Below, piece after piece: positions 1-64,000 of a stretch of 64,000 bases of DNA. The translations under genes and the position numbers were made by a program. The stretch comes from Bryobacteraceae bacterium (GTDB taxonomy: Bacteria > Acidobacteriota > Terriglobia > Bryobacterales > Bryobacteraceae): contig BPGE01000001.1 of NCBI GenBank assembly GCA_026002875.1, forward strand, positions 248,001 to 312,000. Reading direction: 5' to 3'. Each line of letters begins with the position of its first letter. Within the stretch, counting starts at the first letter, position 1. The notes below the pieces were generated by a model. That model saw nothing but the letters and a program-made list of their open reading frames with translations, had not been told where the DNA came from and searched no databases.

Positions 1-1
1 T

Positions 2-3000
2 GCGCCAGGCTTCCGGCAGTTCCGCGCCACGGAACTCACGCTGCAGGCGCGCGCCCGCCTGCGCGTCGACGCCCGCCTCGATGTCGGCGAGATCTCGCAG
101 ACCGTCGAAGTCGTCTCCTCGGCGGGCGTCATCGCCACCGATACTCCCGCCATCGCCTCCTACCTCACCGCCAACAAAGTCCTCGACCTGCCCTCCAACG
201 TCCGCGGCGCCGGCAGCACCAGCCCCTACGCGCTGCTGCAGACCCTGCCCGGCGTGCAGGCTGACAACGGCCTCGGTCTCTCCGTCCAGGGCGGCCTTCC
301 CGCGCAGAGCGAATCGAGCGTCGACGGCATCTCCATCACGCAGGTCACCGGCAACAGCCCCAACCGCAACCAGTTCCTGTCCGTCGAATCGATCAACGAG
401 ATCCGCGTCCAGGGCGTGGGCAACACGGCCGAATTCGGCCAGCCCGGCGACATCACCGTCATCTCCAAGAGCGGTTCGAACGACTACCACGGCGCGCTGT
501 TCTGGTATCACCAGAACAAGGCCTTCGACGCGCGCTCCTTCGGTCAGAACGTGCTGCCCGCCAAGATCGGCAACACCTTCGGCGCCACCGCCGGCGGCCC
601 CCTGTCCATCCCCGGCCTCTACAACGGAAAGGACCGCACGTTCTTCTACTTCACCTGGGAGTCGCTCCGCTTCCCGCGCCAGAGCACGATCCAGAACACC
701 GTGCCCACCGCCTTCCTCAAGCAGGGCGACTTCAGCCGCGAGGGCGTCAACATCCGCGACCCGCTCACGGGCCAGCCGTTCCCGAACAACGTCATTCCCT
801 CCTCCCGCATCAACCCCGTCGCGCGGGCCATCCTGCCTGTCTACCCTGACCCCAACACCGGACCCACGGACCGCCGCTCCGTCGCCAACTACCGCGACAA
901 CCGCTCCACCACCATCGAGTCGGACCAGTTCGAGTTCCGCGGCGACCAGAACCTCGGCCAGAACCACCGCGTCTTCGGCCGCTTCTTCTACAAGAGCATC
1001 CCCTCTTCCGCCCCCAACAACCTGACGCTGCCCTCGGACACGATCCAGGAAAAATACTGGCAGGGCACGGGCAGCTGGTCCTACACCATCACCCCCTCGG
1101 TCCTCAACGAGCTGCGCATGGGCTTCGTCCGGTCCGACGCCTCGCGCATCTTCAACTTCGATGGCCGCGCCTTCACCAACAGCCTGAACCTCAGGGACAT
1201 CCAGCGCGACATCTTCTTCAACGGCCTCCCGAATTTCAGCATCGACCTCTACACGGCCTTCAGCAAGGGCCGCCCCGGCTACAGCATCTCGGACAATTTC
1301 CAGATCATCGACAACCTCACGTGGACCCGCGGACGCCACACCTTCAAGTACGGCGGCGACATCCGCAACCTCCGCGCCCGCTCCGACCTTGGCTTCACCA
1401 CGGGCAACAACTACGGCGATTTCGCCTTCGGCCCCACCTTCACCGGCTACGGTTTCGCCGATTTCCTCCTTGGCATCCCCGCCCAGAGCGCCATCGCCGT
1501 TGTCAGCCGCGACAACGACGGCCAGGCGTGGCATTACAAGTTCTACGCCCAGGACACGTGGCGCGCCACCAGCCGCCTCACCATCGACCTCGGCGTGCGC
1601 TACGAGCTGCACCCCGGCTACAAGGACAATGGCCTGAACATCGCGAACTTCGACCGCTCGATCCCCGTCACTGGCCGCGTCCTCATCATGTCGGACCCCA
1701 AGGCGCGCGAGTTCGTCGCGCCCGGCGCCGCGCTCTCCTTCAACGCCTGCCCCGCGCCGGCCATCAACGGCGTTCCCTGCACGCCCATCGTCACCGCCAA
1801 GGAAGCCGGACTTCCGGAAGCTCTCCGCAAGACGTACAAGACGCAGTTCCTCCCGCGGCTCGGCTTCGCCTACCGCCTCAATGACCGCACCACGCTGCGC
1901 GGCAGCGGCGGCTTCTACAACATGATCATCCTCGGCTCGGTGTTCTACTCGCTCACCGGCACCGTGCAGAGCGACGTGCGCAACTTCAACAACGTCGGCG
2001 CCGACGGGCGGCCCATCTTCACTCTGCCTGACACGCGCACGCCTGGCAGCGGCGTCCGCGGCGGCTCCATCGGCACCTTCGAGTTCCGCACCGCCAACCA
2101 GATCGACTTCCGCCCGCCGCAGATGTTCCAGTGGTCGCTCTCCATCGACCGCGAGCTGAACACGCATACCGGCATGCGCGTTTCCTACATCGGCAGCCGG
2201 TCCTACCATATGCCCTGGGCGCCCGACATCAACCAGATGCTGCCCTCGGACCGCTTCTTCTCCCAGCGCAGCAGCCTCGAGCGCCCCTTCCCGAACTTCG
2301 GCCTCATCTTCAGCCGCGACGCAGGCGCCAACGCTCTGTACAACTCGCTGCAGATCGAGCTGAACCGCCGCCTCGCCTCGGGCCTCGCCTTCACCACCGC
2401 CTACACTCTGGCCAAGAACCTCGCCGATAACGCCGGCCCCGCTCCTTCCGGCTTCGCCGGCGAAAATGGCGGCGGCCGCGTCACCAACTCGCTCGACCGG
2501 CGCGCCGACCGCGGCGACGTCTACGCGACGCGGCGCCACCGCACCGTCAACACCCTCGTCTACCAGCTGCCTTTCGGCAAAGGCCGCCGCTTCCTCTCCC
2601 AGGCCTCCCGCCCGGTCGACCTCGTCCTCGGCGGCTGGCAGTTTTCCACCATCCTCACGCTCCAGTCGGGACCCTTCCTGACGCCCGTGTTCACCGGCGG
2701 CGATCCCTCCGGCACCAACGCGCCCAGCCGCGGTTCGCAGCGCCCTGACCGCCTCGGCGCCGCCAACGGTAGCCTCTCCAATCCGACCCGCGACCAGTGG
2801 GCCGACCGTTCGGCGTTCGTCTGCCCCGGCCGCACGCCCGGAGCGCTTCAGTTCGATTGCCGCGTCGGCGCCGTCCCCGGCCGCGATCCCAACCCCATCG
2901 CCCGCTTCGGCAACGCCGGCGTCGGCATCCTCACCGGCCCCGGCACCTTCTCCTGGAACGCCGGCCTCCACAAGCGCATCATGCTCTCCGAAGGCGTCAG

Positions 3001-3163
3001 CTTCCGCCTCGAGGGCAGCTTCACCAACCTGCCCAACTGGACCAACCTCGGCGATCCCAACCTCAACATCGCCGACAACAATTTCGGCCGCATCACCGGC
3101 AGCCGCGGCGTCGACTTCGGCGGCGGCCGCACGGGCCAGGTCTCCCTGCGGCTCGAATTCTGA
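2..3163 (+). CDS. TonB-dependent receptor with carboxypeptidase-regulatory domain (5' truncated)
   Basis: The frame is already open at the left edge, so the signal peptide and most of the N-terminal beta-sandwich are missing; 1053 residues are visible. The first stretch (PGFRQF, then TLQARARLRVDARLDVG) matches the end of the carboxypeptidase-regulatory domain that precedes acidobacterial TonB-dependent receptors. A plug-like region follows (VVSSAGVIATDTP, LPSNVRG, about residues 40-150), then a long barrel of alternating aromatic strands ending in RLEF; a terminal Phe is usual for outer-membrane barrels. Role by family: energised uptake of large substrates, probably oligosaccharides, across the outer membrane. 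The substrate cannot be read from sequence. A strong hairpin terminator follows. The TonB at 11846-13159 is a candidate energiser. Family call secure; substrate unknown. Confidence 0.9.
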   Translation, partial: APGFRQFRATELTLQARARLRVDARLDVGEISQTVEVVSSAGVIATDTPAIASYLTANKVLDLPSNVRGAGSTSPYALLQTLPGVQADNGLGLSVQGGLPAQSESSVDGISITQVTGNSPNRNQFLSVESINEIRVQGVGNTAEFGQPGDITVISKSGSNDYHGALFWYHQNKAFDARSFGQNVLPAKIGNTFGATAGGPLSIPGLYNGKDRTFFYFTWESLRFPRQSTIQNTVPTAFLKQGDFSREGVNIRDPLTGQPFPNNVIPSSRINPVARAILPVYPDPNTGPTDRRSVANYRDNRSTTIESDQFEFRGDQNLGQNHRVFGRFFYKSIPSSAPNNLTLPSDTIQEKYWQGTGSWSYTITPSVLNELRMGFVRSDASRIFNFDGRAFTNSLNLRDIQRDIFFNGLPNFSIDLYTAFSKGRPGYSISDNFQIIDNLTWTRGRHTFKYGGDIRNLRARSDLGFTTGNNYGDFAFGPTFTGYGFADFLLGIPAQSAIAVVSRDNDGQAWHYKFYAQDTWRATSRLTIDLGVRYELHPGYKDNGLNIANFDRSIPVTGRVLIMSDPKAREFVAPGAALSFNACPAPAINGVPCTPIVTAKEAGLPEALRKTYKTQFLPRLGFAYRLNDRTTLRGSGGFYNMIILGSVFYSLTGTVQSDVRNFNNVGADGRPIFTLPDTRTPGSGVRGGSIGTFEFRTANQIDFRPPQMFQWSLSIDRELNTHTGMRVSYIGSRSYHMPWAPDINQMLPSDRFFSQRSSLERPFPNFGLIFSRDAGANALYNSLQIELNRRLASGLAFTTAYTLAKNLADNAGPAPSGFAGENGGGRVTNSLDRRADRGDVYATRRHRTVNTLVYQLPFGKGRRFLSQASRPVDLVLGGWQFSTILTLQSGPFLTPVFTGGDPSGTNAPSRGSQRPDRLGAANGSLSNPTRDQWADRSAFVCPGRTPGALQFDCRVGAVPGRDPNPIARFGNAGVGILTGPGTFSWNAGLHKRIMLSEGVSFRLEGSFTNLPNWTNLGDPNLNIADNNFGRITGSRGVDFGGGRTGQVSLRLEF

Positions 3164-3196
3164 AGCATCCCCTCACGCTGCGTCTGCCACACAGCA

Positions 3197-3229
3197 AAGG
3201 GCCGGTCCGCCGCGCGCGGACCGGCCCTT
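3197..3229. terminator. Intrinsic terminator between convergent genes
   Basis: A perfect 14-bp stem (AAGGGCCGGTCCGC, 3197-3210, pairing with 3216-3229) with a 5-nt loop sits between the receptor gene and the convergent fumarase gene. On the minus strand the stem is followed by TTTGCTGTG and on the plus strand by GTTCGTTCTCC, so it could serve both directions, though neither T tract is strong. Confidence 0.75.
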
Positions 3230-3250
3230 GTTCGTTCTCCCGGGCGCCTT

Positions 3251-4765
3251 TCAGATCTTCGCTTCCGCCAGCTTCGCGCCCGTGGCTTCCTCCACCTCCG
3301 CGTGCAGCGAATTGCCGTGCGCGTCCATGGTGACCACGGCGAGGAAGTCTTCCACCAGCAGGTGCCACATCGCTTCCGGAATGCCGAACTCGAGCAGGTG
3401 CACCCCCAGCACCTTCTTCACCGTGCGCGCATAGAACTGCGCCGCGCCGCCGATGGCGTGCAGATACACCGCGCCGCATTCCTTCAGCCCTTCCGACGTC
3501 TTCTTCCCCATGCCGCCCTTGCCGACCACGGCTTTCACCCCGTAGCGGCGCAGCACCTCGGCCTGATACGGCTCCTCGCGGCTCGACGTCGTCGGCCCCG
3601 CCGCCTTCACCTGCCACGTCTCGCCCATCTTCAGCATCACCGGACCGCAGTGGTACAGAATCGCGCCCTTCAGGCTGACCGGCGGCTCGTGCTTCATCAG
3701 GTAGGCATGCACCGCATCGCGCCCCGTGAACATCTCGCCGCGGATCAGCACCACGTCGCCCACCTTCAGCGCCCGCATCTGCTCCGTGGTCAGCGGCGGC
3801 GTCAGCACGATCTCGCGCCCGGTCAGCGGGAAGCCGCTGTCTTTCGCCAGCTTCTCCACCGGGCGCGACGGATCGCGGTACAGCCACTCCGTGATCGCCC
3901 CGCTCGAGGCGTCCAGCCGCACGCCCAGCCGCCGGAACGCCCAGCAGTCGTAGGCCACCGAGACGAAGAACGACGCCGGCAGCCGGTTCGCCGCACAGAT
4001 CTTGCACCCGATCAGCGCCACGCCTCCCCCCAGGCCCATCGCGCCGATGCCCAGCTTGTTGGCCTCCTCCATGATTTCGGCCTCGAGCTTCGCCAGCACC
4101 GGGTCCGGGTTCACGTCATCCAGCGTCCGCAGCAGCTGCATCTTCGCCAGATGGTAGCCGTGCGCGCGGTCCGATCCGATGCAGACGCCCAGCGCGCCCG
4201 GCGCGCAGCCCTGCCCCTGCGCCTGCCACACGGCGTGCAGGATGCACTTCTTCACGCCCTCCAGGTCGCGGTTGGCCCGGCCCAGCCGCGGCAGCTCGCA
4301 CGGCAGCGAGTACTGGATGTTCTTGTTCTCGCACCCGCCCCCCTTCAGGATCAGCCGGATCTCGATGTCGTCCCGCTCGTGCTGCTCGAAGTGGATCACC
4401 GGCGTCTCCGGTCCGAGGTTGTCGCCCGAGTTCTTCCCCGTGATCGAGTCCACGCTGTTCGGCCGCAGCTTGCCGCGGCGCGTCGCCTCGGCCACCGCTT
4501 CGCGGATCGCCGCCGCGATCTGCATCTGGTTCACCCCCACGGGCGTGTGCACGAAAAACGTCGGCATGCCCGTGTCCTGGCAGATCGGGCCTTCGTCCTC
4601 CTGCGCCATGTCCGTGTTCAGCGCCATGATCGACAGCGCCTGATGCGACTGCGTGCCCGGCTGCTCGCGCTCGAGCGCCAGCCCCATGGCGGCGCGCACG
4701 TCCGGAGGCAGGTTGACCGATGTCTGCGTGATCAGCTCGATGAGACTGTCCCTGAGAAACTGCAT
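3251..4765 (-). CDS. fumA: Fumarate hydratase class I, fused alpha and beta parts
   Basis: Reversible hydration of fumarate to malate in the TCA cycle by an iron-sulfur hydro-lyase in the cytoplasm. The 504-aa product has the alpha part first (ICQDTGMPTFF near residues 61-71, with Cys62 as a likely 4Fe-4S ligand; a GGGCENKN motif; an ALIGCKICAANR motif) and then the beta part (LTGREIVLTPPL, KAAGPTTSSRE, VGKGGMGKKT). Length matches single-chain class I fumarases. The start is set by an AAAGGAG ribosome site 8 nt before ATG 4765; upstream in-frame codons lack this. The related L-tartrate dehydratases cannot be fully excluded. It is the last of a run of minus-strand genes beginning at acpP, with a 65-nt gap from the HlyD-like gene, so it may have its own promoter. 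Confidence 0.93.
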   Translation of the reverse strand: MQFLRDSLIELITQTSVNLPPDVRAAMGLALEREQPGTQSHQALSIMALNTDMAQEDEGPICQDTGMPTFFVHTPVGVNQMQIAAAIREAVAEATRRGKLRPNSVDSITGKNSGDNLGPETPVIHFEQHERDDIEIRLILKGGGCENKNIQYSLPCELPRLGRANRDLEGVKKCILHAVWQAQGQGCAPGALGVCIGSDRAHGYHLAKMQLLRTLDDVNPDPVLAKLEAEIMEEANKLGIGAMGLGGGVALIGCKICAANRLPASFFVSVAYDCWAFRRLGVRLDASSGAITEWLYRDPSRPVEKLAKDSGFPLTGREIVLTPPLTTEQMRALKVGDVVLIRGEMFTGRDAVHAYLMKHEPPVSLKGAILYHCGPVMLKMGETWQVKAAGPTTSSREEPYQAEVLRRYGVKAVVGKGGMGKKTSEGLKECGAVYLHAIGGAAQFYARTVKKVLGVHLLEFGIPEAMWHLLVEDFLAVVTMDAHGNSLHAEVEEATGAKLAEAKI

Positions 4766-4830
4766 GAAGGCGGCTCCTTTCGACACTCCCATCGTAGCGC
4801 CCGCGCCGCGCCCGGTTGAACTGCGCCGGG

Positions 4831-5820
4831 TCAGCGCAGCTTCAGCCGCGCCACCGCCGTCATGCCAGGACGCACCAGCGCCGACGGGCTCGTGAACGCG
4901 ATCACCACCTGCTGTCTGTCGACGGACTTCACCTGCGCCTCCAGCGCCCCCTGCGGCAGCTCCGCCAGCACGATCAGCGCCGCGTCGCCCGGTCCCAGCC
5001 GCTTCGCGTACGCTTCCGGAGCGTCCGCCACCAGCTCCAGATGCGTCCACTCCGAGGCGATCTCCACCAGCCCCTCGAAGCCCTCTTCCACGGTCTCGCC
5101 CGCGCTTTTCCGGATCTGCACCACGATCCCGTCCGCCGGGGCGACAATGTTGCAGCTCGCCGCGCGCTCTTTGGCTTCATCCAGCATTGCCTGCTTCTCG
5201 GCGACGGCGGCGCGGGCGATCTCCAGTCCCGCCGCCGCTTCCTTGACGCGGTCCTGCGCCGCCGACAGCAGCCCCTCCACACGGTCCCGCTCCGCCAGCG
5301 CCTGTTTGTATTCTTCCTCCGCCTTCTGATAGACCAGCCTCGGCGTCGCTCCCTCCCGGATCAGCACCGATTGCCGCTGATAGATCTTCTCGATGCGCGC
5401 CAGCTCCCCGCGCGCCCGCGACGCTTCCGCCGCGAGCCGCGACTCTTCCAGCCGCAGCGCCGTCAGCTCCGCTTCCGCCGCTCGCGCCCGCGCTTCCGCC
5501 CGCTCCAGCTCGAGCCGCGCCTCGACCTCGTCCTCCCGGATGGCGTCGTTGGCGATGCGCCCGATCACCTGCCCTTCGTACACTTCATCGCCCGGCGCCA
5601 CGGAGAACTCTTCCAGCACGCCCGACACGGGCGCGTTGATCGGGATGCGCTCCACCGCCCGGATCAGTCCTTCCAGCGTGATCTCCGTGCCGGCGGGCAG
5701 CTCCGTCTGCGCCTGCGGCGCCGCCGGCGCAGGCGCATGCCGGCGGTACCAGACCAGCGCCCCGGCCGCCACGGCGCTCAGCAGCACGACGCCCGTCAGC
5801 AGGATCCACTTGCCGCGCAT
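4831..5820 (-). CDS. HlyD-like membrane fusion (periplasmic adaptor) protein
   Basis: 329 aa. An N-terminal signal anchor (about residues 5-24, ILLTGVVLLSAVAAGALVW) precedes a lipoyl/barrel-sandwich half (PINAPVSGVLEEFSVAPGDEV), a long alanine/glutamate-rich coiled-coil hairpin (about residues 85-215), the returning barrel-sandwich half (NIVAPADGIVVQIRKSAGE) and a beta-barrel end. Adaptors of this family link an inner-membrane pump (ABC, RND or MFS) to an outer-membrane channel. No pump or channel gene is beside it, so the transported substrate is unknown. Start chosen at ATG 5820 because a TATCAT -10 box lies 9 nt upstream; ATG 5839-5841 and an earlier start at 5883 are alternatives. Fold call is firm, function only generic. 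Confidence 0.8.
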   Translation of the reverse strand: MRGKWILLTGVVLLSAVAAGALVWYRRHAPAPAAPQAQTELPAGTEITLEGLIRAVERIPINAPVSGVLEEFSVAPGDEVYEGQVIGRIANDAIREDEVEARLELERAEARARAAEAELTALRLEESRLAAEASRARGELARIEKIYQRQSVLIREGATPRLVYQKAEEEYKQALAERDRVEGLLSAAQDRVKEAAAGLEIARAAVAEKQAMLDEAKERAASCNIVAPADGIVVQIRKSAGETVEEGFEGLVEIASEWTHLELVADAPEAYAKRLGPGDAALIVLAELPQGALEAQVKSVDRQQVVIAFTSPSALVRPGMTAVARLKLR

Positions 5821-5829
5821 CCTGATTCG

Positions 5830-5835
5830 ATGATA
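5830..5835 (-). promoter_or_regulatory. -10 box (TATCAT), leaderless arrangement, HlyD-like gene
   Basis: TATCAT read on the minus strand, 9 nt before ATG 5820, with no ribosome binding site between. No clear -35 box was seen. Confidence 0.4.
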
Positions 5836-5918
5836 GGGCATCCCCGCGGCGGGCGGCCCGTGCGGACCGCTTCGGCAGGCCATTCCCGCCCCCCGTCGGA
5901 GCGGCGCCGCTCCCGGCT

Positions 5919-6890
5919 TCAGCCCGAGAGCGCGTCGATGAGCGCGGGCGTGATCTCGAACAGGTCGCCCACCAGCGCGTAGTCTGCGATTTCGAAAATG
6001 GGCGCCTTCGGGTCGCGGTTGACGGCCACGATGCAGCCCGCGCCCTTCATGCCGACAATGTGCTGGATGGCCCCGGAAATTCCCAGCGCGATGTAAAGCT
6101 TCGGCGCCACCGTCTGCCCGGAGCTGCCGACCTGCCGGTCCGCCGGCAGCCAGCCGTTGTCGATGATCGGCCGCGATGCGGCCAGCTCGGCGCCCAGAGC
6201 GGCCGCCAGCTGCCGCGCCAGCTCCAGATTGCCCTCGTCCTGAATGCCCCGGCCGACCGCCACGATCCGCTCGGCGGCGGACAGATCCACCGCCTGCGCC
6301 GCTTCGCGGAACGGCGGCTCGGGCCTCTGCCGGATCCGGGCCGCGTCCAGCGCCGGCCTCTTCACGGCGACAGGCCCCGCGGCGGCCGCGGGCTGCGCCG
6401 CCCGGAATGCGCCCGCCTGGAAAGATACAAAATTCGGCGCGGGCGTTTCAAACACAAACCGGCCGATCTGTTTCCCCTGGAAGAGCTGCCTCTCGAACGC
6501 CGGCGCCCCGCCCTCCATCGAGAACCCCGTGCAGTCCGCCATCAGCGTCCGGCCGAACCGCGCCGCCAGCGCCGGAGCGAAATCGCGCGTCTGGTAGGTG
6601 TGCGGAAAGACAACGAAGGCGGGCTGCAGCTCCCCGATCAGCTCCCCCAGGGACTCGATCCACGCGTCCGCGGCGTACTGCTCCAGCGCCTCGTGATCGA
6701 GAACGAAGACGCCCGTGGCAGTCATGGCGGCCGCCTCTTCCGCCGAGCCGGCAGCGCCGGGGCCCAGCGCGCAGGCGGAGACGGGAAGCCCCAGGGCGCG
6801 GCCAAGTTCCATGGCCCCGGCCAGGGCCTCCCACGACATCTTGTGCCAGCCCGAGGGCTGGCGTTCCAGCACGGCGAGGATCTGGCTCAT
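5919..6890 (-). CDS. etfA: Electron transfer flavoprotein subunit alpha
   Basis: 323 aa. Large FAD-carrying subunit of the Etf heterodimer, which accepts electrons from acyl-CoA and other dehydrogenases and passes them to Etf:quinone oxidoreductase. The N-terminal alpha/beta domain (LAVLERQPSG) is followed by the C-terminal FAD-binding domain with the diagnostic segments VGRGIQDEGNLELA, GSSGQTVAPKLYIALGISGA, and NRDPKAPIFEIADY. Length is normal. Its ATG overlaps the etfB stop by 4 nt (ATGA), so the two are translationally coupled. The Etf:quinone oxidoreductase is not in the window. Location just downstream of fabF suggests a loose lipid-metabolism cluster, which is inference. Confidence 0.95.
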   Translation of the reverse strand: MSQILAVLERQPSGWHKMSWEALAGAMELGRALGLPVSACALGPGAAGSAEEAAAMTATGVFVLDHEALEQYAADAWIESLGELIGELQPAFVVFPHTYQTRDFAPALAARFGRTLMADCTGFSMEGGAPAFERQLFQGKQIGRFVFETPAPNFVSFQAGAFRAAQPAAAAGPVAVKRPALDAARIRQRPEPPFREAAQAVDLSAAERIVAVGRGIQDEGNLELARQLAAALGAELAASRPIIDNGWLPADRQVGSSGQTVAPKLYIALGISGAIQHIVGMKGAGCIVAVNRDPKAPIFEIADYALVGDLFEITPALIDALSG

Positions 6891-7654
6891 AGCACGCGCG
6901 CCTCGAAACGGAGTTTCTCCACCAGCTGCGCCGCCTGCTCGGACGGCGAACCTTCCAGAAACTGCGTCTGCTTCTGCCGCCGCGGCTCGGCCAGCCCGAT
7001 CAGGCGCAGTCCCCCGCCCGCCAGCGCCTCCGCGGGCGGTTCCGCCACGCGGATCTCCTTCGTCTTGGCCCGCTTGATGCCCATCAGCGTGGCGTAGCGC
7101 AGCCGGCTGATGCCGCTCTGGATGGTGAGCACGGCTGGCACGGGCAGCGTGACGTGCTGGTACCAGCCCGCTTCCAGCTCGCGCTTCACGCGCACCGTCC
7201 CGGCGCCCGGCTCGATGGCGACCACCAGCGTCGCGTGCGGCCAGCCCAGCCGCGCGGCCAGAATCACGCCCGTCTGCCCGCTGCCGGTGTCATCGGACTG
7301 CAGACCCGTCAGCACCAGCTCCGGCTGCTCCTCGCGCACGGCAACCTCCAGCAGCCGCGCGTTGATCGAAGGGTCCGTGCCGCGGGCGGCTTCCCCCTCC
7401 ACCGGAATGTGAATGGCCCGGTCCGCGCCTTTGGCCAGCGCTTCGCGCAGCGCTGTCTGCACCCGCGCGGGACCCGCCGACAGGGCGATCACCTCTCCGC
7501 CGGACGCCTCTTTCAGCTGCAGCGCCGCCTCCAGCGCGTACGCGTCCGGCTCGTTCATTTCGTACTGCAGCGCGGACTCGTCGATCCAGGCGCCCGAGGA
7601 CTCGACGGGGAGATCGCGCGCAGGCACCTGCTTGAGAGCGACAAGGATCTTCAT
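6887..7654 (-). CDS. etfB: Electron transfer flavoprotein subunit beta
   Basis: 255 aa. AMP-binding small subunit of Etf, partner of the alpha subunit encoded immediately downstream. It opens with the typical MKILVALKQVPARD and has MNEPDAYALEAALQLKE, GLQSDDTGSGQTGVILAARLGWP and the C-terminal YATLMGIKRAKTKEI motif. Start taken at ATG 7654, which has GGAG 8 nt upstream; an ATG nine bases earlier would include the ribosome site and is less likely. 54 nt separate it from the fabF stop, so read-through from the acpP-fabF transcript is possible. Confidence 0.95.
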   Translation of the reverse strand: MKILVALKQVPARDLPVESSGAWIDESALQYEMNEPDAYALEAALQLKEASGGEVIALSAGPARVQTALREALAKGADRAIHIPVEGEAARGTDPSINARLLEVAVREEQPELVLTGLQSDDTGSGQTGVILAARLGWPHATLVVAIEPGAGTVRVKRELEAGWYQHVTLPVPAVLTIQSGISRLRYATLMGIKRAKTKEIRVAEPPAEALAGGGLRLIGLAEPRRQKQTQFLEGSPSEQAAQLVEKLRFEARVL

Positions 7655-7708
7655 CAGAAACACTCCTGCCGGCCGCCGCCGGCGCCGCCCGCCGCTCAGG
7701 CAGCGGCT

Positions 7709-8950
7709 CTATTCCGAGTACCGCTTGAAAATCAGGCTGCCGTTGGTGCCGCCGAAGCCGAACGAATTCGACAGGGCGTATTCAATCTTCATCGGCCGCG
7801 CCTTGTGGGGCACGAAATCGAGATCGCACTGCTCGTCCGGGTTGTCCAGATTGATCGTCGGCGGAGCGATCTGATCGCGGATGGCGAACACCGTCAGCGC
7901 GGCTTCCAGCCCGCCGGCGCCGCCCAGCAGATGGCCGGTCATCGACTTCGTGGAGCTGACCGCGATCTTCGCGGCGTGCTCGCCGAATGTCCGCTTCAGA
8001 GCCAGGCACTCGATGACGTCGCCCACGGGCGTCGACGTGCCGTGGGCGTTGACGTAGTCGATCTGCTCCGGTCCGATGCCCGCGTCCCGCATCGCGTTCC
8101 GCATCACCCGGTAGGCGCCGTCGCCGTCTTCCGACGGCGCAGTGATGTGGTACGCATCGCCGCTCATCCCGTAGCCGACGATCTCGGCCAGGATCGGCGC
8201 CCCCCGGCGGCGGGCGAACTCAAGCTCTTCCAGGATCAGAATCCCTGCGCCCTCGCCCACAACGAATCCGTCGCGGTCCCTGTCCCACGGACGCGACGCC
8301 TTTTCCGGCTCGTCGTTGCGCGTCGACAGCGCCCGCATCGCCGCGAACCCGCCGACGCCCATCGGCGTGATGCACGCCTCAGCCCCGCCGCAGATCATCA
8401 CGTCCGCGTAGCCGTGCTGAATCAGCCGGAACGAATCGCCAATGCAGTGCGCGCTCGTCGTGCACGCCGTCGCCGTCGCCGAGTTCGGACCCTTCGCGCC
8501 CGTGCGGATGCTCACGTTGCCCGACGCCAGGTTCACGATCGAGGCCGGAATGAAGAACGGGCTGATGCGGTCCGGACCCTTCTCGAGCAGCGTGCGGTGC
8601 TCCCGTTCGATCACCTCGAACGCGCCGATGCCGCTGCCGATGTACACGCCCACCATCTCGGCGATCTCCGGCGTCACCTCCAGCCCGCAGGCCTTCATCG
8701 CCTCCTCCGACGCGGCGACCGCGAATTGAATGAAGCGGCCCACCTTCTTCAGTTCCTTCTTCTCGAAGTACTGAAGCGGATCGAATCCCTTCACCTCGGC
8801 GGCGATCCGGCAGGAGAACTTCTCGCAATCAAATTGCGTGATCGGACCGATTCCGCAACGCGACTCGAGGATCGCCTGCCAGGTATCGGCAGCGTTGTTG
8901 CCGAGCGCCGAGATGACGCCCACACCGGTGACAACCACCCTGCGTGCCAA
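7709..8950 (-). CDS. fabF: Beta-ketoacyl-ACP synthase II
   Basis: 413 aa. Condenses malonyl-ACP with a growing acyl-ACP during fatty-acid elongation. Catalytic Cys163 is in TACTTSAH; the two active-site histidines are in VNAHGTSTPVGD and GHLLGGAGGLE, and the glycine-rich NSFGFGGTN is at the C-terminus. Numbering agrees with E. coli FabF. The start is a rare TTG (8950) supported by GGAG 7 nt upstream and by the normal N-terminus ARRVVVTGVGV; no ATG fits. It lies 64 nt downstream of acpP in the conserved acpP-fabF order and is probably co-transcribed with it. FabB is the only serious alternative and is less likely given this context. Confidence 0.96.
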   Translation of the reverse strand: MARRVVVTGVGVISALGNNAADTWQAILESRCGIGPITQFDCEKFSCRIAAEVKGFDPLQYFEKKELKKVGRFIQFAVAASEEAMKACGLEVTPEIAEMVGVYIGSGIGAFEVIEREHRTLLEKGPDRISPFFIPASIVNLASGNVSIRTGAKGPNSATATACTTSAHCIGDSFRLIQHGYADVMICGGAEACITPMGVGGFAAMRALSTRNDEPEKASRPWDRDRDGFVVGEGAGILILEELEFARRRGAPILAEIVGYGMSGDAYHITAPSEDGDGAYRVMRNAMRDAGIGPEQIDYVNAHGTSTPVGDVIECLALKRTFGEHAAKIAVSSTKSMTGHLLGGAGGLEAALTVFAIRDQIAPPTINLDNPDEQCDLDFVPHKARPMKIEYALSNSFGFGGTNGSLIFKRYSE

Positions 8951-9014
8951 TGGAGTTCTCCTGTCCTTGGAACAAAGACCGCCCGGAGCGGCGGATCAGA
9001 GGAGCGCGGCTCCG

Positions 9015-9251
9015 CTAGTCCTTCTTCTTGGCCTCGATGTAGTCGATGGCGTCCTTGACGGTCGAGATCTTCTCGGCGTCGCCGTCCGGGATTTCGATGT
9101 CGAACGCCTCTTCGAAGGCCATCACCAGCTCGACGATGTCAAGCGAGTCAGCGCCCAGGTCGTCGATGATCGACGCGGTATCCTCGACCTGCTCTTCTTC
9201 CACGCCGAGCTGTTCCATAATGATCTGCTTCACTTTGTCGCGAACGGACAT
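9015..9251 (-). CDS. acpP: Acyl carrier protein
   Basis: 78 aa, acidic, four-helix carrier. The phosphopantetheine attachment site is Ser36 in [16 protein letters not shown], at the same position as in E. coli AcpP. It carries acyl intermediates for FabF, encoded next, and for FabI, encoded near 30 kb. A GGGAGG ribosome site lies 4-5 nt before ATG 9251 and a good sigma-70 type promoter is upstream (9281-9309), in keeping with high expression. Confidence 0.98.
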
Positions 9252-9280
9252 GAAACCTCCCGAAAGTCCACAAAGCTCCG

Positions 9281-9309
9281 ATTCTACCGAGGCGGCAGAG
9301 GGAATGCAA
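9281..9309 (-). promoter_or_regulatory. Sigma-70 type promoter of acpP-fabF
   Basis: On the minus strand TTGCAT (9309-9304) and TAGAAT (9286-9281) are separated by exactly 17 nt, giving a leader of about 25-30 nt that contains the GGGAGG ribosome site of acpP. Confidence 0.65.
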
Positions 9310-9365
9310 CGAAGCCTCGATCGGTCTGCAACGGACCTGCGGCTCCGCTAAGCTTCCTTTGTAGC

Positions 9366-9992
9366 ATGATTCGCACGCTCTATCTGCACGGCTTCGCCTC
9401 TTCGCCCCAGTCCTCAAAGGCCCGGTTCCTCGCCCGCCAGTTCGAGGAGCAGGGTTGGCCGTTCGACATCCCGGACCTCAACGGCGCGGACTTCCGGCGC
9501 CTGACCCTCACGGAGCAGCTTTCCATCGTCGAAAAGCACGCCGCCGGCGGGCCGGTCCACCTGATCGGTTCCAGCCTCGGCGGCTATCTGGCGGCGCTCT
9601 ACGCCGCGCGCCATCCCGAAGTGCAGAAGCTCATCCTGCTGGCCCCTGCCTTCGGCTTCGCGCGCCTCTACGAAGAGTCCCTGGGTCCTGAGCGGGTGCA
9701 GGAATGGCAGCGGCTCGGAGCCATCCGCGTCATGCACTATGGCCTCGGCGCGGAATCAGAGCTGGGCTGGCAGTTTCTCGAGGATGCCCGCCGCTACGAG
9801 GACGAACCCGCCATCACCCAGCCCTGCCTCATCATCCACGGCACCCGCGATGACGTCGTCCCCGTGCAGGTTTCCCGCCAGTTCGCCCGCACGCGCACCT
9901 GCTGCCAGCTCTATGAGGCGGACTCGGACCACGAACTGCGGGATCAGGTGGAAAGGATCTGGGAAATGGGCAGGTCGTTCCTCCAATCGTGA
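9366..9992 (+). CDS. YqiA-like alpha/beta-fold esterase
   Basis: 208 aa cytosolic alpha/beta hydrolase of the short YqiA/UPF0227 type. It begins with TLYLHGFASSPQSSKA (oxyanion-hole region) and has the nucleophile elbow GSSLGGYLAAL, the acid in IIHGTRDDVVPV and a C-terminal catalytic His in DSDHELRD. The natural substrate is unknown; family members hydrolyse short acyl esters. Transcribed divergently from acpP with 114 nt between. The last 49 nt overlap the 3' end of the convergent membrane-protein gene. Confidence 0.85.
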   Translation: MIRTLYLHGFASSPQSSKARFLARQFEEQGWPFDIPDLNGADFRRLTLTEQLSIVEKHAAGGPVHLIGSSLGGYLAALYAARHPEVQKLILLAPAFGFARLYEESLGPERVQEWQRLGAIRVMHYGLGAESELGWQFLEDARRYEDEPAITQPCLIIHGTRDDVVPVQVSRQFARTRTCCQLYEADSDHELRDQVERIWEMGRSFLQS

Positions 9993-10732
9993 CCGCCCGG
10001 CGCCGCCTCGGGCGCCAGCCAGTGCTCCGGCAGTCCCAGACGGTCCGGCGTCATCCGGGAGAAAAGCCCGAAGCCGGCCCACGAAAGGTACAGCATGGCC
10101 CCGGCGGCGCCCCGGCTCCACCGCCGCAACAGCCAGTAGCCCGGCAGCGTCAGCAGCGCGCATCCCAGCAGCGTCTCCAGCAGATGGTGAACCGTGCCCG
10201 CCCCGCACCACGGAAGCTGCAGCAGCAGCCACAGGCTGGCCAGGTTCCAGGCGGCGGCCGGAATCCAGACGCGCGCGGGCAGCGGCCGGACCGGAATCCC
10301 CAGATACCGCGCCAGAACCGGCCGGACCAGCAGCAGCAATGCCTGGATCGCCGCGCTGGCCGCCACCGCCCCCGGCGCCTCCCATCGCCGGCCCGCTTCC
10401 AGAAGCGCCAGCGCCGACAGCGTCATGATCGCGAACTGCGCCGACTCCGCCCGGAACAGCGTCCCCAGATACACGGGCAGAAGACGGCACGACTGCTGAT
10501 ACCGGCACGGCAGCCAGTAGCCCGCCCACACGTCGAACGGCAGGCTGATCGTGGCGTTCACCATGTAGAACACGGCGAAGGCCATCCAGTGCAGCCATGG
10601 CGGCCCCTCTGTGTGCGGGAAGAACGTGGAAGGGAGTTGATAGACAAAAGCCACCAGCGCCACCAGCGCCAGCAGCCCGGCGCCCGCCCGGGCCGCGCTG
10701 CGGCGGGCGCGGAAATAGGACTCCGATTCCAT
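9944..10732 (-). CDS. Multi-pass membrane protein of unknown function
   Basis: 262 aa with about six or seven hydrophobic segments (for example LLALVALVAFVYQLP, MAFAVFYMVNATISLPF, AAIQALLLLVRPVLARYL, WNLASLWLLLQLPW, ALLTLPGYWLL). No family motif was recognised. It is accepted as a gene because the hydrophobic periodicity runs the whole length and the N-terminus is a plausible positive-inside start, but its 3' end overlaps the convergent esterase by 49 nt, which is uncommon. The start ATG 10732 lacks a ribosome site. If it were not real, the region 9993-10780 would be empty. Confidence 0.6.
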   Translation of the reverse strand: MESESYFRARRSAARAGAGLLALVALVAFVYQLPSTFFPHTEGPPWLHWMAFAVFYMVNATISLPFDVWAGYWLPCRYQQSCRLLPVYLGTLFRAESAQFAIMTLSALALLEAGRRWEAPGAVAASAAIQALLLLVRPVLARYLGIPVRPLPARVWIPAAAWNLASLWLLLQLPWCGAGTVHHLLETLLGCALLTLPGYWLLRRWSRGAAGAMLYLSWAGFGLFSRMTPDRLGLPEHWLAPEAAPGGHDWRNDLPISQILST

Positions 10733-10785
10733 CGATCTAGCAGTTCGGATGCCTCAGCGCCCCTGCTTGCGGCAAAAACGGCGCG

Positions 10786-10815
10786 TTGAAGCTTCCCATC
10801 CCAGACTGCCATACT
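10786..10815 (+). promoter_or_regulatory. Promoter of the S1/P1 nuclease gene, near-leaderless
   Basis: TTGAAG (10786-10791), 18 nt, then CATACT (10810-10815), only 8 nt before ATG 10824. The transcript would start at or next to the start codon. Confidence 0.45.
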
Positions 10816-10823
10816 GAAAGTTC

Positions 10824-11669
10824 ATGCTGGCGCGGGTCAGGTATGGCGTGGCGGCTTGGCTGCTGACAGTGATGCCGGGTTATGGCTGGGGGCCGGAGGG
10901 CCACCGCCTGATCGCCGAAATCGCCTGGAAACACGCTACCCCCACTGCCCGGGCCGGGATCGCGCAACTGCTGCCGGAAGGGGAGACGTTGATCAGCATC
11001 GCTCCCTGGGCCGATGAGATCCGGCCCCAGCGGCGCGAAACCGCCCCCTGGCACTACATCAACATCCCCGTGGAAGCGCCGCAGGGAGAATGGCGCCCTT
11101 ACTGTCCCGGCGATGAGTGCATCATCACCGCTATCCAGCGCTTCGCCGCCCAGCTCGCCGATCGGCAGCTCCCCGCAGCCGCGCGCGAGGAAGCGCTGCG
11201 CTTCCTCGTCCATTTCGTCGCCGATCTCCACCAGCCCCTCCACTGCGGCGACCGCAGGGACAGGGGCGGCAACGACGTCCCCGTCGTCTTCCGGGGCAGA
11301 GCCACGAACCTCCACTCGATCTGGGACACCCCCCTGCTGCTCGAAGCGCTTCAGCGCGAGGGCGTGCGCGAACGCCTCCTCCGCCAGGCGGATCCCGACG
11401 AGTTCCGCCGAGCCGCGGCGGGCGGCCCCGAGGACTGGGTCTGGGACTCGCAGCGCGCCTCCCGCGACACCGCCTACGCCGCTCTGCCCCCCGAGCGCCC
11501 CGCTCTGCTCGCCGACGAGTATGCGGCTCTCGCCTACCCCGTCATCGAGAAGCAGATCCGCCTCGGCGGGCTCCGCCTCGCCGCCCTCCTCAACCGGGCG
11601 CTGGATCCCGAGGTGCGCCAAAGCGGCGTCCGCCAGCCTGCCCAAAGGCAGGGCGCACGCGAACAATGA
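10824..11669 (+). CDS. Secreted S1/P1-type nuclease
   Basis: 281 aa with a signal peptide of about 21 residues. After cleavage the mature protein would begin with Trp22 (WGPEGH), as in the S1/P1 family where the N-terminal Trp is a zinc ligand. Other conserved trinuclear-zinc residues are visible: APWADEIR, WHYINIP, LVHFVADLHQPLHCGD, GGND and NLHSIWD. The family hydrolyses single-stranded DNA and RNA, often also removing 3' phosphates. Probably periplasmic or extracellular, used for nucleotide or phosphate scavenging. Neighbours give no further hint. Confidence 0.9.
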   Translation: MLARVRYGVAAWLLTVMPGYGWGPEGHRLIAEIAWKHATPTARAGIAQLLPEGETLISIAPWADEIRPQRRETAPWHYINIPVEAPQGEWRPYCPGDECIITAIQRFAAQLADRQLPAAAREEALRFLVHFVADLHQPLHCGDRRDRGGNDVPVVFRGRATNLHSIWDTPLLLEALQREGVRERLLRQADPDEFRRAAAGGPEDWVWDSQRASRDTAYAALPPERPALLADEYAALAYPVIEKQIRLGGLRLAALLNRALDPEVRQSGVRQPAQRQGAREQ

Positions 11670-11699
11670 TGCGGGCGTTACCAAATTGCGGAGAGGATC

Positions 11700-11726
11700 G
11701 CCCCTTATGAGGGGCCATGCTACAAT
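11700..11726 (+). promoter_or_regulatory. tonB promoter, extended -10, with inverted repeat
   Basis: TGC-TACAAT (-10 at 11721-11726) is an extended -10 box. Just upstream lies the inverted repeat GCCCCT-TATG-AGGGGC (11700-11715), well placed to be an operator or the terminator hairpin of the preceding gene. The predicted leader is about 110 nt. Confidence 0.5.
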
Positions 11727-11845
11727 TTTTGGGAACAGCCCGGCGCAGCAGCCTGCTTTCGTGCAACTTTCATCGGAAGGGTGCGTCTAAGCTGGCAGAG
11801 GCCCGTGACCGGGCCGGCGGAGAGATTCAAGGCGTTTGATTGATC

Positions 11846-13159
11846 ATGCAGGCGCACGTCCCCAAGCCCAGCCATCTGGAACCGGTCGATCCGCGAGACG
11901 CGCGCCGTGATGAAGCCCCTCTGGCCTCCATCCTGACGCTGCAGGAAGAGCGCAAACCGTGGTTCATCAACCTGTTCTGCACGCTGCGGGAACTGTCCGC
12001 CATGAAGCGGCAGCCGCCGCTCATGGTCACCTTCCGGCCAATGACCGAGGAGGAGCTTCTCAGCAGCAAGGACCCGGAACTGCAGCAGCTGGCGCAGTTC
12101 CAGGCGGAAAAGTCCTTCTGGCAGTCCCTCCGCGAGAACCTGAAATATCTGTTCACCAAAGAGCCGCCGCTGCAGACCACCGTGCGGCCGCTCACGAAGG
12201 AAGAACTCAAGGGATCGGCGCTGGCGGAGTTTGAGGAGGTTGAGCGCCCCTGGTACGTCAGTCTGGCCCTCAATCTCAAGGAGCTGATCTTCCCGCCCAA
12301 GCTTCCGCCTCTGGAAGTCACGGCCAAGCCCGTCCAGGTGAAGGAGCTCTTCGCGCCCGATCCCTACAAGGGCCGCTCCCACTTCATCTCCCTGGTTGTT
12401 CACATCGGGCTGGTCGCGCTGGCCTTCACCGTGGGCACCAACAAGCAGGTGCAGCAGGCGGTCAAGAACACGATCCAGCTCGTGGCGCCGGTCGAGATTT
12501 CCCCCTACATGCCCGAGCTGCCTCCCGCTCCGAAGACCGCGGGCGGCGGCGGTGGCGGTGGCGACCGCTCCCCCCTGCCCGCAAGCAAAGGCCGGCTGCC
12601 GCGCGCGGATCTCAAGCAGTTCACTCCTCCCACCGCGGTCGTCCAGAATGAGAACCCGCGGCTCGTGATGGAGCCGACCATCATCGCCGATCCGAACATG
12701 CCCCTGCCGAACGTGAACATGCCCAACTTCGGCGACCCGTTCGGCCAGATCGGTCCTCCCTCCAGCGGACCGGGCTCGGGCGGCGGCATCGGCTCCGGCT
12801 CGGGCGGCGGCGTGGGTTCCGGCCGCGGTCCGGGCGTCGGACCGGGTTCGGGCGGCGGCTTCGGCGGCGGCGCCTTCCGCATCGGCGGTGGTGTCAGCGC
12901 GCCCGTGCCGATCTACAAGGTCGAGCCGGAGTACTCGGAAGAGGCCCGCAAGGCCAAGTATCAGGGCACGGTGGTGTTGGCGATCGTCGTCGATGAAACC
13001 GGCAAAGTCACCAACGTCCGCGTCATCCGCCCGCTCGGCATGGGGCTCGACGAAAAGGCCATCGAAGCGGTGACCAAGTGGCGCTTCCGCCCCGGCTACA
13101 AGGACGGCAAGCCCGTGCCCGTCATGGCCAACGTGGAAGTGAACTTCCGCCTGCTGTGA
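11846..13159 (+). CDS. TonB family energy transducer with repeated cytosolic N-terminus
   Basis: 437 aa. The C-terminal TonB domain (about 350-437; YSEEARKAKYQGTVVLAIVVDETG, AVTKWRFRPG) couples the inner-membrane proton gradient to outer-membrane receptors. A single membrane segment lies at about 179-198, followed by a proline-rich and then a glycine/serine-rich spacer (GGGGGGG, GSGSGGGVGSG). Unusually, about 178 residues precede the membrane segment and hold three imperfect copies of one motif (near 36-71, 88-121, 133-168), each with an aromatic, LxEL-like helix and PPLxxTxRP ending in EL. Start at ATG 11846; a TTG two codons earlier is possible. ExbB/ExbD are not in the window. Confidence 0.9.
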   Translation: MQAHVPKPSHLEPVDPRDARRDEAPLASILTLQEERKPWFINLFCTLRELSAMKRQPPLMVTFRPMTEEELLSSKDPELQQLAQFQAEKSFWQSLRENLKYLFTKEPPLQTTVRPLTKEELKGSALAEFEEVERPWYVSLALNLKELIFPPKLPPLEVTAKPVQVKELFAPDPYKGRSHFISLVVHIGLVALAFTVGTNKQVQQAVKNTIQLVAPVEISPYMPELPPAPKTAGGGGGGGDRSPLPASKGRLPRADLKQFTPPTAVVQNENPRLVMEPTIIADPNMPLPNVNMPNFGDPFGQIGPPSSGPGSGGGIGSGSGGGVGSGRGPGVGPGSGGGFGGGAFRIGGGVSAPVPIYKVEPEYSEEARKAKYQGTVVLAIVVDETGKVTNVRVIRPLGMGLDEKAIEAVTKWRFRPGYKDGKPVPVMANVEVNFRLL

Positions 13160-13177
13160 TTCCCGCCGCTGAGTGAT

Positions 13178-15487
13178 TCAGCCGCGGATCACTTCAACGC
13201 CCTGCGGCGCGCGCACGTCGATCCGGTAGGCCGTTCCCTCGCGTTCCACCTTCACTTCGATGAGGCCCTTCGGGTGCGGAACCACTCCCGATGCCCTCTG
13301 CAGCGGTCCCAGGTGCGGCCGCACGATCACCTTCGACCACCCCGGCCCGGCCGAATCGACCCCGAGCACCGTCCGGAAAAACTCGACGTTCGGACTCGCG
13401 CCCCACGCGTGACAATCCGAGCGCGTGTACGGGTTGTCCCTCTCCGCCCAGGTCGTCAACCCCTCCTTCAGCATGAACTCCCACGTGTGCAGCCGGCTCA
13501 GGTAGCGGTCTCCCAGCCCCGCCGCCACCATGGCGCGGTCGAGGTAGTAGCGGAAATAGACCGAGCACTTCGCCATCTCCTGCGCCGGCTCCACGCGCAG
13601 CATCAGATCGCGCGCCTCCTGTTGAGACGGGAGAAGCGACGCCAGCACCGCAAGCGCATTGGCGTGCTGCGAATAGTGGCGGTGCGCCAGGTCTTCGCTG
13701 TACATGCGCCGCTCGGGGCTCCAGAAGCGCCCGATCGCCTTCGCCAGCCGCGCCGCCTGATCCCGGCACCGCGCAGCCAGCGGCGCAATGCCGAGCGCCT
13801 CCTCCAGATCGGCGGCGTATTGCAGCGCCAGCAGCAACTGCAGATGGATGGAAGCAGGCATGATGTCGGGCTCGCAGGGCGCGCGCCCGTTCTGCCAGCC
13901 TTCCACCCAGTCGACGTAGTTCCACCACGGCATTGCCCCCAGCAGCCCGTCGTCGCGCAGAAAGCGCTCGTAGAAGCCGAGCACGGCCCGCACGCCGCCC
14001 AGCATCTCCTTCACGAACCCAGGATCGTCCACATAGCGCCAGTAGTCGTGCACCATGCCGATCCACCACAGCGAGAACGGCGGGATGTACTGCTGCAGCG
14101 TGCTGGGGGCGCGCGAGTACGTGGCGCCTTCCGCCGTGCGCGAGGAGTCGATCTGCTCGATCGCGTTGCGCATCAGGCGCGCATCGCCAGTCATATAGAG
14201 CGACACCAGCGCCTGAATGCGCGTGTCGCCCACATACTGCAGCTGCTCGTAGTACGGGCAGTCCATGTACGTCTCGTGCGCGCACAGCCGCGCCGTGCGC
14301 CAGCCCGTCTCGAGAATCCGCTGATGCAGCGGATCGCCGCTTTCGAACCGCGCCTTCACTGCAAACGGATATCCCGTGGCCACGCCGCGGATGTCGGCGA
14401 TCGTCAGCGGCTGATCGGCGGTTTCGATTTCCAGCCGCACGTAGCGGTAGGTCCGCCAGTACAGCGGACGCCACAGCCGCCGCGCGCCGTCCGGCAGGAT
14501 CGTGTCGCCGTATCCGATGAACTCCTTGCCTTCCACTTCATCGCGGTGGCCCTTCATGCGGCGCGGCTTCAGCTGCTGCCACAGCGCTTCGGCGTAGCGC
14601 ACTGTGATCGACGCCCCCGCGCCGCCTTCGAACTCGAGTTCCGGAAAGGCGCACGTGAGATGGTTCTGATCGAGCAGCAGCCACGCCTTCGTGCGCGCCG
14701 GAATGGTGACGCGCGCCGGCTGCGCCGGAAACTCCGGCGGCGCCGCGGCGCCTTCCGCTTTGCGCAGCCGCGCGAACCGCTCCGGGCGCTCCTCCATCAG
14801 TGGAATGGGGCGCGGGACCAGCATCCAGCGCGTGGGCGCGTCGCGCTGCCAGCGCGAAGAGGCGGCCAGGCCCATGCGCGCCTGCGGCCAGCTTTCATCC
14901 TCGAACTCCGCCGATTGCCAGCCCCAGGGATACTGCGCGGCGCTGAAGCGCTCCATCGGGCCGATGGCGTAGTAGCCGGTGGGCTGGTAGTTGGGCACGG
15001 GGATGGGGCTGTAAGCGGCGCATTTCAGGCAGCGCCAGCCCTGCCCGGTGTTCAACATTGCGTGATCCGTGTCGCCCGCCTGCAACAGGAACGCCGTGCG
15101 GTGCGACCACTGCGCGATGGCGGCGTGGGGACCGTCGTTCCAGACGATGGCGGCGATGACATTCTTGCCGGGTTTCAGGTGCGCGGCGATGTCGACGGTC
15201 TCGTAACGCCAGTGGTAGAGATCGCCGCGCGCCGGCCCCCACACGACGCGCGTCCCGTTGACGAACAGCTCGTAGCGGCTGTCGGCGGTGACGTGCACGA
15301 GGCATTTTTCCGGCTTTGCCGGAAGCTCCGCCACGCGCCGGAACAGAAAAACCCCGTAGTCCTGGAGATTCTCCTCTCCGGGCGGATGGATCCATCGTGC
15401 CGTCCAGGCCTGTTTCGCCAGATCGATCTCGACAGCCTGCGCCAGGCTGAATGCGGCCGATTGCAGCAGAAACGCGCGGCGATTCAT
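13178..15487 (-). CDS. Secreted GH78-like alpha-L-rhamnosidase family protein
   Basis: 769 aa with an export signal (MNRRAFLLQSAAFSLAQA). Order: N-terminal beta-sandwich domains (RWIHPPGEENLQDYG; a carbohydrate-binding-like RYELFVNGTRVVWGP), a large (alpha/alpha)6 barrel with ETYMDCPYYEQLQYVGDTR, and a C-terminal beta domain (VIVRPHLGPL). The CPYYEQLQYVGDTR segment is typical of the GH78 six-hairpin fold, where acidic residues act as acid and base; rhamnose specificity is inferred from the family. It would trim pectin or glycoside side chains outside the cytoplasm. A TAGACT box 7 nt before ATG 15487 suggests a transcript separate from the cmr operon ending 64 nt upstream. Confidence 0.85.
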   Translation of the reverse strand: MNRRAFLLQSAAFSLAQAVEIDLAKQAWTARWIHPPGEENLQDYGVFLFRRVAELPAKPEKCLVHVTADSRYELFVNGTRVVWGPARGDLYHWRYETVDIAAHLKPGKNVIAAIVWNDGPHAAIAQWSHRTAFLLQAGDTDHAMLNTGQGWRCLKCAAYSPIPVPNYQPTGYYAIGPMERFSAAQYPWGWQSAEFEDESWPQARMGLAASSRWQRDAPTRWMLVPRPIPLMEERPERFARLRKAEGAAAPPEFPAQPARVTIPARTKAWLLLDQNHLTCAFPELEFEGGAGASITVRYAEALWQQLKPRRMKGHRDEVEGKEFIGYGDTILPDGARRLWRPLYWRTYRYVRLEIETADQPLTIADIRGVATGYPFAVKARFESGDPLHQRILETGWRTARLCAHETYMDCPYYEQLQYVGDTRIQALVSLYMTGDARLMRNAIEQIDSSRTAEGATYSRAPSTLQQYIPPFSLWWIGMVHDYWRYVDDPGFVKEMLGGVRAVLGFYERFLRDDGLLGAMPWWNYVDWVEGWQNGRAPCEPDIMPASIHLQLLLALQYAADLEEALGIAPLAARCRDQAARLAKAIGRFWSPERRMYSEDLAHRHYSQHANALAVLASLLPSQQEARDLMLRVEPAQEMAKCSVYFRYYLDRAMVAAGLGDRYLSRLHTWEFMLKEGLTTWAERDNPYTRSDCHAWGASPNVEFFRTVLGVDSAGPGWSKVIVRPHLGPLQRASGVVPHPKGLIEVKVEREGTAYRIDVRAPQGVEVIRG

Positions 15488-15494
15488 GGAGTCG

Positions 15495-15500
15495 AGTCTA
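15495..15500 (-). promoter_or_regulatory. -10 box (TAGACT), leaderless arrangement, GH78-like gene
   Basis: TAGACT on the minus strand ends 7 nt before ATG 15487, the spacing expected for a leaderless transcript. No ribosome binding site is present in the gap. Confidence 0.45.
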
Positions 15501-15551
15501 TCGCAGCGCGGGCGGAAGCGCCCTGCGGGTATCGCGCGAAAAAGCGTTCGC

Positions 15552-16922
15552 TCAGGCCGGATCGAGAATCGTAGCCATGTTGCCCTCCACACGAACACGA
15601 ACCCGGAAGGGAGAGAGAGATTTCCTCTCCAGCAGTTCCCGCGTCGAGGCTGGCAGTTTGTCCAGAAAGCGCTCCGCGTCCTGCTGCCGAAGAATCGCTT
15701 TCGGCCTGTTCGGGGCTGTGGCTACCAGTTCTTTGCTTCCCTTCCGCCATGTCAGCGTGGCGTTCTCCCAGATCTCTTCCCGGGTCTGAGAAGCGGCAGC
15801 CGGTTTTGCTGGCGCCGAAGCAGCACCATCAGACGAGGCTTGGCCGGAGCCCGTCTCCTGCCGGTTCGCGCCCGCACGCCGCATCGCTCCGTATCCCACC
15901 GCGGTCTTCGCGCCGAAGCCGAGCCAGTCGAAGGCGTGCCCGAACGCGCCATCCAGCAGCTTCTTCCAGCGGTCTCCCTCGGCCAGCCCGGGCGCGATCC
16001 GCTTCAGGCGCGGAACGTCGCACGTCACAATGAACTGGAATTTCGCTCCCGGCGGCACGGTCAGGAACAGAATCGGGTTCGGCTGCCCCGAGTCGTGCGG
16101 CGACGTGCTGTCCCCGCTCTTGCGTTCCTTCTTCTGCTGGTAATAGTGCGACTGATGCGGCGTCATCACCTCCACCCGCAGCTGGTCTCCCGGAATCTGC
16201 GGAATCACGTCCCAGAAGCTCAGCACGCCGCGGAAGTGCTCGCTCTCGCCCTCCGGCGTCTCCCGGCCGAACAGGACATCGAGCGCCGTCAGCCCGATCT
16301 CCTTCTCCTCTCCGTCCACGCGAACGGTGAAGCTGCCCGCGGGCTCCTTGTCCCACCCGCGCGAGTCTTCCCATTGGCCCTCGCTCAACTGCCGCGCCGC
16401 CTCGCGCACCACGCCCTTCACGCCGCTGCCCGGCAGATAGGGCAGCCCGTACGGATTGAGGAAGCTGAATCCGTTCTCCTGCGGATGCTCGTTCCCAAGG
16501 CCGGTGGTGAAGGGGGAGATCGCCTCGGCCTCGCAGATCCAGAGCTGCGCAGCAGGAATGGGCCGTGCGAGAGCACGCATCCGCCGGTCAAGCGCCTGCA
16601 TTCGTTCTTTGTCTTCTCTGGTCAACGAACATACCCGGGACCAGGCCTGCCTGCTGCCGTGGTCGTTCTTGGTCCACAGGGCCGGAATCCTGCCCGCCTG
16701 TATCAGACGATCCGTCACGAGGGGAAGGTTTTCGTAATTCCGGCCCAGCTCCTCTCTGAGCGATTTTGCCTTCTCACTCTTTCGTTCCGCTTCTTCTTTC
16801 ACCTGCCTCTCCTGGTCGGAACGTTCCGTCCAGATGGAGAGCAGCAGGCCGAATCGCAGGGCAGGCGACGCCTTGGAAAAGTCTGCGGCGCGAAGATAGC
16901 GCGGCACTGCAGCGACCGGCAT
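15552..16922 (-). CDS. cmr6: Type III-B CRISPR RAMP protein Cmr6 with C-terminal extension
   Basis: 456 aa. Cmr6 caps the 3' side of the Cmr backbone. RAMP features: GSGVKGVVR (165-173) and the C-terminal glycine loop GAKTAVGYG (about 337-345). Beyond this a linker rich in Ala, Ser and Gln (about 350-380) leads to a further domain of about 75 residues (predicted strands WENATLTWRKGS and FRVRVRVEGNM around a helix) not part of the basic RAMP fold. A charged N-terminal helix region (30-65) is also present. Start at ATG 16922 is set by AAAGGAG 9 nt upstream, inside cmr5; one nt separates it from the cmr5 stop. Last gene of the operon. Confidence 0.93.
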   Translation of the reverse strand: MPVAAVPRYLRAADFSKASPALRFGLLLSIWTERSDQERQVKEEAERKSEKAKSLREELGRNYENLPLVTDRLIQAGRIPALWTKNDHGSRQAWSRVCSLTREDKERMQALDRRMRALARPIPAAQLWICEAEAISPFTTGLGNEHPQENGFSFLNPYGLPYLPGSGVKGVVREAARQLSEGQWEDSRGWDKEPAGSFTVRVDGEEKEIGLTALDVLFGRETPEGESEHFRGVLSFWDVIPQIPGDQLRVEVMTPHQSHYYQQKKERKSGDSTSPHDSGQPNPILFLTVPPGAKFQFIVTCDVPRLKRIAPGLAEGDRWKKLLDGAFGHAFDWLGFGAKTAVGYGAMRRAGANRQETGSGQASSDGAASAPAKPAAASQTREEIWENATLTWRKGSKELVATAPNRPKAILRQQDAERFLDKLPASTRELLERKSLSPFRVRVRVEGNMATILDPA

Positions 16923-16923
16923 T

Positions 16924-19443
<2,520 letters not shown>

Positions 19444-19447
<4 letters not shown>

Positions 19448-22400
19448 GCCTGTCCGCCTCCCGCTACTGCCGCGTCCTCAAGCCGCCGCCGGCTGGCCCG
19501 CTGCTCGCGCGCGAGAAATTCCGCCACGGCGAGGAAATTCTTCAGCCGCTCCAGGGCCGCTCTGCCGTGGCTCATGACTTCGTCGGCGAGCTTCCCTGCA
19601 AGGCGCCGCGCGGTGTCCTTCATCGGACCATCCGTCTGGCGCGCCATCTGGTAGGCGAGCATCGCGCCCAGCTGCAGCCGGTCCGGCACGCCGTCAGCGA
19701 CCGGCAGATCGTGAAGCCATTCAAGCGAGTTGTAGACTGCGCGCCGGGAGACCGCCGGCGAAGCAAGGAACTTAATCAGCTCTCGCAGCAACTCGAGCGG
19801 CGCGCCCCAGTCGCCCGACAGATCCAGCCGCCCGCCGGAACGCTTCAGCACAGTGATGTGCCAGGCGTTGCGGTCCGATGGTTTGCCATCCAGACAGCGC
19901 CGGAAGCTCTTCGCCGCCCTTTCGGCCTGCCGCAATTCCCGCAGCACAAGCGACAGCGGCGTCTGATGGTGGGCGATGACGATGCCGCAGCTGGCCGTGG
20001 CGCGCGGGCCCATCATCCGCATCAGGCGTCCATTGAGGTATGCGAAGCCCTTGCTGAACAGGAGCTTGTCCCACCTTTCGCTTCGTGTTACAGAAAGGAC
20101 GTCCTGCCCCTGGCCGCTGTAGGCGGCGCGCAGCCGGGCCGCGGCGGACAGCGCATCCGCCACCGGCAGCATCGCCATCACGTCGTCGCCGCCGGCGTAA
20201 ATCAGCCGGCCTGCATGCTCGCGCTCCACGATCCACGGCGCGACGTTCTGCGAGAACTCGTTCAGCGCGCCGCTGATCACCAGGTGGCGGTTCGGCGACA
20301 CCGGGCGGCGCTGCTCAGCGTACTTGCGCAGCTCGCCCTGTGCGCGGTCGAACAGCGGCCGCACCTGCGGATGGAAGCTTTCCATGAAAGGAATCGACGT
20401 CCCGGCTTCTTCGTCTCCTGCCAGGATCGCCCCCATGTCGTCGCCGTCCATCATCAGCAGGGCGTAGTAGGTCTCCAGCTGCGGCGCGTCTTCGTCCCCG
20501 CCGCAGAGCACTTTGCGGACGAACTTCCTCGCTTCCTCTGCAGCTTCGTCCTCGTCTTCTTTCTCGCGCGCCTCTTCGAGAACCGCGGGAATCCGCGCCG
20601 CCAGATCGATCCGGTCCTGCCATTCCGCCCGGGCAGCCAGCTGCGCCGGCAGCGCCACGCGCGAGGATACGGACCCGACCCGGCTGCGCTGCTCTTTCGT
20701 CAGCGGCGCGCCGCGCTCGAGCCACTCGCGGATCTGATGCGCCAGCGCCATGGCGTGGGTCGAAACCACAAAGCGGTCCGTGATGTTCTGCGTATGGTTC
20801 CGCACTTCTTCGGCGAACAGCGCCGGCCAGAGCCGCTTGATCGCCGGCAGCGCCCCGAGATGCTCGCCCCTCTTCGCCCACGCCGGGCAGCGGTCGGCGA
20901 TCCGCGTCCAGAGCGTTTCGTGATGCTCGCCCTCGCGGAAGCCCGCGTCCTGGCGGCTCCGCCGTTGGCCCCGCGGCACGGTCAGCAGCCACGGGTCGTG
21001 CGTCAACCACTCGGTCTCGCCCGTGAGCGTGCAGCGCCACCCTTCCTCCCCTGTCTGCGAAAAGGGCCTCACGCTCTTCGCCGCCGCCATCAGCCGCTCG
21101 TTCAGCTCGTAAAAGGCCGGGTAAAGCACGCCCGGGTTGGGATCGAAAAACGCCGTGCCGTCCGTCCATTCGATGTGCTTCTGCAGCACCTGCCACGCGG
21201 GCGAGGCCAGAAAGCCCGCATCCCCGTTCTCCCGCGTTCCAAAGAACGGCGCCATCGCCGCCCTGAGCCCCGTCGTGTCCGGATCGGTCTGCTTCTCTTC
21301 CTTCCGCGGCGGCGCCAGCGAGAACGGCGTGATCGCCCAGTGCACCTCGGGGAAGTCTTTCAGCTGCCGCTTGACCTGCCCGTAGGCGTAGACGGATTCG
21401 TCGCGGGCCGAGCCCTTCTCGCGCAGACCGGCTTCTTCCAGCAGCCGGTCTGCCGTTTTCAGGCCGAGCTCCAGCAGCCACTGCCGGACATGGTCCCGGC
21501 ACTTCCGCGCGATCTCTTCGGCGCGCGAAGCGGGCACGACGGCGACAAAGCGGTTCGGCAGCGCTGCGGCGAACAGCGGATTCGCGTCCGGCCGGCTCCC
21601 CCGCCATGGCTGTTTATCGAACAACCCTTCCGGCAGCCCGATCTCTTCCAGCAACCACAGATCGGCCTGCGGAATCCCCCGCAGCCGCGGGAACAGGATC
21701 GCGTCCGGCCCCAGCTCCTCGCACAGCGGCTTCATCGTCTCCCAGGCGAGCCGCGACAGCAGATGCGACCCCGCCCAGAGATCTTCCGTCTTCCGCGCCG
21801 CCGCAATGAAGCTCTGCACCGGGCCGATCGAAAGAGCCAGCAGCGCCGCATGGCCTTCTGGATCGCCTGCAAAGGCCCCGGCGAAGGCGGAGACCAGGTC
21901 GAGGTGATCCCAGATGGTGTGGTCCGGCACGCGCGTGTCGGCCGGCAGCAGTTTCCAGAGCTCGCCCAGCGCCGTCGCGTCCCGCTCCTCCCGGATCTCG
22001 GGGCCGAACCGCCACAGCGCCAGCGCCACCTTCCGCCAGTCCAGATCTTCCTTCTTCCCGGCGCCGAGCGCTTCGGCCAGGTCTTCGAAGTGGCCATAGC
22101 TATGATTCTTGATCTGCTCGACGTCCGTGTCCCCCAGATAGGCCAGATCCGTGCAGTCGCCCGACAGCGGGTGGATCAGAATCGGGCTCTCGGTCCAACG
22201 CACCTGCGCTTCCCGGGGGATCGCATGAACCTCCCTGTCGTCCAGCCGGATTTTCTCGATCGGCCATTGCGGCCGGTCGGCGGCCGAGGCCCACCAGTCG
22301 GCGCGGCGGATGATTTCGTAGATCTCCCGCGGGATGCCTTCGCGGAAGCAGTCGAAGGCCCGTGCGCCTTGCGAGTCGGGCGGGATCGAGCCCTCCGGCA

Positions 22401-22545
22401 ACTGGCTCGCGTACAGCAGCCGCGCCAGCGCCAGGCTCGTCCCGTTTTCGTGTCCCGCCGGATCGCGCAACAGCACGAGCGCCTTTTCCGCCGGATCATG
22501 GAGCCGGGCGGTCGTCTTCGTCTGCCAGATTCGTGCGTCCGTCAT
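19444..22545 (-). CDS. cas10: Type III-B CRISPR Cas10 (Cmr2), HD and GGDD intact
   Basis: 1033 aa. Signature subunit of the type III-B effector. Near the N-terminus LHDP (15-18) supplies the His-Asp pair of the HD nuclease domain. The first Palm domain carries MMDGDDMG (about 699-705) and the second the cyclase motif GGDD (785-788, in YAGGDDVMAML), so target binding should trigger synthesis of cyclic oligoadenylates from ATP, and the HD site may cut ssDNA. An acidic stretch (KEDEDEAAEE) lies about 50 residues before the first Palm. A ribosome site (GGAG) overlaps the cmr1 stop, 3 nt upstream. No CARF effector gene is nearby to use the messenger. Confidence 0.96.
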
Positions 22546-22548
22546 GGC

Positions 22549-23631
22549 TTACTCCTGCGAGCGCTGCAGCAGCTGGGCATTGTCGAGAAAATCGTGTACT
22601 GACTCCCACACGCGCTGCACGACGGCCATATCGGGGGAGAAGGAATCTGGAGGCCGGCACGGCATGTGGTAGACGATCCCGACAAGCTGGTTCCCATCGT
22701 TCGCGCGGCGGACTTTGAACCGCAGCTGGTTCGGCAGGCGCGCCTGATTGCCCCAGCCCGCTACCCCGTGGTTCGTCACTGGATATGCCAGCCAGTGGCG
22801 GTTCTCTGGGTGCGCGTGAACCCGCACATTTAGAGGGAAACGAAACTGAGTCCGAAAGCCGATTTTCAATTCCGCCAGGTGCCGCATCAGCTCTTTCCAA
22901 TCGGCGTAAGCCCGCCGTGTTCTCCAGATGAGCGGGCCCTTCTCGTCCTTGCCGATGCAGTGAGGCCAATCGAGCTCCAGTGCCTGCCGCCAGTCGCGCA
23001 GGGGAACAGCCGCCTTCAGCCGCTGGCCATCAGCGGGAACCAGGCGGAACGAGCCCCAGCCATTTCGGGAGCGGCCCCCGGCGGCGCCATACAGGTGCAA
23101 CAGAGCCAGGACTGCTTCCATGGCTTTGGCCTCCGGCTCAGGCAGCGCGAGCTGCAATTCGGCCGAGGAGCCGGCATCGATGCAGGGAGGCGCTTTCAGC
23201 GCTGTCTGCCGGCTCTGCCGGTCGTAGATGAGCGGGCCGTAACCCAGATACAGGTGCGCTCCCACGGGCTGCTCCACTTCAGGGTGCCGGATCGCCTGCC
23301 CTTCCAGTCCCTGCCAGCTCTTGCGCCCGCCGCCTGCCCAGGAGGAAAGCCGCAGGCGAAAGAGGCTGCGCAAAGCCTCCGTCTCCTTCCGTCCGTTCAC
23401 CTGCTTCTCCAGCCAGGCGTTGCCGAAGAGCCGCCCTTCCCGTTGGCGCATTTCGCCAACGTTGGCCTGGAATTTCCGCTCCGCCGCCCAGGCCACCCGC
23501 CACCATTGCCGCAGCAACGCCTTGAACGGAGGCGTCCGCCACTGCCCGCTCTGGTCGGCGCCGCCAAGGAACGCAGGAGTCAGAAACTCGATCGTGTATT
23601 TTCGCGTAATCCAGCGGAAATTGTCAGGCAT
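22549..23631 (-). CDS. cmr1: Type III-B CRISPR RAMP protein Cmr1
   Basis: 360 aa, first gene of the cmr operon. Cmr1 sits at the top of the complex near the crRNA 3' end and assists target capture. Two RAMP halves: the first opens with IEFLTPAFLGGADQ, has FKALLRQWWRVAW and the glycine loop GAAGGRSRNGWGSF; the second has FPLNVRV and NHGVAGWGNQARLPNQLRFKV. ATG 23631 is chosen, with GAGG 10 nt upstream; ATG 23652 would add seven residues. The 114 nt upstream hold a perfect 14-bp palindrome and no CRISPR repeats. Confidence 0.93.
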   Translation of the reverse strand: MPDNFRWITRKYTIEFLTPAFLGGADQSGQWRTPPFKALLRQWWRVAWAAERKFQANVGEMRQREGRLFGNAWLEKQVNGRKETEALRSLFRLRLSSWAGGGRKSWQGLEGQAIRHPEVEQPVGAHLYLGYGPLIYDRQSRQTALKAPPCIDAGSSAELQLALPEPEAKAMEAVLALLHLYGAAGGRSRNGWGSFRLVPADGQRLKAAVPLRDWRQALELDWPHCIGKDEKGPLIWRTRRAYADWKELMRHLAELKIGFRTQFRFPLNVRVHAHPENRHWLAYPVTNHGVAGWGNQARLPNQLRFKVRRANDGNQLVGIVYHMPCRPPDSFSPDMAVVQRVWESVHDFLDNAQLLQRSQE

Positions 23632-23685
23632 CTTCGGTGCGCCTCGTAGCATTCATATCACACTCGCCCCGAGACGCGGAATGCC

Positions 23686-23699
23686 CGACAACGTTGTCG
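23686..23699. promoter_or_regulatory. Palindrome CGACAACGTTGTCG upstream of the cmr operon
   Basis: Perfect 14-bp inverted repeat without spacer, 54 nt upstream of the cmr1 start, with a further half-site TTGTCG at 23718-23723. Symmetry and position suit a dimeric repressor or activator. No regulator gene is adjacent and no clear -35/-10 pair was identified, so the role is inferred. Confidence 0.5.
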
Positions 23700-23745
23700 C
23701 GCTAAAGGCTGCAGGAATTGTCGGAAAAGGAGTAGAGGAAATCGC

Positions 23746-25053
23746 CTATTTCCACCCCGCCGGCTGCCCCGTAACCGCAAGAACGGATTTCCACAGCTCG
23801 CCGTCGAGGCTGACAGTCTTGCGGCCGGTCGTGATCATGTGCGTCGGGACATGAACCATGCGGTTGTGGACCAGTCCGATGATGAGGCCGCTGCGGCCGG
23901 TCATGGCGGCGTGGACGGCGTTGCGCGCGAGGCCGTCGCACAGGATCGAATCCTCCGTGTCGGCCGGCAGTCCGCGGATCATGTAGCTCGGGTCGATGTA
24001 GCGGACGTTGACGGGAATGGATTTTGCCCGGAAATGGGCCGTAATCCGGTCGCGCAGAAAGACTCCGATGTCGGCGTGTTTGACGTTGCCTGACGCGTCT
24101 TTTTCGACGGATTCCCGCGGAATCAGGTGCTGGCCCGCGCCCTCGGCCACGACAATCACGGCGTGATGTTTCCGGGCCAGCCGCTGCTCGAGCACGGCGA
24201 GCAGCCCGCGCTCGCCGTCGAGTTCGAAGGGCTGCTCCGGAATGAGGCAGTAGTTCACTTCGCCGCTTGCCAGCGTGGCGCCCGCGGCGATGAAGCCCGA
24301 GTCGCGCCCCATCAGCTTGACCAGGCCGACGCCGTTCAGCACGGCGCGCGCCTCGGTGTGGGCGACGTCGATGACGTGGCGCGCGGCGTTGACCGCCGTG
24401 CCGTAGCCGAACGTGCGGCTCACATAGAGGATGTCGTTGTCAATGGTCTTCGGAATGCCGACCACGGCCAGCGGGTATTTCAGTTCGCAGGCCGCTTCAT
24501 GAATTTTCCGGGCGCCGCGCTGCGTGCCGTCTCCGCCGATGGGGAAGAGAATGTTGACGCCCAGATCGCGCAGGAAGCGCACCATCACTTCCGGGTCTTC
24601 CGGTCCGCGCGACGTGCCGAGAATCGTTCCGCCCTGCTCGTGAATGTCGCTGACCAGCTCGGCTGTGAGCTCCATCGGCGGAAATCCGTTGGCCGGATTC
24701 AGCCCGTGGTAGCCGTACCGCATGCCGAAAATCCGGGTGACGCCATACTGCGAGCGCAGGCTGAAGACAAGGCTCCGGATGACGTTGTTCAGCCCCGGGC
24801 ACAGACCGCCGCAGGTGACGATGGCGGCCGCGGTCCGCTCGGGCTCGAAGAAGATGCGCTCGCGCGGGCCGGCTTTTTCGAACAGGATATTGCCGGGCCG
24901 GTCCTGCCCCTCGTAGCGCGTGATGTGGAGCGGGATGTAGTGGCTGTCGGCGACAAACGGATTGGGATGCTCGGGGTCGATGTCGCGCGAGGGAAGCGGA
25001 GAAGGGATGCGCGCATCGCCCAGGCGTTCGACGTAAGCGATCTTCGAGTCCAT
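23746..25053 (-). CDS. pfkA: ATP-dependent 6-phosphofructokinase, plant-like group
   Basis: 435 aa. Phosphorylates fructose 6-phosphate to the 1,6-bisphosphate in glycolysis. Motifs: VTCGGLCPGLNNVIR near the N-terminus, GGDGTQRGA (the Gly after GGD favours ATP over pyrophosphate), PKTIDNDI with the catalytic Asp, and LMGRDSGFIA. The extra N-terminal region of about 70 residues and the length match the plant/trypanosomatid-like branch rather than the 320-aa E. coli type. Start at ATG 25053; a TACACT box lies 9 nt upstream. Divergent from the DUF1080 gene, with starts 67 nt apart. The cmr operon begins 114 nt downstream on the same strand. Confidence 0.9.
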   Translation of the reverse strand: MDSKIAYVERLGDARIPSPLPSRDIDPEHPNPFVADSHYIPLHITRYEGQDRPGNILFEKAGPRERIFFEPERTAAAIVTCGGLCPGLNNVIRSLVFSLRSQYGVTRIFGMRYGYHGLNPANGFPPMELTAELVSDIHEQGGTILGTSRGPEDPEVMVRFLRDLGVNILFPIGGDGTQRGARKIHEAACELKYPLAVVGIPKTIDNDILYVSRTFGYGTAVNAARHVIDVAHTEARAVLNGVGLVKLMGRDSGFIAAGATLASGEVNYCLIPEQPFELDGERGLLAVLEQRLARKHHAVIVVAEGAGQHLIPRESVEKDASGNVKHADIGVFLRDRITAHFRAKSIPVNVRYIDPSYMIRGLPADTEDSILCDGLARNAVHAAMTGRSGLIIGLVHNRMVHVPTHMITTGRKTVSLDGELWKSVLAVTGQPAGWK

Positions 25054-25062
25054 GTGACCGTG

Positions 25063-25068
25063 AGTGTA
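25063..25068 (-). promoter_or_regulatory. -10 box (TACACT), near-leaderless, phosphofructokinase
   Basis: TACACT on the minus strand ends 9 nt before ATG 25053, and no Shine-Dalgarno sequence is present between them. Confidence 0.4.
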
Positions 25069-25107
25069 ACGCAGCCGGACGCCCGGATATCCGCCTCTGC
25101 ACTCCAG

Positions 25108-25113
25108 TAGAAT
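25108..25113 (+). promoter_or_regulatory. -10 box (TAGAAT), leaderless, DUF1080 gene
   Basis: TAGAAT ends 7 nt before ATG 25121, the ideal distance for a transcript beginning at the A of the start codon. This argues for 25121 over the ATG at 25112, which overlaps the box. Confidence 0.5.
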
Positions 25114-25120
25114 GGCGGGC

Positions 25121-25729
25121 ATGAAGCGATTCCACGGACTCATGGCGATGGCGCTGGCCGCCGCCTGCGCGCTCGCCGCCCAGCAGATCAAGACCGGCGA
25201 ATGGGTGCCGATGTTCAACGGCAAAAACCTCGACGGGTGGAAGGCGAACGAGAACCCGCAGGCCTGGGAAGTGGTCATCGAAGACGGCCAGCCGGCCATC
25301 AAGACGACCGGCTACCGCAGCCACCTCTTCTGGATGGTGGAGGAGTGCGAAGACTGCGAATTCAAGGCTGATTTCAAGGTCACCGACGGAAGCAATTCCG
25401 GGATGTACTTCCGCGCGGCGTTCGAGCCGGGCTGGCCGAAAGGCTACGAGGCGCAGGTCAACGCGACCCACAAAGACCCGGTGAAGACGGGAAGCCTGTA
25501 CAACTTCCATAAGAACTTCGAGAGCCCGACGAAGCCGGGCGAGTGGGGCACGCAGCACATCATCGTGCGCGGCAACCACATTGTGATCAAGGTCAACGAC
25601 AAGGTGATCACGGATTTCGTCGACGGGAAGAACACCTACCAGAAAGGCTGGCTTGCGCTGCAGGGGCACGACCCGCAGTCGACGACGTATTACCGCAATC
25701 TGTATTACAAGCGGCTTCCGAAGAACTAG
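25121..25729 (+). CDS. Secreted DUF1080 (3-keto-disaccharide hydrolase) protein
   Basis: 202 aa, with a signal peptide ending near ALAAQQ. The concanavalin-like beta-sandwich of DUF1080 is recognised by WVPMFNGKNLDGWKANE, SGMYFRAAF, GYEAQVNATHKD and the closing NLYYKRL. Members of this family are abundant in Acidobacteriota and Planctomycetota; some hydrolyse 3-keto-glucosides produced by Gfo/Idh/MocA-type dehydrogenases, which links it functionally to the oxidoreductase gene near 40.4 kb, though this is inference. A strong terminator follows directly. Confidence 0.88.
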   Translation: MKRFHGLMAMALAAACALAAQQIKTGEWVPMFNGKNLDGWKANENPQAWEVVIEDGQPAIKTTGYRSHLFWMVEECEDCEFKADFKVTDGSNSGMYFRAAFEPGWPKGYEAQVNATHKDPVKTGSLYNFHKNFESPTKPGEWGTQHIIVRGNHIVIKVNDKVITDFVDGKNTYQKGWLALQGHDPQSTTYYRNLYYKRLPKN

Positions 25730-25751
25730 CCGCAAACCGGCCGAGCTTGCG

Positions 25752-25786
25752 CGCGGCGCCCGGCTGCGGGCGCCGCGTCAGTTTTT
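25752..25786 (+). terminator. Intrinsic terminator of the DUF1080 gene
   Basis: A perfect 11-bp GC stem (CGCGGCGCCCG, 25752-25762, with 25767-25777; loop GCTG) followed by TCAGTTTTT. The T tract exists only on the plus strand; it overlaps the stop codon of the convergent TPR gene. Confidence 0.85.
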
Positions 25787-27823
25787 CTGCTGCGCGCCTT
25801 CGCGCGCCAGCCGGATGCGGGCGTTTTCCAGCTTCTTCCGGATCTTGGCCATCTCTTCCTGGTCCATGTCGCTGGGCGCGTTGGACTGCCACTCCTGCAG
25901 CGAGCGCTCCCAATGCTGGACGGCTTCCTTCAGCCGGCTCATGCTGTAGTAAACGTCGCCCATGTGGTCGTGGACGGTGGGATCGCGCGTGCTGCGCGCC
26001 AGCGACTTCTGCAGCCATTCCGCGGCTTCCTCGAGCCGGTTCATGCGGTAGTAGACCCAGCCGAGCGAGTCGAGGAATGCGCTGTTGTTGGGTTCCAGCG
26101 CGACTGCCTTCTGAATCAGGTCGAGCGCCTCTTCCAGCCGCACGTTGCGGTCGGCGAGCATGTAGCCCAGGTAGTTGAGCGCGGAAGCCGATTTCGGGTT
26201 GAGTTCGAGCACTTTGCGGAATTCCGCTTCGGCCAGATCGTATTTTTTCTGCCGCTCGAACATGGCCCCGCGCATGAAATGGACGACTTCTTTTTCCTCG
26301 GAAGTCGAGGACAGCCTGCCGGCTTCGTCAAGCGCGCGGGCCATTTCCTGGAAATTCTTCTGCTTTTCGTAGACCTGCGCCAGCGAGATCCAGACCTCGC
26401 GGTCGTTCTTGCCGTCGAACGAGCCCTTCAGCAGGGACTCAGCCTCGCGGAAGCGACCGAGGTCGGCGTACACGGTCGCCGCCAGGCTCTTGATCAGGCG
26501 GTCCGACGGGAACTTCTGCAGCGCCGCCTTCGCCTCTTTTTCCGCGCCCGCGAAATCCTTCGCCGCCCGCAGCGTGTCGATGATCTGCGCCGAGGCGCGG
26601 GGCGCGGAATCCGGATCCACCTGCGCGATCTCGCGGAAGGCGGCGATCGCCTCGTCGGTCTGTTCCGCCATGCGGTGCAGCAGGCCGAGCCGCTCGAGAA
26701 GAATGACGCGGTTGGTCCGGTCGCCGAAAGAGGAAGGACGCCGTTCAATGGAGGCGAGGATCTCTTTCAGCCGCGCAATGGCCTCCTGCAGCTTGCCCTG
26801 CGCCTCCAGCAGGCTGACCTCGTTGTACTGCACTTCGAGATTGGTGGGATCCAGCTTCGTGGCGCGCTTTGCGTACTCCTCGGCTTTGGTGAACTCCTGC
26901 TTCTGGCGGTGGATCTGGGAGAGGCGCAGCAGGGCGAGCAGGTCGTTCGATTCCGCCTCCAGCAATTCCTCAAACGCCGCCTGGGCTTTGTCGTATTCCT
27001 CCGCCGCGAAGAGGGACTGCGCCCACGCGCGCTTCAGATCCAGGTTGTCGGGATTCAGCTCGAGCGCGCGGCGGTACGTCTCCGCCGCTTCCCGGTGCTG
27101 CCGGAGCTGCTCATACGCGGAAGCCAGCGCCAGCAGCGTGCGCGTGCTCGGGTTCTTCTCCGCCACGCGCTTCAGCATCTGGCTGGCGGAGGCGGTGTCT
27201 CCAAGGTCGGAGTAAACCATGGCGAGCCCGGTCAGCGCGTCCTCGTCGTTCTCGTCGATCTCCAGCGCCTTCTTGAACGCGCGCTCCGAGGCAGGCGAGT
27301 TCTGCAGCAGCTTGTACAGCCGGCCGAGCATCAGCCACGATTCCTTGTCGCGGGGCGCCAGCTCCGTGACCTTTTCGTACTGCGCGGCCGCCTGCCGCAG
27401 CATGTCCTCGTTCATGCGCGTGGACTGGCCCTCGCGGATGCGGGCCGTGTACAGCCGGCCCAGGATGCGCCGGGCGTTCACGTCGTTCGGATTGCGGCGG
27501 ACAGCCTCCTCGAATTCCGAGACCGCGGAGCGGATCTGGCCGCTCTGCACATAAAGCTCGGCCAGCTCCTCGGCGAGCGAGGAGGATTCGGGGTCGAACT
27601 GGGCGGCGAGCCGGTAGTTCTCAATCGCCTTCTGCAGATACTCGCCGCGCCCGCCGAACTGCGCGGCGAGTTCGGCGTACAGGTGCCCCAGCGCGGCATG
27701 ATAGTAGGCCGAGGCCTTGTCGGTGCGGGCAGGACGGGGCGCCTGCGGCGCCTGAGCGGAAAGCGGCGCCGCTGCCACCGACAAAAAGAAGCAAAAGGCG
27801 GTAAATTTGTTCATTGTCGCCAT
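25778..27823 (-). CDS. Secreted tetratricopeptide-repeat protein
   Basis: 681 aa with a signal peptide (FTAFCFFLSVAAAPLSAQA). The remainder is made almost wholly of TPR units of about 34 residues, visible as recurrent patterns such as AIENYRLAAQFDPESS, AVSEFEEAVRRNPNDVNA, EAAETYRRALELNPDN, LAEAEFRKVLELNPKSASALNYLGY, ending near GDVYYSMSRLKEAVQHWERSL, with a short charged C-terminal helix. TPR arrays mediate protein-protein contact in the periplasm or at the outer membrane; no partner can be named. Start at ATG 27823; ATG 27814 is equally possible. Divergent from miaA. Confidence 0.85.
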   Translation of the reverse strand: MATMNKFTAFCFFLSVAAAPLSAQAPQAPRPARTDKASAYYHAALGHLYAELAAQFGGRGEYLQKAIENYRLAAQFDPESSSLAEELAELYVQSGQIRSAVSEFEEAVRRNPNDVNARRILGRLYTARIREGQSTRMNEDMLRQAAAQYEKVTELAPRDKESWLMLGRLYKLLQNSPASERAFKKALEIDENDEDALTGLAMVYSDLGDTASASQMLKRVAEKNPSTRTLLALASAYEQLRQHREAAETYRRALELNPDNLDLKRAWAQSLFAAEEYDKAQAAFEELLEAESNDLLALLRLSQIHRQKQEFTKAEEYAKRATKLDPTNLEVQYNEVSLLEAQGKLQEAIARLKEILASIERRPSSFGDRTNRVILLERLGLLHRMAEQTDEAIAAFREIAQVDPDSAPRASAQIIDTLRAAKDFAGAEKEAKAALQKFPSDRLIKSLAATVYADLGRFREAESLLKGSFDGKNDREVWISLAQVYEKQKNFQEMARALDEAGRLSSTSEEKEVVHFMRGAMFERQKKYDLAEAEFRKVLELNPKSASALNYLGYMLADRNVRLEEALDLIQKAVALEPNNSAFLDSLGWVYYRMNRLEEAAEWLQKSLARSTRDPTVHDHMGDVYYSMSRLKEAVQHWERSLQEWQSNAPSDMDQEEMAKIRKKLENARIRLAREGAQQKN

Positions 27824-27948
27824 CCAGAACCCTGTGGCGGAGACGCCGTTGATTGACGGAGACCGCACGGGCGCTTGTTATCCTAACTATATCTGATGTG
27901 TCACAGGCGCGCCGCGGTTCCCCTCCAGCGGCGGATTTCGAGGCGGCC

Positions 27949-28938
27949 ATGAATTCCGGCTGCGGCGGCCCTCATCCCCTGCTGGTCATTCTCGGACCGA
28001 CGTGCTCCGGCAAAAGCAGCCTCGCGCTCGAGGTGGCCGAGCGCACAGAAGGCGAAATCGTCAACTGCGATTCGCTGCAGCTGTACCGCGGCATGGACAT
28101 CGGAACCGCGAAAACGCCGCCCGCGGAGCGCCGGGGGGTGCCGCACCACCTCTTCGACATTCTCGAGCCGTGGGAGGTGTTCAGTTCCTGGGCTTATGCG
28201 CGCGCCGCCCGGGACGTTCTCGCCGGGATCCGCGCGCGCGGCAAGCTCCCTGTCGTCGCTGGCGGCACGGGATTTTACCTGAGGGCTCTGCTCGAAGGGC
28301 TGCCGGAAGCGCCGCCGCGTGACGAGGCGTTGCGGGCGCGGCTGGTGCAGAAGGAACAGAAGCGCCCGGGCAGTCTGCACCGCATTCTGCGGCGCCTCGA
28401 TCCGCTGACGGCGCGGTCCATTCACCCCAATGACGTGCAGAAAACCGTCCGCGCCCTAGAGGTCTGCCTCGAGGCGCGCAAGCCGGCTTCGGAAGTATTC
28501 CGCGCCGGGCGCAGGCCCCTGGAAGGATTCCGCACTCTGAAAATCGGCCTGCGTCCTCCACGCGAGGCGCTTGTCGAGAGAATCCGCCAACGCACGCGGC
28601 AGATGTTTGCGCAGGGGCTGGTGGAAGAAGTGCGCAGCCTCCTCGCGCGAGGCGTGCCGGCGGACGCCAAAGCGCTGGAAGCCATTGGATACAAGGAGGC
28701 TTTGGCCTGTCTGCAAGGCAGTCTCGCGTGGGAAGAGGCGGTTGAGAAGGCGGAGATCGCCACCCGTCAGTATGCCAAGCGCCAGATGACCTGGTTCCGC
28801 CGGGAACCGGATGTCGTCTGGCTGGACGGATTCGGTGGCGATCCCGGGGTGAAAGAAGCAGCCTTGCAGCAGGTGGAGAGGTTTCTCGGGGAAGTTTACA
28901 GCGAAAGACAGAACGGCCCGCGTGGTTCAGACGTCTGA
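27949..28938 (+). CDS. miaA: tRNA dimethylallyltransferase
   Basis: 329 aa. Transfers the dimethylallyl group to A37 of tRNAs that read UNN codons. P-loop GPTCSGKSS (16-24), the substrate-binding NCDSLQLYRGMDIGTAK, VAGGTGFYLRAL, and the C-terminal ATRQYAKRQMTWFRRE are all present. Length is normal. ATG 27949 is chosen because homologues begin just before the P-loop and GAGG lies about 6 nt upstream; a longer open frame from 27853 adds residues without resemblance to the family. MiaB and Hfq are not next to it. Confidence 0.95.
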   Translation: MNSGCGGPHPLLVILGPTCSGKSSLALEVAERTEGEIVNCDSLQLYRGMDIGTAKTPPAERRGVPHHLFDILEPWEVFSSWAYARAARDVLAGIRARGKLPVVAGGTGFYLRALLEGLPEAPPRDEALRARLVQKEQKRPGSLHRILRRLDPLTARSIHPNDVQKTVRALEVCLEARKPASEVFRAGRRPLEGFRTLKIGLRPPREALVERIRQRTRQMFAQGLVEEVRSLLARGVPADAKALEAIGYKEALACLQGSLAWEEAVEKAEIATRQYAKRQMTWFRREPDVVWLDGFGGDPGVKEAALQQVERFLGEVYSERQNGPRGSDV

Positions 28939-28973
28939 ATCTGCAGGAGCGCGGATCGGCAGACCGCAATTTT

Positions 28974-28991
28974 CTAGTGTGAAAACACTAG
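28974..28991. repeat. Inverted repeat CTAGTGT-GAAA-ACACTAG
   Basis: A perfect 7-bp inverted repeat around a GAAA tetraloop, between miaA and the small secreted gene. No T tract follows on either strand, so it is not a standard terminator. A second palindrome, TTCAGACGTCTGAA, overlaps the miaA stop at 28926-28939. Could be an operator or an RNA hairpin. Confidence 0.5.
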
Positions 28992-29063
28992 TATGCGCAG
29001 GTAGCACCACCAAAAAGTTGGAAATTTAATGTGCCAGGCCTGTGCAAACCGAATCAGATCGAA

Positions 29064-29069
29064 TATACT
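29064..29069 (+). promoter_or_regulatory. -10 box (TATACT) of the small secreted gene
   Basis: TATACT lies 20 nt before the ATG at 29090 with an AAGGAG ribosome site between, giving a short conventional leader. The -35 region (TGTGCA) is weak. Confidence 0.5.
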
Positions 29070-29089
29070 GAAATCAAGGAGTGTCCACG

Positions 29090-29410
29090 ATGACCAGAAC
29101 CGCGAAGTTTCTTGCCCTTTTTCTGACGATCGGCTTGCTGGCTGCGTCTGCGGCCACCTATAGTGTCACTCTTTTCCAGCCCTCGCATGTGGCGGGCAAA
29201 GAGCTGAAACCCGGCGATTATAAGCTGATTCTTGAGGACGGCAAGGCCATCATCCAGAAGGGGAAAGAGAAGGTCGAAGCGACTGTGAAGGTTGAGCAGG
29301 CGGATTCGAAATTCAGCTCGACTTCCGTCCGCTATTCCGAGGAAAACGGAAAGCTGAAAGTCCAGGAAATCCGCCTGGGCGGAACGACGATGAAAGTCGT
29401 TTTTAACTAA
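29090..29410 (+). CDS. Small secreted protein of unknown function
   Basis: 106 aa with a signal peptide of about 24 residues (FLALFLTIGLLAASAATY). The mature part alternates short beta strands (YSVTLFQPSHVAG, ELKPGDYKLILEDGKAIIQKG, KVEATVKVEQ, EIRLGGTTMKVVF), suggesting a small beta-sandwich or barrel. Proteins of this look, with LKPGDYKL and a C-terminal EIRLGGT, are familiar in Acidobacteriota but have no assigned role to my knowledge. AAGGAG lies 8 nt before ATG 29090. A good terminator follows, so it forms its own transcript. Confidence 0.75.
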   Translation: MTRTAKFLALFLTIGLLAASAATYSVTLFQPSHVAGKELKPGDYKLILEDGKAIIQKGKEKVEATVKVEQADSKFSSTSVRYSEENGKLKVQEIRLGGTTMKVVFN

Positions 29411-29800
29411 TACAGCACATTCCTGTTTCGTTCCCTCCCTGAAAAAGCGCCCCGCCGGGAGGCGGAGCGCTTTTTCGCGTTTTACGGGGGCGGAGACGAG
29501 CGCCGCGGGCCACTCTGCGTCCGCCAGAGCTGCGGGATATGCCTCTCTGAACCAGCGCCGCCCGCCCGTGCGGACCGCACGGCAGAGGATCGCCCGGGTT
29601 GCCGCCCGCAGACAACGGGAGCATCCGGCTTCTCCGGCGTCCGCGGCAGTCCTTTCCGGGTCTCGGGACGGTTCCGGTGCGCAGCGCCTGCCATTGCGCT
29701 GCGCCGCTTCGGACAGGCGCCCGGCTGTCGCGCTGTCTGCGCGGTGCCGGTTGGCGCTCCGGAAGCGCGGATGTCCGGTGCGGACCAGCGAAAAAGGGCT
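29411..29800. other. Intergenic region without a recognised gene
   Basis: Between the small secreted gene and fabI. Apart from the terminator at 29442-29475 it is GC-rich sequence with only short open frames lacking ribosome sites or recognisable translations. Nothing else is supported. Confidence 0.6.
29442..29475 (+). terminator. Intrinsic terminator after the small secreted gene
   Basis: AAAAAGCGC-C-CCGCC / GGCGG-A-GCGCTTTTT hairpin with a GGGA loop and one internal mismatch, running directly into five T residues. The A/T ends make it potentially bidirectional, which would also stop fabI transcripts. Confidence 0.8.
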
Positions 29801-30571
29801 TCAGATGCCCATGATCTGATAGCCGGAGTCGACGTAGAGGATGTTGCCTGTGACGCCGCGGCCGAGATGAGAGGCGAGAAAGACGGCGGCGTCGGCGACC
29901 TCGTCCGGCTCCGTCGGACGCCGCAGGGGCGCCTTTTCCGTCACAGCATCCAGAATTTTCGAGAAATCCTTGATGCCGCGGGCGGAAGCGGTCTTGATCG
30001 GACCCGCGCTGATGGCGTTCACGCGGATCTGCTGCGGGCCGAGCTCGGAGGCCAGATACCGGACGCTGGCCTCGAGCGCCGCCTTGGCCACTCCCATCAC
30101 GTTGTAGTTTGGCAGCACCCGCTGGCTTCCCAGGTAAGTGAGCGTCGTGATGGAGCCGCCCTGACGCATGACGGGCGTGACCGCGCGGGCCACGGCGACC
30201 AGCGAATAGCAGGAGATCTCGTGGGCGAGCAGGAATCCCTCGCGCGAGGTCATGTAAAACGGCCGGGCCAGATCGTCCTTGTTGGCGAAGGCGATGGAGT
30301 GAACCACGGCATGCAGGTCTTCGCCCTCGGCGCGCAGCATCTCGGAAAGGCGTTCGATGTCGGCTTCCTGCGTGACGTCGCAGGACAGGACGCGGGCGGC
30401 GCCGAGTTCGCGGGCCAGATCCTCGACGGTTTCCTGCTGCCGGTCGCCCTGATAGGTGAGGATGAGCTGCGCGCCTTCGCGGCGGAAGGCGCGGGCGATG
30501 GCGTAGGCCAGCGACCAGCGGTTGGCGAGTCCAAGCACAAGCGCGGTGCGCTCTTTCAACAACTGCGGCAT
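29801..30571 (-). CDS. fabI: Enoyl-ACP reductase (NADH)
   Basis: 256 aa. Last step of each fatty-acid elongation cycle, reducing trans-2-enoyl-ACP. A divergent short-chain dehydrogenase with the FabI-type cofactor motif GLANRWSLAYAIA, HSIAFANKDD, and the catalytic Tyr146, Tyr156 and Lys163 (YLGSQRVLPNYNVMGVAK) at E. coli FabI numbering. The substrate loop RGIKDFSKILD is intact. It stands apart from acpP-fabF 20 kb away. A TACAAT box lies 9 nt before ATG 30571 with no ribosome site, suggesting a near-leaderless mRNA. Confidence 0.96.
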   Translation of the reverse strand: MPQLLKERTALVLGLANRWSLAYAIARAFRREGAQLILTYQGDRQQETVEDLARELGAARVLSCDVTQEADIERLSEMLRAEGEDLHAVVHSIAFANKDDLARPFYMTSREGFLLAHEISCYSLVAVARAVTPVMRQGGSITTLTYLGSQRVLPNYNVMGVAKAALEASVRYLASELGPQQIRVNAISAGPIKTASARGIKDFSKILDAVTEKAPLRRPTEPDEVADAAVFLASHLGRGVTGNILYVDSGYQIMGI

Positions 30572-30580
30572 GAATTTCCC

Positions 30581-30586
30581 ATTGTA
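30581..30586 (-). promoter_or_regulatory. -10 box (TACAAT), near-leaderless, fabI
   Basis: TACAAT on the minus strand with 9 nt (GGGAAATTC) to the fabI ATG. No convincing -35 box 17 nt upstream. Confidence 0.45.
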
Positions 30587-30795
30587 GCCCGAGCCCCGGG
30601 GCGTACTGCGGCCCGCCGCGCGTTCAGAAGGCAGACAGCAGTGCCGCTTTCAGACGGACCGGCGCGGTCCCGGAACCGGCCCCGCCAAACCGGGAACTCT
30701 TCCGGCGATCACGCGTCTCCGGGCCGCCTGCTCCCCGGCGGCTTCAGTCTGACATTCGGGCACGCCGCAGAAGCGTTGCCCGCGCACCGGCCGGT

Positions 30796-32736
30796 TCAGC
30801 GGTAGAAGGGCTGCGCGGTCAGCCATCTCGGACCATAACGTGGCGGCGGCGAGCCGGATTCGATCGCGCCGAGATCCGGCGCCTTGCCGGTGAAGCGGTC
30901 ATTCACCGTGGGAATGCGGTCGCCCGCATCGACGGCGGCGGAACCTGGACGGAGGCGGAAATCGAGATCCGCGGCGTGGTAGACGGCGTGCCGGCTGGCA
31001 GGGTCGGGAGGCGAGAGGTTGAGAAAGATGTCGTAGTCGATCTCGACGCCGTGCCGTTCCTGTCCGGTGGCTGAGCGGAATTCCGCCAGACTGGCGAACG
31101 TGCGCCACTGGTCTTTCGATGGCTCATAGGCGGTTGAGCCTGGCTCCGGGGCCAGCCATGCGTATTGCCCGCGGACGCCGCGGTTGGGGCGGAAGCCGTT
31201 GAAATCGGAGCTGAACTGCGGCGTCGCGTTCGCCCACGTCATGATGCCGCGATCCGGAGTGTCGCGGCCGAGGAAGAGGTTGTTGCGGAAGTGGGCGTTC
31301 GAGTAAGGATCGCGGACGGTCTGCTCGGCGATGATCGTGTTGTGCCAGACGAAGAGGCCGGCGGGCTTGGCGGAGAATTTGAACGCGACGCCGGTAGGCA
31401 CGTGATACAGAACATTGCGGAAGAAATAGACTGGTCCGCCGAACACGGGCTGCGCGCTGTAGCCGCCCTGGGCGGCGTTCACGCCGCGGTTGGAATAGAC
31501 GCGGATGTTGTGCACGCCGCCGTCGGTTTCGATGAAGTCGTCGTTCATCATGTGGAAGTCGTTGCCGTAGATGTCGATGGAAGACGCCTGCAGTTCGGGG
31601 TCCGTCTCGGGCGTGCCGTAGGTGGAAATGCCGATGCCGTCGTGGAAGTAGGCGATGGCGTTGTGCGCGATGACGTGGCCGGGACCGTAGACCTTGACGG
31701 CGTAGTAGCTGACCAGCGGGTGCGAGCCATAGGCGCCGGCGCTCGCCCAGAGCGGGCCGGTCCAGCCGATGAGGCGGAAGCGGTCGTCCCGGCCGAGAAA
31801 AATGTTGTCGGCGATGTAGAAGTCGCGCGACTCCGCGGATTCGGTCCAGACGCCGAAGCCGACGTTTTCGAAGCGGCAGTTGCGCACCGTGAGGCCCACC
31901 GCGCCCTTGTGATGTTTCATGCCCGCGAACAGCGCCACGCCGGTGTTGCGGAAGGTGAGGTTCTCGAAGATGTGCCAGGCTGAGGCGGAGACGTCGAACA
32001 GGCGCTCATTGCCGCCGCCATCGAGGATCACCTCGCCATCGCCGGCGGCGCGGATGGTGATGGGCCTGTCGGGCAAGGCCTTCAGAGTCAGCCACTGCGT
32101 GCCGTCGAAGGGCGCCATCATCGGGTCGACGTAGTTGAGCCGTTCCGGGCGGTAGAGTCCGGCGTGAAGGACGATGGTGTCGCCGGGCTGGGCGGGGCGC
32201 TCCCAGACGACGCTCCAGTCGCCGAGGCCGGCGCCGTAGTAGGCCTCAAGCAGGCTCGAAAAGGCCGGTTCCTGGCGCGGTCCTTCATAGCCGGGCGGGT
32301 AAACGTGGAGGATGCGGCCGCCGGGCGGCGTCTTCGGCTCGCCGCGCGTGCGCACGCGGACGGTCTGGACAGCCGGTCCGCGCACGCCATCGGGATCGCG
32401 CATTTCGAAGCGGCACTCGTACTCTGTGCCGGGCTCGAGATTGAGGATGCTGCCGGCGAAGCCGTGAGGCACGGTGTATTCGAGGTGCTCGCGGCGGCGG
32501 AAGATGCGCTCGCCGCCGATGCGGAGCAGCGGGAGGGCCTCTCTCCATGCGGCGGCGCCGGCAGGGCGGAAGCGCACTTCGACAGTGGCATTGCGGTTGT
32601 CATCGCCGCGGATGGCCCAGTGGAAGCCGAGGTTGTGCAGGGTGGGGTGCTGGACGGTGAACCGTCCGGGCTCGACAGCATTCTCAGCCAAAGCCGGGAG
32701 TGCGAGCGCAGCGAACAGGAGATGGCGGATGGACAT
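30796..32736 (-). CDS. Secreted right-handed parallel beta-helix protein
   Basis: 646 aa with signal peptide (HLLFAALALPALAENA). An N-terminal fibronectin-like domain (about 20-130; VEVRFRPAG, LEPGTEYECRFEMRDPDG) precedes a PbH1-type helix in which residues such as IFENLTFRNTGVALFAG, LTVRNCRFENVGFGVW, FYIADNIFLGRDDRF, VIAHNAIAYFHDGIGI and IRVYSNRGVN repeat about every 22 residues. The C-terminal DFRLRPGSAAVDAGD is typical of such proteins. Enzymes of this fold are often polysaccharide lyases or glycosidases, but no catalytic set can be assigned here. A sigma-70 type promoter lies upstream. Confidence 0.8.
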   Translation of the reverse strand: MSIRHLLFAALALPALAENAVEPGRFTVQHPTLHNLGFHWAIRGDDNRNATVEVRFRPAGAAAWREALPLLRIGGERIFRRREHLEYTVPHGFAGSILNLEPGTEYECRFEMRDPDGVRGPAVQTVRVRTRGEPKTPPGGRILHVYPPGYEGPRQEPAFSSLLEAYYGAGLGDWSVVWERPAQPGDTIVLHAGLYRPERLNYVDPMMAPFDGTQWLTLKALPDRPITIRAAGDGEVILDGGGNERLFDVSASAWHIFENLTFRNTGVALFAGMKHHKGAVGLTVRNCRFENVGFGVWTESAESRDFYIADNIFLGRDDRFRLIGWTGPLWASAGAYGSHPLVSYYAVKVYGPGHVIAHNAIAYFHDGIGISTYGTPETDPELQASSIDIYGNDFHMMNDDFIETDGGVHNIRVYSNRGVNAAQGGYSAQPVFGGPVYFFRNVLYHVPTGVAFKFSAKPAGLFVWHNTIIAEQTVRDPYSNAHFRNNLFLGRDTPDRGIMTWANATPQFSSDFNGFRPNRGVRGQYAWLAPEPGSTAYEPSKDQWRTFASLAEFRSATGQERHGVEIDYDIFLNLSPPDPASRHAVYHAADLDFRLRPGSAAVDAGDRIPTVNDRFTGKAPDLGAIESGSPPPRYGPRWLTAQPFYR

Positions 32737-32778
32737 GGACACCTCGGGAGCAGGTCCTGTGAGTTGCGGATGGAATTC

Positions 32779-32807
32779 ACTGTATTTCCGCTTCGGGCGG
32801 GAGTCAA
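32779..32807 (-). promoter_or_regulatory. Sigma-70 type promoter of the beta-helix gene
   Basis: TTGACT (32807-32802) and TACAGT (32784-32779) on the minus strand with exactly 17 nt between, about 42 nt upstream of ATG 32736. One of the two best consensus promoters in the window. Confidence 0.7.
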
Positions 32808-33085
32808 AGGGCGGGAAAGGCGCCGGATGCGAAAAAGCGCGGCCAGCCGGCCATGATGCTCCCCAGGATGTTGAAAGGCAGCCCATTTCAACAAGATCGA
32901 GCGATGATTGAGGGCTCTGACGGATGGCGACGGGCGTTCCGAAATCCGGGAGCATCGGGAAGGCATGCCCGTACGTGCCTGCCGCGAAACCTCCTGCGGA
33001 AGGGCGCGGACGCTCCATCCGTCCGGTTGCTGTGTCCCTGTCGCAGAAGCGGGGACGGCCGGTCTGTCTCCGATATTTTTGCGCT

Positions 33086-33102
33086 GGCTCACTCTGTGAG
33101 CC
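33086..33102 (+). promoter_or_regulatory. Hairpin GGCTCAC-TCT-GTGAGCC upstream of the small-protein gene
   Basis: Perfect 7-bp stem with a 3-nt loop, 43 nt before ATG 33146. There is no T tract. It may be an operator or a leader-RNA hairpin controlling the two-gene unit downstream. Confidence 0.4.
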
Positions 33103-33145
33103 GGGTGAGGGGGAACAATAAGACATCCCATCGAAAGGAGGCTGG

Positions 33146-33427
33146 ATGGCCGAGATCCGGTTGAAGGCTCGCGAGGCGGCGTACCTGAGGGCGTTCGCGA
33201 AGATCGCTCTCGAGATGCGGTTATTCCGGGAGACGATCGACGACGAAGCCGGTCAGGTGATTGGCGATGCGCTCAAGCGAATCGGGTGTCAACTGGCGAG
33301 GCTGAAGTACGAGGATGGCCCGATGGCGGAGGATCTGCTGCCGCTGATCTTCCAGCCGAGGGCGTACATTGATCTGGGGCTGGACATGGAGACGGCTCTG
33401 AAGGAGTCGTTCGAAGAGGTCCACTGA
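33146..33427 (+). CDS. Small helical protein of unknown function
   Basis: 93 aa, cytosolic, no signal peptide, predicted mostly helical (REAAYLRAFAKIALEMRLFRE, AGQVIGDALKRIGCQLARLKYEDG, METALKESFEE). No family recognised. A very strong ribosome site (AAAGGAGG, 5 nt before the ATG) supports expression. It lies 124 nt upstream of the ARPP-1 gene on the same strand with no terminator between, so the two probably form one transcript. Confidence 0.65.
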   Translation: MAEIRLKAREAAYLRAFAKIALEMRLFRETIDDEAGQVIGDALKRIGCQLARLKYEDGPMAEDLLPLIFQPRAYIDLGLDMETALKESFEEVH

Positions 33428-33551
33428 GTTCCGGAGGCAGCCCGCCCGCCGCAAGGCGGACACGGGAGCAGCCGGGAGCGCCGGGCTGCGAGGTGAACGC
33501 AGCCCGGCGCAAGAGGCAATGCAGGCGCGAGAGTCGCGGAAGGAGGTGTCT

Positions 33552-34634
33552 ATGGTGTCCCTGCATGAATATGCCAGGCAGCTGGCTTTTGGCGAGGCGG
33601 TTGTGTTCGAGAACCTGGCGATGGTTCCCGTCATGGAGAGGGAAGCGCGCCCGGAATCCGGTTATCTGCTGTTGCAGGAGGCGCTGGAGGCGAAGCTGGC
33701 GCGGGTGACGGAAGTAGGCAGGGGAACCGTGCCCGAGTTGATCTTCGAGAACCTGGCGGACTGTCCCGTGCTGCTGCTGGGCGGGGAGGAGCTTGTCGGG
33801 GCGAAGCAGAACCGCATGCTGAATCTGACGATTCTGGCCGCGGCGCACAGTCAGATCGTGATCCCGGTTTCCTGCGTGGAGGCGGGCCGCTGGCAGATGG
33901 AGACGGCGGAATTCGAGCCCTCGGACTTCATGGCGTTTGCAACGGTGCGCGCCGGCAGCACGAGCCGGGTGACAGCCTCCCTCAGAATGCGGCAGGGGCG
34001 CCGCACGGATCAGGGTGAAGTCTGGTCCGTGATTGAAGAGCGGTCGCAGGATCTCGGAGCGCGATCCCCGACGGGGGCGATGCGGGCGATCTACGAGAGG
34101 AGGCTGGCCGACGTGGAAAAGTTCGTCCGCGCGATGCCTCCGCGGCCTGGACAGATCGGCGCCGCGTTCCTGATTGACGGCGAGCCGGCAGGAATCGATG
34201 TGTTCGATCACCCGAAGACGATGGAGAAAATGGCGGCGAAGCTCGTGCGCGGCTATGCGGTGGACGCCCTGGCTGCGCAACGCGCCGCCGGCGGGGAGAA
34301 TGCCCCGGAGGGATCCGGAGCGCCTGACAAGGCGGACGGCGCCGCTCTTGCCGAAAAGATCCGGCAGTGGATCTCGGCGCTGGAGGCGGAAGGGCGGCTG
34401 CTGATCGAGCCGGCAGTGGGCATGGGGCAGGATGTGCGCTTCGAGAACGATCGGATCTCCGCAGCCGCCTTGTGGGCGGAGGAGCGATTTGTGCACTTCT
34501 GCGCGTTTCCGATGAAAGAAGGCAGCGACCGGTTCCGGCAGAAACCGCTGAGCTGGATGGTCTCTGACCTGCTGAGCCGGCGCGCCCGCAGCAGATTCAC
34601 AAGGGAAGAACCGCCGCCGGACGTGGAGTATTGA
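33552..34634 (+). CDS. ARPP-1 (DUF6569) domain protein
   Basis: 360 aa, cytosolic. The ARPP-1 domain (named from genes associated with ADP-ribosylglycohydrolases and rhodanese-phosphatases) is recognised by GYLLLQEALEAKLARVTE, VPELIFENLADCPVLLLGGEELVGAKQNR, and VIPVSCVEAGRW in the first 130 residues, with a C-terminal continuation DGEPAGIDVFDHP. Biochemical function is not established for the family. Start ATG 33552 has AGGAGGT 5-6 nt upstream; an earlier open start at 33519 lacks one. Followed by a strong terminator. Probably co-transcribed with the small helical protein. Confidence 0.8.
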   Translation: MVSLHEYARQLAFGEAVVFENLAMVPVMEREARPESGYLLLQEALEAKLARVTEVGRGTVPELIFENLADCPVLLLGGEELVGAKQNRMLNLTILAAAHSQIVIPVSCVEAGRWQMETAEFEPSDFMAFATVRAGSTSRVTASLRMRQGRRTDQGEVWSVIEERSQDLGARSPTGAMRAIYERRLADVEKFVRAMPPRPGQIGAAFLIDGEPAGIDVFDHPKTMEKMAAKLVRGYAVDALAAQRAAGGENAPEGSGAPDKADGAALAEKIRQWISALEAEGRLLIEPAVGMGQDVRFENDRISAAALWAEERFVHFCAFPMKEGSDRFRQKPLSWMVSDLLSRRARSRFTREEPPPDVEY

Positions 34635-34660
34635 GCGCAGAGTTTTCCTGCCCCGGAGGG

Positions 34661-34702
34661 AAGGGGTTCGCGGCCGCGATGCGGCTGCGGACCCCTTTTT
34701 TT
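34661..34702 (+). terminator. Intrinsic terminator after the ARPP-1 gene
   Basis: 17-nt arms (34661-34677 and 34681-34697) pair throughout, with two G-U wobble pairs, a 3-nt loop, and a run of seven T residues overlapping the end of the stem. Confidence 0.9.
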
Positions 34703-34716
34703 CGTCTCCACCGGGG

Positions 34717-35634
34717 TCAATTGGGGGCCAACACAAAACTGAAGGTCACGTCGTTGGACCAGACAACGGTGAGAGTGCCGGAGCCGTCGGACAGACGGAC
34801 GACCGAGGCGCCCTGAAGCGTGGCAATGGCGCCGATGGGCGTGAGCACGGGGGCGGGGTTGGATCCCGCCGGAAGGGTGTTGGCGGGGAAGCTGATCACA
34901 TATTGCCCGGTTCCGTTCCGGGTGGCTGTCCAGCCGGCAGGGAGGCTTTGGACGGCGCCGTTGGACTGAATCACGCCGCCGAGAGTCCGGTTGCCGGATG
35001 AAGCCTCGATGTAATAGCCGTTCAGGTCCACGATGAAGTCCACCGGATCGCCGCTCCGCACGTTGATGCCGCCGTTCACGCCTGCGGCAATGATCACGGC
35101 GTTGTTGTACAAACCGGCGCTGGCTCCGTTCAGAAACGAGGTAAAGGGATACGGATATCCATCCGGCCAGGCGGAGAGCCAGGCGAGCGGGCCGTAGCTG
35201 ATGGCGAGGAGGTTGAGAGAGAAAGCCTTGGCCTCGGGCGGAATCACGCAGTTGGGGTGCGACTTCAGAGGAAAGGAGCGAATGACATTCGGCTGCAGCA
35301 TCGGCGGGCCGAACGGGGCGGGGAAGTTCTGGAAGGTCCGGGTGTCCACCAGACGGCAGGGGGTGATTCCCACGAAGACCAGGGGGGCAGTCAGAGGCGT
35401 GACGCTGGACCGGGGGAGGGAATCCGGCTGCGCTCCCAGCTTGCCGGCAGAAGCGGCAGCCACGGCGGCTGCCTCCGAGGGTTGGGAGGGCATCCAGTAA
35501 GTGGGAGCCGGCCAGTTGCGGATCGGGATCTCGATGTCGGCCCGGAAGTCCTGCGCGGATGCATGCGGGAGGCAGATGGCGGCGGCAAGCAGCAGCGCCG
35601 GCGCCAAACGCGGATTCGAGCTCAGGTACCTCAT
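34717..35634 (-). CDS. Secreted protein with PCRLVDTR motif, unknown function
   Basis: 305 aa with a signal peptide (LAPALLLAAAICLPHASAQ). A beta-rich domain starts at ITPCRLVDTR (about residue 90), a motif found in many secreted or surface proteins of soil bacteria and often next to hydrolase domains, and includes SFPLKSHPNCVIPPEAKAF, NNAVIIAAGVNGGINVRSG and DFIVDLNGYYIE. A separate C-terminal beta region of about 80 residues follows. No catalytic residues can be named; a role in adhesion or surface structure is possible. Start at ATG 35634 has only a weak AGG upstream. Confidence 0.7.
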   Translation of the reverse strand: MRYLSSNPRLAPALLLAAAICLPHASAQDFRADIEIPIRNWPAPTYWMPSQPSEAAAVAAASAGKLGAQPDSLPRSSVTPLTAPLVFVGITPCRLVDTRTFQNFPAPFGPPMLQPNVIRSFPLKSHPNCVIPPEAKAFSLNLLAISYGPLAWLSAWPDGYPYPFTSFLNGASAGLYNNAVIIAAGVNGGINVRSGDPVDFIVDLNGYYIEASSGNRTLGGVIQSNGAVQSLPAGWTATRNGTGQYVISFPANTLPAGSNPAPVLTPIGAIATLQGASVVRLSDGSGTLTVVWSNDVTFSFVLAPN

Positions 35635-35781
35635 CCTGCCTGTCCATCGGCAGGCTCTCGGGGGGACCACATAGCCATACCGGGAATCGGGGGATAGGCG
35701 GGTCAGACAGGTCATTCATCATTGCGCCTTTGGGTGGATCGTTGACGCCTGCCGTCCCGAATACAACTGCGGGTGAAGATG

Positions 35782-36850
35782 GGGCGCGGCGGGTTTCGGT
35801 TCGTTGCGCAAAATTGCGGTTTTGGGTTTTTGGGGGGGGGAGTGGTTTCCGGGAGGGGGCACGGGTGGGATGCAGCCCTCGCGCGAGCGCGAGGGGAAAC
35901 CCGAGGAGCTTGCGGCGGACTGGTCGCGCCTGCGGCGCGATGGGGGGTGTTGGAGGGTTGGGGAGGTTGTGTTTGAACCGCTTGGTCGCAGCCCTTCGGG
36001 CTGCTCCCGCGCGGCTCTGTTTGCGCACGAAGGGTTTCGGTTCGTTTCGCAAAATTGCGGTTTTGGGTTTGGGTGGGGGTTGCGGCAGAGTGGTCTCCGG
36101 GAGCGGGCACGGTTGGGATGCAGCCCTCGCGCGAGCGCGAGGGGAAACCCGAGGAGCTTGCGGCGGACTGGTCGCGCCTGCGGCGCGATGGGGGGGTGTT
36201 GGAGGGTGGGGGCGGTGGTGTTTGAACCGCTTGGTCGCAGCCCTTCGGGCTGCTCCCGCGCGGCTCTGTTTGCGCACGAAGGGTTTCGGTTCGTTGCGCA
36301 AAATTGCGGTTTTGGGTTTTTGGGGGGGGAGTGGTTTCCGGGAGGGGGCACGGGTGGGATGCAGCCCTCGCGCGAGCGCGAGGGGAAACCCGAGGAGCTT
36401 GCGGCGGACTGGTCGCGCCTGCGGCGCGATGGGGGGTGTTGGAGGGTTGGGGAGGTTGTGTTTGAACCGCTTGGTCGCAGCCCTTCGGGCTGCTCCCGCG
36501 CGGCTCTGTTTGGGCGCGGCGGGTTTCGGTTCGTTTCGCAAAATTGCGGTTTTGGGTTTTTGGGGGGGGAGTGGTTTCCGGGAGGGGGCACGGGTGGGAT
36601 GCAGCCCTCGCGCGAGCGCGAGGGGAAACCCGAGGAGCTTGCGGCGGACTGGTCGCGCCTGCGGCGCGATGGGGGGTGTTGGAGGGTGGGGGCGGTGGTG
36701 TTTTAACCGCTTGGTCGCAGCCCTTCGGGCTGCTCCCGCGCGGCTCTGTTTGGGCGCGGCGGGTTTCGGTTCGTTTCGCAAAATTGCGGTTTTGGGTTTG
36801 GGTGGGAGCGGGCACGGGTGGGATGCAGCCGCCGCCCAAGGGCGGCGGGA
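35782..36850. repeat. G-rich tandem repeat array, 4 full and 1 partial copy of about 240 bp
   Basis: The phrase GGGTTTCGGTTCG recurs at 35791, 36032, 36281, 36521 and 36761, giving periods of 241, 249, 240 and 240 bp. Each copy has, in order, a small CGCAA-AA-TTGCG hairpin, a G-run tract able to form a G-quadruplex (for example GGGTTTGGGTGGGGG), a 9-bp hairpin between GCAG and GAAACCCG, and the hairpin GCAGCCC-TTC-GGGCTGC (35988, 36237, 36477, 36717). The fifth copy stops after the main hairpin. Long open frames cross the array in several frames but periods not divisible by three argue against coding. Too long a period for a CRISPR. Confidence 0.9.
36829..36848. other. Variant main hairpin of the fifth repeat, stem sequence replaced
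   Basis: Copy 1 has CCCTCGCGC-GA-GCGCGAGGG (35876-35895). Copy 5 at the same place has CCGCCGCCC-AA-GGGCGGCGG, again a perfect 9-bp stem with a 2-nt centre, while the flanks GCAG and GAAACCCG are unchanged. Pairing is kept although most stem positions differ. Confidence 0.75.
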
Positions 36851-36884
36851 AACCCGTGGGCGGAGGCGGGCGGGGCCGGGGCCG

Positions 36885-36890
36885 TACAAT
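36885..36890 (+). promoter_or_regulatory. -10 box (TACAAT), leaderless, DsbA-like gene
   Basis: TACAAT ends 6 nt before ATG 36897, 35 nt after the end of the repeat array. The G-rich end of the array takes the place of a normal -35 region. Confidence 0.55.
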
Positions 36891-36896
36891 GAAGAA

Positions 36897-37820
36897 ATGA
36901 GGCGGTTGATTTCATGGCTGGCGGCTGCGGCGGCGGCCGAGGCTGTCGCCTTTGCGCTGGCGCAGGCGCCAGCGCCCCGGATCGACAAGGCCCGGCTGGA
37001 GAGCTTCATCCGGCATCTGATGCTGTGGGGGCCGCAGATCGAAGTGACGCTTTCCGATCCGCGGCCGTCGGGCGTGGATGGCCTGTACGAGCTGCAGGTG
37101 ACGGGGCGGTATCAGCAGGCGAGCGTGGAAGAACTGTTCTACGTCAGCGGCGATGGCCGGCACGTGCTGCGGGGATCGCTGTTCCGGGCGGATCAGGCGC
37201 CTTATGCTGCGGACGCGGCGAAGATCCGCACGGAAGGGCATCCGGCGATGGGCGCGAAGAATCCGAAAGACGCGCTGCTGCAGCTTGTGGTGTTCAGCGA
37301 TTTCCAGTGCGGTTTCTGCCGCGAGGAGGCGCGGTCGCTGCGGGAGAATCTGCCCAAGGCGTATCCGGGGCAGTTCCGGCTGGTGTTCCGGGACCTGCCG
37401 ATCGAGCAGATCCATCCGTGGGCCAAGCCTGCGGCGGTGGCGGGGCGCTGCGCCTTCCGGCAGAGCGAGGATCTGTTCTGGAAATATCACGACTGGATTT
37501 TTGAAAAACAGGCGGAAATCAAGCCGGACAATTTCCGCATCAAAGCCCTGGAGTGGCTGAAATCGGCCGGCGGCGACGAGAAGGCGTTCACGGCGTGCCT
37601 GGACGATCCGGAAGCGGCGGCGGAGGTGGCGCGGAGCGTCGCCGAAGCCCGGCAGCTGCGGATTCAGTCGACGCCGACGCTGTTCGTCAACGGGCGGGCG
37701 CTCGCCGGGAACGTTCCCTGGCCGCAGCTGAAGCCGATTCTCGACCTGGAGCTGGAATTCGCGAAGAAGTCCGCCGGTGCGGACTGCTGCTCGCTGACGC
37801 TGCCGGTTCCCGGCAAATAG
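36897..37820 (+). CDS. DsbA-like periplasmic thiol-disulfide oxidoreductase
   Basis: 307 aa with a signal peptide (LISWLAAAAAAEAVAFALAQ). A preliminary alpha/beta region (30-110) precedes a DsbA-type thioredoxin fold: FSDFQCGFCREEA with Cys138 and Cys141, a helical insert, and the cis-Pro loop STPTLFVNGRAL. The resemblance to the thioredoxin_4/DSBA group that also includes disulfide isomerases is clear, but oxidase versus isomerase activity cannot be told. The M28 peptidase gene starts 18 nt downstream and is probably co-transcribed. Confidence 0.87.
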   Translation: MRRLISWLAAAAAAEAVAFALAQAPAPRIDKARLESFIRHLMLWGPQIEVTLSDPRPSGVDGLYELQVTGRYQQASVEELFYVSGDGRHVLRGSLFRADQAPYAADAAKIRTEGHPAMGAKNPKDALLQLVVFSDFQCGFCREEARSLRENLPKAYPGQFRLVFRDLPIEQIHPWAKPAAVAGRCAFRQSEDLFWKYHDWIFEKQAEIKPDNFRIKALEWLKSAGGDEKAFTACLDDPEAAAEVARSVAEARQLRIQSTPTLFVNGRALAGNVPWPQLKPILDLELEFAKKSAGADCCSLTLPVPGK

Positions 37821-37838
37821 CCAATCGCGGAGATGTGC

Positions 37839-39671
37839 ATGACCAGAAGAGTTTTCCCCATCCTGCTGAGCGGCGCGCTGGCCGCCGTTCTGGCTGCGGG
37901 CGCCCTGCGTCCTGGCGTCATCAGCGAACAGAGCTACCGCGAAAGCGTGAAGTTTCTGGCCTCGGAATCGCTGAAAGGAAGGCTGACGGGCACGGCGGAA
38001 AACGAGAAAGCCGCGCGGTGGATCGCGGCGCGGTTCCGGGAACTGGGGCTGAAGCCGGTTCCGGGGCAGAAGGACTATTTCCAGAGGTTCGAGGTGACGG
38101 TGAGCGCCACTCTGGGCAAGGGCAACCGGCTGGCTGAAATCGACGGGAGCGGCAAGCCGCGCAGCCTCGTGTTCGGGCAGGATTTCCAGCCGCTGAACTT
38201 TTCCGGCAGCGGGCGGGCTGCGGGCGAGGTTGTCTTCGCCGGCTACGGGATCACGGCGCCGGAATACGGCTATGACGACTACGAAGGCGTCGACGCCAAG
38301 GGCAAAATCGTGCTGGTGCTGCGGCACGAGCCGCAGGAGTTCGACGAGAAGAGCGTGTTCGCCGGACGCGCCTACACGACGCATGCGCAGGTGCAGAACA
38401 AGGCGGTGAATGCGAAGTTCCACGGCGCCGCGGCCGTGCTGCTGGTGAACGATCTGCCGAACCACTCGGGAGACGAGGACCGGCTGGACCGTTTTTCGAG
38501 CCGCGTGGGGCCGACCTCGGCGGATATTCCTGTCGTGCAGGTGCGCGCCGCCGTGGCCGAGAAATGGCTGGAGCGCGCCGGGATCAGCCTGAAGCAGTGG
38601 ATCGAGGAAACGGACCGGACGCTGAAGCCGAAGCCGGTGGCGCTGCCTGGCGTGCGCCTGGAGGCAGCCGCGGATGTGGTGCGGCGGCGCAGCGCGTCGC
38701 CGAACGTGGCCGCGTATCTGCCGGGAGAGACGGATGAATACGTGGTGATCGGTGCGCACTTCGATCATCTGGGCCTGGGCGAGCAGAGCTCGATGGCGCC
38801 GGACCAGGCGGGGAAGGCGGTGCACCCGGGGGCGGACGACAACGCTTCAGGCACGGCCGGACTGCTGGAGCTGGCGGCGTACTTCGCCGGGCGGCCGAAA
38901 CAGAAGCGCGGGATTCTGTTTCTGGCGTTTTCGGGCGAAGAGCTGGGGCTGATCGGCTCGAACTTCTACGTCAACAATCCGCTGCTGCCGCTGAAGAGGG
39001 CCGTGGCGATGATCAACATGGACATGATCGGGCGCATCCAGAACGGGCGCGTATACGTGGGCGGCACGGGGACGGGCGATTCGCTGAAGCAGATTCTGGA
39101 AGAGGCCAAAGCCGGCTCGCCGCTGCAGTTCGATTACTCCGATCAGGGCGGGTACGGATCGAGCGATCATTTTTCGTTCGTGAACAAGGAGGTGCCGGTG
39201 CTGTTCTTCTTCTCGGGGCTGCACGCGGACTATCACAAGCCGTCCGACACGTGGGACAAGATCAACGCGGCGGAGGCGGCGCAGATGCTGGAAGTGGTGG
39301 CGCGGGTGGCGGAGAAGCTGGCTGGGGGCGAGGCGCGTCCGCAGTATGTGAAGGTGCAGATGCCGCAGCAGCCGGCGATGGCGGGCAGCGCGGGTTCGGG
39401 CGCGTGGTTCGGCTCGGTGCCGGACATGGGGGAGTCGAAGGACGGCTTCCGGATTTCGGACGTGATGAAGGGATCGCCCGCGGAGGCGGCGGGGCTGAAA
39501 GGCGGGGACGTGATCATCGAGTTCGACGGCAAGCCGATCTCGAACCTGTACGACTTCACGTATGCGCTGCGGATGAAGAAGCCGGGCGACGTGGTGGTGG
39601 TGAAATACCGGCGGGAGGGGCAGGTTCACGAGACGCAGGCGACGCTGCGGAGCCGGGGGCAGATGCGGTGA
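37839..39671 (+). CDS. Secreted M28 zinc aminopeptidase with PA and PDZ domains
   Basis: 610 aa with an N-terminal signal. Order: helical cap and PA domain (about 100-250, AGEVVFAGYGITAPEYGYDDYEG), the M28 catalytic domain with the zinc ligands in AHFDHLG, HPGADDNASG, FSGEELGL, NMDMIG and HADYHKPSDTWD, and a C-terminal PDZ domain (about 515-600, DVMKGSPAEAAGLKGGDVIIEFDGKPI). All five metal-binding positions are intact, so it should be active as an aminopeptidase acting on exported peptides. ATG 37839 is preferred since GGAG lies 6 nt upstream; ATG 37833 is alternative. Confidence 0.93.
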   Translation: MTRRVFPILLSGALAAVLAAGALRPGVISEQSYRESVKFLASESLKGRLTGTAENEKAARWIAARFRELGLKPVPGQKDYFQRFEVTVSATLGKGNRLAEIDGSGKPRSLVFGQDFQPLNFSGSGRAAGEVVFAGYGITAPEYGYDDYEGVDAKGKIVLVLRHEPQEFDEKSVFAGRAYTTHAQVQNKAVNAKFHGAAAVLLVNDLPNHSGDEDRLDRFSSRVGPTSADIPVVQVRAAVAEKWLERAGISLKQWIEETDRTLKPKPVALPGVRLEAAADVVRRRSASPNVAAYLPGETDEYVVIGAHFDHLGLGEQSSMAPDQAGKAVHPGADDNASGTAGLLELAAYFAGRPKQKRGILFLAFSGEELGLIGSNFYVNNPLLPLKRAVAMINMDMIGRIQNGRVYVGGTGTGDSLKQILEEAKAGSPLQFDYSDQGGYGSSDHFSFVNKEVPVLFFFSGLHADYHKPSDTWDKINAAEAAQMLEVVARVAEKLAGGEARPQYVKVQMPQQPAMAGSAGSGAWFGSVPDMGESKDGFRISDVMKGSPAEAAGLKGGDVIIEFDGKPISNLYDFTYALRMKKPGDVVVVKYRREGQVHETQATLRSRGQMR

Positions 39672-39719
39672 CGTCCGGCTAACGTCCGGGCGGGGGTCTG
39701 CCGATGAGAGAAGAGAGGC

Positions 39720-40337
39720 ATGGCACAAGCATTACTGCCTGAAGGCGCGGTGTGGGATCTGCCGCCGGTGATCCTGCACCCGTTCTCCGATCCCGCCGGG
39801 CCCGACCAGCTTGTGGAGAGCAGCCGCGCCCATCTGATGCTGGAAGGGATTCTGCCGATGGGGGGGCTGACGGAGGAGGAGCTTCTGCGGCGGCTTCTGT
39901 CGGGGCGTCTGACGGAAGTGAAGATGCTTTTTTATGTGGGGCGGGATCTGGAGCGGTGGCTGAGCCAGTGCGCGGAGATGGCGGCGCGGGACGCGGACCT
40001 GTCGCGAGCCGGGGTGAACGCGGCGAGCTTCGCCGATCTGCTGGTGGAACATCCCCCGGAGAAGGTGCTTGCGAAGCTGACGAAGTGGGGCGTGTCCGAC
40101 TACAAGTCGATCTTCTCGCGCGCCCTGGGCTTGCAGGCGGCGTTCGCGCAGCCGCCGGACTTTGATTTCGTGACTCCGGCGTTCATCCGGAACTATTTCC
40201 GTTTCGCCGATCAGCTCTGGCAGGCGCGCCAATCGCTGCAGAGCTTCCCCACGCTGCCTCCGCAGCAGTTCCGTTTCGAGCTGTACGCCTCGGCCGAGTA
40301 CGCGCGCATGCTCGAGCGGCAGTGGGAAGAGGGCTGA
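39720..40337 (+). CDS. Hypothetical cytosolic protein
   Basis: 205 aa, no signal peptide or membrane segment, mixed helical with a Pro-rich start. No family recognised. Segments such as GLTEEELLRRLLSGRLTEVKMLFYVGRDLERWLSQCAEMAARDAD and FVTPAFIRNYFRFADQLWQARQSL look like genuine amphipathic helices, and a purine-rich GAGAGAAGAGAGG precedes ATG 39720. 48 nt after the M28 gene, so possibly in the same operon. Confidence 0.7.
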   Translation: MAQALLPEGAVWDLPPVILHPFSDPAGPDQLVESSRAHLMLEGILPMGGLTEEELLRRLLSGRLTEVKMLFYVGRDLERWLSQCAEMAARDADLSRAGVNAASFADLLVEHPPEKVLAKLTKWGVSDYKSIFSRALGLQAAFAQPPDFDFVTPAFIRNYFRFADQLWQARQSLQSFPTLPPQQFRFELYASAEYARMLERQWEEG

Positions 40338-40397
40338 AGCCCCGGCGCGCTTCGAGAGAAAGCCTGCTTGCCCACCGCCGGGGCTGGGACGCCGCGT

Positions 40398-40419
40398 TCC
40401 CGGCTTGCCGGGATATGAT
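40398..40419 (+). promoter_or_regulatory. Inverted repeat abutting the -10 box of the sugar operon
   Basis: TCCCGGC-TT-GCCGGGA (40398-40413) is a perfect 7-2-7 inverted repeat immediately followed by TATGAT (40414-40419), a good -10 box 24 nt before ATG 40444. A protein bound here would occupy the promoter spacer, as for a classical repressor or a MerR-like activator. Confidence 0.55.
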
Positions 40420-40443
40420 GTTCCGGTAGCAGAGGAACGCAGC

Positions 40444-41631
40444 ATGGAATCCACCCGCCGGACCTTTCTGATGAGCACGGCCGCGACGGCCGTTCTGGCT
40501 CAACCGTCTCCCAATGACCGCATCCGGCTTGGGCTGATCGGCTGCGGCGGCCGCGGGCGCGACCTGCTGAAGATGGTGGTCTCGTCGGGCGAGAACGCGG
40601 CGATCACGGCCGTGTGCGACGTGTGGCGCGTCAACCGGGAGGCGATGGCGCGCGAGGTGGAGATGGCGTTCGGCCAGGCGCCGTTCCAGACGACGCGGTA
40701 TCAGGAGATTCTGGCGCGCAAGGACGTGGATGCGGTGCTGATCGCCACGCCGGATTTCACGCATCCGAAGATCCTGGCCGATGCCGTGCAGGCGGGCAAG
40801 GACGCCTACGTCGAGAAGCCGTTCGCGACGACGTTTGAAGAGGCGCGGATGGCGTACGACGCGGTGAAGCGGACGGACCGCGTGGTGCAGGTGGGGACGC
40901 AGCGGCGCAGCGAGGCGAAGTTCATGGCCGCAGCCGAGGCCATCCGGAAGGGCGTGATCGGCAAGGTGACGCGGGTGTCGATGGAGTATCACTTCTTCGA
41001 GCCGCGCTGGCGGCGCGATTACCACATGATTACGGCGGAAGACGTCGACTGGGAGGCGTTCCGGTTCGGCGGGCGCATCCAGGGCGGGTTCGATCCGCGC
41101 AAGCTGCGGGAGTGGCAGCTGTTCCGCGACACCACGAACGGCATTCCGGGCTTGTGGATGACGCATCTGATCGACCTAGCGGCGTGGTATCTGAACGATC
41201 CGTTTCCGAAGGGCGCCATGGCGATGGGCGGCGTGTATCACTGGAAAGACGGGCGGCAGACGAGCGATGTTTTCCAGGCGATGCTCGAGTACACGGACTG
41301 CCTGGTGACGTTCGCCATGAGCCTGACGAATTCGGCGGGCGGGCGGAACCTGTGGTTCGGGATCAAGGGCGTGCTGGACGCCGAGGCGAACCGCGTTTCC
41401 GGCGACGGGAGCCGCGATCCGGACCGGGTGATGCAGCCCTACACGCTGCCGCTGCCGCCGGAGGTCGAGTCGCACATGGCGAACTTCCTGCGCTGCATGC
41501 GCACGCGGGCGACGCCGCGGGCGAGCGTCGAGGCGGGCTATGCGCACGCCGTGGCGACGTGCATGGCGGCGGTGTCGCTGGAGACGGGGCGCCGCGTGGG
41601 CTACGACCCGGTGAAGCGGGAGCTGACATGA
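40444..41631 (+). CDS. Gfo/Idh/MocA family oxidoreductase, exported type
   Basis: 395 aa. NAD(P)-dependent sugar or cyclitol dehydrogenase family. A twin-arginine-like signal (STRRTFLMSTAATAVLA) precedes the Rossmann motif LGLIGCGGRGRDL; then VLIATPDFTHPKILADA, the catalytic-lysine motif AYVEKPFATT, and a C-terminal beta domain (PGLWMTHLIDLAAWYL). Exported members of this family occur in Acidobacteriota and Planctomycetota and may carry a bound cofactor through the Tat system. First gene of a three-gene operon with overlapping ends; substrate unknown. Confidence 0.88.
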   Translation: MESTRRTFLMSTAATAVLAQPSPNDRIRLGLIGCGGRGRDLLKMVVSSGENAAITAVCDVWRVNREAMAREVEMAFGQAPFQTTRYQEILARKDVDAVLIATPDFTHPKILADAVQAGKDAYVEKPFATTFEEARMAYDAVKRTDRVVQVGTQRRSEAKFMAAAEAIRKGVIGKVTRVSMEYHFFEPRWRRDYHMITAEDVDWEAFRFGGRIQGGFDPRKLREWQLFRDTTNGIPGLWMTHLIDLAAWYLNDPFPKGAMAMGGVYHWKDGRQTSDVFQAMLEYTDCLVTFAMSLTNSAGGRNLWFGIKGVLDAEANRVSGDGSRDPDRVMQPYTLPLPPEVESHMANFLRCMRTRATPRASVEAGYAHAVATCMAAVSLETGRRVGYDPVKRELT

Positions 41632-42785
41632 CGCGGCGGGAGTTTCTGGCGGCTCCGGCGATGCTCGTGCAGAAAGGCGCGCCGGCGGTGCGCTCGATCG
41701 AGGCGCTGCCGGTGCGGTATCCGGTGACGGGCTATTTCCGCTTCTTCACGAAGCCGGAGCGTCCGGCGGTGTTCGTCAAGATCACCTGCGAAGACGGCAC
41801 GACGGGCTGGGGTCAGAGCGTGCCGATTCCGACGTGGAGCTACGAGACGCTGGAGTCGGTGACGGGCACGATCCGGCAGTATCTGGCGCCGGTGCTGATC
41901 GGGCTGAACGCGACCGACATCGCCGAAGCGCACCGGCGCATGAACCGCGCCATCGCGCCGTCGTTTTCGACGGGCATGCCGATTGCGAAATCCGGCATCG
42001 ACATGGCGCTGCACGACATCGCGGGGAAGCTGGCGGGGAAGAACATCGCCGACCTGTGGCAGCGGAAGCCGATCGGGAAGATCACGCTGAGCTGGACGGT
42101 GAACGTGCGCTCGATGGGGGAGGCGGAAGAGCTGCTGGAAGCGGGGCGCAAACAGGGCTACCGGCATTTCAACATCAAGGTGGCGCCGGATCCGAAGTTC
42201 GATGTCGAGCTGGCGCGCCGCGTGCGGAGGTTCGCGCCGGAGTGCTTCCTGTGGGCGGACGCCAACGGCGGCTACAATCTGGCGACGGCGCTGGACGTGC
42301 TGCCGAAGCTGCGCGACGCGGGCGTCGACGTGATGGAGCAGCCGCTGCCGCCGAACCGGCTCTCCGGGCTGCGCGAGCTGAAGAAGCAGGGGGCGCTGCC
42401 GCTGCTGCTGGACGAGGGCGTGGTGAGCGTGGCGGACCTGGAGGAGTTTCACAAGCTGGGGCTGATGGACGGCGTGGCGATGAAGCCGGCGCGCACGGCG
42501 GGGCTGTGGGACGGGCGGCAGCAGGTGGAGTATCTGGAGCGGCACGGGCTCATGTTCCTGGGCAGCGGGCTGACGGACCCGGACGTCAGCCTGGCGGCGT
42601 CGCTGGCGCTTTACGCCGCGTACGGGCTGAAATATCCTGCGGCGCTGAACGGGCTGCAGTTCCTTGCCGGATCGTGGCTGAAGACGCCGTTCCGGCTGGA
42701 GGACGGCGCGCTGCGCGCGCCGCGCGGACCGGGGCTGGGAGTGGAAGTGGACGAGGAGAAGCTCCGCCGTGATTCGCAAGGTTAG
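41628..42785 (+). CDS. Mandelate racemase/muconate lactonizing enzyme family protein
   Basis: 385 aa of the enolase superfamily, with a possible Tat-type N-terminus (MTRREFLAAPAML). Metal ligands fit Asp211 (WADANGGYN), Glu237 (MEQPLP) and Asp262 (LDEGV); catalytic lysines fit Lys184 (FNIKV) and Lys286 (AMKPART), placing it in the MLE-like branch. The first lysine of the usual KxK is Asn182 here. Likely a sugar-acid dehydratase, epimerase or cycloisomerase acting on the product of the preceding dehydrogenase. Its ATG overlaps the upstream stop by 4 nt. Confidence 0.85.
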   Translation: MTRREFLAAPAMLVQKGAPAVRSIEALPVRYPVTGYFRFFTKPERPAVFVKITCEDGTTGWGQSVPIPTWSYETLESVTGTIRQYLAPVLIGLNATDIAEAHRRMNRAIAPSFSTGMPIAKSGIDMALHDIAGKLAGKNIADLWQRKPIGKITLSWTVNVRSMGEAEELLEAGRKQGYRHFNIKVAPDPKFDVELARRVRRFAPECFLWADANGGYNLATALDVLPKLRDAGVDVMEQPLPPNRLSGLRELKKQGALPLLLDEGVVSVADLEEFHKLGLMDGVAMKPARTAGLWDGRQQVEYLERHGLMFLGSGLTDPDVSLAASLALYAAYGLKYPAALNGLQFLAGSWLKTPFRLEDGALRAPRGPGLGVEVDEEKLRRDSQG

Positions 42786-43647
42786 AACAGGAAAGATTCT
42801 TTTTGTTTTGGCTGCGCTTCCTGCCGCGGCGCAGATGGAGTGGCGCGAGCTGCCGGGCGGGCGCGTGGAGGTGCTGGACGCGGGGCGTCCCGCGCTCGTG
42901 TACAACGCCGGTCCGCAACTGCCCGCGGGCGTGCCGGAGCACCGCAGGCGCTGCTGCTACATCTTTCCCGTGTTCACGCCCGGGGGCGTGAACGTGCTGG
43001 ACGACTTTCCCAAAGACCACTATCATCATCACGGGCTGTTCTGGGCGTGGCCGGTGGTGGAAACATCTTCGGGGCGTTTTGATTTATGGATGTACCGCGG
43101 GATCGAGCACCGGTTCGAGGGCTGGATCCGGCGGGACCCGCGCGAGGGCGCCGCGCAGCTGGTGGCCGAGAACGGCTGGTATGTGAAGGACGCGCGGATC
43201 GTGCGGGAGGTGGCGGAGATTCTGGTGCATCCGGCGAAGGGCGATGAACGGCGCATCGACGTGACGCTGGAGTGGGAGGCGCTGAAGGGGCCGGTGACGC
43301 TGCGCGGCTCGCAGGAAGAGGGCAAGAGCTACGGCGGGTTCAGCGCGCGTTTCGCGCCGCGCGAGGGCACCGCGATCCGGACGAGCGAAGGGGCGGTGAC
43401 GAAAGACGAGGACCTGGTGCGGCACCGCTGGGCGGAGCTGGAAGCCGTCTACGGCGGGCGCAAAGCCGTGCTGCGGATCACGCCGCACGAGAGCAGCCCG
43501 GGCGCGCCTTATCAGTGGTGCCTGAGGGAGTACGGTTTCGTGGGAGCGTCCTTTCCGGGGCGGACGGCGGAATCGAACGGCTACACGCTGCAGCCGGGCG
43601 TTCCGCTGCGGCTGCGGTTCACGGTGACCGTGGCCGACGTGCGCTGA
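42769..43647 (+). CDS. PmoA-like (DUF6807) secreted protein
   Basis: 292 aa with an N-terminal signal (ILFVLAALPAAAQM). The family is identified by DDFPKDHYHHHGLFWAW, EWEALKGPVTLRGSQEEG and DLVRHRWAELEAVYGG. DUF6807 proteins are frequent partners of Gfo/Idh/MocA oxidoreductases in carbohydrate loci of Acidobacteriota and Planctomycetota; activity is not established. The start is GTG 42769, inside the previous gene (17-nt overlap), with GAGGAG about 10 nt upstream. Third gene of the sugar operon. Confidence 0.85.
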   Translation: MIRKVRTGKILFVLAALPAAAQMEWRELPGGRVEVLDAGRPALVYNAGPQLPAGVPEHRRRCCYIFPVFTPGGVNVLDDFPKDHYHHHGLFWAWPVVETSSGRFDLWMYRGIEHRFEGWIRRDPREGAAQLVAENGWYVKDARIVREVAEILVHPAKGDERRIDVTLEWEALKGPVTLRGSQEEGKSYGGFSARFAPREGTAIRTSEGAVTKDEDLVRHRWAELEAVYGGRKAVLRITPHESSPGAPYQWCLREYGFVGASFPGRTAESNGYTLQPGVPLRLRFTVTVADVR

Positions 43648-43669
43648 GACGGGCCCGCCTGCGCGCGGC

Positions 43670-43675
43670 TAGAAT
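43670..43675 (+). promoter_or_regulatory. -10 box (TAGAAT) of the DUF481 gene
   Basis: TAGAAT 92 nt before ATG 43768. The leader contains an ACGCGCG/CGCGCGT hairpin with an 8-nt loop (about 43684-43705). Confidence 0.35.
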
Positions 43676-43767
43676 GGGAGAAACGCGCGCCTGTCTTCGC
43701 GCGTCCGCATGGAGGAGAACCTGCCGGAAACAGAAAGGCGGGAATCCGTTCTTTCCCCTGGAGCTTC

Positions 43768-44847
43768 ATGATGCAGACAGTCCGCACTGTTTTTGTTTTA
43801 ATCGCCGCGCTGTGCGCGCTCCGCGCCGACGTGGTGCTGCTCTCGAACGGAGACCGGGTGAGCGGCCAGGTGGTTTCGGCCGACGGCAAGACGGTGGTGA
43901 TCAGGACGCCCTACGCGGGCGAGCTGAAGATCGACCGCTCGGCGGTGTCGGAGGTGCGGGTGGAAGCGCCGATGTACGTGACGCTGGCCGAGGGCGCGGT
44001 GATTGTTTCGAAAGTGGAGACCACGGAGAAGTCCGTGCGGCTGGTGCAGCCGGACGGGCTGGTGAAGACCGTCGCGCCGGCGGAAATCACGGCGATGCGC
44101 AACGAAGCGGCGCAACGGGCGTGGGAGCGCGAAGAGGAGCGGTGGAAGCATCCGCGCTTCAACGATTTCTGGCGCGGCTCGATGACGTTTTCGATCGCCA
44201 ACACGGCGGGCAACGCGCGCACGTCGACGCTGAGCACGGCGGCCAACGCCGTGCGGGAAGCGGGCAGGAACGTGCTGGCGCTGAATTTCTCGCAGATTTA
44301 CGCCACGCAGAGCACGACGGAGCCGTTCGGACCGACGGCGAACCGCATCAGCGGGTCGATCCGCGCCGACCGGCGGGCGGACGGGCGGTTCTTTCTTTAC
44401 GGCATCAATGCCTACGACTACGACCGATTTTTGTCGCTCGATCTGCGCAGCGTGTTCGGCGGCGGCCTGGGCTACAAGCCGTGGACGAGCCGGCGCGGGT
44501 CGCTCGAGCTGAGCGGCGGCGCCAACTGGAACCGTGAAAAGTTCAGCCGCGAGGAAGGGCCGCTGGTCCGCAACTCTGGCGAAGCAGCCGCGGGGCAGGA
44601 GCTGACGCTGGTGCTGCTGTCGCGGCTGAAGCTGTTCGAGCGCGCCGGGTTCTTCCCGAACCTGACCAACCGGGGCGAGTACCGCTTCAACTTCGACGCA
44701 AACGCGGCGGTGCCGGTGATGAAATGGCTGGAATGGACCGTGGGCGTGAACGACCGGTACCTTTCCAATCCTCTGCCGGGCAAGAAGAAGAACGACATCG
44801 CCATCACGATGGGCGTGCGCGTCAGCTTTGATCAGACTCGCCGCTGA
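43768..44847 (+). CDS. DUF481 family outer-membrane protein
   Basis: 359 aa with a signal peptide (TVFVLIAALCALRADV). An N-terminal SH3-like region (25-105: LLSNGDRVSGQVVSADGKTVVIRT, YAGELKIDRSAV) precedes a helical linker rich in Glu/Arg and a C-terminal beta-barrel of the DUF481/YdiY type (WRGSMTFSIANTAGNARTS, LALNFSQIYAT, KYRFN-like strands, ending IAITMGVRVSFDQTRR). Barrel porins of this family are induced by salt or envelope stress in some bacteria; the role here is unknown. Confidence 0.85.
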   Translation: MMQTVRTVFVLIAALCALRADVVLLSNGDRVSGQVVSADGKTVVIRTPYAGELKIDRSAVSEVRVEAPMYVTLAEGAVIVSKVETTEKSVRLVQPDGLVKTVAPAEITAMRNEAAQRAWEREEERWKHPRFNDFWRGSMTFSIANTAGNARTSTLSTAANAVREAGRNVLALNFSQIYATQSTTEPFGPTANRISGSIRADRRADGRFFLYGINAYDYDRFLSLDLRSVFGGGLGYKPWTSRRGSLELSGGANWNREKFSREEGPLVRNSGEAAAGQELTLVLLSRLKLFERAGFFPNLTNRGEYRFNFDANAAVPVMKWLEWTVGVNDRYLSNPLPGKKKNDIAITMGVRVSFDQTRR

Positions 44848-44939
44848 TGCCTGCCTGTCCTCCGCGAGCCTCCCGAGTTCCGGCGCCGCCGGAGGGAATC
44901 GCTTTACACCGCCGGGACCTGCGTGATAGACACGGATTA

Positions 44940-44955
44940 CTCCCCATATGGGGAG
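44940..44955. promoter_or_regulatory. 16-bp palindrome CTCCCCATATGGGGAG over the ribosome binding site
   Basis: Perfect palindrome whose right arm supplies GGGGAG of the GGGGAGGAAACAG ribosome site in front of ATG 44963. It could be a DNA operator for autoregulation by the encoded HTH protein, or an RNA hairpin hiding the ribosome site. Confidence 0.6.
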
Positions 44956-44962
44956 GAAACAG

Positions 44963-46252
44963 ATGACGCCGGAGACATCCAGCCCTCAATCCGGAAGAGG
45001 AGACAAGCTCAGCTCCTGGAAGGAGATTGCCGCGTGGCTCGGGGTGAACGTCCGCACGGCGCAGAAGTGGGAAGCCGAAGCCGGCATGCCGGTGCGGCGC
45101 GTGCCGGGCAGCAACCGGGTGATCGCCTATGCCGGCGAGCTTGAGGCCTGGCTTCATGGCCAACATGAGGTGGAAGCGGCGGCAGCGCGGCAGCTGCTTG
45201 AGAGAGTCCGCCGGAACATCGCCTGGGCCGCGGCGGCGTTCGGGGCGGTTGTTCTGCTCGCTGTGACGGTCTGGATGCTGCGGCCCGCCGGGGGACTCGC
45301 CGACTGGAGGGTGGAAAGTTTCGCGCTGATCGCGCTGGACGCCCGGGGCAGGGAATTGTGGAGATTTCCGCTTGGCAGGGGATTCAATCTGGAGGAGTAT
45401 TCCGGCGCCAGGACGACTCCGGCGGCCTGGATCGAAGATATCGACAGCGACGGCAGGAAGGAGCTGCTCTTCTGCCACCACTATGACGGCGCAGCGTACG
45501 GCGACCTGATCTGCTTCTCCGAGGCAGGCGACATCAAGTGGCGCTGGACCCCCGGCGGCAGCGCCGCGTCTTTTCCCGAACAGCTGCGTCCTCCGTATGC
45601 CGCGGATCGCGTTCATGTCTTCCGCCACAAAGGCCAGGTCCGCATTCTCGTTTCCAGCATTCACCACACCTGGTTTCCGAGCCAGCTTGCCATGCTGAAC
45701 AATCAGGGAAAACTTCTGCGCGAGTACTGGCATTCGGGACACATCAAAGAGTTTCGGGCCGTCGAATGGCCGGGATACCCCGAGCCCCTGATCGTGGTGG
45801 CCGGCATCGCCAATGGCTACAAGGCCGCGGATCTGGTGGTGCTGTCGCCCTCGGACTTCGGCGGCGCCTCGCGGGAGGAAAGCCCGGAGCATCAGCTTCC
45901 GGGCGGCCCTCCCCGGGAGCTGGCCCGGCTGCTGTTTCCGGCGAGCTGCGTGACCAGAGCCTCGGCGCCTTACAATCAGCCGGATACTCTGCGAATGCAC
46001 GGGCTGGGGCTTCATGTAGGGATCAACGAGAGTGTGCATCTGGAACGGACTCCCAGTGTGACGTACACCTTCCGGCCGGACTGGTCGCTCGCCTCCGCCG
46101 GCCTTTCCTCCTCTTATGAGCGCGCGCATGCCGACCTGGAGCGGCAGGGGATTCTCTCCCACCCTCTCGACAAGCAGCGGGAGATCGAGGAGCTGTCGCA
46201 GATCCGCTGGCTGACGCTGCCGGACCGGCTGCGGGCGATGATGCGGAAGTGA
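44963..46252 (+). CDS. Membrane-anchored HTH regulator with exported sensor domain
   Basis: 429 aa. Residues about 13-65 form an excisionase/MerR-like helix-turn-helix (LSSWKEIAAWLGVNVRTAQKWEAEAGMPVRRVPGS), then a linker, one membrane helix (about 85-105, NIAWAAAAFGAVVLLAVTVWML) and an exported beta-rich domain with an FG-GAP/VCBS-like motif (IEDIDSDGRKELLF). The layout is that of a one-component transmembrane regulator: DNA binding inside, signal outside. Such WKEIAAxLGVxxRTAQ proteins are common in Acidobacteriota. GGAGG lies 7 nt before the start. Target unknown; the palindrome at its own start is a candidate. Confidence 0.8.
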   Translation: MTPETSSPQSGRGDKLSSWKEIAAWLGVNVRTAQKWEAEAGMPVRRVPGSNRVIAYAGELEAWLHGQHEVEAAAARQLLERVRRNIAWAAAAFGAVVLLAVTVWMLRPAGGLADWRVESFALIALDARGRELWRFPLGRGFNLEEYSGARTTPAAWIEDIDSDGRKELLFCHHYDGAAYGDLICFSEAGDIKWRWTPGGSAASFPEQLRPPYAADRVHVFRHKGQVRILVSSIHHTWFPSQLAMLNNQGKLLREYWHSGHIKEFRAVEWPGYPEPLIVVAGIANGYKAADLVVLSPSDFGGASREESPEHQLPGGPPRELARLLFPASCVTRASAPYNQPDTLRMHGLGLHVGINESVHLERTPSVTYTFRPDWSLASAGLSSSYERAHADLERQGILSHPLDKQREIEELSQIRWLTLPDRLRAMMRK

Positions 46253-46268
46253 TCCGCACGAGGGCGGA

Positions 46269-47915
46269 CTACAGCTTCGGCCCGTGCTCGGCGAGTCCGC
46301 TGGCGAGGTGCTCTTCTTTGGCCAGGTACTGGAAATTCTCGATGAAGCGGGCCGCCAGCGAGCGATAGCGGACCATGTATTCCTCGCGGTTGGGCCAGGT
46401 GGAGGCCGGATCGAGCAGCGAATCGGGCACGCCTTCCAGGTGCCGGGGGACCTCGAAGCCGAACACCGGGTCGATGTGGAACTCGGCGTTTTCGAAATGG
46501 CCGGCGAGCGCGGCGTGCAGCAACGCGCGCGTGTGCTGGATGGAGATGCGCTTGCCGACGCCGAAGGGGCCGCCGGTCCAGCCGGTGTTGACGAGCCACA
46601 CGGTCGCGCCGTACTTCATGACGTTGGCCTTGAGCATTTTGGCGTATTCGTACGGGTGGTGGACCATGAACGGGCCGCCGAAGCAGGCGGAAAACGTCAT
46701 CTGCGGTTCCGTGCCCAGGCCGATCTCGGTGCCGGCGATTTTGCTCGTATAACCGCTCATGAAATGGTAGACGGCCTGGTCGGGGGTGAGGCGCGCGATC
46801 GGGGGCAGCACGCCGTTGGCGTCGCAGGTGAGGAAGATCACGTTTTTCGGGTGGCCGCAGCGCTTTTCGGGGATGGCGTTTTCGATGAAGGAGAGCGGGT
46901 AGGCAGCGCGCGTGTTTTCGGTGAGGCGGTCGTCGTTCAGGTCGAGCAGACGGGTGCGGGGGTCGAAGACGACGTTTTCGAGGATCGTGCCGAAGCGGCG
47001 CGTGCAGGCGTAGATCTGCGGCTCGGCCGTTGGCGACAGGCGGATGACTTTCGCGTAGCAGCCGTCCTCGAAATTGAAGATGCCGTCGGGCGACCAGCCG
47101 TGCTCGTCATCGCCGACGAGCCCGCGCTCGGGGTCGGCCGACAGGGTCGTCTTGCCGGTGCCCGAGAGGCCGAAGAAGATGGCGGCGTCGCCATTGGGGC
47201 CGACGTTGGCCGAGCAGTGCATGGGCAGCACGCCCTCGAACGGCAGCAGCGCGTTGAGGACGGTGAAGATGGTCTTCTTGATTTCGCCGCCGTAGCAGGT
47301 GCCGGCGATGATGGCGGTGCGCTGGGCGAGGTTCAGGACGATGGCCGTTTCGGTGCGCGAGTTGTCGATGAGCGGGCTGGCCAGGAAGCCGGGCGCGGTG
47401 ATGACGGTGAACTCCGGCACGTGGTTTTTGTAAGCGTCCAGCGTGGCGGGCTTGATGAACATCGTGCGGGCGAACAGCGACTGCCAGGCGTGCTCGGTGA
47501 TGATGCGCACGGGGAGGCGGTAGTTGGGATCGGCGCCGCCGAAACAATCCTGCACGAACACGTCGCGGCCCTGGAAGTAGGCCAGCACGCGGTTCATCAG
47601 CGTGTTGAACGCTTCGGACGTGAACGGGCGGTTGTACTGGCCCCACCAGATGTAGTCTTCGCTGGAGGGTTCGCGGACGATGAACTTGTCGGCCGCGGCG
47701 CGGGCGGTATGCTTGCCCGTGTGGACGATCAGCGGACCGTTGGCGGCGATCCAGCCTTCGCCGCGGAAGACGGCTTCTTCGTAGAGGGCGGGCTCGGGGA
47801 GGTTCCAATAGACGCGCCGGAGATTGTGGAAGCCGTGGTTTTCGAGCCCGAAGGAAGGCTTCGCCAGCGCAGCCTGCGACAGGGCAGGCGAGGGGATGTC
47901 AGTGTAGACGTTCAT
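46269..47915 (-). CDS. pckA: Phosphoenolpyruvate carboxykinase (ATP)
   Basis: 548 aa. Converts oxaloacetate and ATP to phosphoenolpyruvate, CO2 and ADP, the entry to gluconeogenesis. P-loop GLSGTGKTT (249-257), metal-binding LVGDDEHGW, the substrate region around LIDNSRTETAIVLNLAQ, and the adenine-site NTGWTGGPFGVGKRIS mark the ATP-dependent family. Full length. GGAG lies 6 nt before ATG 47915. The aspartate aminotransferase gene ends 21 nt upstream on the same strand, so the two probably form an operon that supplies oxaloacetate from aspartate. Confidence 0.97.
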   Translation of the reverse strand: MNVYTDIPSPALSQAALAKPSFGLENHGFHNLRRVYWNLPEPALYEEAVFRGEGWIAANGPLIVHTGKHTARAAADKFIVREPSSEDYIWWGQYNRPFTSEAFNTLMNRVLAYFQGRDVFVQDCFGGADPNYRLPVRIITEHAWQSLFARTMFIKPATLDAYKNHVPEFTVITAPGFLASPLIDNSRTETAIVLNLAQRTAIIAGTCYGGEIKKTIFTVLNALLPFEGVLPMHCSANVGPNGDAAIFFGLSGTGKTTLSADPERGLVGDDEHGWSPDGIFNFEDGCYAKVIRLSPTAEPQIYACTRRFGTILENVVFDPRTRLLDLNDDRLTENTRAAYPLSFIENAIPEKRCGHPKNVIFLTCDANGVLPPIARLTPDQAVYHFMSGYTSKIAGTEIGLGTEPQMTFSACFGGPFMVHHPYEYAKMLKANVMKYGATVWLVNTGWTGGPFGVGKRISIQHTRALLHAALAGHFENAEFHIDPVFGFEVPRHLEGVPDSLLDPASTWPNREEYMVRYRSLAARFIENFQYLAKEEHLASGLAEHGPKL

Positions 47916-47936
47916 CAGGTGCTCCAGACTTGGGAA

Positions 47937-49154
47937 TCACATCCAGTCGCGCACGAGCCTGCGCGTTCCGATGTAAATCTCGTTGGGGGAGGCGGGATCG
48001 AGCGCCCAGCGGATGCGCTCGATGCCTTCCGTGATCTCCTTGATCGTTCCGCAGAAGGAGATGCGGAGATGGCCCTCCATGCCGAACTCGACGCCCGGCA
48101 CGGTGACCACGCGGACCTTGTCGAGCAGGAACTCGGCCAGCTTCTTCGAATCCTTCATGTAATTGGAGAAATCGGGGAACGTGTAGAACGCCCCGTCGGG
48201 CTTGGTGACCCGGATGCCGGGGAAAGCGGCGAGCCGCTCCATCAGCACGTTGCGGTTGTTTTCGAGCGTCACGCGCAGGGCGTCGATCGAATTCTGGATG
48301 CCGTTGAGCGCTCCCGCCGCCGCCCATTGCGAGGGCGTCGCCGGGCCCGAGGTCTGCTGGCCCTGGATGGTGGCCATGGCCGTGGCCAGCTCGCGCGCCG
48401 CCACCGCCCAGCCGATGCGGAAGCCGGTCATCGCATACATCTTGGAGACGCAGTTGATGACGATGACGCGCGACGAGTCGATGTCTTCACTGGCGAAGTC
48501 GTAGACGTTGATCGGCGTGCGACCGTCGAACACGAGCCGGTTGTAGGTGTCGTCCATGATCAGGAACAGCGACTTGCGCCGGCACAGATCAACGACGCCT
48601 TCGACGAAATCGCGCGAGTACATTACGCCGGAGGGGTTGTTGGGGCTGTTGATGATGACCGCTTTCGTGTAAGAGCCCACCGCCGCGGCGATCTCGTCCA
48701 CCGTGGGGCAGAACGAGCCGTCCTCGGCGCGCACGGCCACGGGGACGCCTCCGGCGAGCTTGATCATCTCCGGGTAGCTCACCCAATAGGGGACCGGATA
48801 AATCACTTCATCCTTGGGATCGAGGATGGCGATGAGCGCCGCCATGATGGCCTGCTTGGCGCCGCAGGAGGCGACGACGTTCTCCGGGCGCACGGTGCGG
48901 CCATAGTGCTCCTCGGTGTAGCGGATGATGGCGCGCTTCAGCGCGGGGATGCCGTCGGGCGGCGTGTACTTGATATCGCCGGAGTTCAGCACCGAAGTGC
49001 AGGCGATGACAGCGTCGATCGGAGTCTTCGACTTCGGCTCGCCTCCGCCAAGGTGGATGACCGGCTCGCCCTTCTCGCGAAGCTGCGCGGCGGTCTGATT
49101 CAATTTGAGGGTGACTGACTCCCGGATCGTCCGGGCCATCTGGCTCAGGTTCAT
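47937..49154 (-). CDS. Aspartate aminotransferase family (class I PLP)
   Basis: 405 aa. Pyridoxal-phosphate aminotransferase of subgroup I-beta type: NSPNNPSG (169-176), MDDTYNRLVF (the Asp-Tyr pair), the PLP lysine Lys238 in NCVSKMYAMTGFRIGWA, and the substrate arginine in LRISFCG. Most likely interconverts aspartate and oxaloacetate, consistent with pckA immediately downstream; tyrosine or alanine specificity is possible. Start ATG 49154 lacks a clear ribosome site. Confidence 0.9.
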   Translation of the reverse strand: MNLSQMARTIRESVTLKLNQTAAQLREKGEPVIHLGGGEPKSKTPIDAVIACTSVLNSGDIKYTPPDGIPALKRAIIRYTEEHYGRTVRPENVVASCGAKQAIMAALIAILDPKDEVIYPVPYWVSYPEMIKLAGGVPVAVRAEDGSFCPTVDEIAAAVGSYTKAVIINSPNNPSGVMYSRDFVEGVVDLCRRKSLFLIMDDTYNRLVFDGRTPINVYDFASEDIDSSRVIVINCVSKMYAMTGFRIGWAVAARELATAMATIQGQQTSGPATPSQWAAAGALNGIQNSIDALRVTLENNRNVLMERLAAFPGIRVTKPDGAFYTFPDFSNYMKDSKKLAEFLLDKVRVVTVPGVEFGMEGHLRISFCGTIKEITEGIERIRWALDPASPNEIYIGTRRLVRDWM

Positions 49155-49523
49155 AGAAGATCGGCTCCCAAGCGGAGTTCCCCTTGAGACAAGCCTCTCC
49201 GACAGCGGCGCGCCGGTTAGCGCGTATTAGTCACTATGATGGGGGAACGGGAGCCGTCGCGCAAGTGGGGCGGCCGGCCAGACCCTGAAAGGGCGCCTTG
49301 AATCCAGCTGGCCGCTTCGTAAGGCAGGAGTCAGCGCTGAATGCAAGTCCTGCACCCAGCGTTCGCGGCGAGGGGCCAATAGTCTCAGCGGATCTATGGC
49401 AGCAGGACACACTCCTGATATGGGAAACCACCGCCCGCGCAGAACCCAGGGTCGCAAATCTGGATTCCTGATTGGCAGTATCTCAGAGGGTATGGTTCAC
49501 AGGCCCAGATGGCGGGGGGCCGC
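49155..49523. other. Intergenic region with two tandem hairpins, possible structured RNA
   Basis: No coding frame is convincing. Hairpin-forming sequences are CGGCCAG/CTGGCCG (49275-49281 with 49308-49314, loop containing CCCT-GAA-AGGG) and GCAGGA/TCCTGC (49324-49329 with 49348-49353). No tRNA or known RNA family was recognised. Confidence 0.45.
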
Positions 49524-50174
49524 TTACACGGCCATCGGCGCCAGCCAGGACCTGACCGAGGCCACCAGCCTCGACCAGCCTGAGCACGCCTGAGGATGAG
49601 TCTTTGCCAGCGGAGGATTCTGCCCGCCAAACCTTTCCCGCATTTCTCTTAATGGCTGGCTCAATCGCTCCAGGATTTCCGGTGATTCTGTCGTCTCGAA
49701 ACGGTTTTTTCCAACCAGTGAATAGCTCCACCTGCTTCCGTCGGAAAACTCCACGTACACGACCCCGACGACGGCCTCCCCGCATGCTTCTTTCAGTTCA
49801 TTCAGCACCCTGTATGTATCCGTCAGCGTGATGCCCTGGCGTCCCACCGTCGTCCACTGGCCTGGCGCCAGATTCAGGTCCATCGGCAGGCCCACGAACG
49901 CCGCCCTTGCCGGAGCCTTGCCGCAGCCGTCCACCGTCCATCCGAGCTGCGCCCGCACAATCGTCTTGCCGGACACGTTCGCGATGTGGACCTGTTCGGC
50001 GAGGTCATCAATGGAAGACCGCATCCCCATGACCTGTAAAGGCGAGTCCTTCTGGACAAACGCCATGTCCGTCCGCACTTTTCTGACAATGCCCGCCTGA
50101 GCAGCCTGAAAGGCCCCGGCAGGAAATGCCAGCATGGCAAGTACTGCAACCTGTGTGAGGACCGCAGCTCTCAT
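49524..50174 (-). CDS. Secreted protein of unknown function
   Basis: 216 aa with a signal peptide (RAAVLTQVAVLAMLAFPAGAFQ). The mature region is beta-rich (IVRKVRTDMAFVQKDSPLQVMG, VHIANVSGKTIVRAQLGWTVDG, VVGVVYVEFSDGSRWSYSL), consistent with an immunoglobulin-like domain, followed by a basic C-terminal tail. No family recognised. GGAGG lies 8 nt before ATG 50174. A TTGACT-17-TATATG promoter-like pair overlaps the ribosome site, which is hard to reconcile with this start. A run of ten A residues lies just beyond it. Confidence 0.65.
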   Translation of the reverse strand: MRAAVLTQVAVLAMLAFPAGAFQAAQAGIVRKVRTDMAFVQKDSPLQVMGMRSSIDDLAEQVHIANVSGKTIVRAQLGWTVDGCGKAPARAAFVGLPMDLNLAPGQWTTVGRQGITLTDTYRVLNELKEACGEAVVGVVYVEFSDGSRWSYSLVGKNRFETTESPEILERLSQPLREMRERFGGQNPPLAKTHPQACSGWSRLVASVRSWLAPMAV

Positions 50175-50176
50175 CG

Positions 50177-50205
50177 CATATACCTCCACCGTGGATGCTA
50201 GTCAA
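50177..50205 (-). promoter_or_regulatory. Promoter-like pair overlapping the start of the secreted-protein gene
   Basis: TTGACT (50205-50200), 17 nt, TATATG (50182-50177) on the minus strand, with ten T residues (50213-50204) running into the -35 box as a possible UP element. The -10 ends 2 nt before the ATG, so transcription would begin inside the first codons. Confidence 0.35.
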
Positions 50206-50447
50206 AAAAAAAAGCGAGTCAAGCCCTTTTTCGGCCGCGCGCAGCCACCTCCGGCAGGGGCCGGGGCGGGCCTTCCAGGAGCCTGATCGCCATCGGGGAG
50301 AGGCGCCCGGGGGAGCCGGTTCGGCTGCCAGGGACGCTGACACCCGCCGGGCATGGACTGTCAGGCCGGCCGCTGTAACCCGCAGGGCTGCCGGTTGCGC
50401 CATCATCACAGTAGCGTGACCACGCGATGCAAAGGGGATTTCCGTCC

Positions 50448-53400
50448 ATGCACAGAACCATGCTGCTGACCATCATTGCCCGCTGTGTGCTCGCAGGGGC
50501 TTTCCTGTTGCCCGCCGCAGCCCGCGAGGCGAGGCTCGTGCGCTACCCGGCCTATCACGCCGGGCGCATCGCTTTCACATATCTCGCCGACATCTGGACC
50601 GCCGATGAGACGGGCAAGAACGTCATGCGCCTGACGGCGCATCCGGCGCGGGACGCATTCCCGCGCTTCTCGCCCGACGGGCGCTGGATCGCCTTTTCCT
50701 CCGACAGGAAGGGCAACCTTGATGTTTATGTGATCCCTGCTGCGGGCGGCACGCCGAAGCAGCTCACCTTCCACTCAGCCGACGATCAGGTGCTCGGCTG
50801 GACGCCGGACGGCAAGGCTGTGCTGTTCAGCTCCATGCGCGGCGATGATTTTCTGGCCAGGCTGTGGCTGGTGGACGCCGAGACCGGAGCGGAGAAGCCC
50901 GCGGGCACGGATTACGGCCTCGCGGCGAGCTTCTCGCCCGACGGCAAGCGCATCGCGTACAATCAGCGCGGGCAGGCCTACTGGCGCAAGTATTACCGCG
51001 GCTCCTACCAGACGGATGTTTTCGTGCTGGACCTGAGCACGAAGAAGTGGGCGAACCTGACGGAGTTCGAGGGCATGGACTCCTGGCCGATGTGGGGCCG
51101 CGACGGGTTCATCTATTTCGTCAGCGACCGCGATCCGGGCGGGGTCACCAACATCTGGCGCGTGCCCGAGAAAGGCGGCAAGGCGGAGAAGGTGACGCAG
51201 TTCACGAGCGGCGACGTGCGCTGGCCGTCGATGTCGGCCGACGGCAAAACAATTGTCTTCGAACATGATTTTGGCGTCTGGAAGCTGGACGTGGCCAGCC
51301 GCAAGGCGGCGCCCATCAGGCTGGACATCGAAGCCGAGACGCAGCTCAACCCGGAGGAGATCCGGACGTTCCAGTCCCGCGCCGACGAGTTCCACATCCA
51401 CCCGAACGGCCGGCGCGTGGTGTTCAGCATCTACGGCGAGATCTTCACCGCGCCCGTCGAGGAAGGCGACCTCGTGCAGCTGACAGAAGGCGCGGCGCGC
51501 GACCGCGAGCCGCAGTGGTCGCCCGATGGCAAGCACATCGCGTACGTCAGCGATGCGAGCGGGCGCGAGGAGATCTGGGTGGTTCCCGCCGAGGGCGGAC
51601 AGGCGCAGAAGGTAACGGATCTGGACACGCTGAAGATGGAGCTGCGGTGGTCGCCGGATTCGAAGGACATCCTGTTCACGACCTCCGACAACCGGCTGTA
51701 CCGCCACACGCTGGGCGGCCAGACGGTGCAGCTTGCCGAGTCCAAGTACGGCAACATCAGCTCGCCCGTCATGTCGCCCGACGGCAAGTGGGTGGCGTTT
51801 ACGATGGCCGACGAAGCCCGCCAGACCGACATCTGGCTGGTGCCCGCCGCTGGCGGCGCCGAGCCGCGTCGCGTGACATTCGATTCCTACCCGGACCGGC
51901 TGCCGCGGTTTTCGAGCGACGGCCGCAAGCTGTATTTCATCCGGATGGAGAGCACGGGCATGGGCGGGTTCGGGGGCGCAGCGGATCTGGCCAGCTCGCA
52001 GCTGTGGGTGGTGCACCTGGAGAAGCTCGACAAGGACCCCAACGCTCCCGAAGAACCGGCCGATGATGCGGAGGGGCCGGCGGCGGCGATGCGGAGGGCT
52101 CAGCAGCAGCAGAACCAGGCGCCGAAGGAGATTCAGATCGACTGGGACGGCCTGGAGCGGCGCACCTCCCAGATCACGCGCGTGGCTGGGGGAGTGCGCA
52201 CGTATGAAGTGGTGCCGGGCGGGCGCACGCTGGTTTTCGTGACGACAGAAGGCACGGGCATGCGCGGCACTCCGGTGGTCTACACGATCCAGGACAACGG
52301 GCGGCGGCAGACCCGCGTGGTGGCGGGCAGCGCGCCGGCGGGAGAAGGCGAGGGCGGACCGCCGCAGCCGGGCATGGGCATGTTCGGCGGCGGCATCTCG
52401 CAGCTGGCCGTGACGCGCAACGGGCGCACGCTGTTCTTCAAGGAAGGCGAGGGCATTTACTCCGTGAATCTGCCCGCGGCGCCCGCGGGCGGAACGGGCG
52501 CCGCCGCGGGCGGCATGGCGGGCGGACTTGCGGCCGCCATGCAACAGGCCGCTTCGGGCGCGCAGGCAGGGGCCGGCGCCGGGGCGGCCCGCCGCCGGGT
52601 GAATTTCACCGCGCGCGTGCGGATCGACCATCAGCAGCAGTGGCAGCAGATGTTCGACGACGCGTGGCGGACGATGAAATACCGCTTCTACGATCCGAAG
52701 ATGCACGGGAAGGATTGGGACGCCATGCGCGTCAAGTACAAGCCGCTGGTCGAGTTCGTGGGCGACCGGCAGGAACTGCTGAACATCGTCAATGAAATGA
52801 TCGGCGAGCTGAACGCCTCGCACACGGGCGCGGCGCCAGGGCCGGGCGGACGCGAGGGGGCAGTGCAGACGCAGCACCCGGGCATCGAATTCGTCGCCGA
52901 CGAAGCCGCGGGACGCTACAAGGTGGCGCACGTGTACAAGAACGGTCCTGCGGACAAGGACTGGGTCAAAGTGAAGGCGGGCGATTATCTGCTGGCTGTC
53001 GACGGCAAGCCGGTGACGGCGAAAGACAACCTCTGGAAGTTCATGCACAACCAGCGGCTGAACCGGAAGATGACGCTGAAGCTGAACGACAAGCCCTCCG
53101 GCGACGGCGCCTGGGAGGCGCAGATCGAGCCCGTGTCCGCCGCGCAGTATGCGACGCTCCGCTACGAGAAGTGGGTGAAGGAACGCCGGGATCTGACGGA
53201 AAAGCTTTCCGGAGGCAAGGTGGGGTACCTGCACATCCGCGCCATGGACCAGGCCTCGCTGCGGAAATTCGAAAAAGAATTGCGCGAGTTCCGCAACAAA
53301 CCGGCTCTGATTATCGACCAGCGCTGGAACGGCGGCGGCAATATCGAGCAGCAGCTGCTGGCGATTCTGGTGCAGCGGGAATACCAGATCTGGCAGCCGC

Positions 53401-53774
53401 GCGGCACGGAGCCCACCGGGCGTCCGTTCGCCGGCTACTTCGGCAAAAAGCTGGTGCTGCAGAACTGGCGTTCCGCGTCGAATGCGGAGATGTTCCCGGC
53501 GGGCTTCCGCGCGCTGGGGCTCGGCAAGACGCTCGGCACGCAGACCATGGGCGCCGTGATCGGCACCGGGAGCTACTCGCTGATCGACGGCTCGACGGTC
53601 CGCACGCCCGGCGTGGGAGTGTTCCTCGCCGACGCGAAGCGGACCAACATGGAAAACCTGGGCGTCAAGCCGGACATCGAGGTGGAAAACACGCCCGAGG
53701 ATAACCTGAATGGCAAGGACCGCCAGCTGGAGGCGGCTGTGGCGGAGCTGCTGAAGGAGCTGGGCGGGAAGTGA
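50448..53774 (+). CDS. Tricorn-type protease (S41 family), exported
   Basis: 1108 aa with a signal peptide. N-terminal WD40-like (PD40) beta-propellers with repeated blades such as FPRFSPDGRWIAFSSDRKGN, WSPDGKHIAYVSDASGREEIWVVPAEGG and MSPDGKWVAFTMADEARQTDIWLVP, a Gly/Ala/Gln-rich linker, a C1 helical domain (WRTMKYRFYDPKMHGKDW), a PDZ domain (KAGDYLLAVDGKPV) and the C2 catalytic domain. Likely catalytic residues: His in LNASHTGA, Ser in RSASNAEMFP, with LIDQRWNGGGNI for the oxyanion region. Degrades peptides, here probably in the periplasm. ATG 50448 is chosen; ATG 50427 adds seven residues. Confidence 0.92.
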   Translation: MHRTMLLTIIARCVLAGAFLLPAAAREARLVRYPAYHAGRIAFTYLADIWTADETGKNVMRLTAHPARDAFPRFSPDGRWIAFSSDRKGNLDVYVIPAAGGTPKQLTFHSADDQVLGWTPDGKAVLFSSMRGDDFLARLWLVDAETGAEKPAGTDYGLAASFSPDGKRIAYNQRGQAYWRKYYRGSYQTDVFVLDLSTKKWANLTEFEGMDSWPMWGRDGFIYFVSDRDPGGVTNIWRVPEKGGKAEKVTQFTSGDVRWPSMSADGKTIVFEHDFGVWKLDVASRKAAPIRLDIEAETQLNPEEIRTFQSRADEFHIHPNGRRVVFSIYGEIFTAPVEEGDLVQLTEGAARDREPQWSPDGKHIAYVSDASGREEIWVVPAEGGQAQKVTDLDTLKMELRWSPDSKDILFTTSDNRLYRHTLGGQTVQLAESKYGNISSPVMSPDGKWVAFTMADEARQTDIWLVPAAGGAEPRRVTFDSYPDRLPRFSSDGRKLYFIRMESTGMGGFGGAADLASSQLWVVHLEKLDKDPNAPEEPADDAEGPAAAMRRAQQQQNQAPKEIQIDWDGLERRTSQITRVAGGVRTYEVVPGGRTLVFVTTEGTGMRGTPVVYTIQDNGRRQTRVVAGSAPAGEGEGGPPQPGMGMFGGGISQLAVTRNGRTLFFKEGEGIYSVNLPAAPAGGTGAAAGGMAGGLAAAMQQAASGAQAGAGAGAARRRVNFTARVRIDHQQQWQQMFDDAWRTMKYRFYDPKMHGKDWDAMRVKYKPLVEFVGDRQELLNIVNEMIGELNASHTGAAPGPGGREGAVQTQHPGIEFVADEAAGRYKVAHVYKNGPADKDWVKVKAGDYLLAVDGKPVTAKDNLWKFMHNQRLNRKMTLKLNDKPSGDGAWEAQIEPVSAAQYATLRYEKWVKERRDLTEKLSGGKVGYLHIRAMDQASLRKFEKELREFRNKPALIIDQRWNGGGNIEQQLLAILVQREYQIWQPRGTEPTGRPFAGYFGKKLVLQNWRSASNAEMFPAGFRALGLGKTLGTQTMGAVIGTGSYSLIDGSTVRTPGVGVFLADAKRTNMENLGVKPDIEVENTPEDNLNGKDRQLEAAVAELLKELGGK

Positions 53775-53778
53775 CGCC

Positions 53779-54567
53779 CTACCACATGTGATAGAGCCCG
53801 TCCGCCGCCTGCACGCGGACGGGCACGCCGAACAGCGCGCTGAGCCGTTCCGGGTTCAGCGCGCTTTCTTTTTCTCCGTCGAAGACGATCCTGCCCTCTT
53901 TCAGCAGAACGGCGCGGCGGATCTCCGGGATGATATCGGACAGGTGGTGGGTGACGAGGATCACCGTGACGCCGGAGCGGGCGAGGCGGCTCATGGCTTC
54001 GCGCACTTCGTGCTGCGCCCGCACATCGAGGGAATTCGACGGCTCGTCCAGCACGAGCGCCTTGGGATCGTGCACCAGAGCGCGGGCGAACACGGCGCGG
54101 CGCACTTCGCCGGAGGACATCTCCGTCAGGGGGCGTGAAGCCAGCGGTTCGAGATCGAAGAAGCGGAGCGCTTCCATGGCGCGCTGCTCCATTTCCGGGG
54201 TCACCTTGTGGTTGGGCCAGATGCCGATGCTCGAAAAGAACCCGCTCAGCGCCGTCTCCAGCGCGGTGTAAGGCCGGGTGCAGTCGTTCACCAGATCATT
54301 GGTGACGATTCCAAGCAGCGAGCGCAGCTCGAACAGATGCCAGGTCTCCCTGCCCCAGAGGCGGAGATGCGAGCGTTCGGGATAACGGGGGTAGAGCTCG
54401 CGCGTGAGGGCCTTGATGAGGGTGGACTTTCCGCTTCCGTTCGGTCCGAGGATGACGGTGTGCTGACCGCGGGCGATCCGGAACGTCACTTCGCGCAGCG
54501 CAGGCGTGCCGTCGCGGTGGATGGTGACGTTTTCGAACTCGATGATGGGGGGCGAAGCGGCGTCCAT
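53779..54567 (-). CDS. Stand-alone ABC transporter ATP-binding protein
   Basis: 262 aa. Walker A GPNGSGKST, Q-loop region GIVTNDLV, signature SSGEVRRAVFARAL, Walker B ALVLDEPSNSLD and H-loop VTHHLSDI are all present. The signature is SSGE rather than LSGG, and the protein resembles the YlmA/ModF-like stand-alone ATPases. No permease gene is beside it, so it may serve a transporter encoded elsewhere or have a regulatory role. TACAAT lies 9 nt before ATG 54567. Convergent with the tricorn gene, 4 nt apart. Confidence 0.85.
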   Translation of the reverse strand: MDAASPPIIEFENVTIHRDGTPALREVTFRIARGQHTVILGPNGSGKSTLIKALTRELYPRYPERSHLRLWGRETWHLFELRSLLGIVTNDLVNDCTRPYTALETALSGFFSSIGIWPNHKVTPEMEQRAMEALRFFDLEPLASRPLTEMSSGEVRRAVFARALVHDPKALVLDEPSNSLDVRAQHEVREAMSRLARSGVTVILVTHHLSDIIPEIRRAVLLKEGRIVFDGEKESALNPERLSALFGVPVRVQAADGLYHMW

Positions 54568-54576
54568 GAAGCGGCT

Positions 54577-54582
54577 ATTGTA
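54577..54582 (-). promoter_or_regulatory. -10 box (TACAAT), near-leaderless, ABC ATPase
   Basis: TACAAT on the minus strand, 9 nt (AGCCGCTTC) before ATG 54567, without a ribosome binding site. Confidence 0.45.
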
Positions 54583-54642
54583 CCGGCGGGGCTCCGGGAC
54601 GCGCCAGAAGGCCATGCGGGCGGGGGACGGCCGGCGGGACGG

Positions 54643-55392
54643 TCACGGCTGCGCCGGAAGCGGCTGCGTGAAAGTCCAGACCGAGGTCCACGCCCACCAG
54701 CGCAGTCCGGGCAGCGAGAGAAGAATCCTGTCGGCGGCGTTGCAGACGGCATGCGCTCCGCGGAAGAGCGCCCCGTCCGGCAGCAGCGCGGCGCCGAGCG
54801 ATGCGAGAATCTTCGGCCGGATCTCGACGCGGCCGAAATAGCGCAGGGCGAGCTGCAGATCGGAGCGCAGCATGGGATGCTCGTCGGGAGTCCGCAGGTC
54901 CGGCGTCCTGTTGCGGAAGGCGTTGATCGCCGGATTGTGGCCGAGGGGCTCGAGAAAGACCGCCGTGCCGGAAGGCCGCAACACGCGGGCGATGGCGGGG
55001 TAGGCGCGGTGCAGGTCCAGATGATGGAGGATCGAACGGCCGCAGACGAAATCGAACGAGCCGGGCTCGAAGGCCAGTTCTTCGGCGTTCATCACGTGGA
55101 ACTCGGCGTTCTTCAGCCCTGCCCGGGCGGCGCGCCCGCTGGCCTGGCGGATGGCCGTGTCGGAGATATCGATGGCGGTGAGATGTTCGGCGACGGCGGC
55201 CACGCGGAGAGAAACCGAGCCCGGACCGCAGCCGATTTCGAGCACGCGCTTTCCTCGCGCCGATTCGACGGCGAGTTCGATGAACTCGTCGATGACGGGC
55301 GCCGCAACGCGGTAGACCCAGTGGAGCGTCTCGCGCTTGTGCTCCTCGAATTCCTGGTTGTGGAACTGTTTTTCCCGCTCGGCGCGATCCAT
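54643..55392 (-). CDS. Class I SAM-dependent methyltransferase
   Basis: 249 aa. SAM-binding motif I is VLEIGCGPGSVSLRVA, the acidic end of strand 2 is LTAIDIS, and FDFVCGRSILHHLD is motif IV/post-motif; the UbiE/methyltransf_11 type core covers about residues 45-150. The C-terminal hydrophobic segment (RILLSLPGLRWWAWTSVW) may touch the membrane, suggesting a lipid or quinone-like substrate, which is inference. Start ATG 55392. Confidence 0.85.
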   Translation of the reverse strand: MDRAEREKQFHNQEFEEHKRETLHWVYRVAAPVIDEFIELAVESARGKRVLEIGCGPGSVSLRVAAVAEHLTAIDISDTAIRQASGRAARAGLKNAEFHVMNAEELAFEPGSFDFVCGRSILHHLDLHRAYPAIARVLRPSGTAVFLEPLGHNPAINAFRNRTPDLRTPDEHPMLRSDLQLALRYFGRVEIRPKILASLGAALLPDGALFRGAHAVCNAADRILLSLPGLRWWAWTSVWTFTQPLPAQP

Positions 55393-55413
55393 TCAGCCCT
55401 CTGACGCTCCTCA

Positions 55414-55419
55414 AGTATA
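55414..55419 (-). promoter_or_regulatory. -10 box (TATACT) of the methyltransferase gene
   Basis: TATACT on the minus strand, 21 nt before ATG 55392, with GAGG in the short leader. The -35 region is poor. Confidence 0.45.
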
Positions 55420-55444
55420 CTGCCGCACGGTATTGCGGCGCGCT

Positions 55445-56917
55445 TCAGGAGCGGGCTGCCCAGCTTCGGGCCAGTTCCACGAGCGTGCGGACGGGGAAGC
55501 CCGTCGGCCCCTTGGCCATCCAGGGTTTGGCGTCTTCGAGCCACGCCACGCCGGCGATGTCGAGATGAACCCAGGGCTTGCCTTCCACGAACTCTTCCAG
55601 GAATTTCGCCGCGGAGATGGAGCCGCCCCAGCGGCCGCCGATGTTGGCGATGTCGGCGAAGGCGGACTTCAGCAGCTCCCGGTATTCGGCGTCCATCGGG
55701 AACGGCCAGATGCGTTCGCCCGCGGACTTTGCGGCTTCCAGCACGCGCTGCTGCCAGGCTTCGTCGTTGGAGAACGCGCCGGCGTAGAGATGGCCGAGCG
55801 CCACCGCAATGGCGCCGGTGAGCGTGGCGGCGTCGACCAGGTGCGTGCAGCCTTCGCGCGCGGCGTAAGTGAGGGCGTCGGCCAGGATGAGGCGGCCTTC
55901 GGCGTCCGTGTTCAGGACCTCGACAGTCTTGCCCTGAAATGTTTTGACGATATCGCCGGGCCGCTGGGCCTTCGAGCCGGGCATGTTTTCCACGCACGGC
56001 GCCAGGGCGGTGACCCTGACGGGCGGCTTCAGCCGCGCGAGCGCGCGCATGGCGCCGAGCACCGCCGCCGCGCCGGCCATGTCGTACTTCATCTTTTCCA
56101 TGCCGTCGCTGGGCTTGATGGAGATGCCGCCGGTGTCGAACGTGACGCCTTTGCCGACCAGCGCCAAATGATCCGCGCCAGCCGCCTGCTCCGGCGTGTA
56201 GCGGAGCACGATCATCACGGGCGGCTCGGCCGAGCCCTGGGCGACGCCGAGCAGCGTGTTGAAGCCGAGCTGGCGCATGCGGGGCTCGTCGAGGATTTCG
56301 CACTCCAGCCCGCATTCCGCAGCCATGGCGCGGGCGCGCTCTGCCATGACGCGCGGCGTCAGGACGTTGCCGGGTTCATTGACCAGGGCGCGGGTCCAGT
56401 TCTGGGCTTCGCCGACGATGCGCGCGGTTTCCAGAGCCTGCTCCAGCTCCGGAGTGATTTCGATGCAGGAGATTTCGACGCGCTCGAGGAGTTTGCCGCC
56501 GTTCTTCTTCTCGGTCTTGTACTGGTCGGGCTCGAAGCCGCCGGTGATCAGCCCTTCGACGAGGGCGCGGAGCATGGGCGGCTCGTTCGTGAGGCGCTTC
56601 AGCCGGATGGCTGCCTGCTGGATGGAGCGCGCCTGCAGCGCGCGCGCCATGACGCCGCCGGCGGTGCGCATCTGCGAAGCGGTGAACTTCGCCTTTTCGC
56701 CGCATCCGACGAGGAGCAGCCGCTGCGCCTTCATGCCGTCCGGGCGGTGCACGACAGCGGTTTCGTTCGCCTTGCCGGTGAATTCGCCGCTGTCATACAT
56801 CTCCTTCAGCACGCCGCCGGCGGTTTCTTCCGAGGGCGGCTCGTCGCTGAAGCAGAGCATGGCGAATGCCGGAGTTTCGATTTCGCGGCTGCAGGTAGTG
56901 GTGAGCGTGAATTCCAT
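55445..56917 (-). CDS. pepA: Leucyl aminopeptidase (M17, PepA)
   Basis: 490 aa cytosolic two-metal aminopeptidase, normally a hexamer, which removes N-terminal residues from peptides; in some bacteria PepA also binds DNA. The N-terminal macro-like domain (1-160) is followed by the catalytic domain with VGKGVTFDTGGISIKPS, MKYDMAGAAAVLGAM, and the signature NTDAEGRLILADAL; the metal ligands Lys, Asp, Asp, Asp and Glu are present. 3 nt downstream of smpB, so co-transcribed with it. Confidence 0.95.
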   Translation of the reverse strand: MEFTLTTTCSREIETPAFAMLCFSDEPPSEETAGGVLKEMYDSGEFTGKANETAVVHRPDGMKAQRLLLVGCGEKAKFTASQMRTAGGVMARALQARSIQQAAIRLKRLTNEPPMLRALVEGLITGGFEPDQYKTEKKNGGKLLERVEISCIEITPELEQALETARIVGEAQNWTRALVNEPGNVLTPRVMAERARAMAAECGLECEILDEPRMRQLGFNTLLGVAQGSAEPPVMIVLRYTPEQAAGADHLALVGKGVTFDTGGISIKPSDGMEKMKYDMAGAAAVLGAMRALARLKPPVRVTALAPCVENMPGSKAQRPGDIVKTFQGKTVEVLNTDAEGRLILADALTYAAREGCTHLVDAATLTGAIAVALGHLYAGAFSNDEAWQQRVLEAAKSAGERIWPFPMDAEYRELLKSAFADIANIGGRWGGSISAAKFLEEFVEGKPWVHLDIAGVAWLEDAKPWMAKGPTGFPVRTLVELARSWAARS

Positions 56918-56920
56918 GGT

Positions 56921-57421
56921 TCAGTCCCGGAGTCTCTTTGCGTTTTTCAGGCTCATCGCCTTGCGGGCTTCCATGTCGCGCTCGCGCGCCTGTTCGGCTT
57001 CGCGCCTGTCATGGAGCTTTTTGCCCTTGCAGACGCCCAGCTCGCACTTCAGGCGTCCGTTTTTCAGATACATTTTCAGCGGAATCAGCGTGAGCCCCTT
57101 CTCGCGGATCTTCGAGGCGAGCTTGTCGATCTCCGCCCGGTGCAGCAGGAGCTTGCGCTTCTTGGTGGGATCGTGGTTCCAGATGTTGCCGTGGGAGTAG
57201 GGGCTGAAGTGCGAATTCAGCAGCCATGCCTCGCCATCGATGACGTCGGCGTAGCTGTCGCGCAGCTGCACCTTGCCCTGGCGGGCGGACTTGATCTCGG
57301 TGCCCGTGAGAACAAGCCCCGCCTCAAGGCGCTCGAGCACGTGGTAGTCGTGCCACGCCTTGCGGTTTTCGGCCACGATTTTGACAGCCGGTTTCGTCTC
57401 CGCCAAAGGAAAAGTCTCCAC
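56921..57421 (-). CDS. smpB: SsrA (tmRNA)-binding protein
   Basis: 166 aa. Partner of tmRNA in rescue of stalled ribosomes. Typical opening [32 protein letters not shown], the core [25 protein letters not shown] and the basic C-terminal tail that mimics the codon-anticodon stem. The start is GTG 57421; a plain ATG does not occur upstream in frame. The tmRNA gene itself was not found in the window. First gene of the smpB-pepA pair. Confidence 0.96.
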
Positions 57422-57491
57422 GCCTGGGGCGCGCCGAGCGTCAAACGATTGGAATATGTGTGCGCCGGCGCAAGGAGCCTCTGCTAAAGAC

Positions 57492-57497
57492 AGTGTA
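57492..57497 (-). promoter_or_regulatory. Extended -10 box (TGC-TACACT) upstream of smpB
   Basis: TGCTACACT on the minus strand, about 70 nt before the smpB start, in the divergent gap with the secretin gene. Confidence 0.4.
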
Positions 57498-57528
57498 GCA
57501 CGGCGGCCGCGCGGCGAATGGTTCTAAC

Positions 57529-59922
57529 ATGCGGAAGATGAATCAGTTAGCAGCAATCCTCGCCGTTCTGGTTCTCGCCTTCGGCCTGCCCGCCGAGGCA
57601 GGCAACCGGAAGGGCGACAAGTTCCTGGCAGAGGGCAAGAAAGCGGAAGCCCGGGGCGACTACGACACGGCGCTGGATTTTTACGAGCGCGCCCTGGCGC
57701 TGGATCCCTCCGACGCGGCGTACCTGCTGCACGTCCGCCGCACCCGTTTCGTCGCCGCGCAGCGCCACGTCGATCTCGGACAGCAGCTCCGGCGCGAGGG
57801 GAAGCTGGAGGAGGCGCTCGCCGAGTTCCGCAAGGCTTTTACGATGGATCCGGGCTCGACGATCGCCGAGCAGGAGCTGCGCCGCACCAACCAGATGATC
57901 GAGCGCGAGAAAAAGAAGGGCGCAAGCGGCGAGGCGCAGCCGGAAGAACGGGGACTGACGGAGGCGGAGCTGGCCAGGCGCGAGTCGCAGCGGCGTTCCG
58001 CGCGCCTGCTCGACATGCCCGAGCTGAAGCCTGCGTCGCGGCGCATCTCCGGACTGAAGATCGTGAACCAGACCTCGCGCGTGATGTACGAGACCATTGG
58101 CAAGCTGGCGGGGATCAACGTGCTGTTCGATCCCGACTTCCAGCAGCAGGACACGCGCCGGTACACGCTGGACCTGAACAACCTGACGCTGGACGAGGCG
58201 CTGAACTACGTCAGCCTGATCACCAAGACTTATTACAAGCCGCTGTCGAGGAACACGATTTTCGTTACCCAGGACAACCCGACCAAGCGGCGCGACTACG
58301 AAGAGCACATCACTCGGGTGTTCTATCTGCAGAACGTGTACAACAACCAGGAGCTGACGGAAGTGATGACGGCCATGCGCACGGTGACCGACGTGCGCAA
58401 GGTGTTTCCGGTGAACTCGCAGTATGCGATCGTGGTCCGCGGCACGGCGGACCAGCTGGCGCTGGCGGAGAAGGTGCTGCTCGATCTCGACCGGGCGAAG
58501 CCCGAGGTGGTGGTGGACGTGCTGGTGATGGAAGCCAACCGCACGCGCACGCGGGATCTGGCATTGACGCCGCTTTCGGCGGGCAAGCCGGGGCTCGGCT
58601 CGCCGGTGAGTTTCACCGGGGGCGGCACGTCGGGAGCGGTGCCGCTGAATCAGGTCCGGGACCTCGGCGCAGGGGACTGGAGCGTGGTGGTGCCGAGTTT
58701 TCTGGTGCAGGCGCTGCTGAGCGACCGCCAGACGCGCGTGCTGACTTCGCCGCAGGTGCGCGCGGTGGATGGCCAGAAAGCGACGCTGCGCCTGGGCGAC
58801 CGGTATCCGTACGCGACGGGGTCGTTCACGCCCGGGCTGGGCGTGGGCGGACCGGGCTTTTCTCCGCTGGTGCAGACGCAGTTCCAGTTCGCCGATGTCG
58901 GGGTGAACATCGACGTGACGCCGCGCATTCACGGCGACGACATCTCGCTGCAGGTGGAGCTCGAGATTTCCAACATCCGGGAGCGGATCGACGTGGGCGG
59001 GCTGTCGCAGCCCGTCATCGGACAGCGGCGGGTGGCGCACCTGATCCGAGCGCGCGAGGGCGAAGTGACGCTGATCGGCGGGCTGATGCAGGCCAACGTC
59101 TCGCGCACGCGCTCCGGCGTGCCCGGGCTGATGAATCTCCCGGTGATCGGGCGGCTGTTTTCGAGCGAGAATCTCGAAAATGCCAACTCGGACCTGCTGG
59201 TGGCGCTGATTCCGCGCGTCGTGCGCTCGCCGGAGATCACCGCTGACAGCCTGCGCGGCGTCGCCAGCGGCGCGGATCAGATCTACCGCGTCAGCTTCGC
59301 TCCCGAGGAAGAGGAGGAAGAGCCGAAGCCCGCGCCGGCGCGCCAGCCCGGCGAGCCCGTGCGCACGCCGCTGGTGCCGGGCACGCCCGCCCCGGCTCGT
59401 CCGCAAACCATGCCTGCCGCGCCCGGGACTGCGCCGGCTGTTCCGCTGGCGCCGCCCTCGGCGCCTCCGGCTGAGCAGCCCGCTGCGGAGCCGGCCGCCG
59501 CCGCTCCGGCGCCGCGCCTGACGCTGCTGCCTTCCGCCAGCGAGGCGCAACTGAATTCCAACGTCACCGTCCGGCTGCTCGTCGACAATGTCTCCGAGCT
59601 GTTCAGCGCGCCGCTGCGCATCCGGTACGATCAGCAGGTGCTGCGCCTGCTGGACGTGCAGCGCGGACCGTTCCTGAGCGGCGACGGGGCGCAGGTGACG
59701 TTCTCGGATTCGCGCGACGAATCCTCGGGGCTCGTCATCGTCAACATGAACCGCGTGCCCGGCTCGGGCGGCATGACCGGCTCGGGCGTGCTGCTCGAGC
59801 TGCGCTTCCAGGCCGTCGGACGAGGCGACGCCACCGTGCGGCTCGAGGATGTCACGCTGCGCGACGCGCGGCTCGAACCCATCACCACGGCTTCGCCCTC
59901 GGTGGCCATCCGCATCCCATGA
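57529..59922 (+). CDS. Secretin with N-terminal TPR and C-terminal cohesin domain
   Basis: 797 aa with a signal peptide (AILAVLVLAFGLPAEAG). Order: two TPR-like units (25-130), a charged linker, an STN/N0-like domain (about 170-260, IGKLAGINVLFDPDF), an N1-like domain (VFYLQNVYNNQELTEVM), the secretin core (about 380-570; TRVLTSPQVRAVDGQKATLRLGD, EVTLIGGLMQANVSRTRSGVPGL, DLLVALIPRVV), a Pro/Ala linker (590-660) and a cohesin-type beta-sandwich (662-797). It forms an outer-membrane channel for a type II secretion or type IV pilus-like machine. Two pseudopilin genes follow, overlapping by 4 nt. The ATPase and inner-membrane genes are not in the window. Confidence 0.88.
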   Translation: MRKMNQLAAILAVLVLAFGLPAEAGNRKGDKFLAEGKKAEARGDYDTALDFYERALALDPSDAAYLLHVRRTRFVAAQRHVDLGQQLRREGKLEEALAEFRKAFTMDPGSTIAEQELRRTNQMIEREKKKGASGEAQPEERGLTEAELARRESQRRSARLLDMPELKPASRRISGLKIVNQTSRVMYETIGKLAGINVLFDPDFQQQDTRRYTLDLNNLTLDEALNYVSLITKTYYKPLSRNTIFVTQDNPTKRRDYEEHITRVFYLQNVYNNQELTEVMTAMRTVTDVRKVFPVNSQYAIVVRGTADQLALAEKVLLDLDRAKPEVVVDVLVMEANRTRTRDLALTPLSAGKPGLGSPVSFTGGGTSGAVPLNQVRDLGAGDWSVVVPSFLVQALLSDRQTRVLTSPQVRAVDGQKATLRLGDRYPYATGSFTPGLGVGGPGFSPLVQTQFQFADVGVNIDVTPRIHGDDISLQVELEISNIRERIDVGGLSQPVIGQRRVAHLIRAREGEVTLIGGLMQANVSRTRSGVPGLMNLPVIGRLFSSENLENANSDLLVALIPRVVRSPEITADSLRGVASGADQIYRVSFAPEEEEEEPKPAPARQPGEPVRTPLVPGTPAPARPQTMPAAPGTAPAVPLAPPSAPPAEQPAAEPAAAAPAPRLTLLPSASEAQLNSNVTVRLLVDNVSELFSAPLRIRYDQQVLRLLDVQRGPFLSGDGAQVTFSDSRDESSGLVIVNMNRVPGSGGMTGSGVLLELRFQAVGRGDATVRLEDVTLRDARLEPITTASPSVAIRIP

Positions 59923-60398
59923 GCCGTCCTCATCGCATCGGCAGGCGCGAGTTCGGGCTGACGCTCGTCGAGCTGATCGTGGCGTTCACGATCATGATGT
60001 TTCTGACTGCGATGGCGCTGCCGCTGGCGCGCTACAAGGTTCGGCGCGAGAAGGAGCGCGAACTCCGCTACGCCCTGCGCGAAATCCGCTCGGCGATCGA
60101 CCGCTTCAAGGACACCTGCGAGAAGGGCGGCATCGAGAAAAAGCTCGGCGCGGAGTGCTATCCGGAGTCGCTCGAGCAGCTGGTGGAAGGAGTGAAGCTC
60201 GCCAACGATCCCACGGGCAAGAAGATCCGGTTCCTGCGCCGCATCCCGCGCGATCCGTTCACCAATTCCACCGACTGGGGCCTGCGCTCCACGCAGGACG
60301 ACCCGCGCTCCACGTCCTGGGGCGGACAGAACGTGTTCGACGTGTATACAAAATCCATGGAAAGGGCGCCCGATGGCACGCCGTATTCCGAGTGGTAA
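59919..60398 (+). CDS. Type II secretion pseudopilin, GspG-like (first)
   Basis: 159 aa. Class III signal with short basic leader and prepilin peptidase site (RREFG-LTLVELIVAFTIMMFL), followed by a hydrophobic N-terminal helix and a small globular domain (RFKDTCEKGG, RIPRDPFTNSTDWGLR). Unlike standard pilins the cut residue is followed by Leu rather than Phe. Ends in GTPYSEW, as does its neighbour in the form GTPYNEW. Its ATG overlaps the secretin stop by 4 nt. Confidence 0.85.
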   Translation: MSRPHRIGRREFGLTLVELIVAFTIMMFLTAMALPLARYKVRREKERELRYALREIRSAIDRFKDTCEKGGIEKKLGAECYPESLEQLVEGVKLANDPTGKKIRFLRRIPRDPFTNSTDWGLRSTQDDPRSTSWGGQNVFDVYTKSMERAPDGTPYSEW

Positions 60399-60780
60399 GC
60401 GCCTGCTGGGCTTCACGCTGATCGAGCTGATGATCGTCATGGCGGTCATCGCCGTGCTCGTGTCCGTGGCCGTGCCGATGTATCAGAAGTCCGTGATCCG
60501 CGCCCGCGAGACCGTGCTGCGGCAGAATCTCTTCACGCTGCGCACGGTGATCGACGAGTACACCTACGACAAGGCGAAGGCGCCGCAGTCGCTGGAAGAC
60601 CTGGTGCGCGAGGGCTACCTGCGCCAGATTCCCATCGACCCCATGACCGGGCAGGCGGACTGGGAGGTCATCATGGAGGACGCTGTCACCAGCGTCAACC
60701 AGACCGAACCCGGCATCTTCGACGTGCGCTCCCGCTCGACCGCCCGTTCTCTCGAAGGCACCCCTTACAACGAGTGGTGA
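60373..60780 (+). CDS. Type II secretion pseudopilin, GspG-like (second)
   Basis: 135 aa. Canonical prepilin peptidase site and N-terminal helix (LLG-FTLIELMIVMAVIAVLVSVAVPMYQ) with Glu5, then a short GspG-like domain (LRTVIDEYTYDKAKAPQSLEDLVREGYLR, IPIDPMTGQADWEVI). Likely the major pseudopilin; overlaps the first pseudopilin by 26 nt. An imperfect CGGCCT-GAA-AGGCCG hairpin follows at 60784-60798 without a T tract. Confidence 0.88.
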   Translation: MARRIPSGKRLLGFTLIELMIVMAVIAVLVSVAVPMYQKSVIRARETVLRQNLFTLRTVIDEYTYDKAKAPQSLEDLVREGYLRQIPIDPMTGQADWEVIMEDAVTSVNQTEPGIFDVRSRSTARSLEGTPYNEW

Positions 60781-60926
60781 CGCCGGCCTGAAAGGCCGCA
60801 GTGTGCCTGAATGCCGGTCTGGTACTGCTAGCCTTCACTCCCCGTGCTTCTCCGCCCGGGAAGGCCTACACTTGAGGGCGCGGAAGTGCGGACACTCCGC
60901 AAGCGGAGGACCAAGGAGGAATCGAG

Positions 60927-62060
60927 ATGCAATCCGGTTTGATGCGGCTTTCCGTCTGCCTGTTGAGCCTTCTCTGGCTCGCCGGCGGCGCAGCGTGGGC
61001 GGCGTGCGAAGAAGGAACTCACCGAGGCGGCAAGGCCCGCTACATCCTCTGCAAGCCATCGGGAGCCTGGAATGGCGGGCTGATCCTCTATGCCCATGGC
61101 TACGTCTCGGTGCCGGAAGGAGAGTTGGATCCGGGTGCGTGGAAGAAACAACTGGCTCTGCCCGGCGGCCCCTCGCTGCCGGATCTGGTGACGCAGTACG
61201 GCTTCGCGTTTGCGGCATCGAGCTACACCAAGGACGGGCTGGCCGTGCTTCAGGGCGTTGAAGACACGATGGATCTGATCGAAGTCTTCACGAAGAAGAT
61301 TGCAAAGCCCTCCCGTGTTTTTGTGACCGGAGTTTCCGAAGGCGGCCTGATCGCGGTCAAGGCCCTGGAGCAGTACTCCGGCGCGTTGAACGGAGGTCTG
61401 GCCGCCTGCGGGCCCATCGGGGACTTTCCAAGACAGATCAACTATTTCGGCGACGCGAGGGTGTTGTTCGACTACTTCTTCCCCGGCGTGCTGCCGCCAA
61501 CCGCAATTGACATTCCCTCCAGCCTGATCACCAACTGGCTCACGGCAGCCGGGCAGATCGGGCAACAGCTTCAGGCCAATCCGCTCAAGACGGCGCAACT
61601 GGTCTCCACGGCGAACATTCCCATCGGCCTGAACCCGGCCAATGCGGGCGATGCCATTCTGTCGGCGCTCTGGTACAACGTGTTCGCCACCAACGATGCG
61701 AAGGCGACGCTGGGCGGCAATCCGTTCGACAACAACCCGCGCTGGTATTCCGGCTCGTTGAACGACTGGCTGCTGAACCTGCGCGTGGCGCGCTTCGATG
61801 CCGCGCCAGCCGCAGTGACCGAAATGGGGAAGTATCAGACCACGGGCAACCTGCGCCGCCCGCTTATCACGCTTCACACGTCATGGGATCCTGTGGTGCC
61901 CGCGTGGCAGGAGTCCGCCTACGCGAAGAAAGCCGCCGCGGCGGGCAAGTCCCATCTGCTGGTTCGCTATCCGGTGCCGCGTTACGGCCACTGCGCCTTC
62001 AACGAAGGCGAAGTGCTGGTCGCGTTCCTGACGATGGTGTTGCACCCGTATTCGTTCTGA
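60927..62060 (+). CDS. Secreted alpha/beta hydrolase
   Basis: 377 aa with a signal peptide (LSVCLLSLLWLAGGAAWA). The alpha/beta-hydrolase core shows LILYAHGYVS, the nucleophile elbow TGVSEGGLIAVKAL, the catalytic Asp in HTSWDPVVPAW and His in RYGHCAFNEG. A helical lid-like insert (about 180-290) lies between. Probably an esterase or lipase acting outside the cytoplasm; substrate unknown. AGGAGG lies 7 nt before ATG 60927. Not obviously part of the secretion operon though downstream of it, and could be one of its cargos, which is speculation. Confidence 0.82.
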   Translation: MQSGLMRLSVCLLSLLWLAGGAAWAACEEGTHRGGKARYILCKPSGAWNGGLILYAHGYVSVPEGELDPGAWKKQLALPGGPSLPDLVTQYGFAFAASSYTKDGLAVLQGVEDTMDLIEVFTKKIAKPSRVFVTGVSEGGLIAVKALEQYSGALNGGLAACGPIGDFPRQINYFGDARVLFDYFFPGVLPPTAIDIPSSLITNWLTAAGQIGQQLQANPLKTAQLVSTANIPIGLNPANAGDAILSALWYNVFATNDAKATLGGNPFDNNPRWYSGSLNDWLLNLRVARFDAAPAAVTEMGKYQTTGNLRRPLITLHTSWDPVVPAWQESAYAKKAAAAGKSHLLVRYPVPRYGHCAFNEGEVLVAFLTMVLHPYSF

Positions 62061-62084
62061 GAGCCGGCGGAAGCGGCAGGCGGA

Positions 62085-64000
62085 TCAGTCGCGCCGGAAT
62101 CGCGCCAGGCGCAGGCTGTTGGTCACTACTGACACGGAGCTCAGGCTCATTGCCGCGGCGGCGAGGATCGGATTCAGATGGCCCGCGGCGGCCACGGGGA
62201 TCATGATCACGTTGTAGACGAACGCCCAGAACAGGTTCTGCCGCATCACGCGCACGGCGCGCCGCGCCAGCAGCAGAGCCGCAGGCACAAGCCGGAGCTG
62301 AGCCCGGACGAGCGTGACATCGCTGGACGCGGCGGCGACATCCGCACCGGCGGCCATGGCGATGCCCGCGCCCGCCGCAGCCAGCGCCGGAGCATCGTTG
62401 ATGCCGTCGCCGACCATGGCCACCTGCGCGCCTTCGCGCTTCAGCTTCTCGATGAAGGCGAGTTTTCCCTCCGGCAACACGCCCGCTTCCACCTCATCGA
62501 TCCCCGCCTGCCTCGCGATGGCGCGCGCAGCGGGCTCGGCGTCGCCGGTGAGCATGGCCACGCGCAGCCCCATGCGCCGGAGTTCCTCCACCGTCACGCG
62601 CGCATCGGCGCGCAGCGTGTCCGCGAGCAGAAACACGCCGGCGAAGCGCCCGTCGATGGCGAGCCAGAGCTCGGTTTCGCCGGCGGCGCGGGTTTCCTGA
62701 GGCGGCAGTTCGACGCCGCGTTCCGCCAGCAGATCGCGCCTGCCGATCAGCACTGCGCGGGACTCGACGGCGCCCTCCGCGCCGCGTCCGGGCAGCGCCC
62801 GGAATCCGGCCACCGGCGGCAGCGGCAGGGCTGCATACCGAACCACGGCGCGTGCCAGGGGATGTTCGCTCGCCTGTTCAACGGCAGCCGCCAGCCGCAG
62901 GGCCTCCGCGGCATCGGCGTCCGGCGCGGGCAGGAATGCGCGCACCTCGGGGCGCCCTTCCGTCAGCGTGCCGGTCTTGTCGAACACGACCGTGTCGGCC
63001 TTTGAGAGCCGTTCCAGCGCCTCTCCATTGCGGAACAGGATGCCCGCCTGCGCGGCGCGCCCGGTGGCGGCGAGCACGGCTGCCGGCACGGCAAGCCCCA
63101 TGGCGCAAGGACAGGCGACGATCAGCACGGCTACGGCTGCGGGAAATGAACCGGTGATGAAATACGACAGCGCGGCGATGGCCGCCACCACCGGCACAAA
63201 CACGGCAGCCACGCGGTCCGCCATGCGCTGGATGGGCGCCTTGGACGCCTGTGCGTCGCGCAGCAGGCGGAGGATGCGTTCCAGTTCGGTCTCGCCGCCC
63301 ACGGCGGTGGCGCGATACACGAGCCGGCCTTCGACGTTCAGCGTGCCGCCGGAGACGCGCGAGCCGGGCGCCTTCTCCACGGGCAGAGGCTCTCCGGTGA
63401 GCATCGATTCGTCCACGCTGGATGCGCCCTCGATGACGACGCCATCGGCGGCGATGCGCTCTCCGGGGCGCGAGACGACGAGATCGCCCGCGTGCAGCTC
63501 ACTCACAGGGATCTCTGTCTCTTCGCCATTGCGCAGTACGCGGGCGGTCTCCGGCTCGAGCCGCGCCAGAGCGGCCAGGGCTTCCGATGTCTTCCGCCGC
63601 GCGCGCGCTTCCAGCGCGTTGCCCGCCAGCACGAAGGCGATGATGAAGATGACGGATTCGAAGTAAGGCTCGTGAGGCGAAGCGAGCGAGTAGAGAAACG
63701 CCGCGCCCGTGCCCAGCGCCACCAGCGTGTTCATGTCGGCCGTTTTGTGGCGCAGCGCCGCCCATGCCTTCGTGTAGAACCGGCGCCCCGCCCAGGCCAT
63801 GACGAGCACGCTGAGCGCGATCAGCCACGGGCGCGCCCACGGTTCGTGGTGCCAGGGCATCGTGGCCATGGCCGCCGCGCCGCAGGCCAGCGCCACCGCC
63901 GCGCGCAGGCGCAGGCGGCGGTACTCGGCCAGTTCATCTTCGTCATGCCGCCGCTGCTCTTCGGCGATGGAGCGGGAAGGCGGCGGCAATTCAGATTCGT
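62085..64000 (-). CDS. Copper-type P1B ATPase (5' truncated)
   Basis: About 640 residues visible; the frame is still open at the right edge, so the start and any N-terminal HMA domain lie outside the window. Features: several membrane helices, the actuator TGEP loop ([14 protein letters not shown]), the metal-site CPC in [12 protein letters not shown], phosphorylation DKTGTLTEG, the His-Pro motif SEHPLARA, the ATP-binding [10 protein letters not shown], and the C-terminal YN and [15 protein letters not shown] segments that mark Cu(I) pumps of the P1B-1 group. Likely exports copper to the periplasm. Convergent with the hydrolase gene, 24 nt apart. Confidence 0.93.

Follow-up and report, generated by a model that had tools for sequence, protein, structure and literature searches.

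In E. coli and Pseudomonas, the repetitive extragenic palindromes (REPs) of the canonical REP/BIME/REPIN systems with their RAYT are GC-rich, each RAYT has cognate REPs, stem changes preserve pairing, REP number tracks the presence of the RAYT and the clusters are mosaic (PMC2817692, PMC3116915). Their foot is GTAG or GTGG, and the founding description of the RAYT places inverted REPs on its flanks (PMC2817692). Ordered tandem arrays in which two REP families are mixed in one orientation have been described in P. fluorescens SBW25 (GI-GIII), where they are a minority beside REPINs (PMC3116915), and insertion sequences that target REPs have been reported as well (PMC1525189). A further group, the class 3 TnpA-Y1 transposases, is defined by the motifs NHVH, W[TA] and YV[VI][AENY]EQ (Y----Q) and by CnGA feet; it is found in Acidobacteria, its genes are flanked by several high-copy hairpins, and Solibacter usitatus carries about 600 class 3 hairpins (PMC6006769). 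Class 3 REP systems have been described briefly, in one paragraph and a table row of that paper, and its Class 3 section states no layout. RepRanger names three Acidobacteriota (PMC12306157).

Here, we describe a repeat array within a 64,000-nucleotide stretch of a Bryobacteraceae genome (the window). The array is very probably a local cluster of REP-type elements, whose hairpin and foot would be recognised by a small HUH-tyrosine transposase (RAYT/TnpA-REP) of class 3 as defined in PMC6006769. It is a well-formed case of a REP class on which little has been written, and its layout is unusual. Searches of the main texts of open-licence papers listed none that deals with such repeats in the genus. 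To our knowledge, none of the three Acidobacteriota named by RepRanger belongs to the Bryobacteraceae.

Tandem repeat analysis (TRF) identified a single array at 35782-36799 with a period of 240, 4.2 copies and 93% matches, to which a truncated fifth copy adds sequence up to about 36859 (Table 1). This agrees with the five tandem copies of an approximately 240-bp unit described in the first-pass annotation. The 240-bp unit consists of a hairpin module, A, joined to modules B and C and to a linker, D. The module A hairpin reads CCCTCGCGC-GA-GCGCGAGGG in copies 1 to 4 and CCGCCGCCC-AA-GGGCGGCGG in copy 5, within identical flanks. Pairs 3, 4 and 8 of the 9 distinguish the two stems, all of them still paired; the stem-preserving change noted earlier for the last copy is real. 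Each full unit also contains the two further hairpins reported at first reading: module B (TCGCGCC-TGC-GGCGCGA), seemingly a shorter relative of C, and module C itself (GCTTGGTC-[GCAGCCC-TTC-GGGCTGC]-TCCCGCGCGG). The flanking genes were likewise those described: on the minus strand, a gene whose protein matched no Pfam family at E up to 1, and on the other side a DsbA/thioredoxin-like gene, whose nearest named record comes from an uncultured Bryobacteraceae genome (76% identity).

Table 1 Positions of the array, its hairpin modules and the neighbouring genes in the window
Feature	Position	Strand	Remarks
Array, a mosaic of REP-type hairpins (modules A, B and C) and linker module D	35782..36859	+	4 full ~240-bp units and a truncated fifth
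Module A stem-loop, copy 1	35876..35895	+	stem type CCCTCGCGC, loop GA
Module A stem-loop, copy 2	36124..36143	+	stem type CCCTCGCGC
Module A stem-loop, copy 3	36365..36384	+	stem type CCCTCGCGC
Module A stem-loop, copy 4	36605..36624	+	stem type CCCTCGCGC
Module A stem-loop, copy 5	36829..36848	+	stem type CCGCCGCCC, loop AA, flanks as copies 1-4
Module B stem-loop TCGCGCC-TGC-GGCGCGA	35924..35940, 36172-36188, 36413-36429, 36653-36669	+	
Module C, copy 1	35980..36014	+	pattern match
Module C, copy 2	36229..36263	+	pattern match
Module C, copy 3	36469..36503	+	pattern match; fold computed
Module C, copy 4	36709..36743	+	pattern match
Flanking gene, protein without Pfam match (E up to 1)	34717..35715	-	place conserved in L049 and L050
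Flanking DsbA/thioredoxin-like gene	36897..37820	+	

When the array stretch was used as a query against its own 4.86-Mb single-contig genome (G000), 272 BLAST matches were returned, which excludes a chance origin. Strict patterns detected 429 copies of module A and 53 of module C in this genome, with a count of 0 for the reversed-pattern control. Thirty-eight stretches were examined: 36 around regions among the matches listed, including that of the window, and 2 around Y1_Tnp genes. The array is one cluster of a dispersed REP family and not a unique ncRNA. The first-pass annotation correctly took the unit for a repeated non-coding element, although its statement that the unit matches no known family did not hold, since this is a REP-type element tied to HUH-tyrosine transposases. 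Module A comprises CAC(G/A)G(T/G)TGGGATGCAG, followed by a 9-bp stem whose loop has 2 bases, and by GAAACCCG with about 12 further bases. In 39 clusters, the first and last copies retain this whole sequence, beyond which similarity is lost. Elsewhere in the genome module A repeats alone; spacing is 61-65 in 151 of 222 neighbour pairs, and array periods vary (e.g. 39, 50, 60-66, 86, 254). Folded as single-stranded DNA, A and C each have an internal loop between an inner and an outer stem. Fold energy z-scores were modest for A, at -1.2 and -1.8 on its two strands and -2.4 in copy 5. C scored more strongly, with -3.5 and -3.0, and the value of -0.8 obtained for B was unremarkable. In the 38 loci, 330 of the 337 A and C copies lie outside the genes predicted by a home-made gene caller. 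A and C are GC-rich, many-copy and mostly extragenic palindromes, as in the canonical systems.

To assess pairing, copies were picked by their flanks alone with a fixed 20-base centre (n = 276 in the examined loci). All nine Watson-Crick pairs were present in 235 of the 276; over 1000 shuffles of the 3' arms the mean was 108, and no shuffle exceeded 124. Seven copies with fewer than 6 pairs were dropped as chance matches, leaving 269 for the later counts. Over 37 distinct stems the paired fraction was 0.889 and fell to 0.529 or less when the arms were slid by 1-3 bases. Pairs 3, 4, 7 and 8 of the 9 occur as two or three Watson-Crick types in many copies, and pair 9 varies in this way in one. 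Compared with the commonest stem, 191 cells had changed on both sides and remained paired and 45 had changed otherwise, counts that do not represent independent events because the copies are paralogues of a few lineages in one genome. The stem-preserving change is genuine and genome-wide. It had been proposed from the window that structure is preserved and that a lack of covariation in copies elsewhere would speak against this; the flank-selected copies do carry two-sided changes, and pairing that survives stem changes is a property shared with canonical REPs.

Four perfect stem types are common to the same flanks. Stem types might be exchanged as cassettes, through recombination between copies or through template switching with one arm as the template for the other, and these four types argue for it, as do mixed-arm stems: among the imperfect stems, two combine arms of different main types and several are part-mixtures. 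The cassette-like exchange suggested by the first-pass annotation is to this extent upheld. Imperfect stems amount to just 34 of the 269 structured copies, however, and foot and stem are linked (CCCTCGGCC with CGGA in 28 of 41 copies, CCATCGCGC with CGGG in 18 of 18), which suggests old lineages more than frequent exchange. We give cassette exchange a substantial but less than even chance; it is compatible with a RAYT-recognised REP family, and the two need not compete.

The foot of this family differs from the GTAG/GTGG foot of canonical REPs. At a fixed position, module A has CGGG in 186 of 269 copies and CGGA in 66 (CnGA in 67 in total), and module C has the CnGA-type foot CAGA, adjoining it on the minus strand, in 4/4 window copies. 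The CnGA foot of class 3 is shared by window module C and by a further hairpin family, E, described below, whereas module A departs from it in mostly carrying CGGG (PMC6006769). The A copies next downstream of the RAYT-A gene (n = 3) have a CnGA foot.

Genes for HUH-tyrosine (Y1) transposases are flanked by the same palindromes. RAYT-A (genome position 2167718; L048) encodes 149 aa with a Y1_Tnp score of 28.1 bits (cut-off 23) and has A hairpins on both sides. RAYT-B (2182121; L030) encodes 180 aa, scores 18.5 bits, below the Pfam cut-off of 23, and has B and C hairpins on both sides. A third RAYT locus (L103 1501-2004, minus strand; 800878-801381) contains one in-frame TGA and lies among the hairpins of family E (921-2144), which are direct, have the foot CAGA and show two different stems in one flank set. 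Both RAYT-A and RAYT-B contain the HUH motif THVH, which differs from the class 3 motif NHVH in its first residue. The tyrosine motif is YVIEEQ in RAYT-B and YVVEKQ in RAYT-A, the latter fitting Y----Q with K for E. These motifs agree with class 3, and a set of 14 sequences (RAYT-A, RAYT-B, the gene of the congener G004 and eleven others) all contain [TNS]HVH and Y----QG, with YV in 13 of 14 and YL in L090. PDB sequence searches with RAYT-A and RAYT-B gave unrelated weak matches only. The system shares with class 3 its Y----Q and HUH motifs, its occurrence in Acidobacteria and genes flanked by several high-copy hairpins; it differs in that a separate hairpin family accompanies each of its three gene loci (PMC6006769). 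Around all three loci the hairpins are in direct orientation, 14-base matches at L103 excepted, and not inverted as the founding RAYT description has them (PMC2817692). In other genera the hairpins flanking RAYT genes are inverted in several cases and direct in others. A third Y1_Tnp gene of the same genome encodes a more typical REP-associated tyrosine transposase (L009 1432-2157; 242 aa, REP_Tyr_transpos 78.6 bits, cut-off 80).

We hypothesize that the elements, short DNA hairpins that share a conserved foot, would be recognised by a RAYT in single-stranded DNA, and that the RAYT would have dispersed such hairpins to many intergenic sites. The flanks would hold the common recognition sequence. 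Recognition would need a paired stem, and stem changes would be kept mainly when both arms agree. Movement by the RAYT and pairing kept for its recognition are proposals from sequence comparison; neither an RNA product nor a benefit to the host would be required.

The distribution of the hairpins was followed in 61 genomes, the search in related genomes proposed at the first reading, and it located A and C copies beyond the window. The A pattern gave 429 copies in G000, 4 in G004 and 1 each in G033 and G029, the G029 match having no stem by eye; the C pattern gave 53 copies in G000, 57 in G004 and 0 in the other 59. A RAYT-B relative (E up to 0.001) was present in 17 of 61 genomes, including G004 (75% identity) and excluding G001-G003. 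Among the five genomes of the genus, C is present in both species that have a RAYT-B-type gene, and neither the A nor the C strict pattern was found in the three congeners without the gene. C thus occurs in 2/2 genomes with a close RAYT-B relative and in 0/59 others, and RAYT presence tracks REP abundance as in the canonical systems, with exceptions. The best match of RAYT-A in the other 60 genomes had 38% identity; with no close relative of this gene outside G000, G004 offers no evident cognate for its four A copies. The 240-bp unit gave weak BLAST matches in G002 (1), G003 (2), G033 (1) and G047 (1), those of G002 and G003 lying in linker D. In another genus, G033 has a single exact A hairpin with a perfect GGCC-type stem (G033:C92:4588-4624; L059) and no RAYT relative, which may represent a transfer or a remnant.

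A consensus hairpin drawn from the RAYT flanks of other genera was detected in 25 of 61 genomes, all of them outside this genus, whose five genomes lacked it. Outside the genus, it occurred in 15/15 RAYT-positive and 10/41 RAYT-negative genomes (Fisher 2e-7), an association that is partly built in because the consensus came partly from these flanks, which does not apply to the copy numbers of up to 243; two of the 15 positive genomes (G018, G034) rest on gene fragments. Three of the ten RAYT-negative genomes (G015, G021 and G030) have 13, 100 and 27 consensus hairpins without a detected RAYT relative, the gene having been lost or missed. With nine RAYT-B matches and just 10 consensus hairpins, G053 appears more insertion-sequence-like than a REP system. 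Several observations count against the RAYT-based reading: the prevalence of CGGG at the A foot, the RAYT-B score under the Pfam cut-off, the direct REPs around the RAYT genes, the A copies of G004, the consensus hairpin in ten RAYT-negative genomes and the weak matches to the unit in the RAYT-less congeners G002 and G003.

In two relatives (L049 and L050), both genes that flank the window array are present in order, with DNA identity of about 80% on the DsbA side and about 70% on the other. blastn found nothing of the array at this orthologous site, where a short intergenic stretch stands instead. The L050 record is titled Arcobacter, a label that is probably wrong given its synteny with the window and a DsbA orthologue of 75% identity.

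The copies are arranged head-to-tail. All 285 neighbour pairs (<400 bp apart) among the 337 A and C copies in the 38 loci point in the same direction, and so do 26/26 C neighbours in G004. The 0/285 inverted neighbours set this genome apart from the canonical REP/RAYT systems (PMC2817692, PMC3116915). Among the matches listed for other genera, consensus-hairpin neighbours were opposite in 10/10 cases in G019, and 5 were opposite and 1 the same in G007. The SBW25 GI-GIII arrays are similarly ordered, with two REP families in one orientation, but what is a minority layout beside REPINs there is the sole layout in the loci examined here (PMC3116915).

An unrelated transposon at the hairpins gave evidence of how arrays grow. 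Twelve ends like GGGTCTGTGAAAAAAT (one mismatch allowed) were found in the genome, and by eye the outer flank of all 12 is half of an A-like hairpin, at or beside its loop. Three of the ends belong to a long element: two to the copy at 2165824-2167547, which holds a DDE transposase (DDE_Tnp_1_6/DUF772), and one at 1587078; the remaining nine are from a short relative of this element. The element and its short relative are located at L048 ~325-2047 and L011 ~4589-4745. A transposon with all found ends in REPs recalls the insertion sequences that target REPs, from which it differs by its DDE_Tnp_1_6/DUF772 transposase and by its ends at the apex of A-like hairpins (PMC1525189). This choice of the apex suggests that the palindrome or its extruded form is recognised. 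Three short copies in a single array, spaced by 305 and 303 bp, were co-amplified with their surroundings. This shows that at least one cluster grew by duplication of a whole block, a form shared by the 240-bp A-B-C-D unit.

Such growth raises the question of a passive satellite, produced from a chance hairpin by slippage or unequal crossing-over alone, with no transposase. The block duplication with its co-amplified transposon, the variable periods and the 5' arm common to adjacent copies in 137 of 222 pairs (41% expected) are in line with it. Amplification of this kind accounts for growth in place and not for dispersal to 36 separate regions (among the matches listed), and it leaves the tie to RAYT genes across genomes unexplained; we consider it unlikely as the whole explanation. 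Within the RAYT-based reading, we speculate that the layout rule changed in this genus, from REPINs (mobile inverted doublets) to head-to-tail hairpin satellites whose growth would be aided by strand transfer beside an existing foot, with interchangeable stems in fixed flanks. We regard this proposal as rather unlikely. A single-contig genome that offers gene loci, neighbouring hairpins, stem variants and an empty orthologous site, together with other genera in which hairpins are inverted, makes two questions testable: how a RAYT recognises a hairpin of variable stem sequence, and how inverted REP doublets give way to tandem arrays.

The first-pass annotation saw in the preserved structure a sign of selection on RNA or on cruciform DNA, or of cassette-like exchange. 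Preservation itself was confirmed, and the element is most likely a DNA rather than an RNA element. Were the hairpins to act in transcripts, as an sRNA, a terminator or an mRNA stabiliser, selection on RNA could explain the conserved stem pairing with its two-sided changes, and REPs of other bacteria are reported to affect transcripts (PMC6006769). No Rfam covariance model matched, whether at its gathering score or with E relaxed to 1, and an Rfam ncRNA was rejected. A terminator array was rejected too, terminator-like sites being at chance level (3 against 2.9 expected). The clusters occur in all gene contexts with no consistent orientation to genes: of 40 clusters, 25 have co-directional neighbours (12 in one direction, 13 in the other), 11 have convergent and 4 divergent ones, as counted with the home-made gene caller, which missed the DsbA gene of the window owing to an overlapping open frame. 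The transposon and the RAYT genes moreover tie the hairpin to DNA processing, and we regard a structured RNA as very unlikely. That the array encodes a repetitive protein is scarcely credible and was rejected: long frames are open through it (e.g. 35559-37820), but they run in several frames on both strands, showing merely that a G-rich repeat has few stop codons, the array is absent from the orthologous site in two relatives, and nearly all A and C copies in the examined loci are outside predicted genes.

A and C copies can also be compared at what by eye is seemingly the same gene end in two species of the genus (L037 1642-2313 and L070 ~1400-1700), where G000 has an A array and G004 has C copies and one A-like hairpin.
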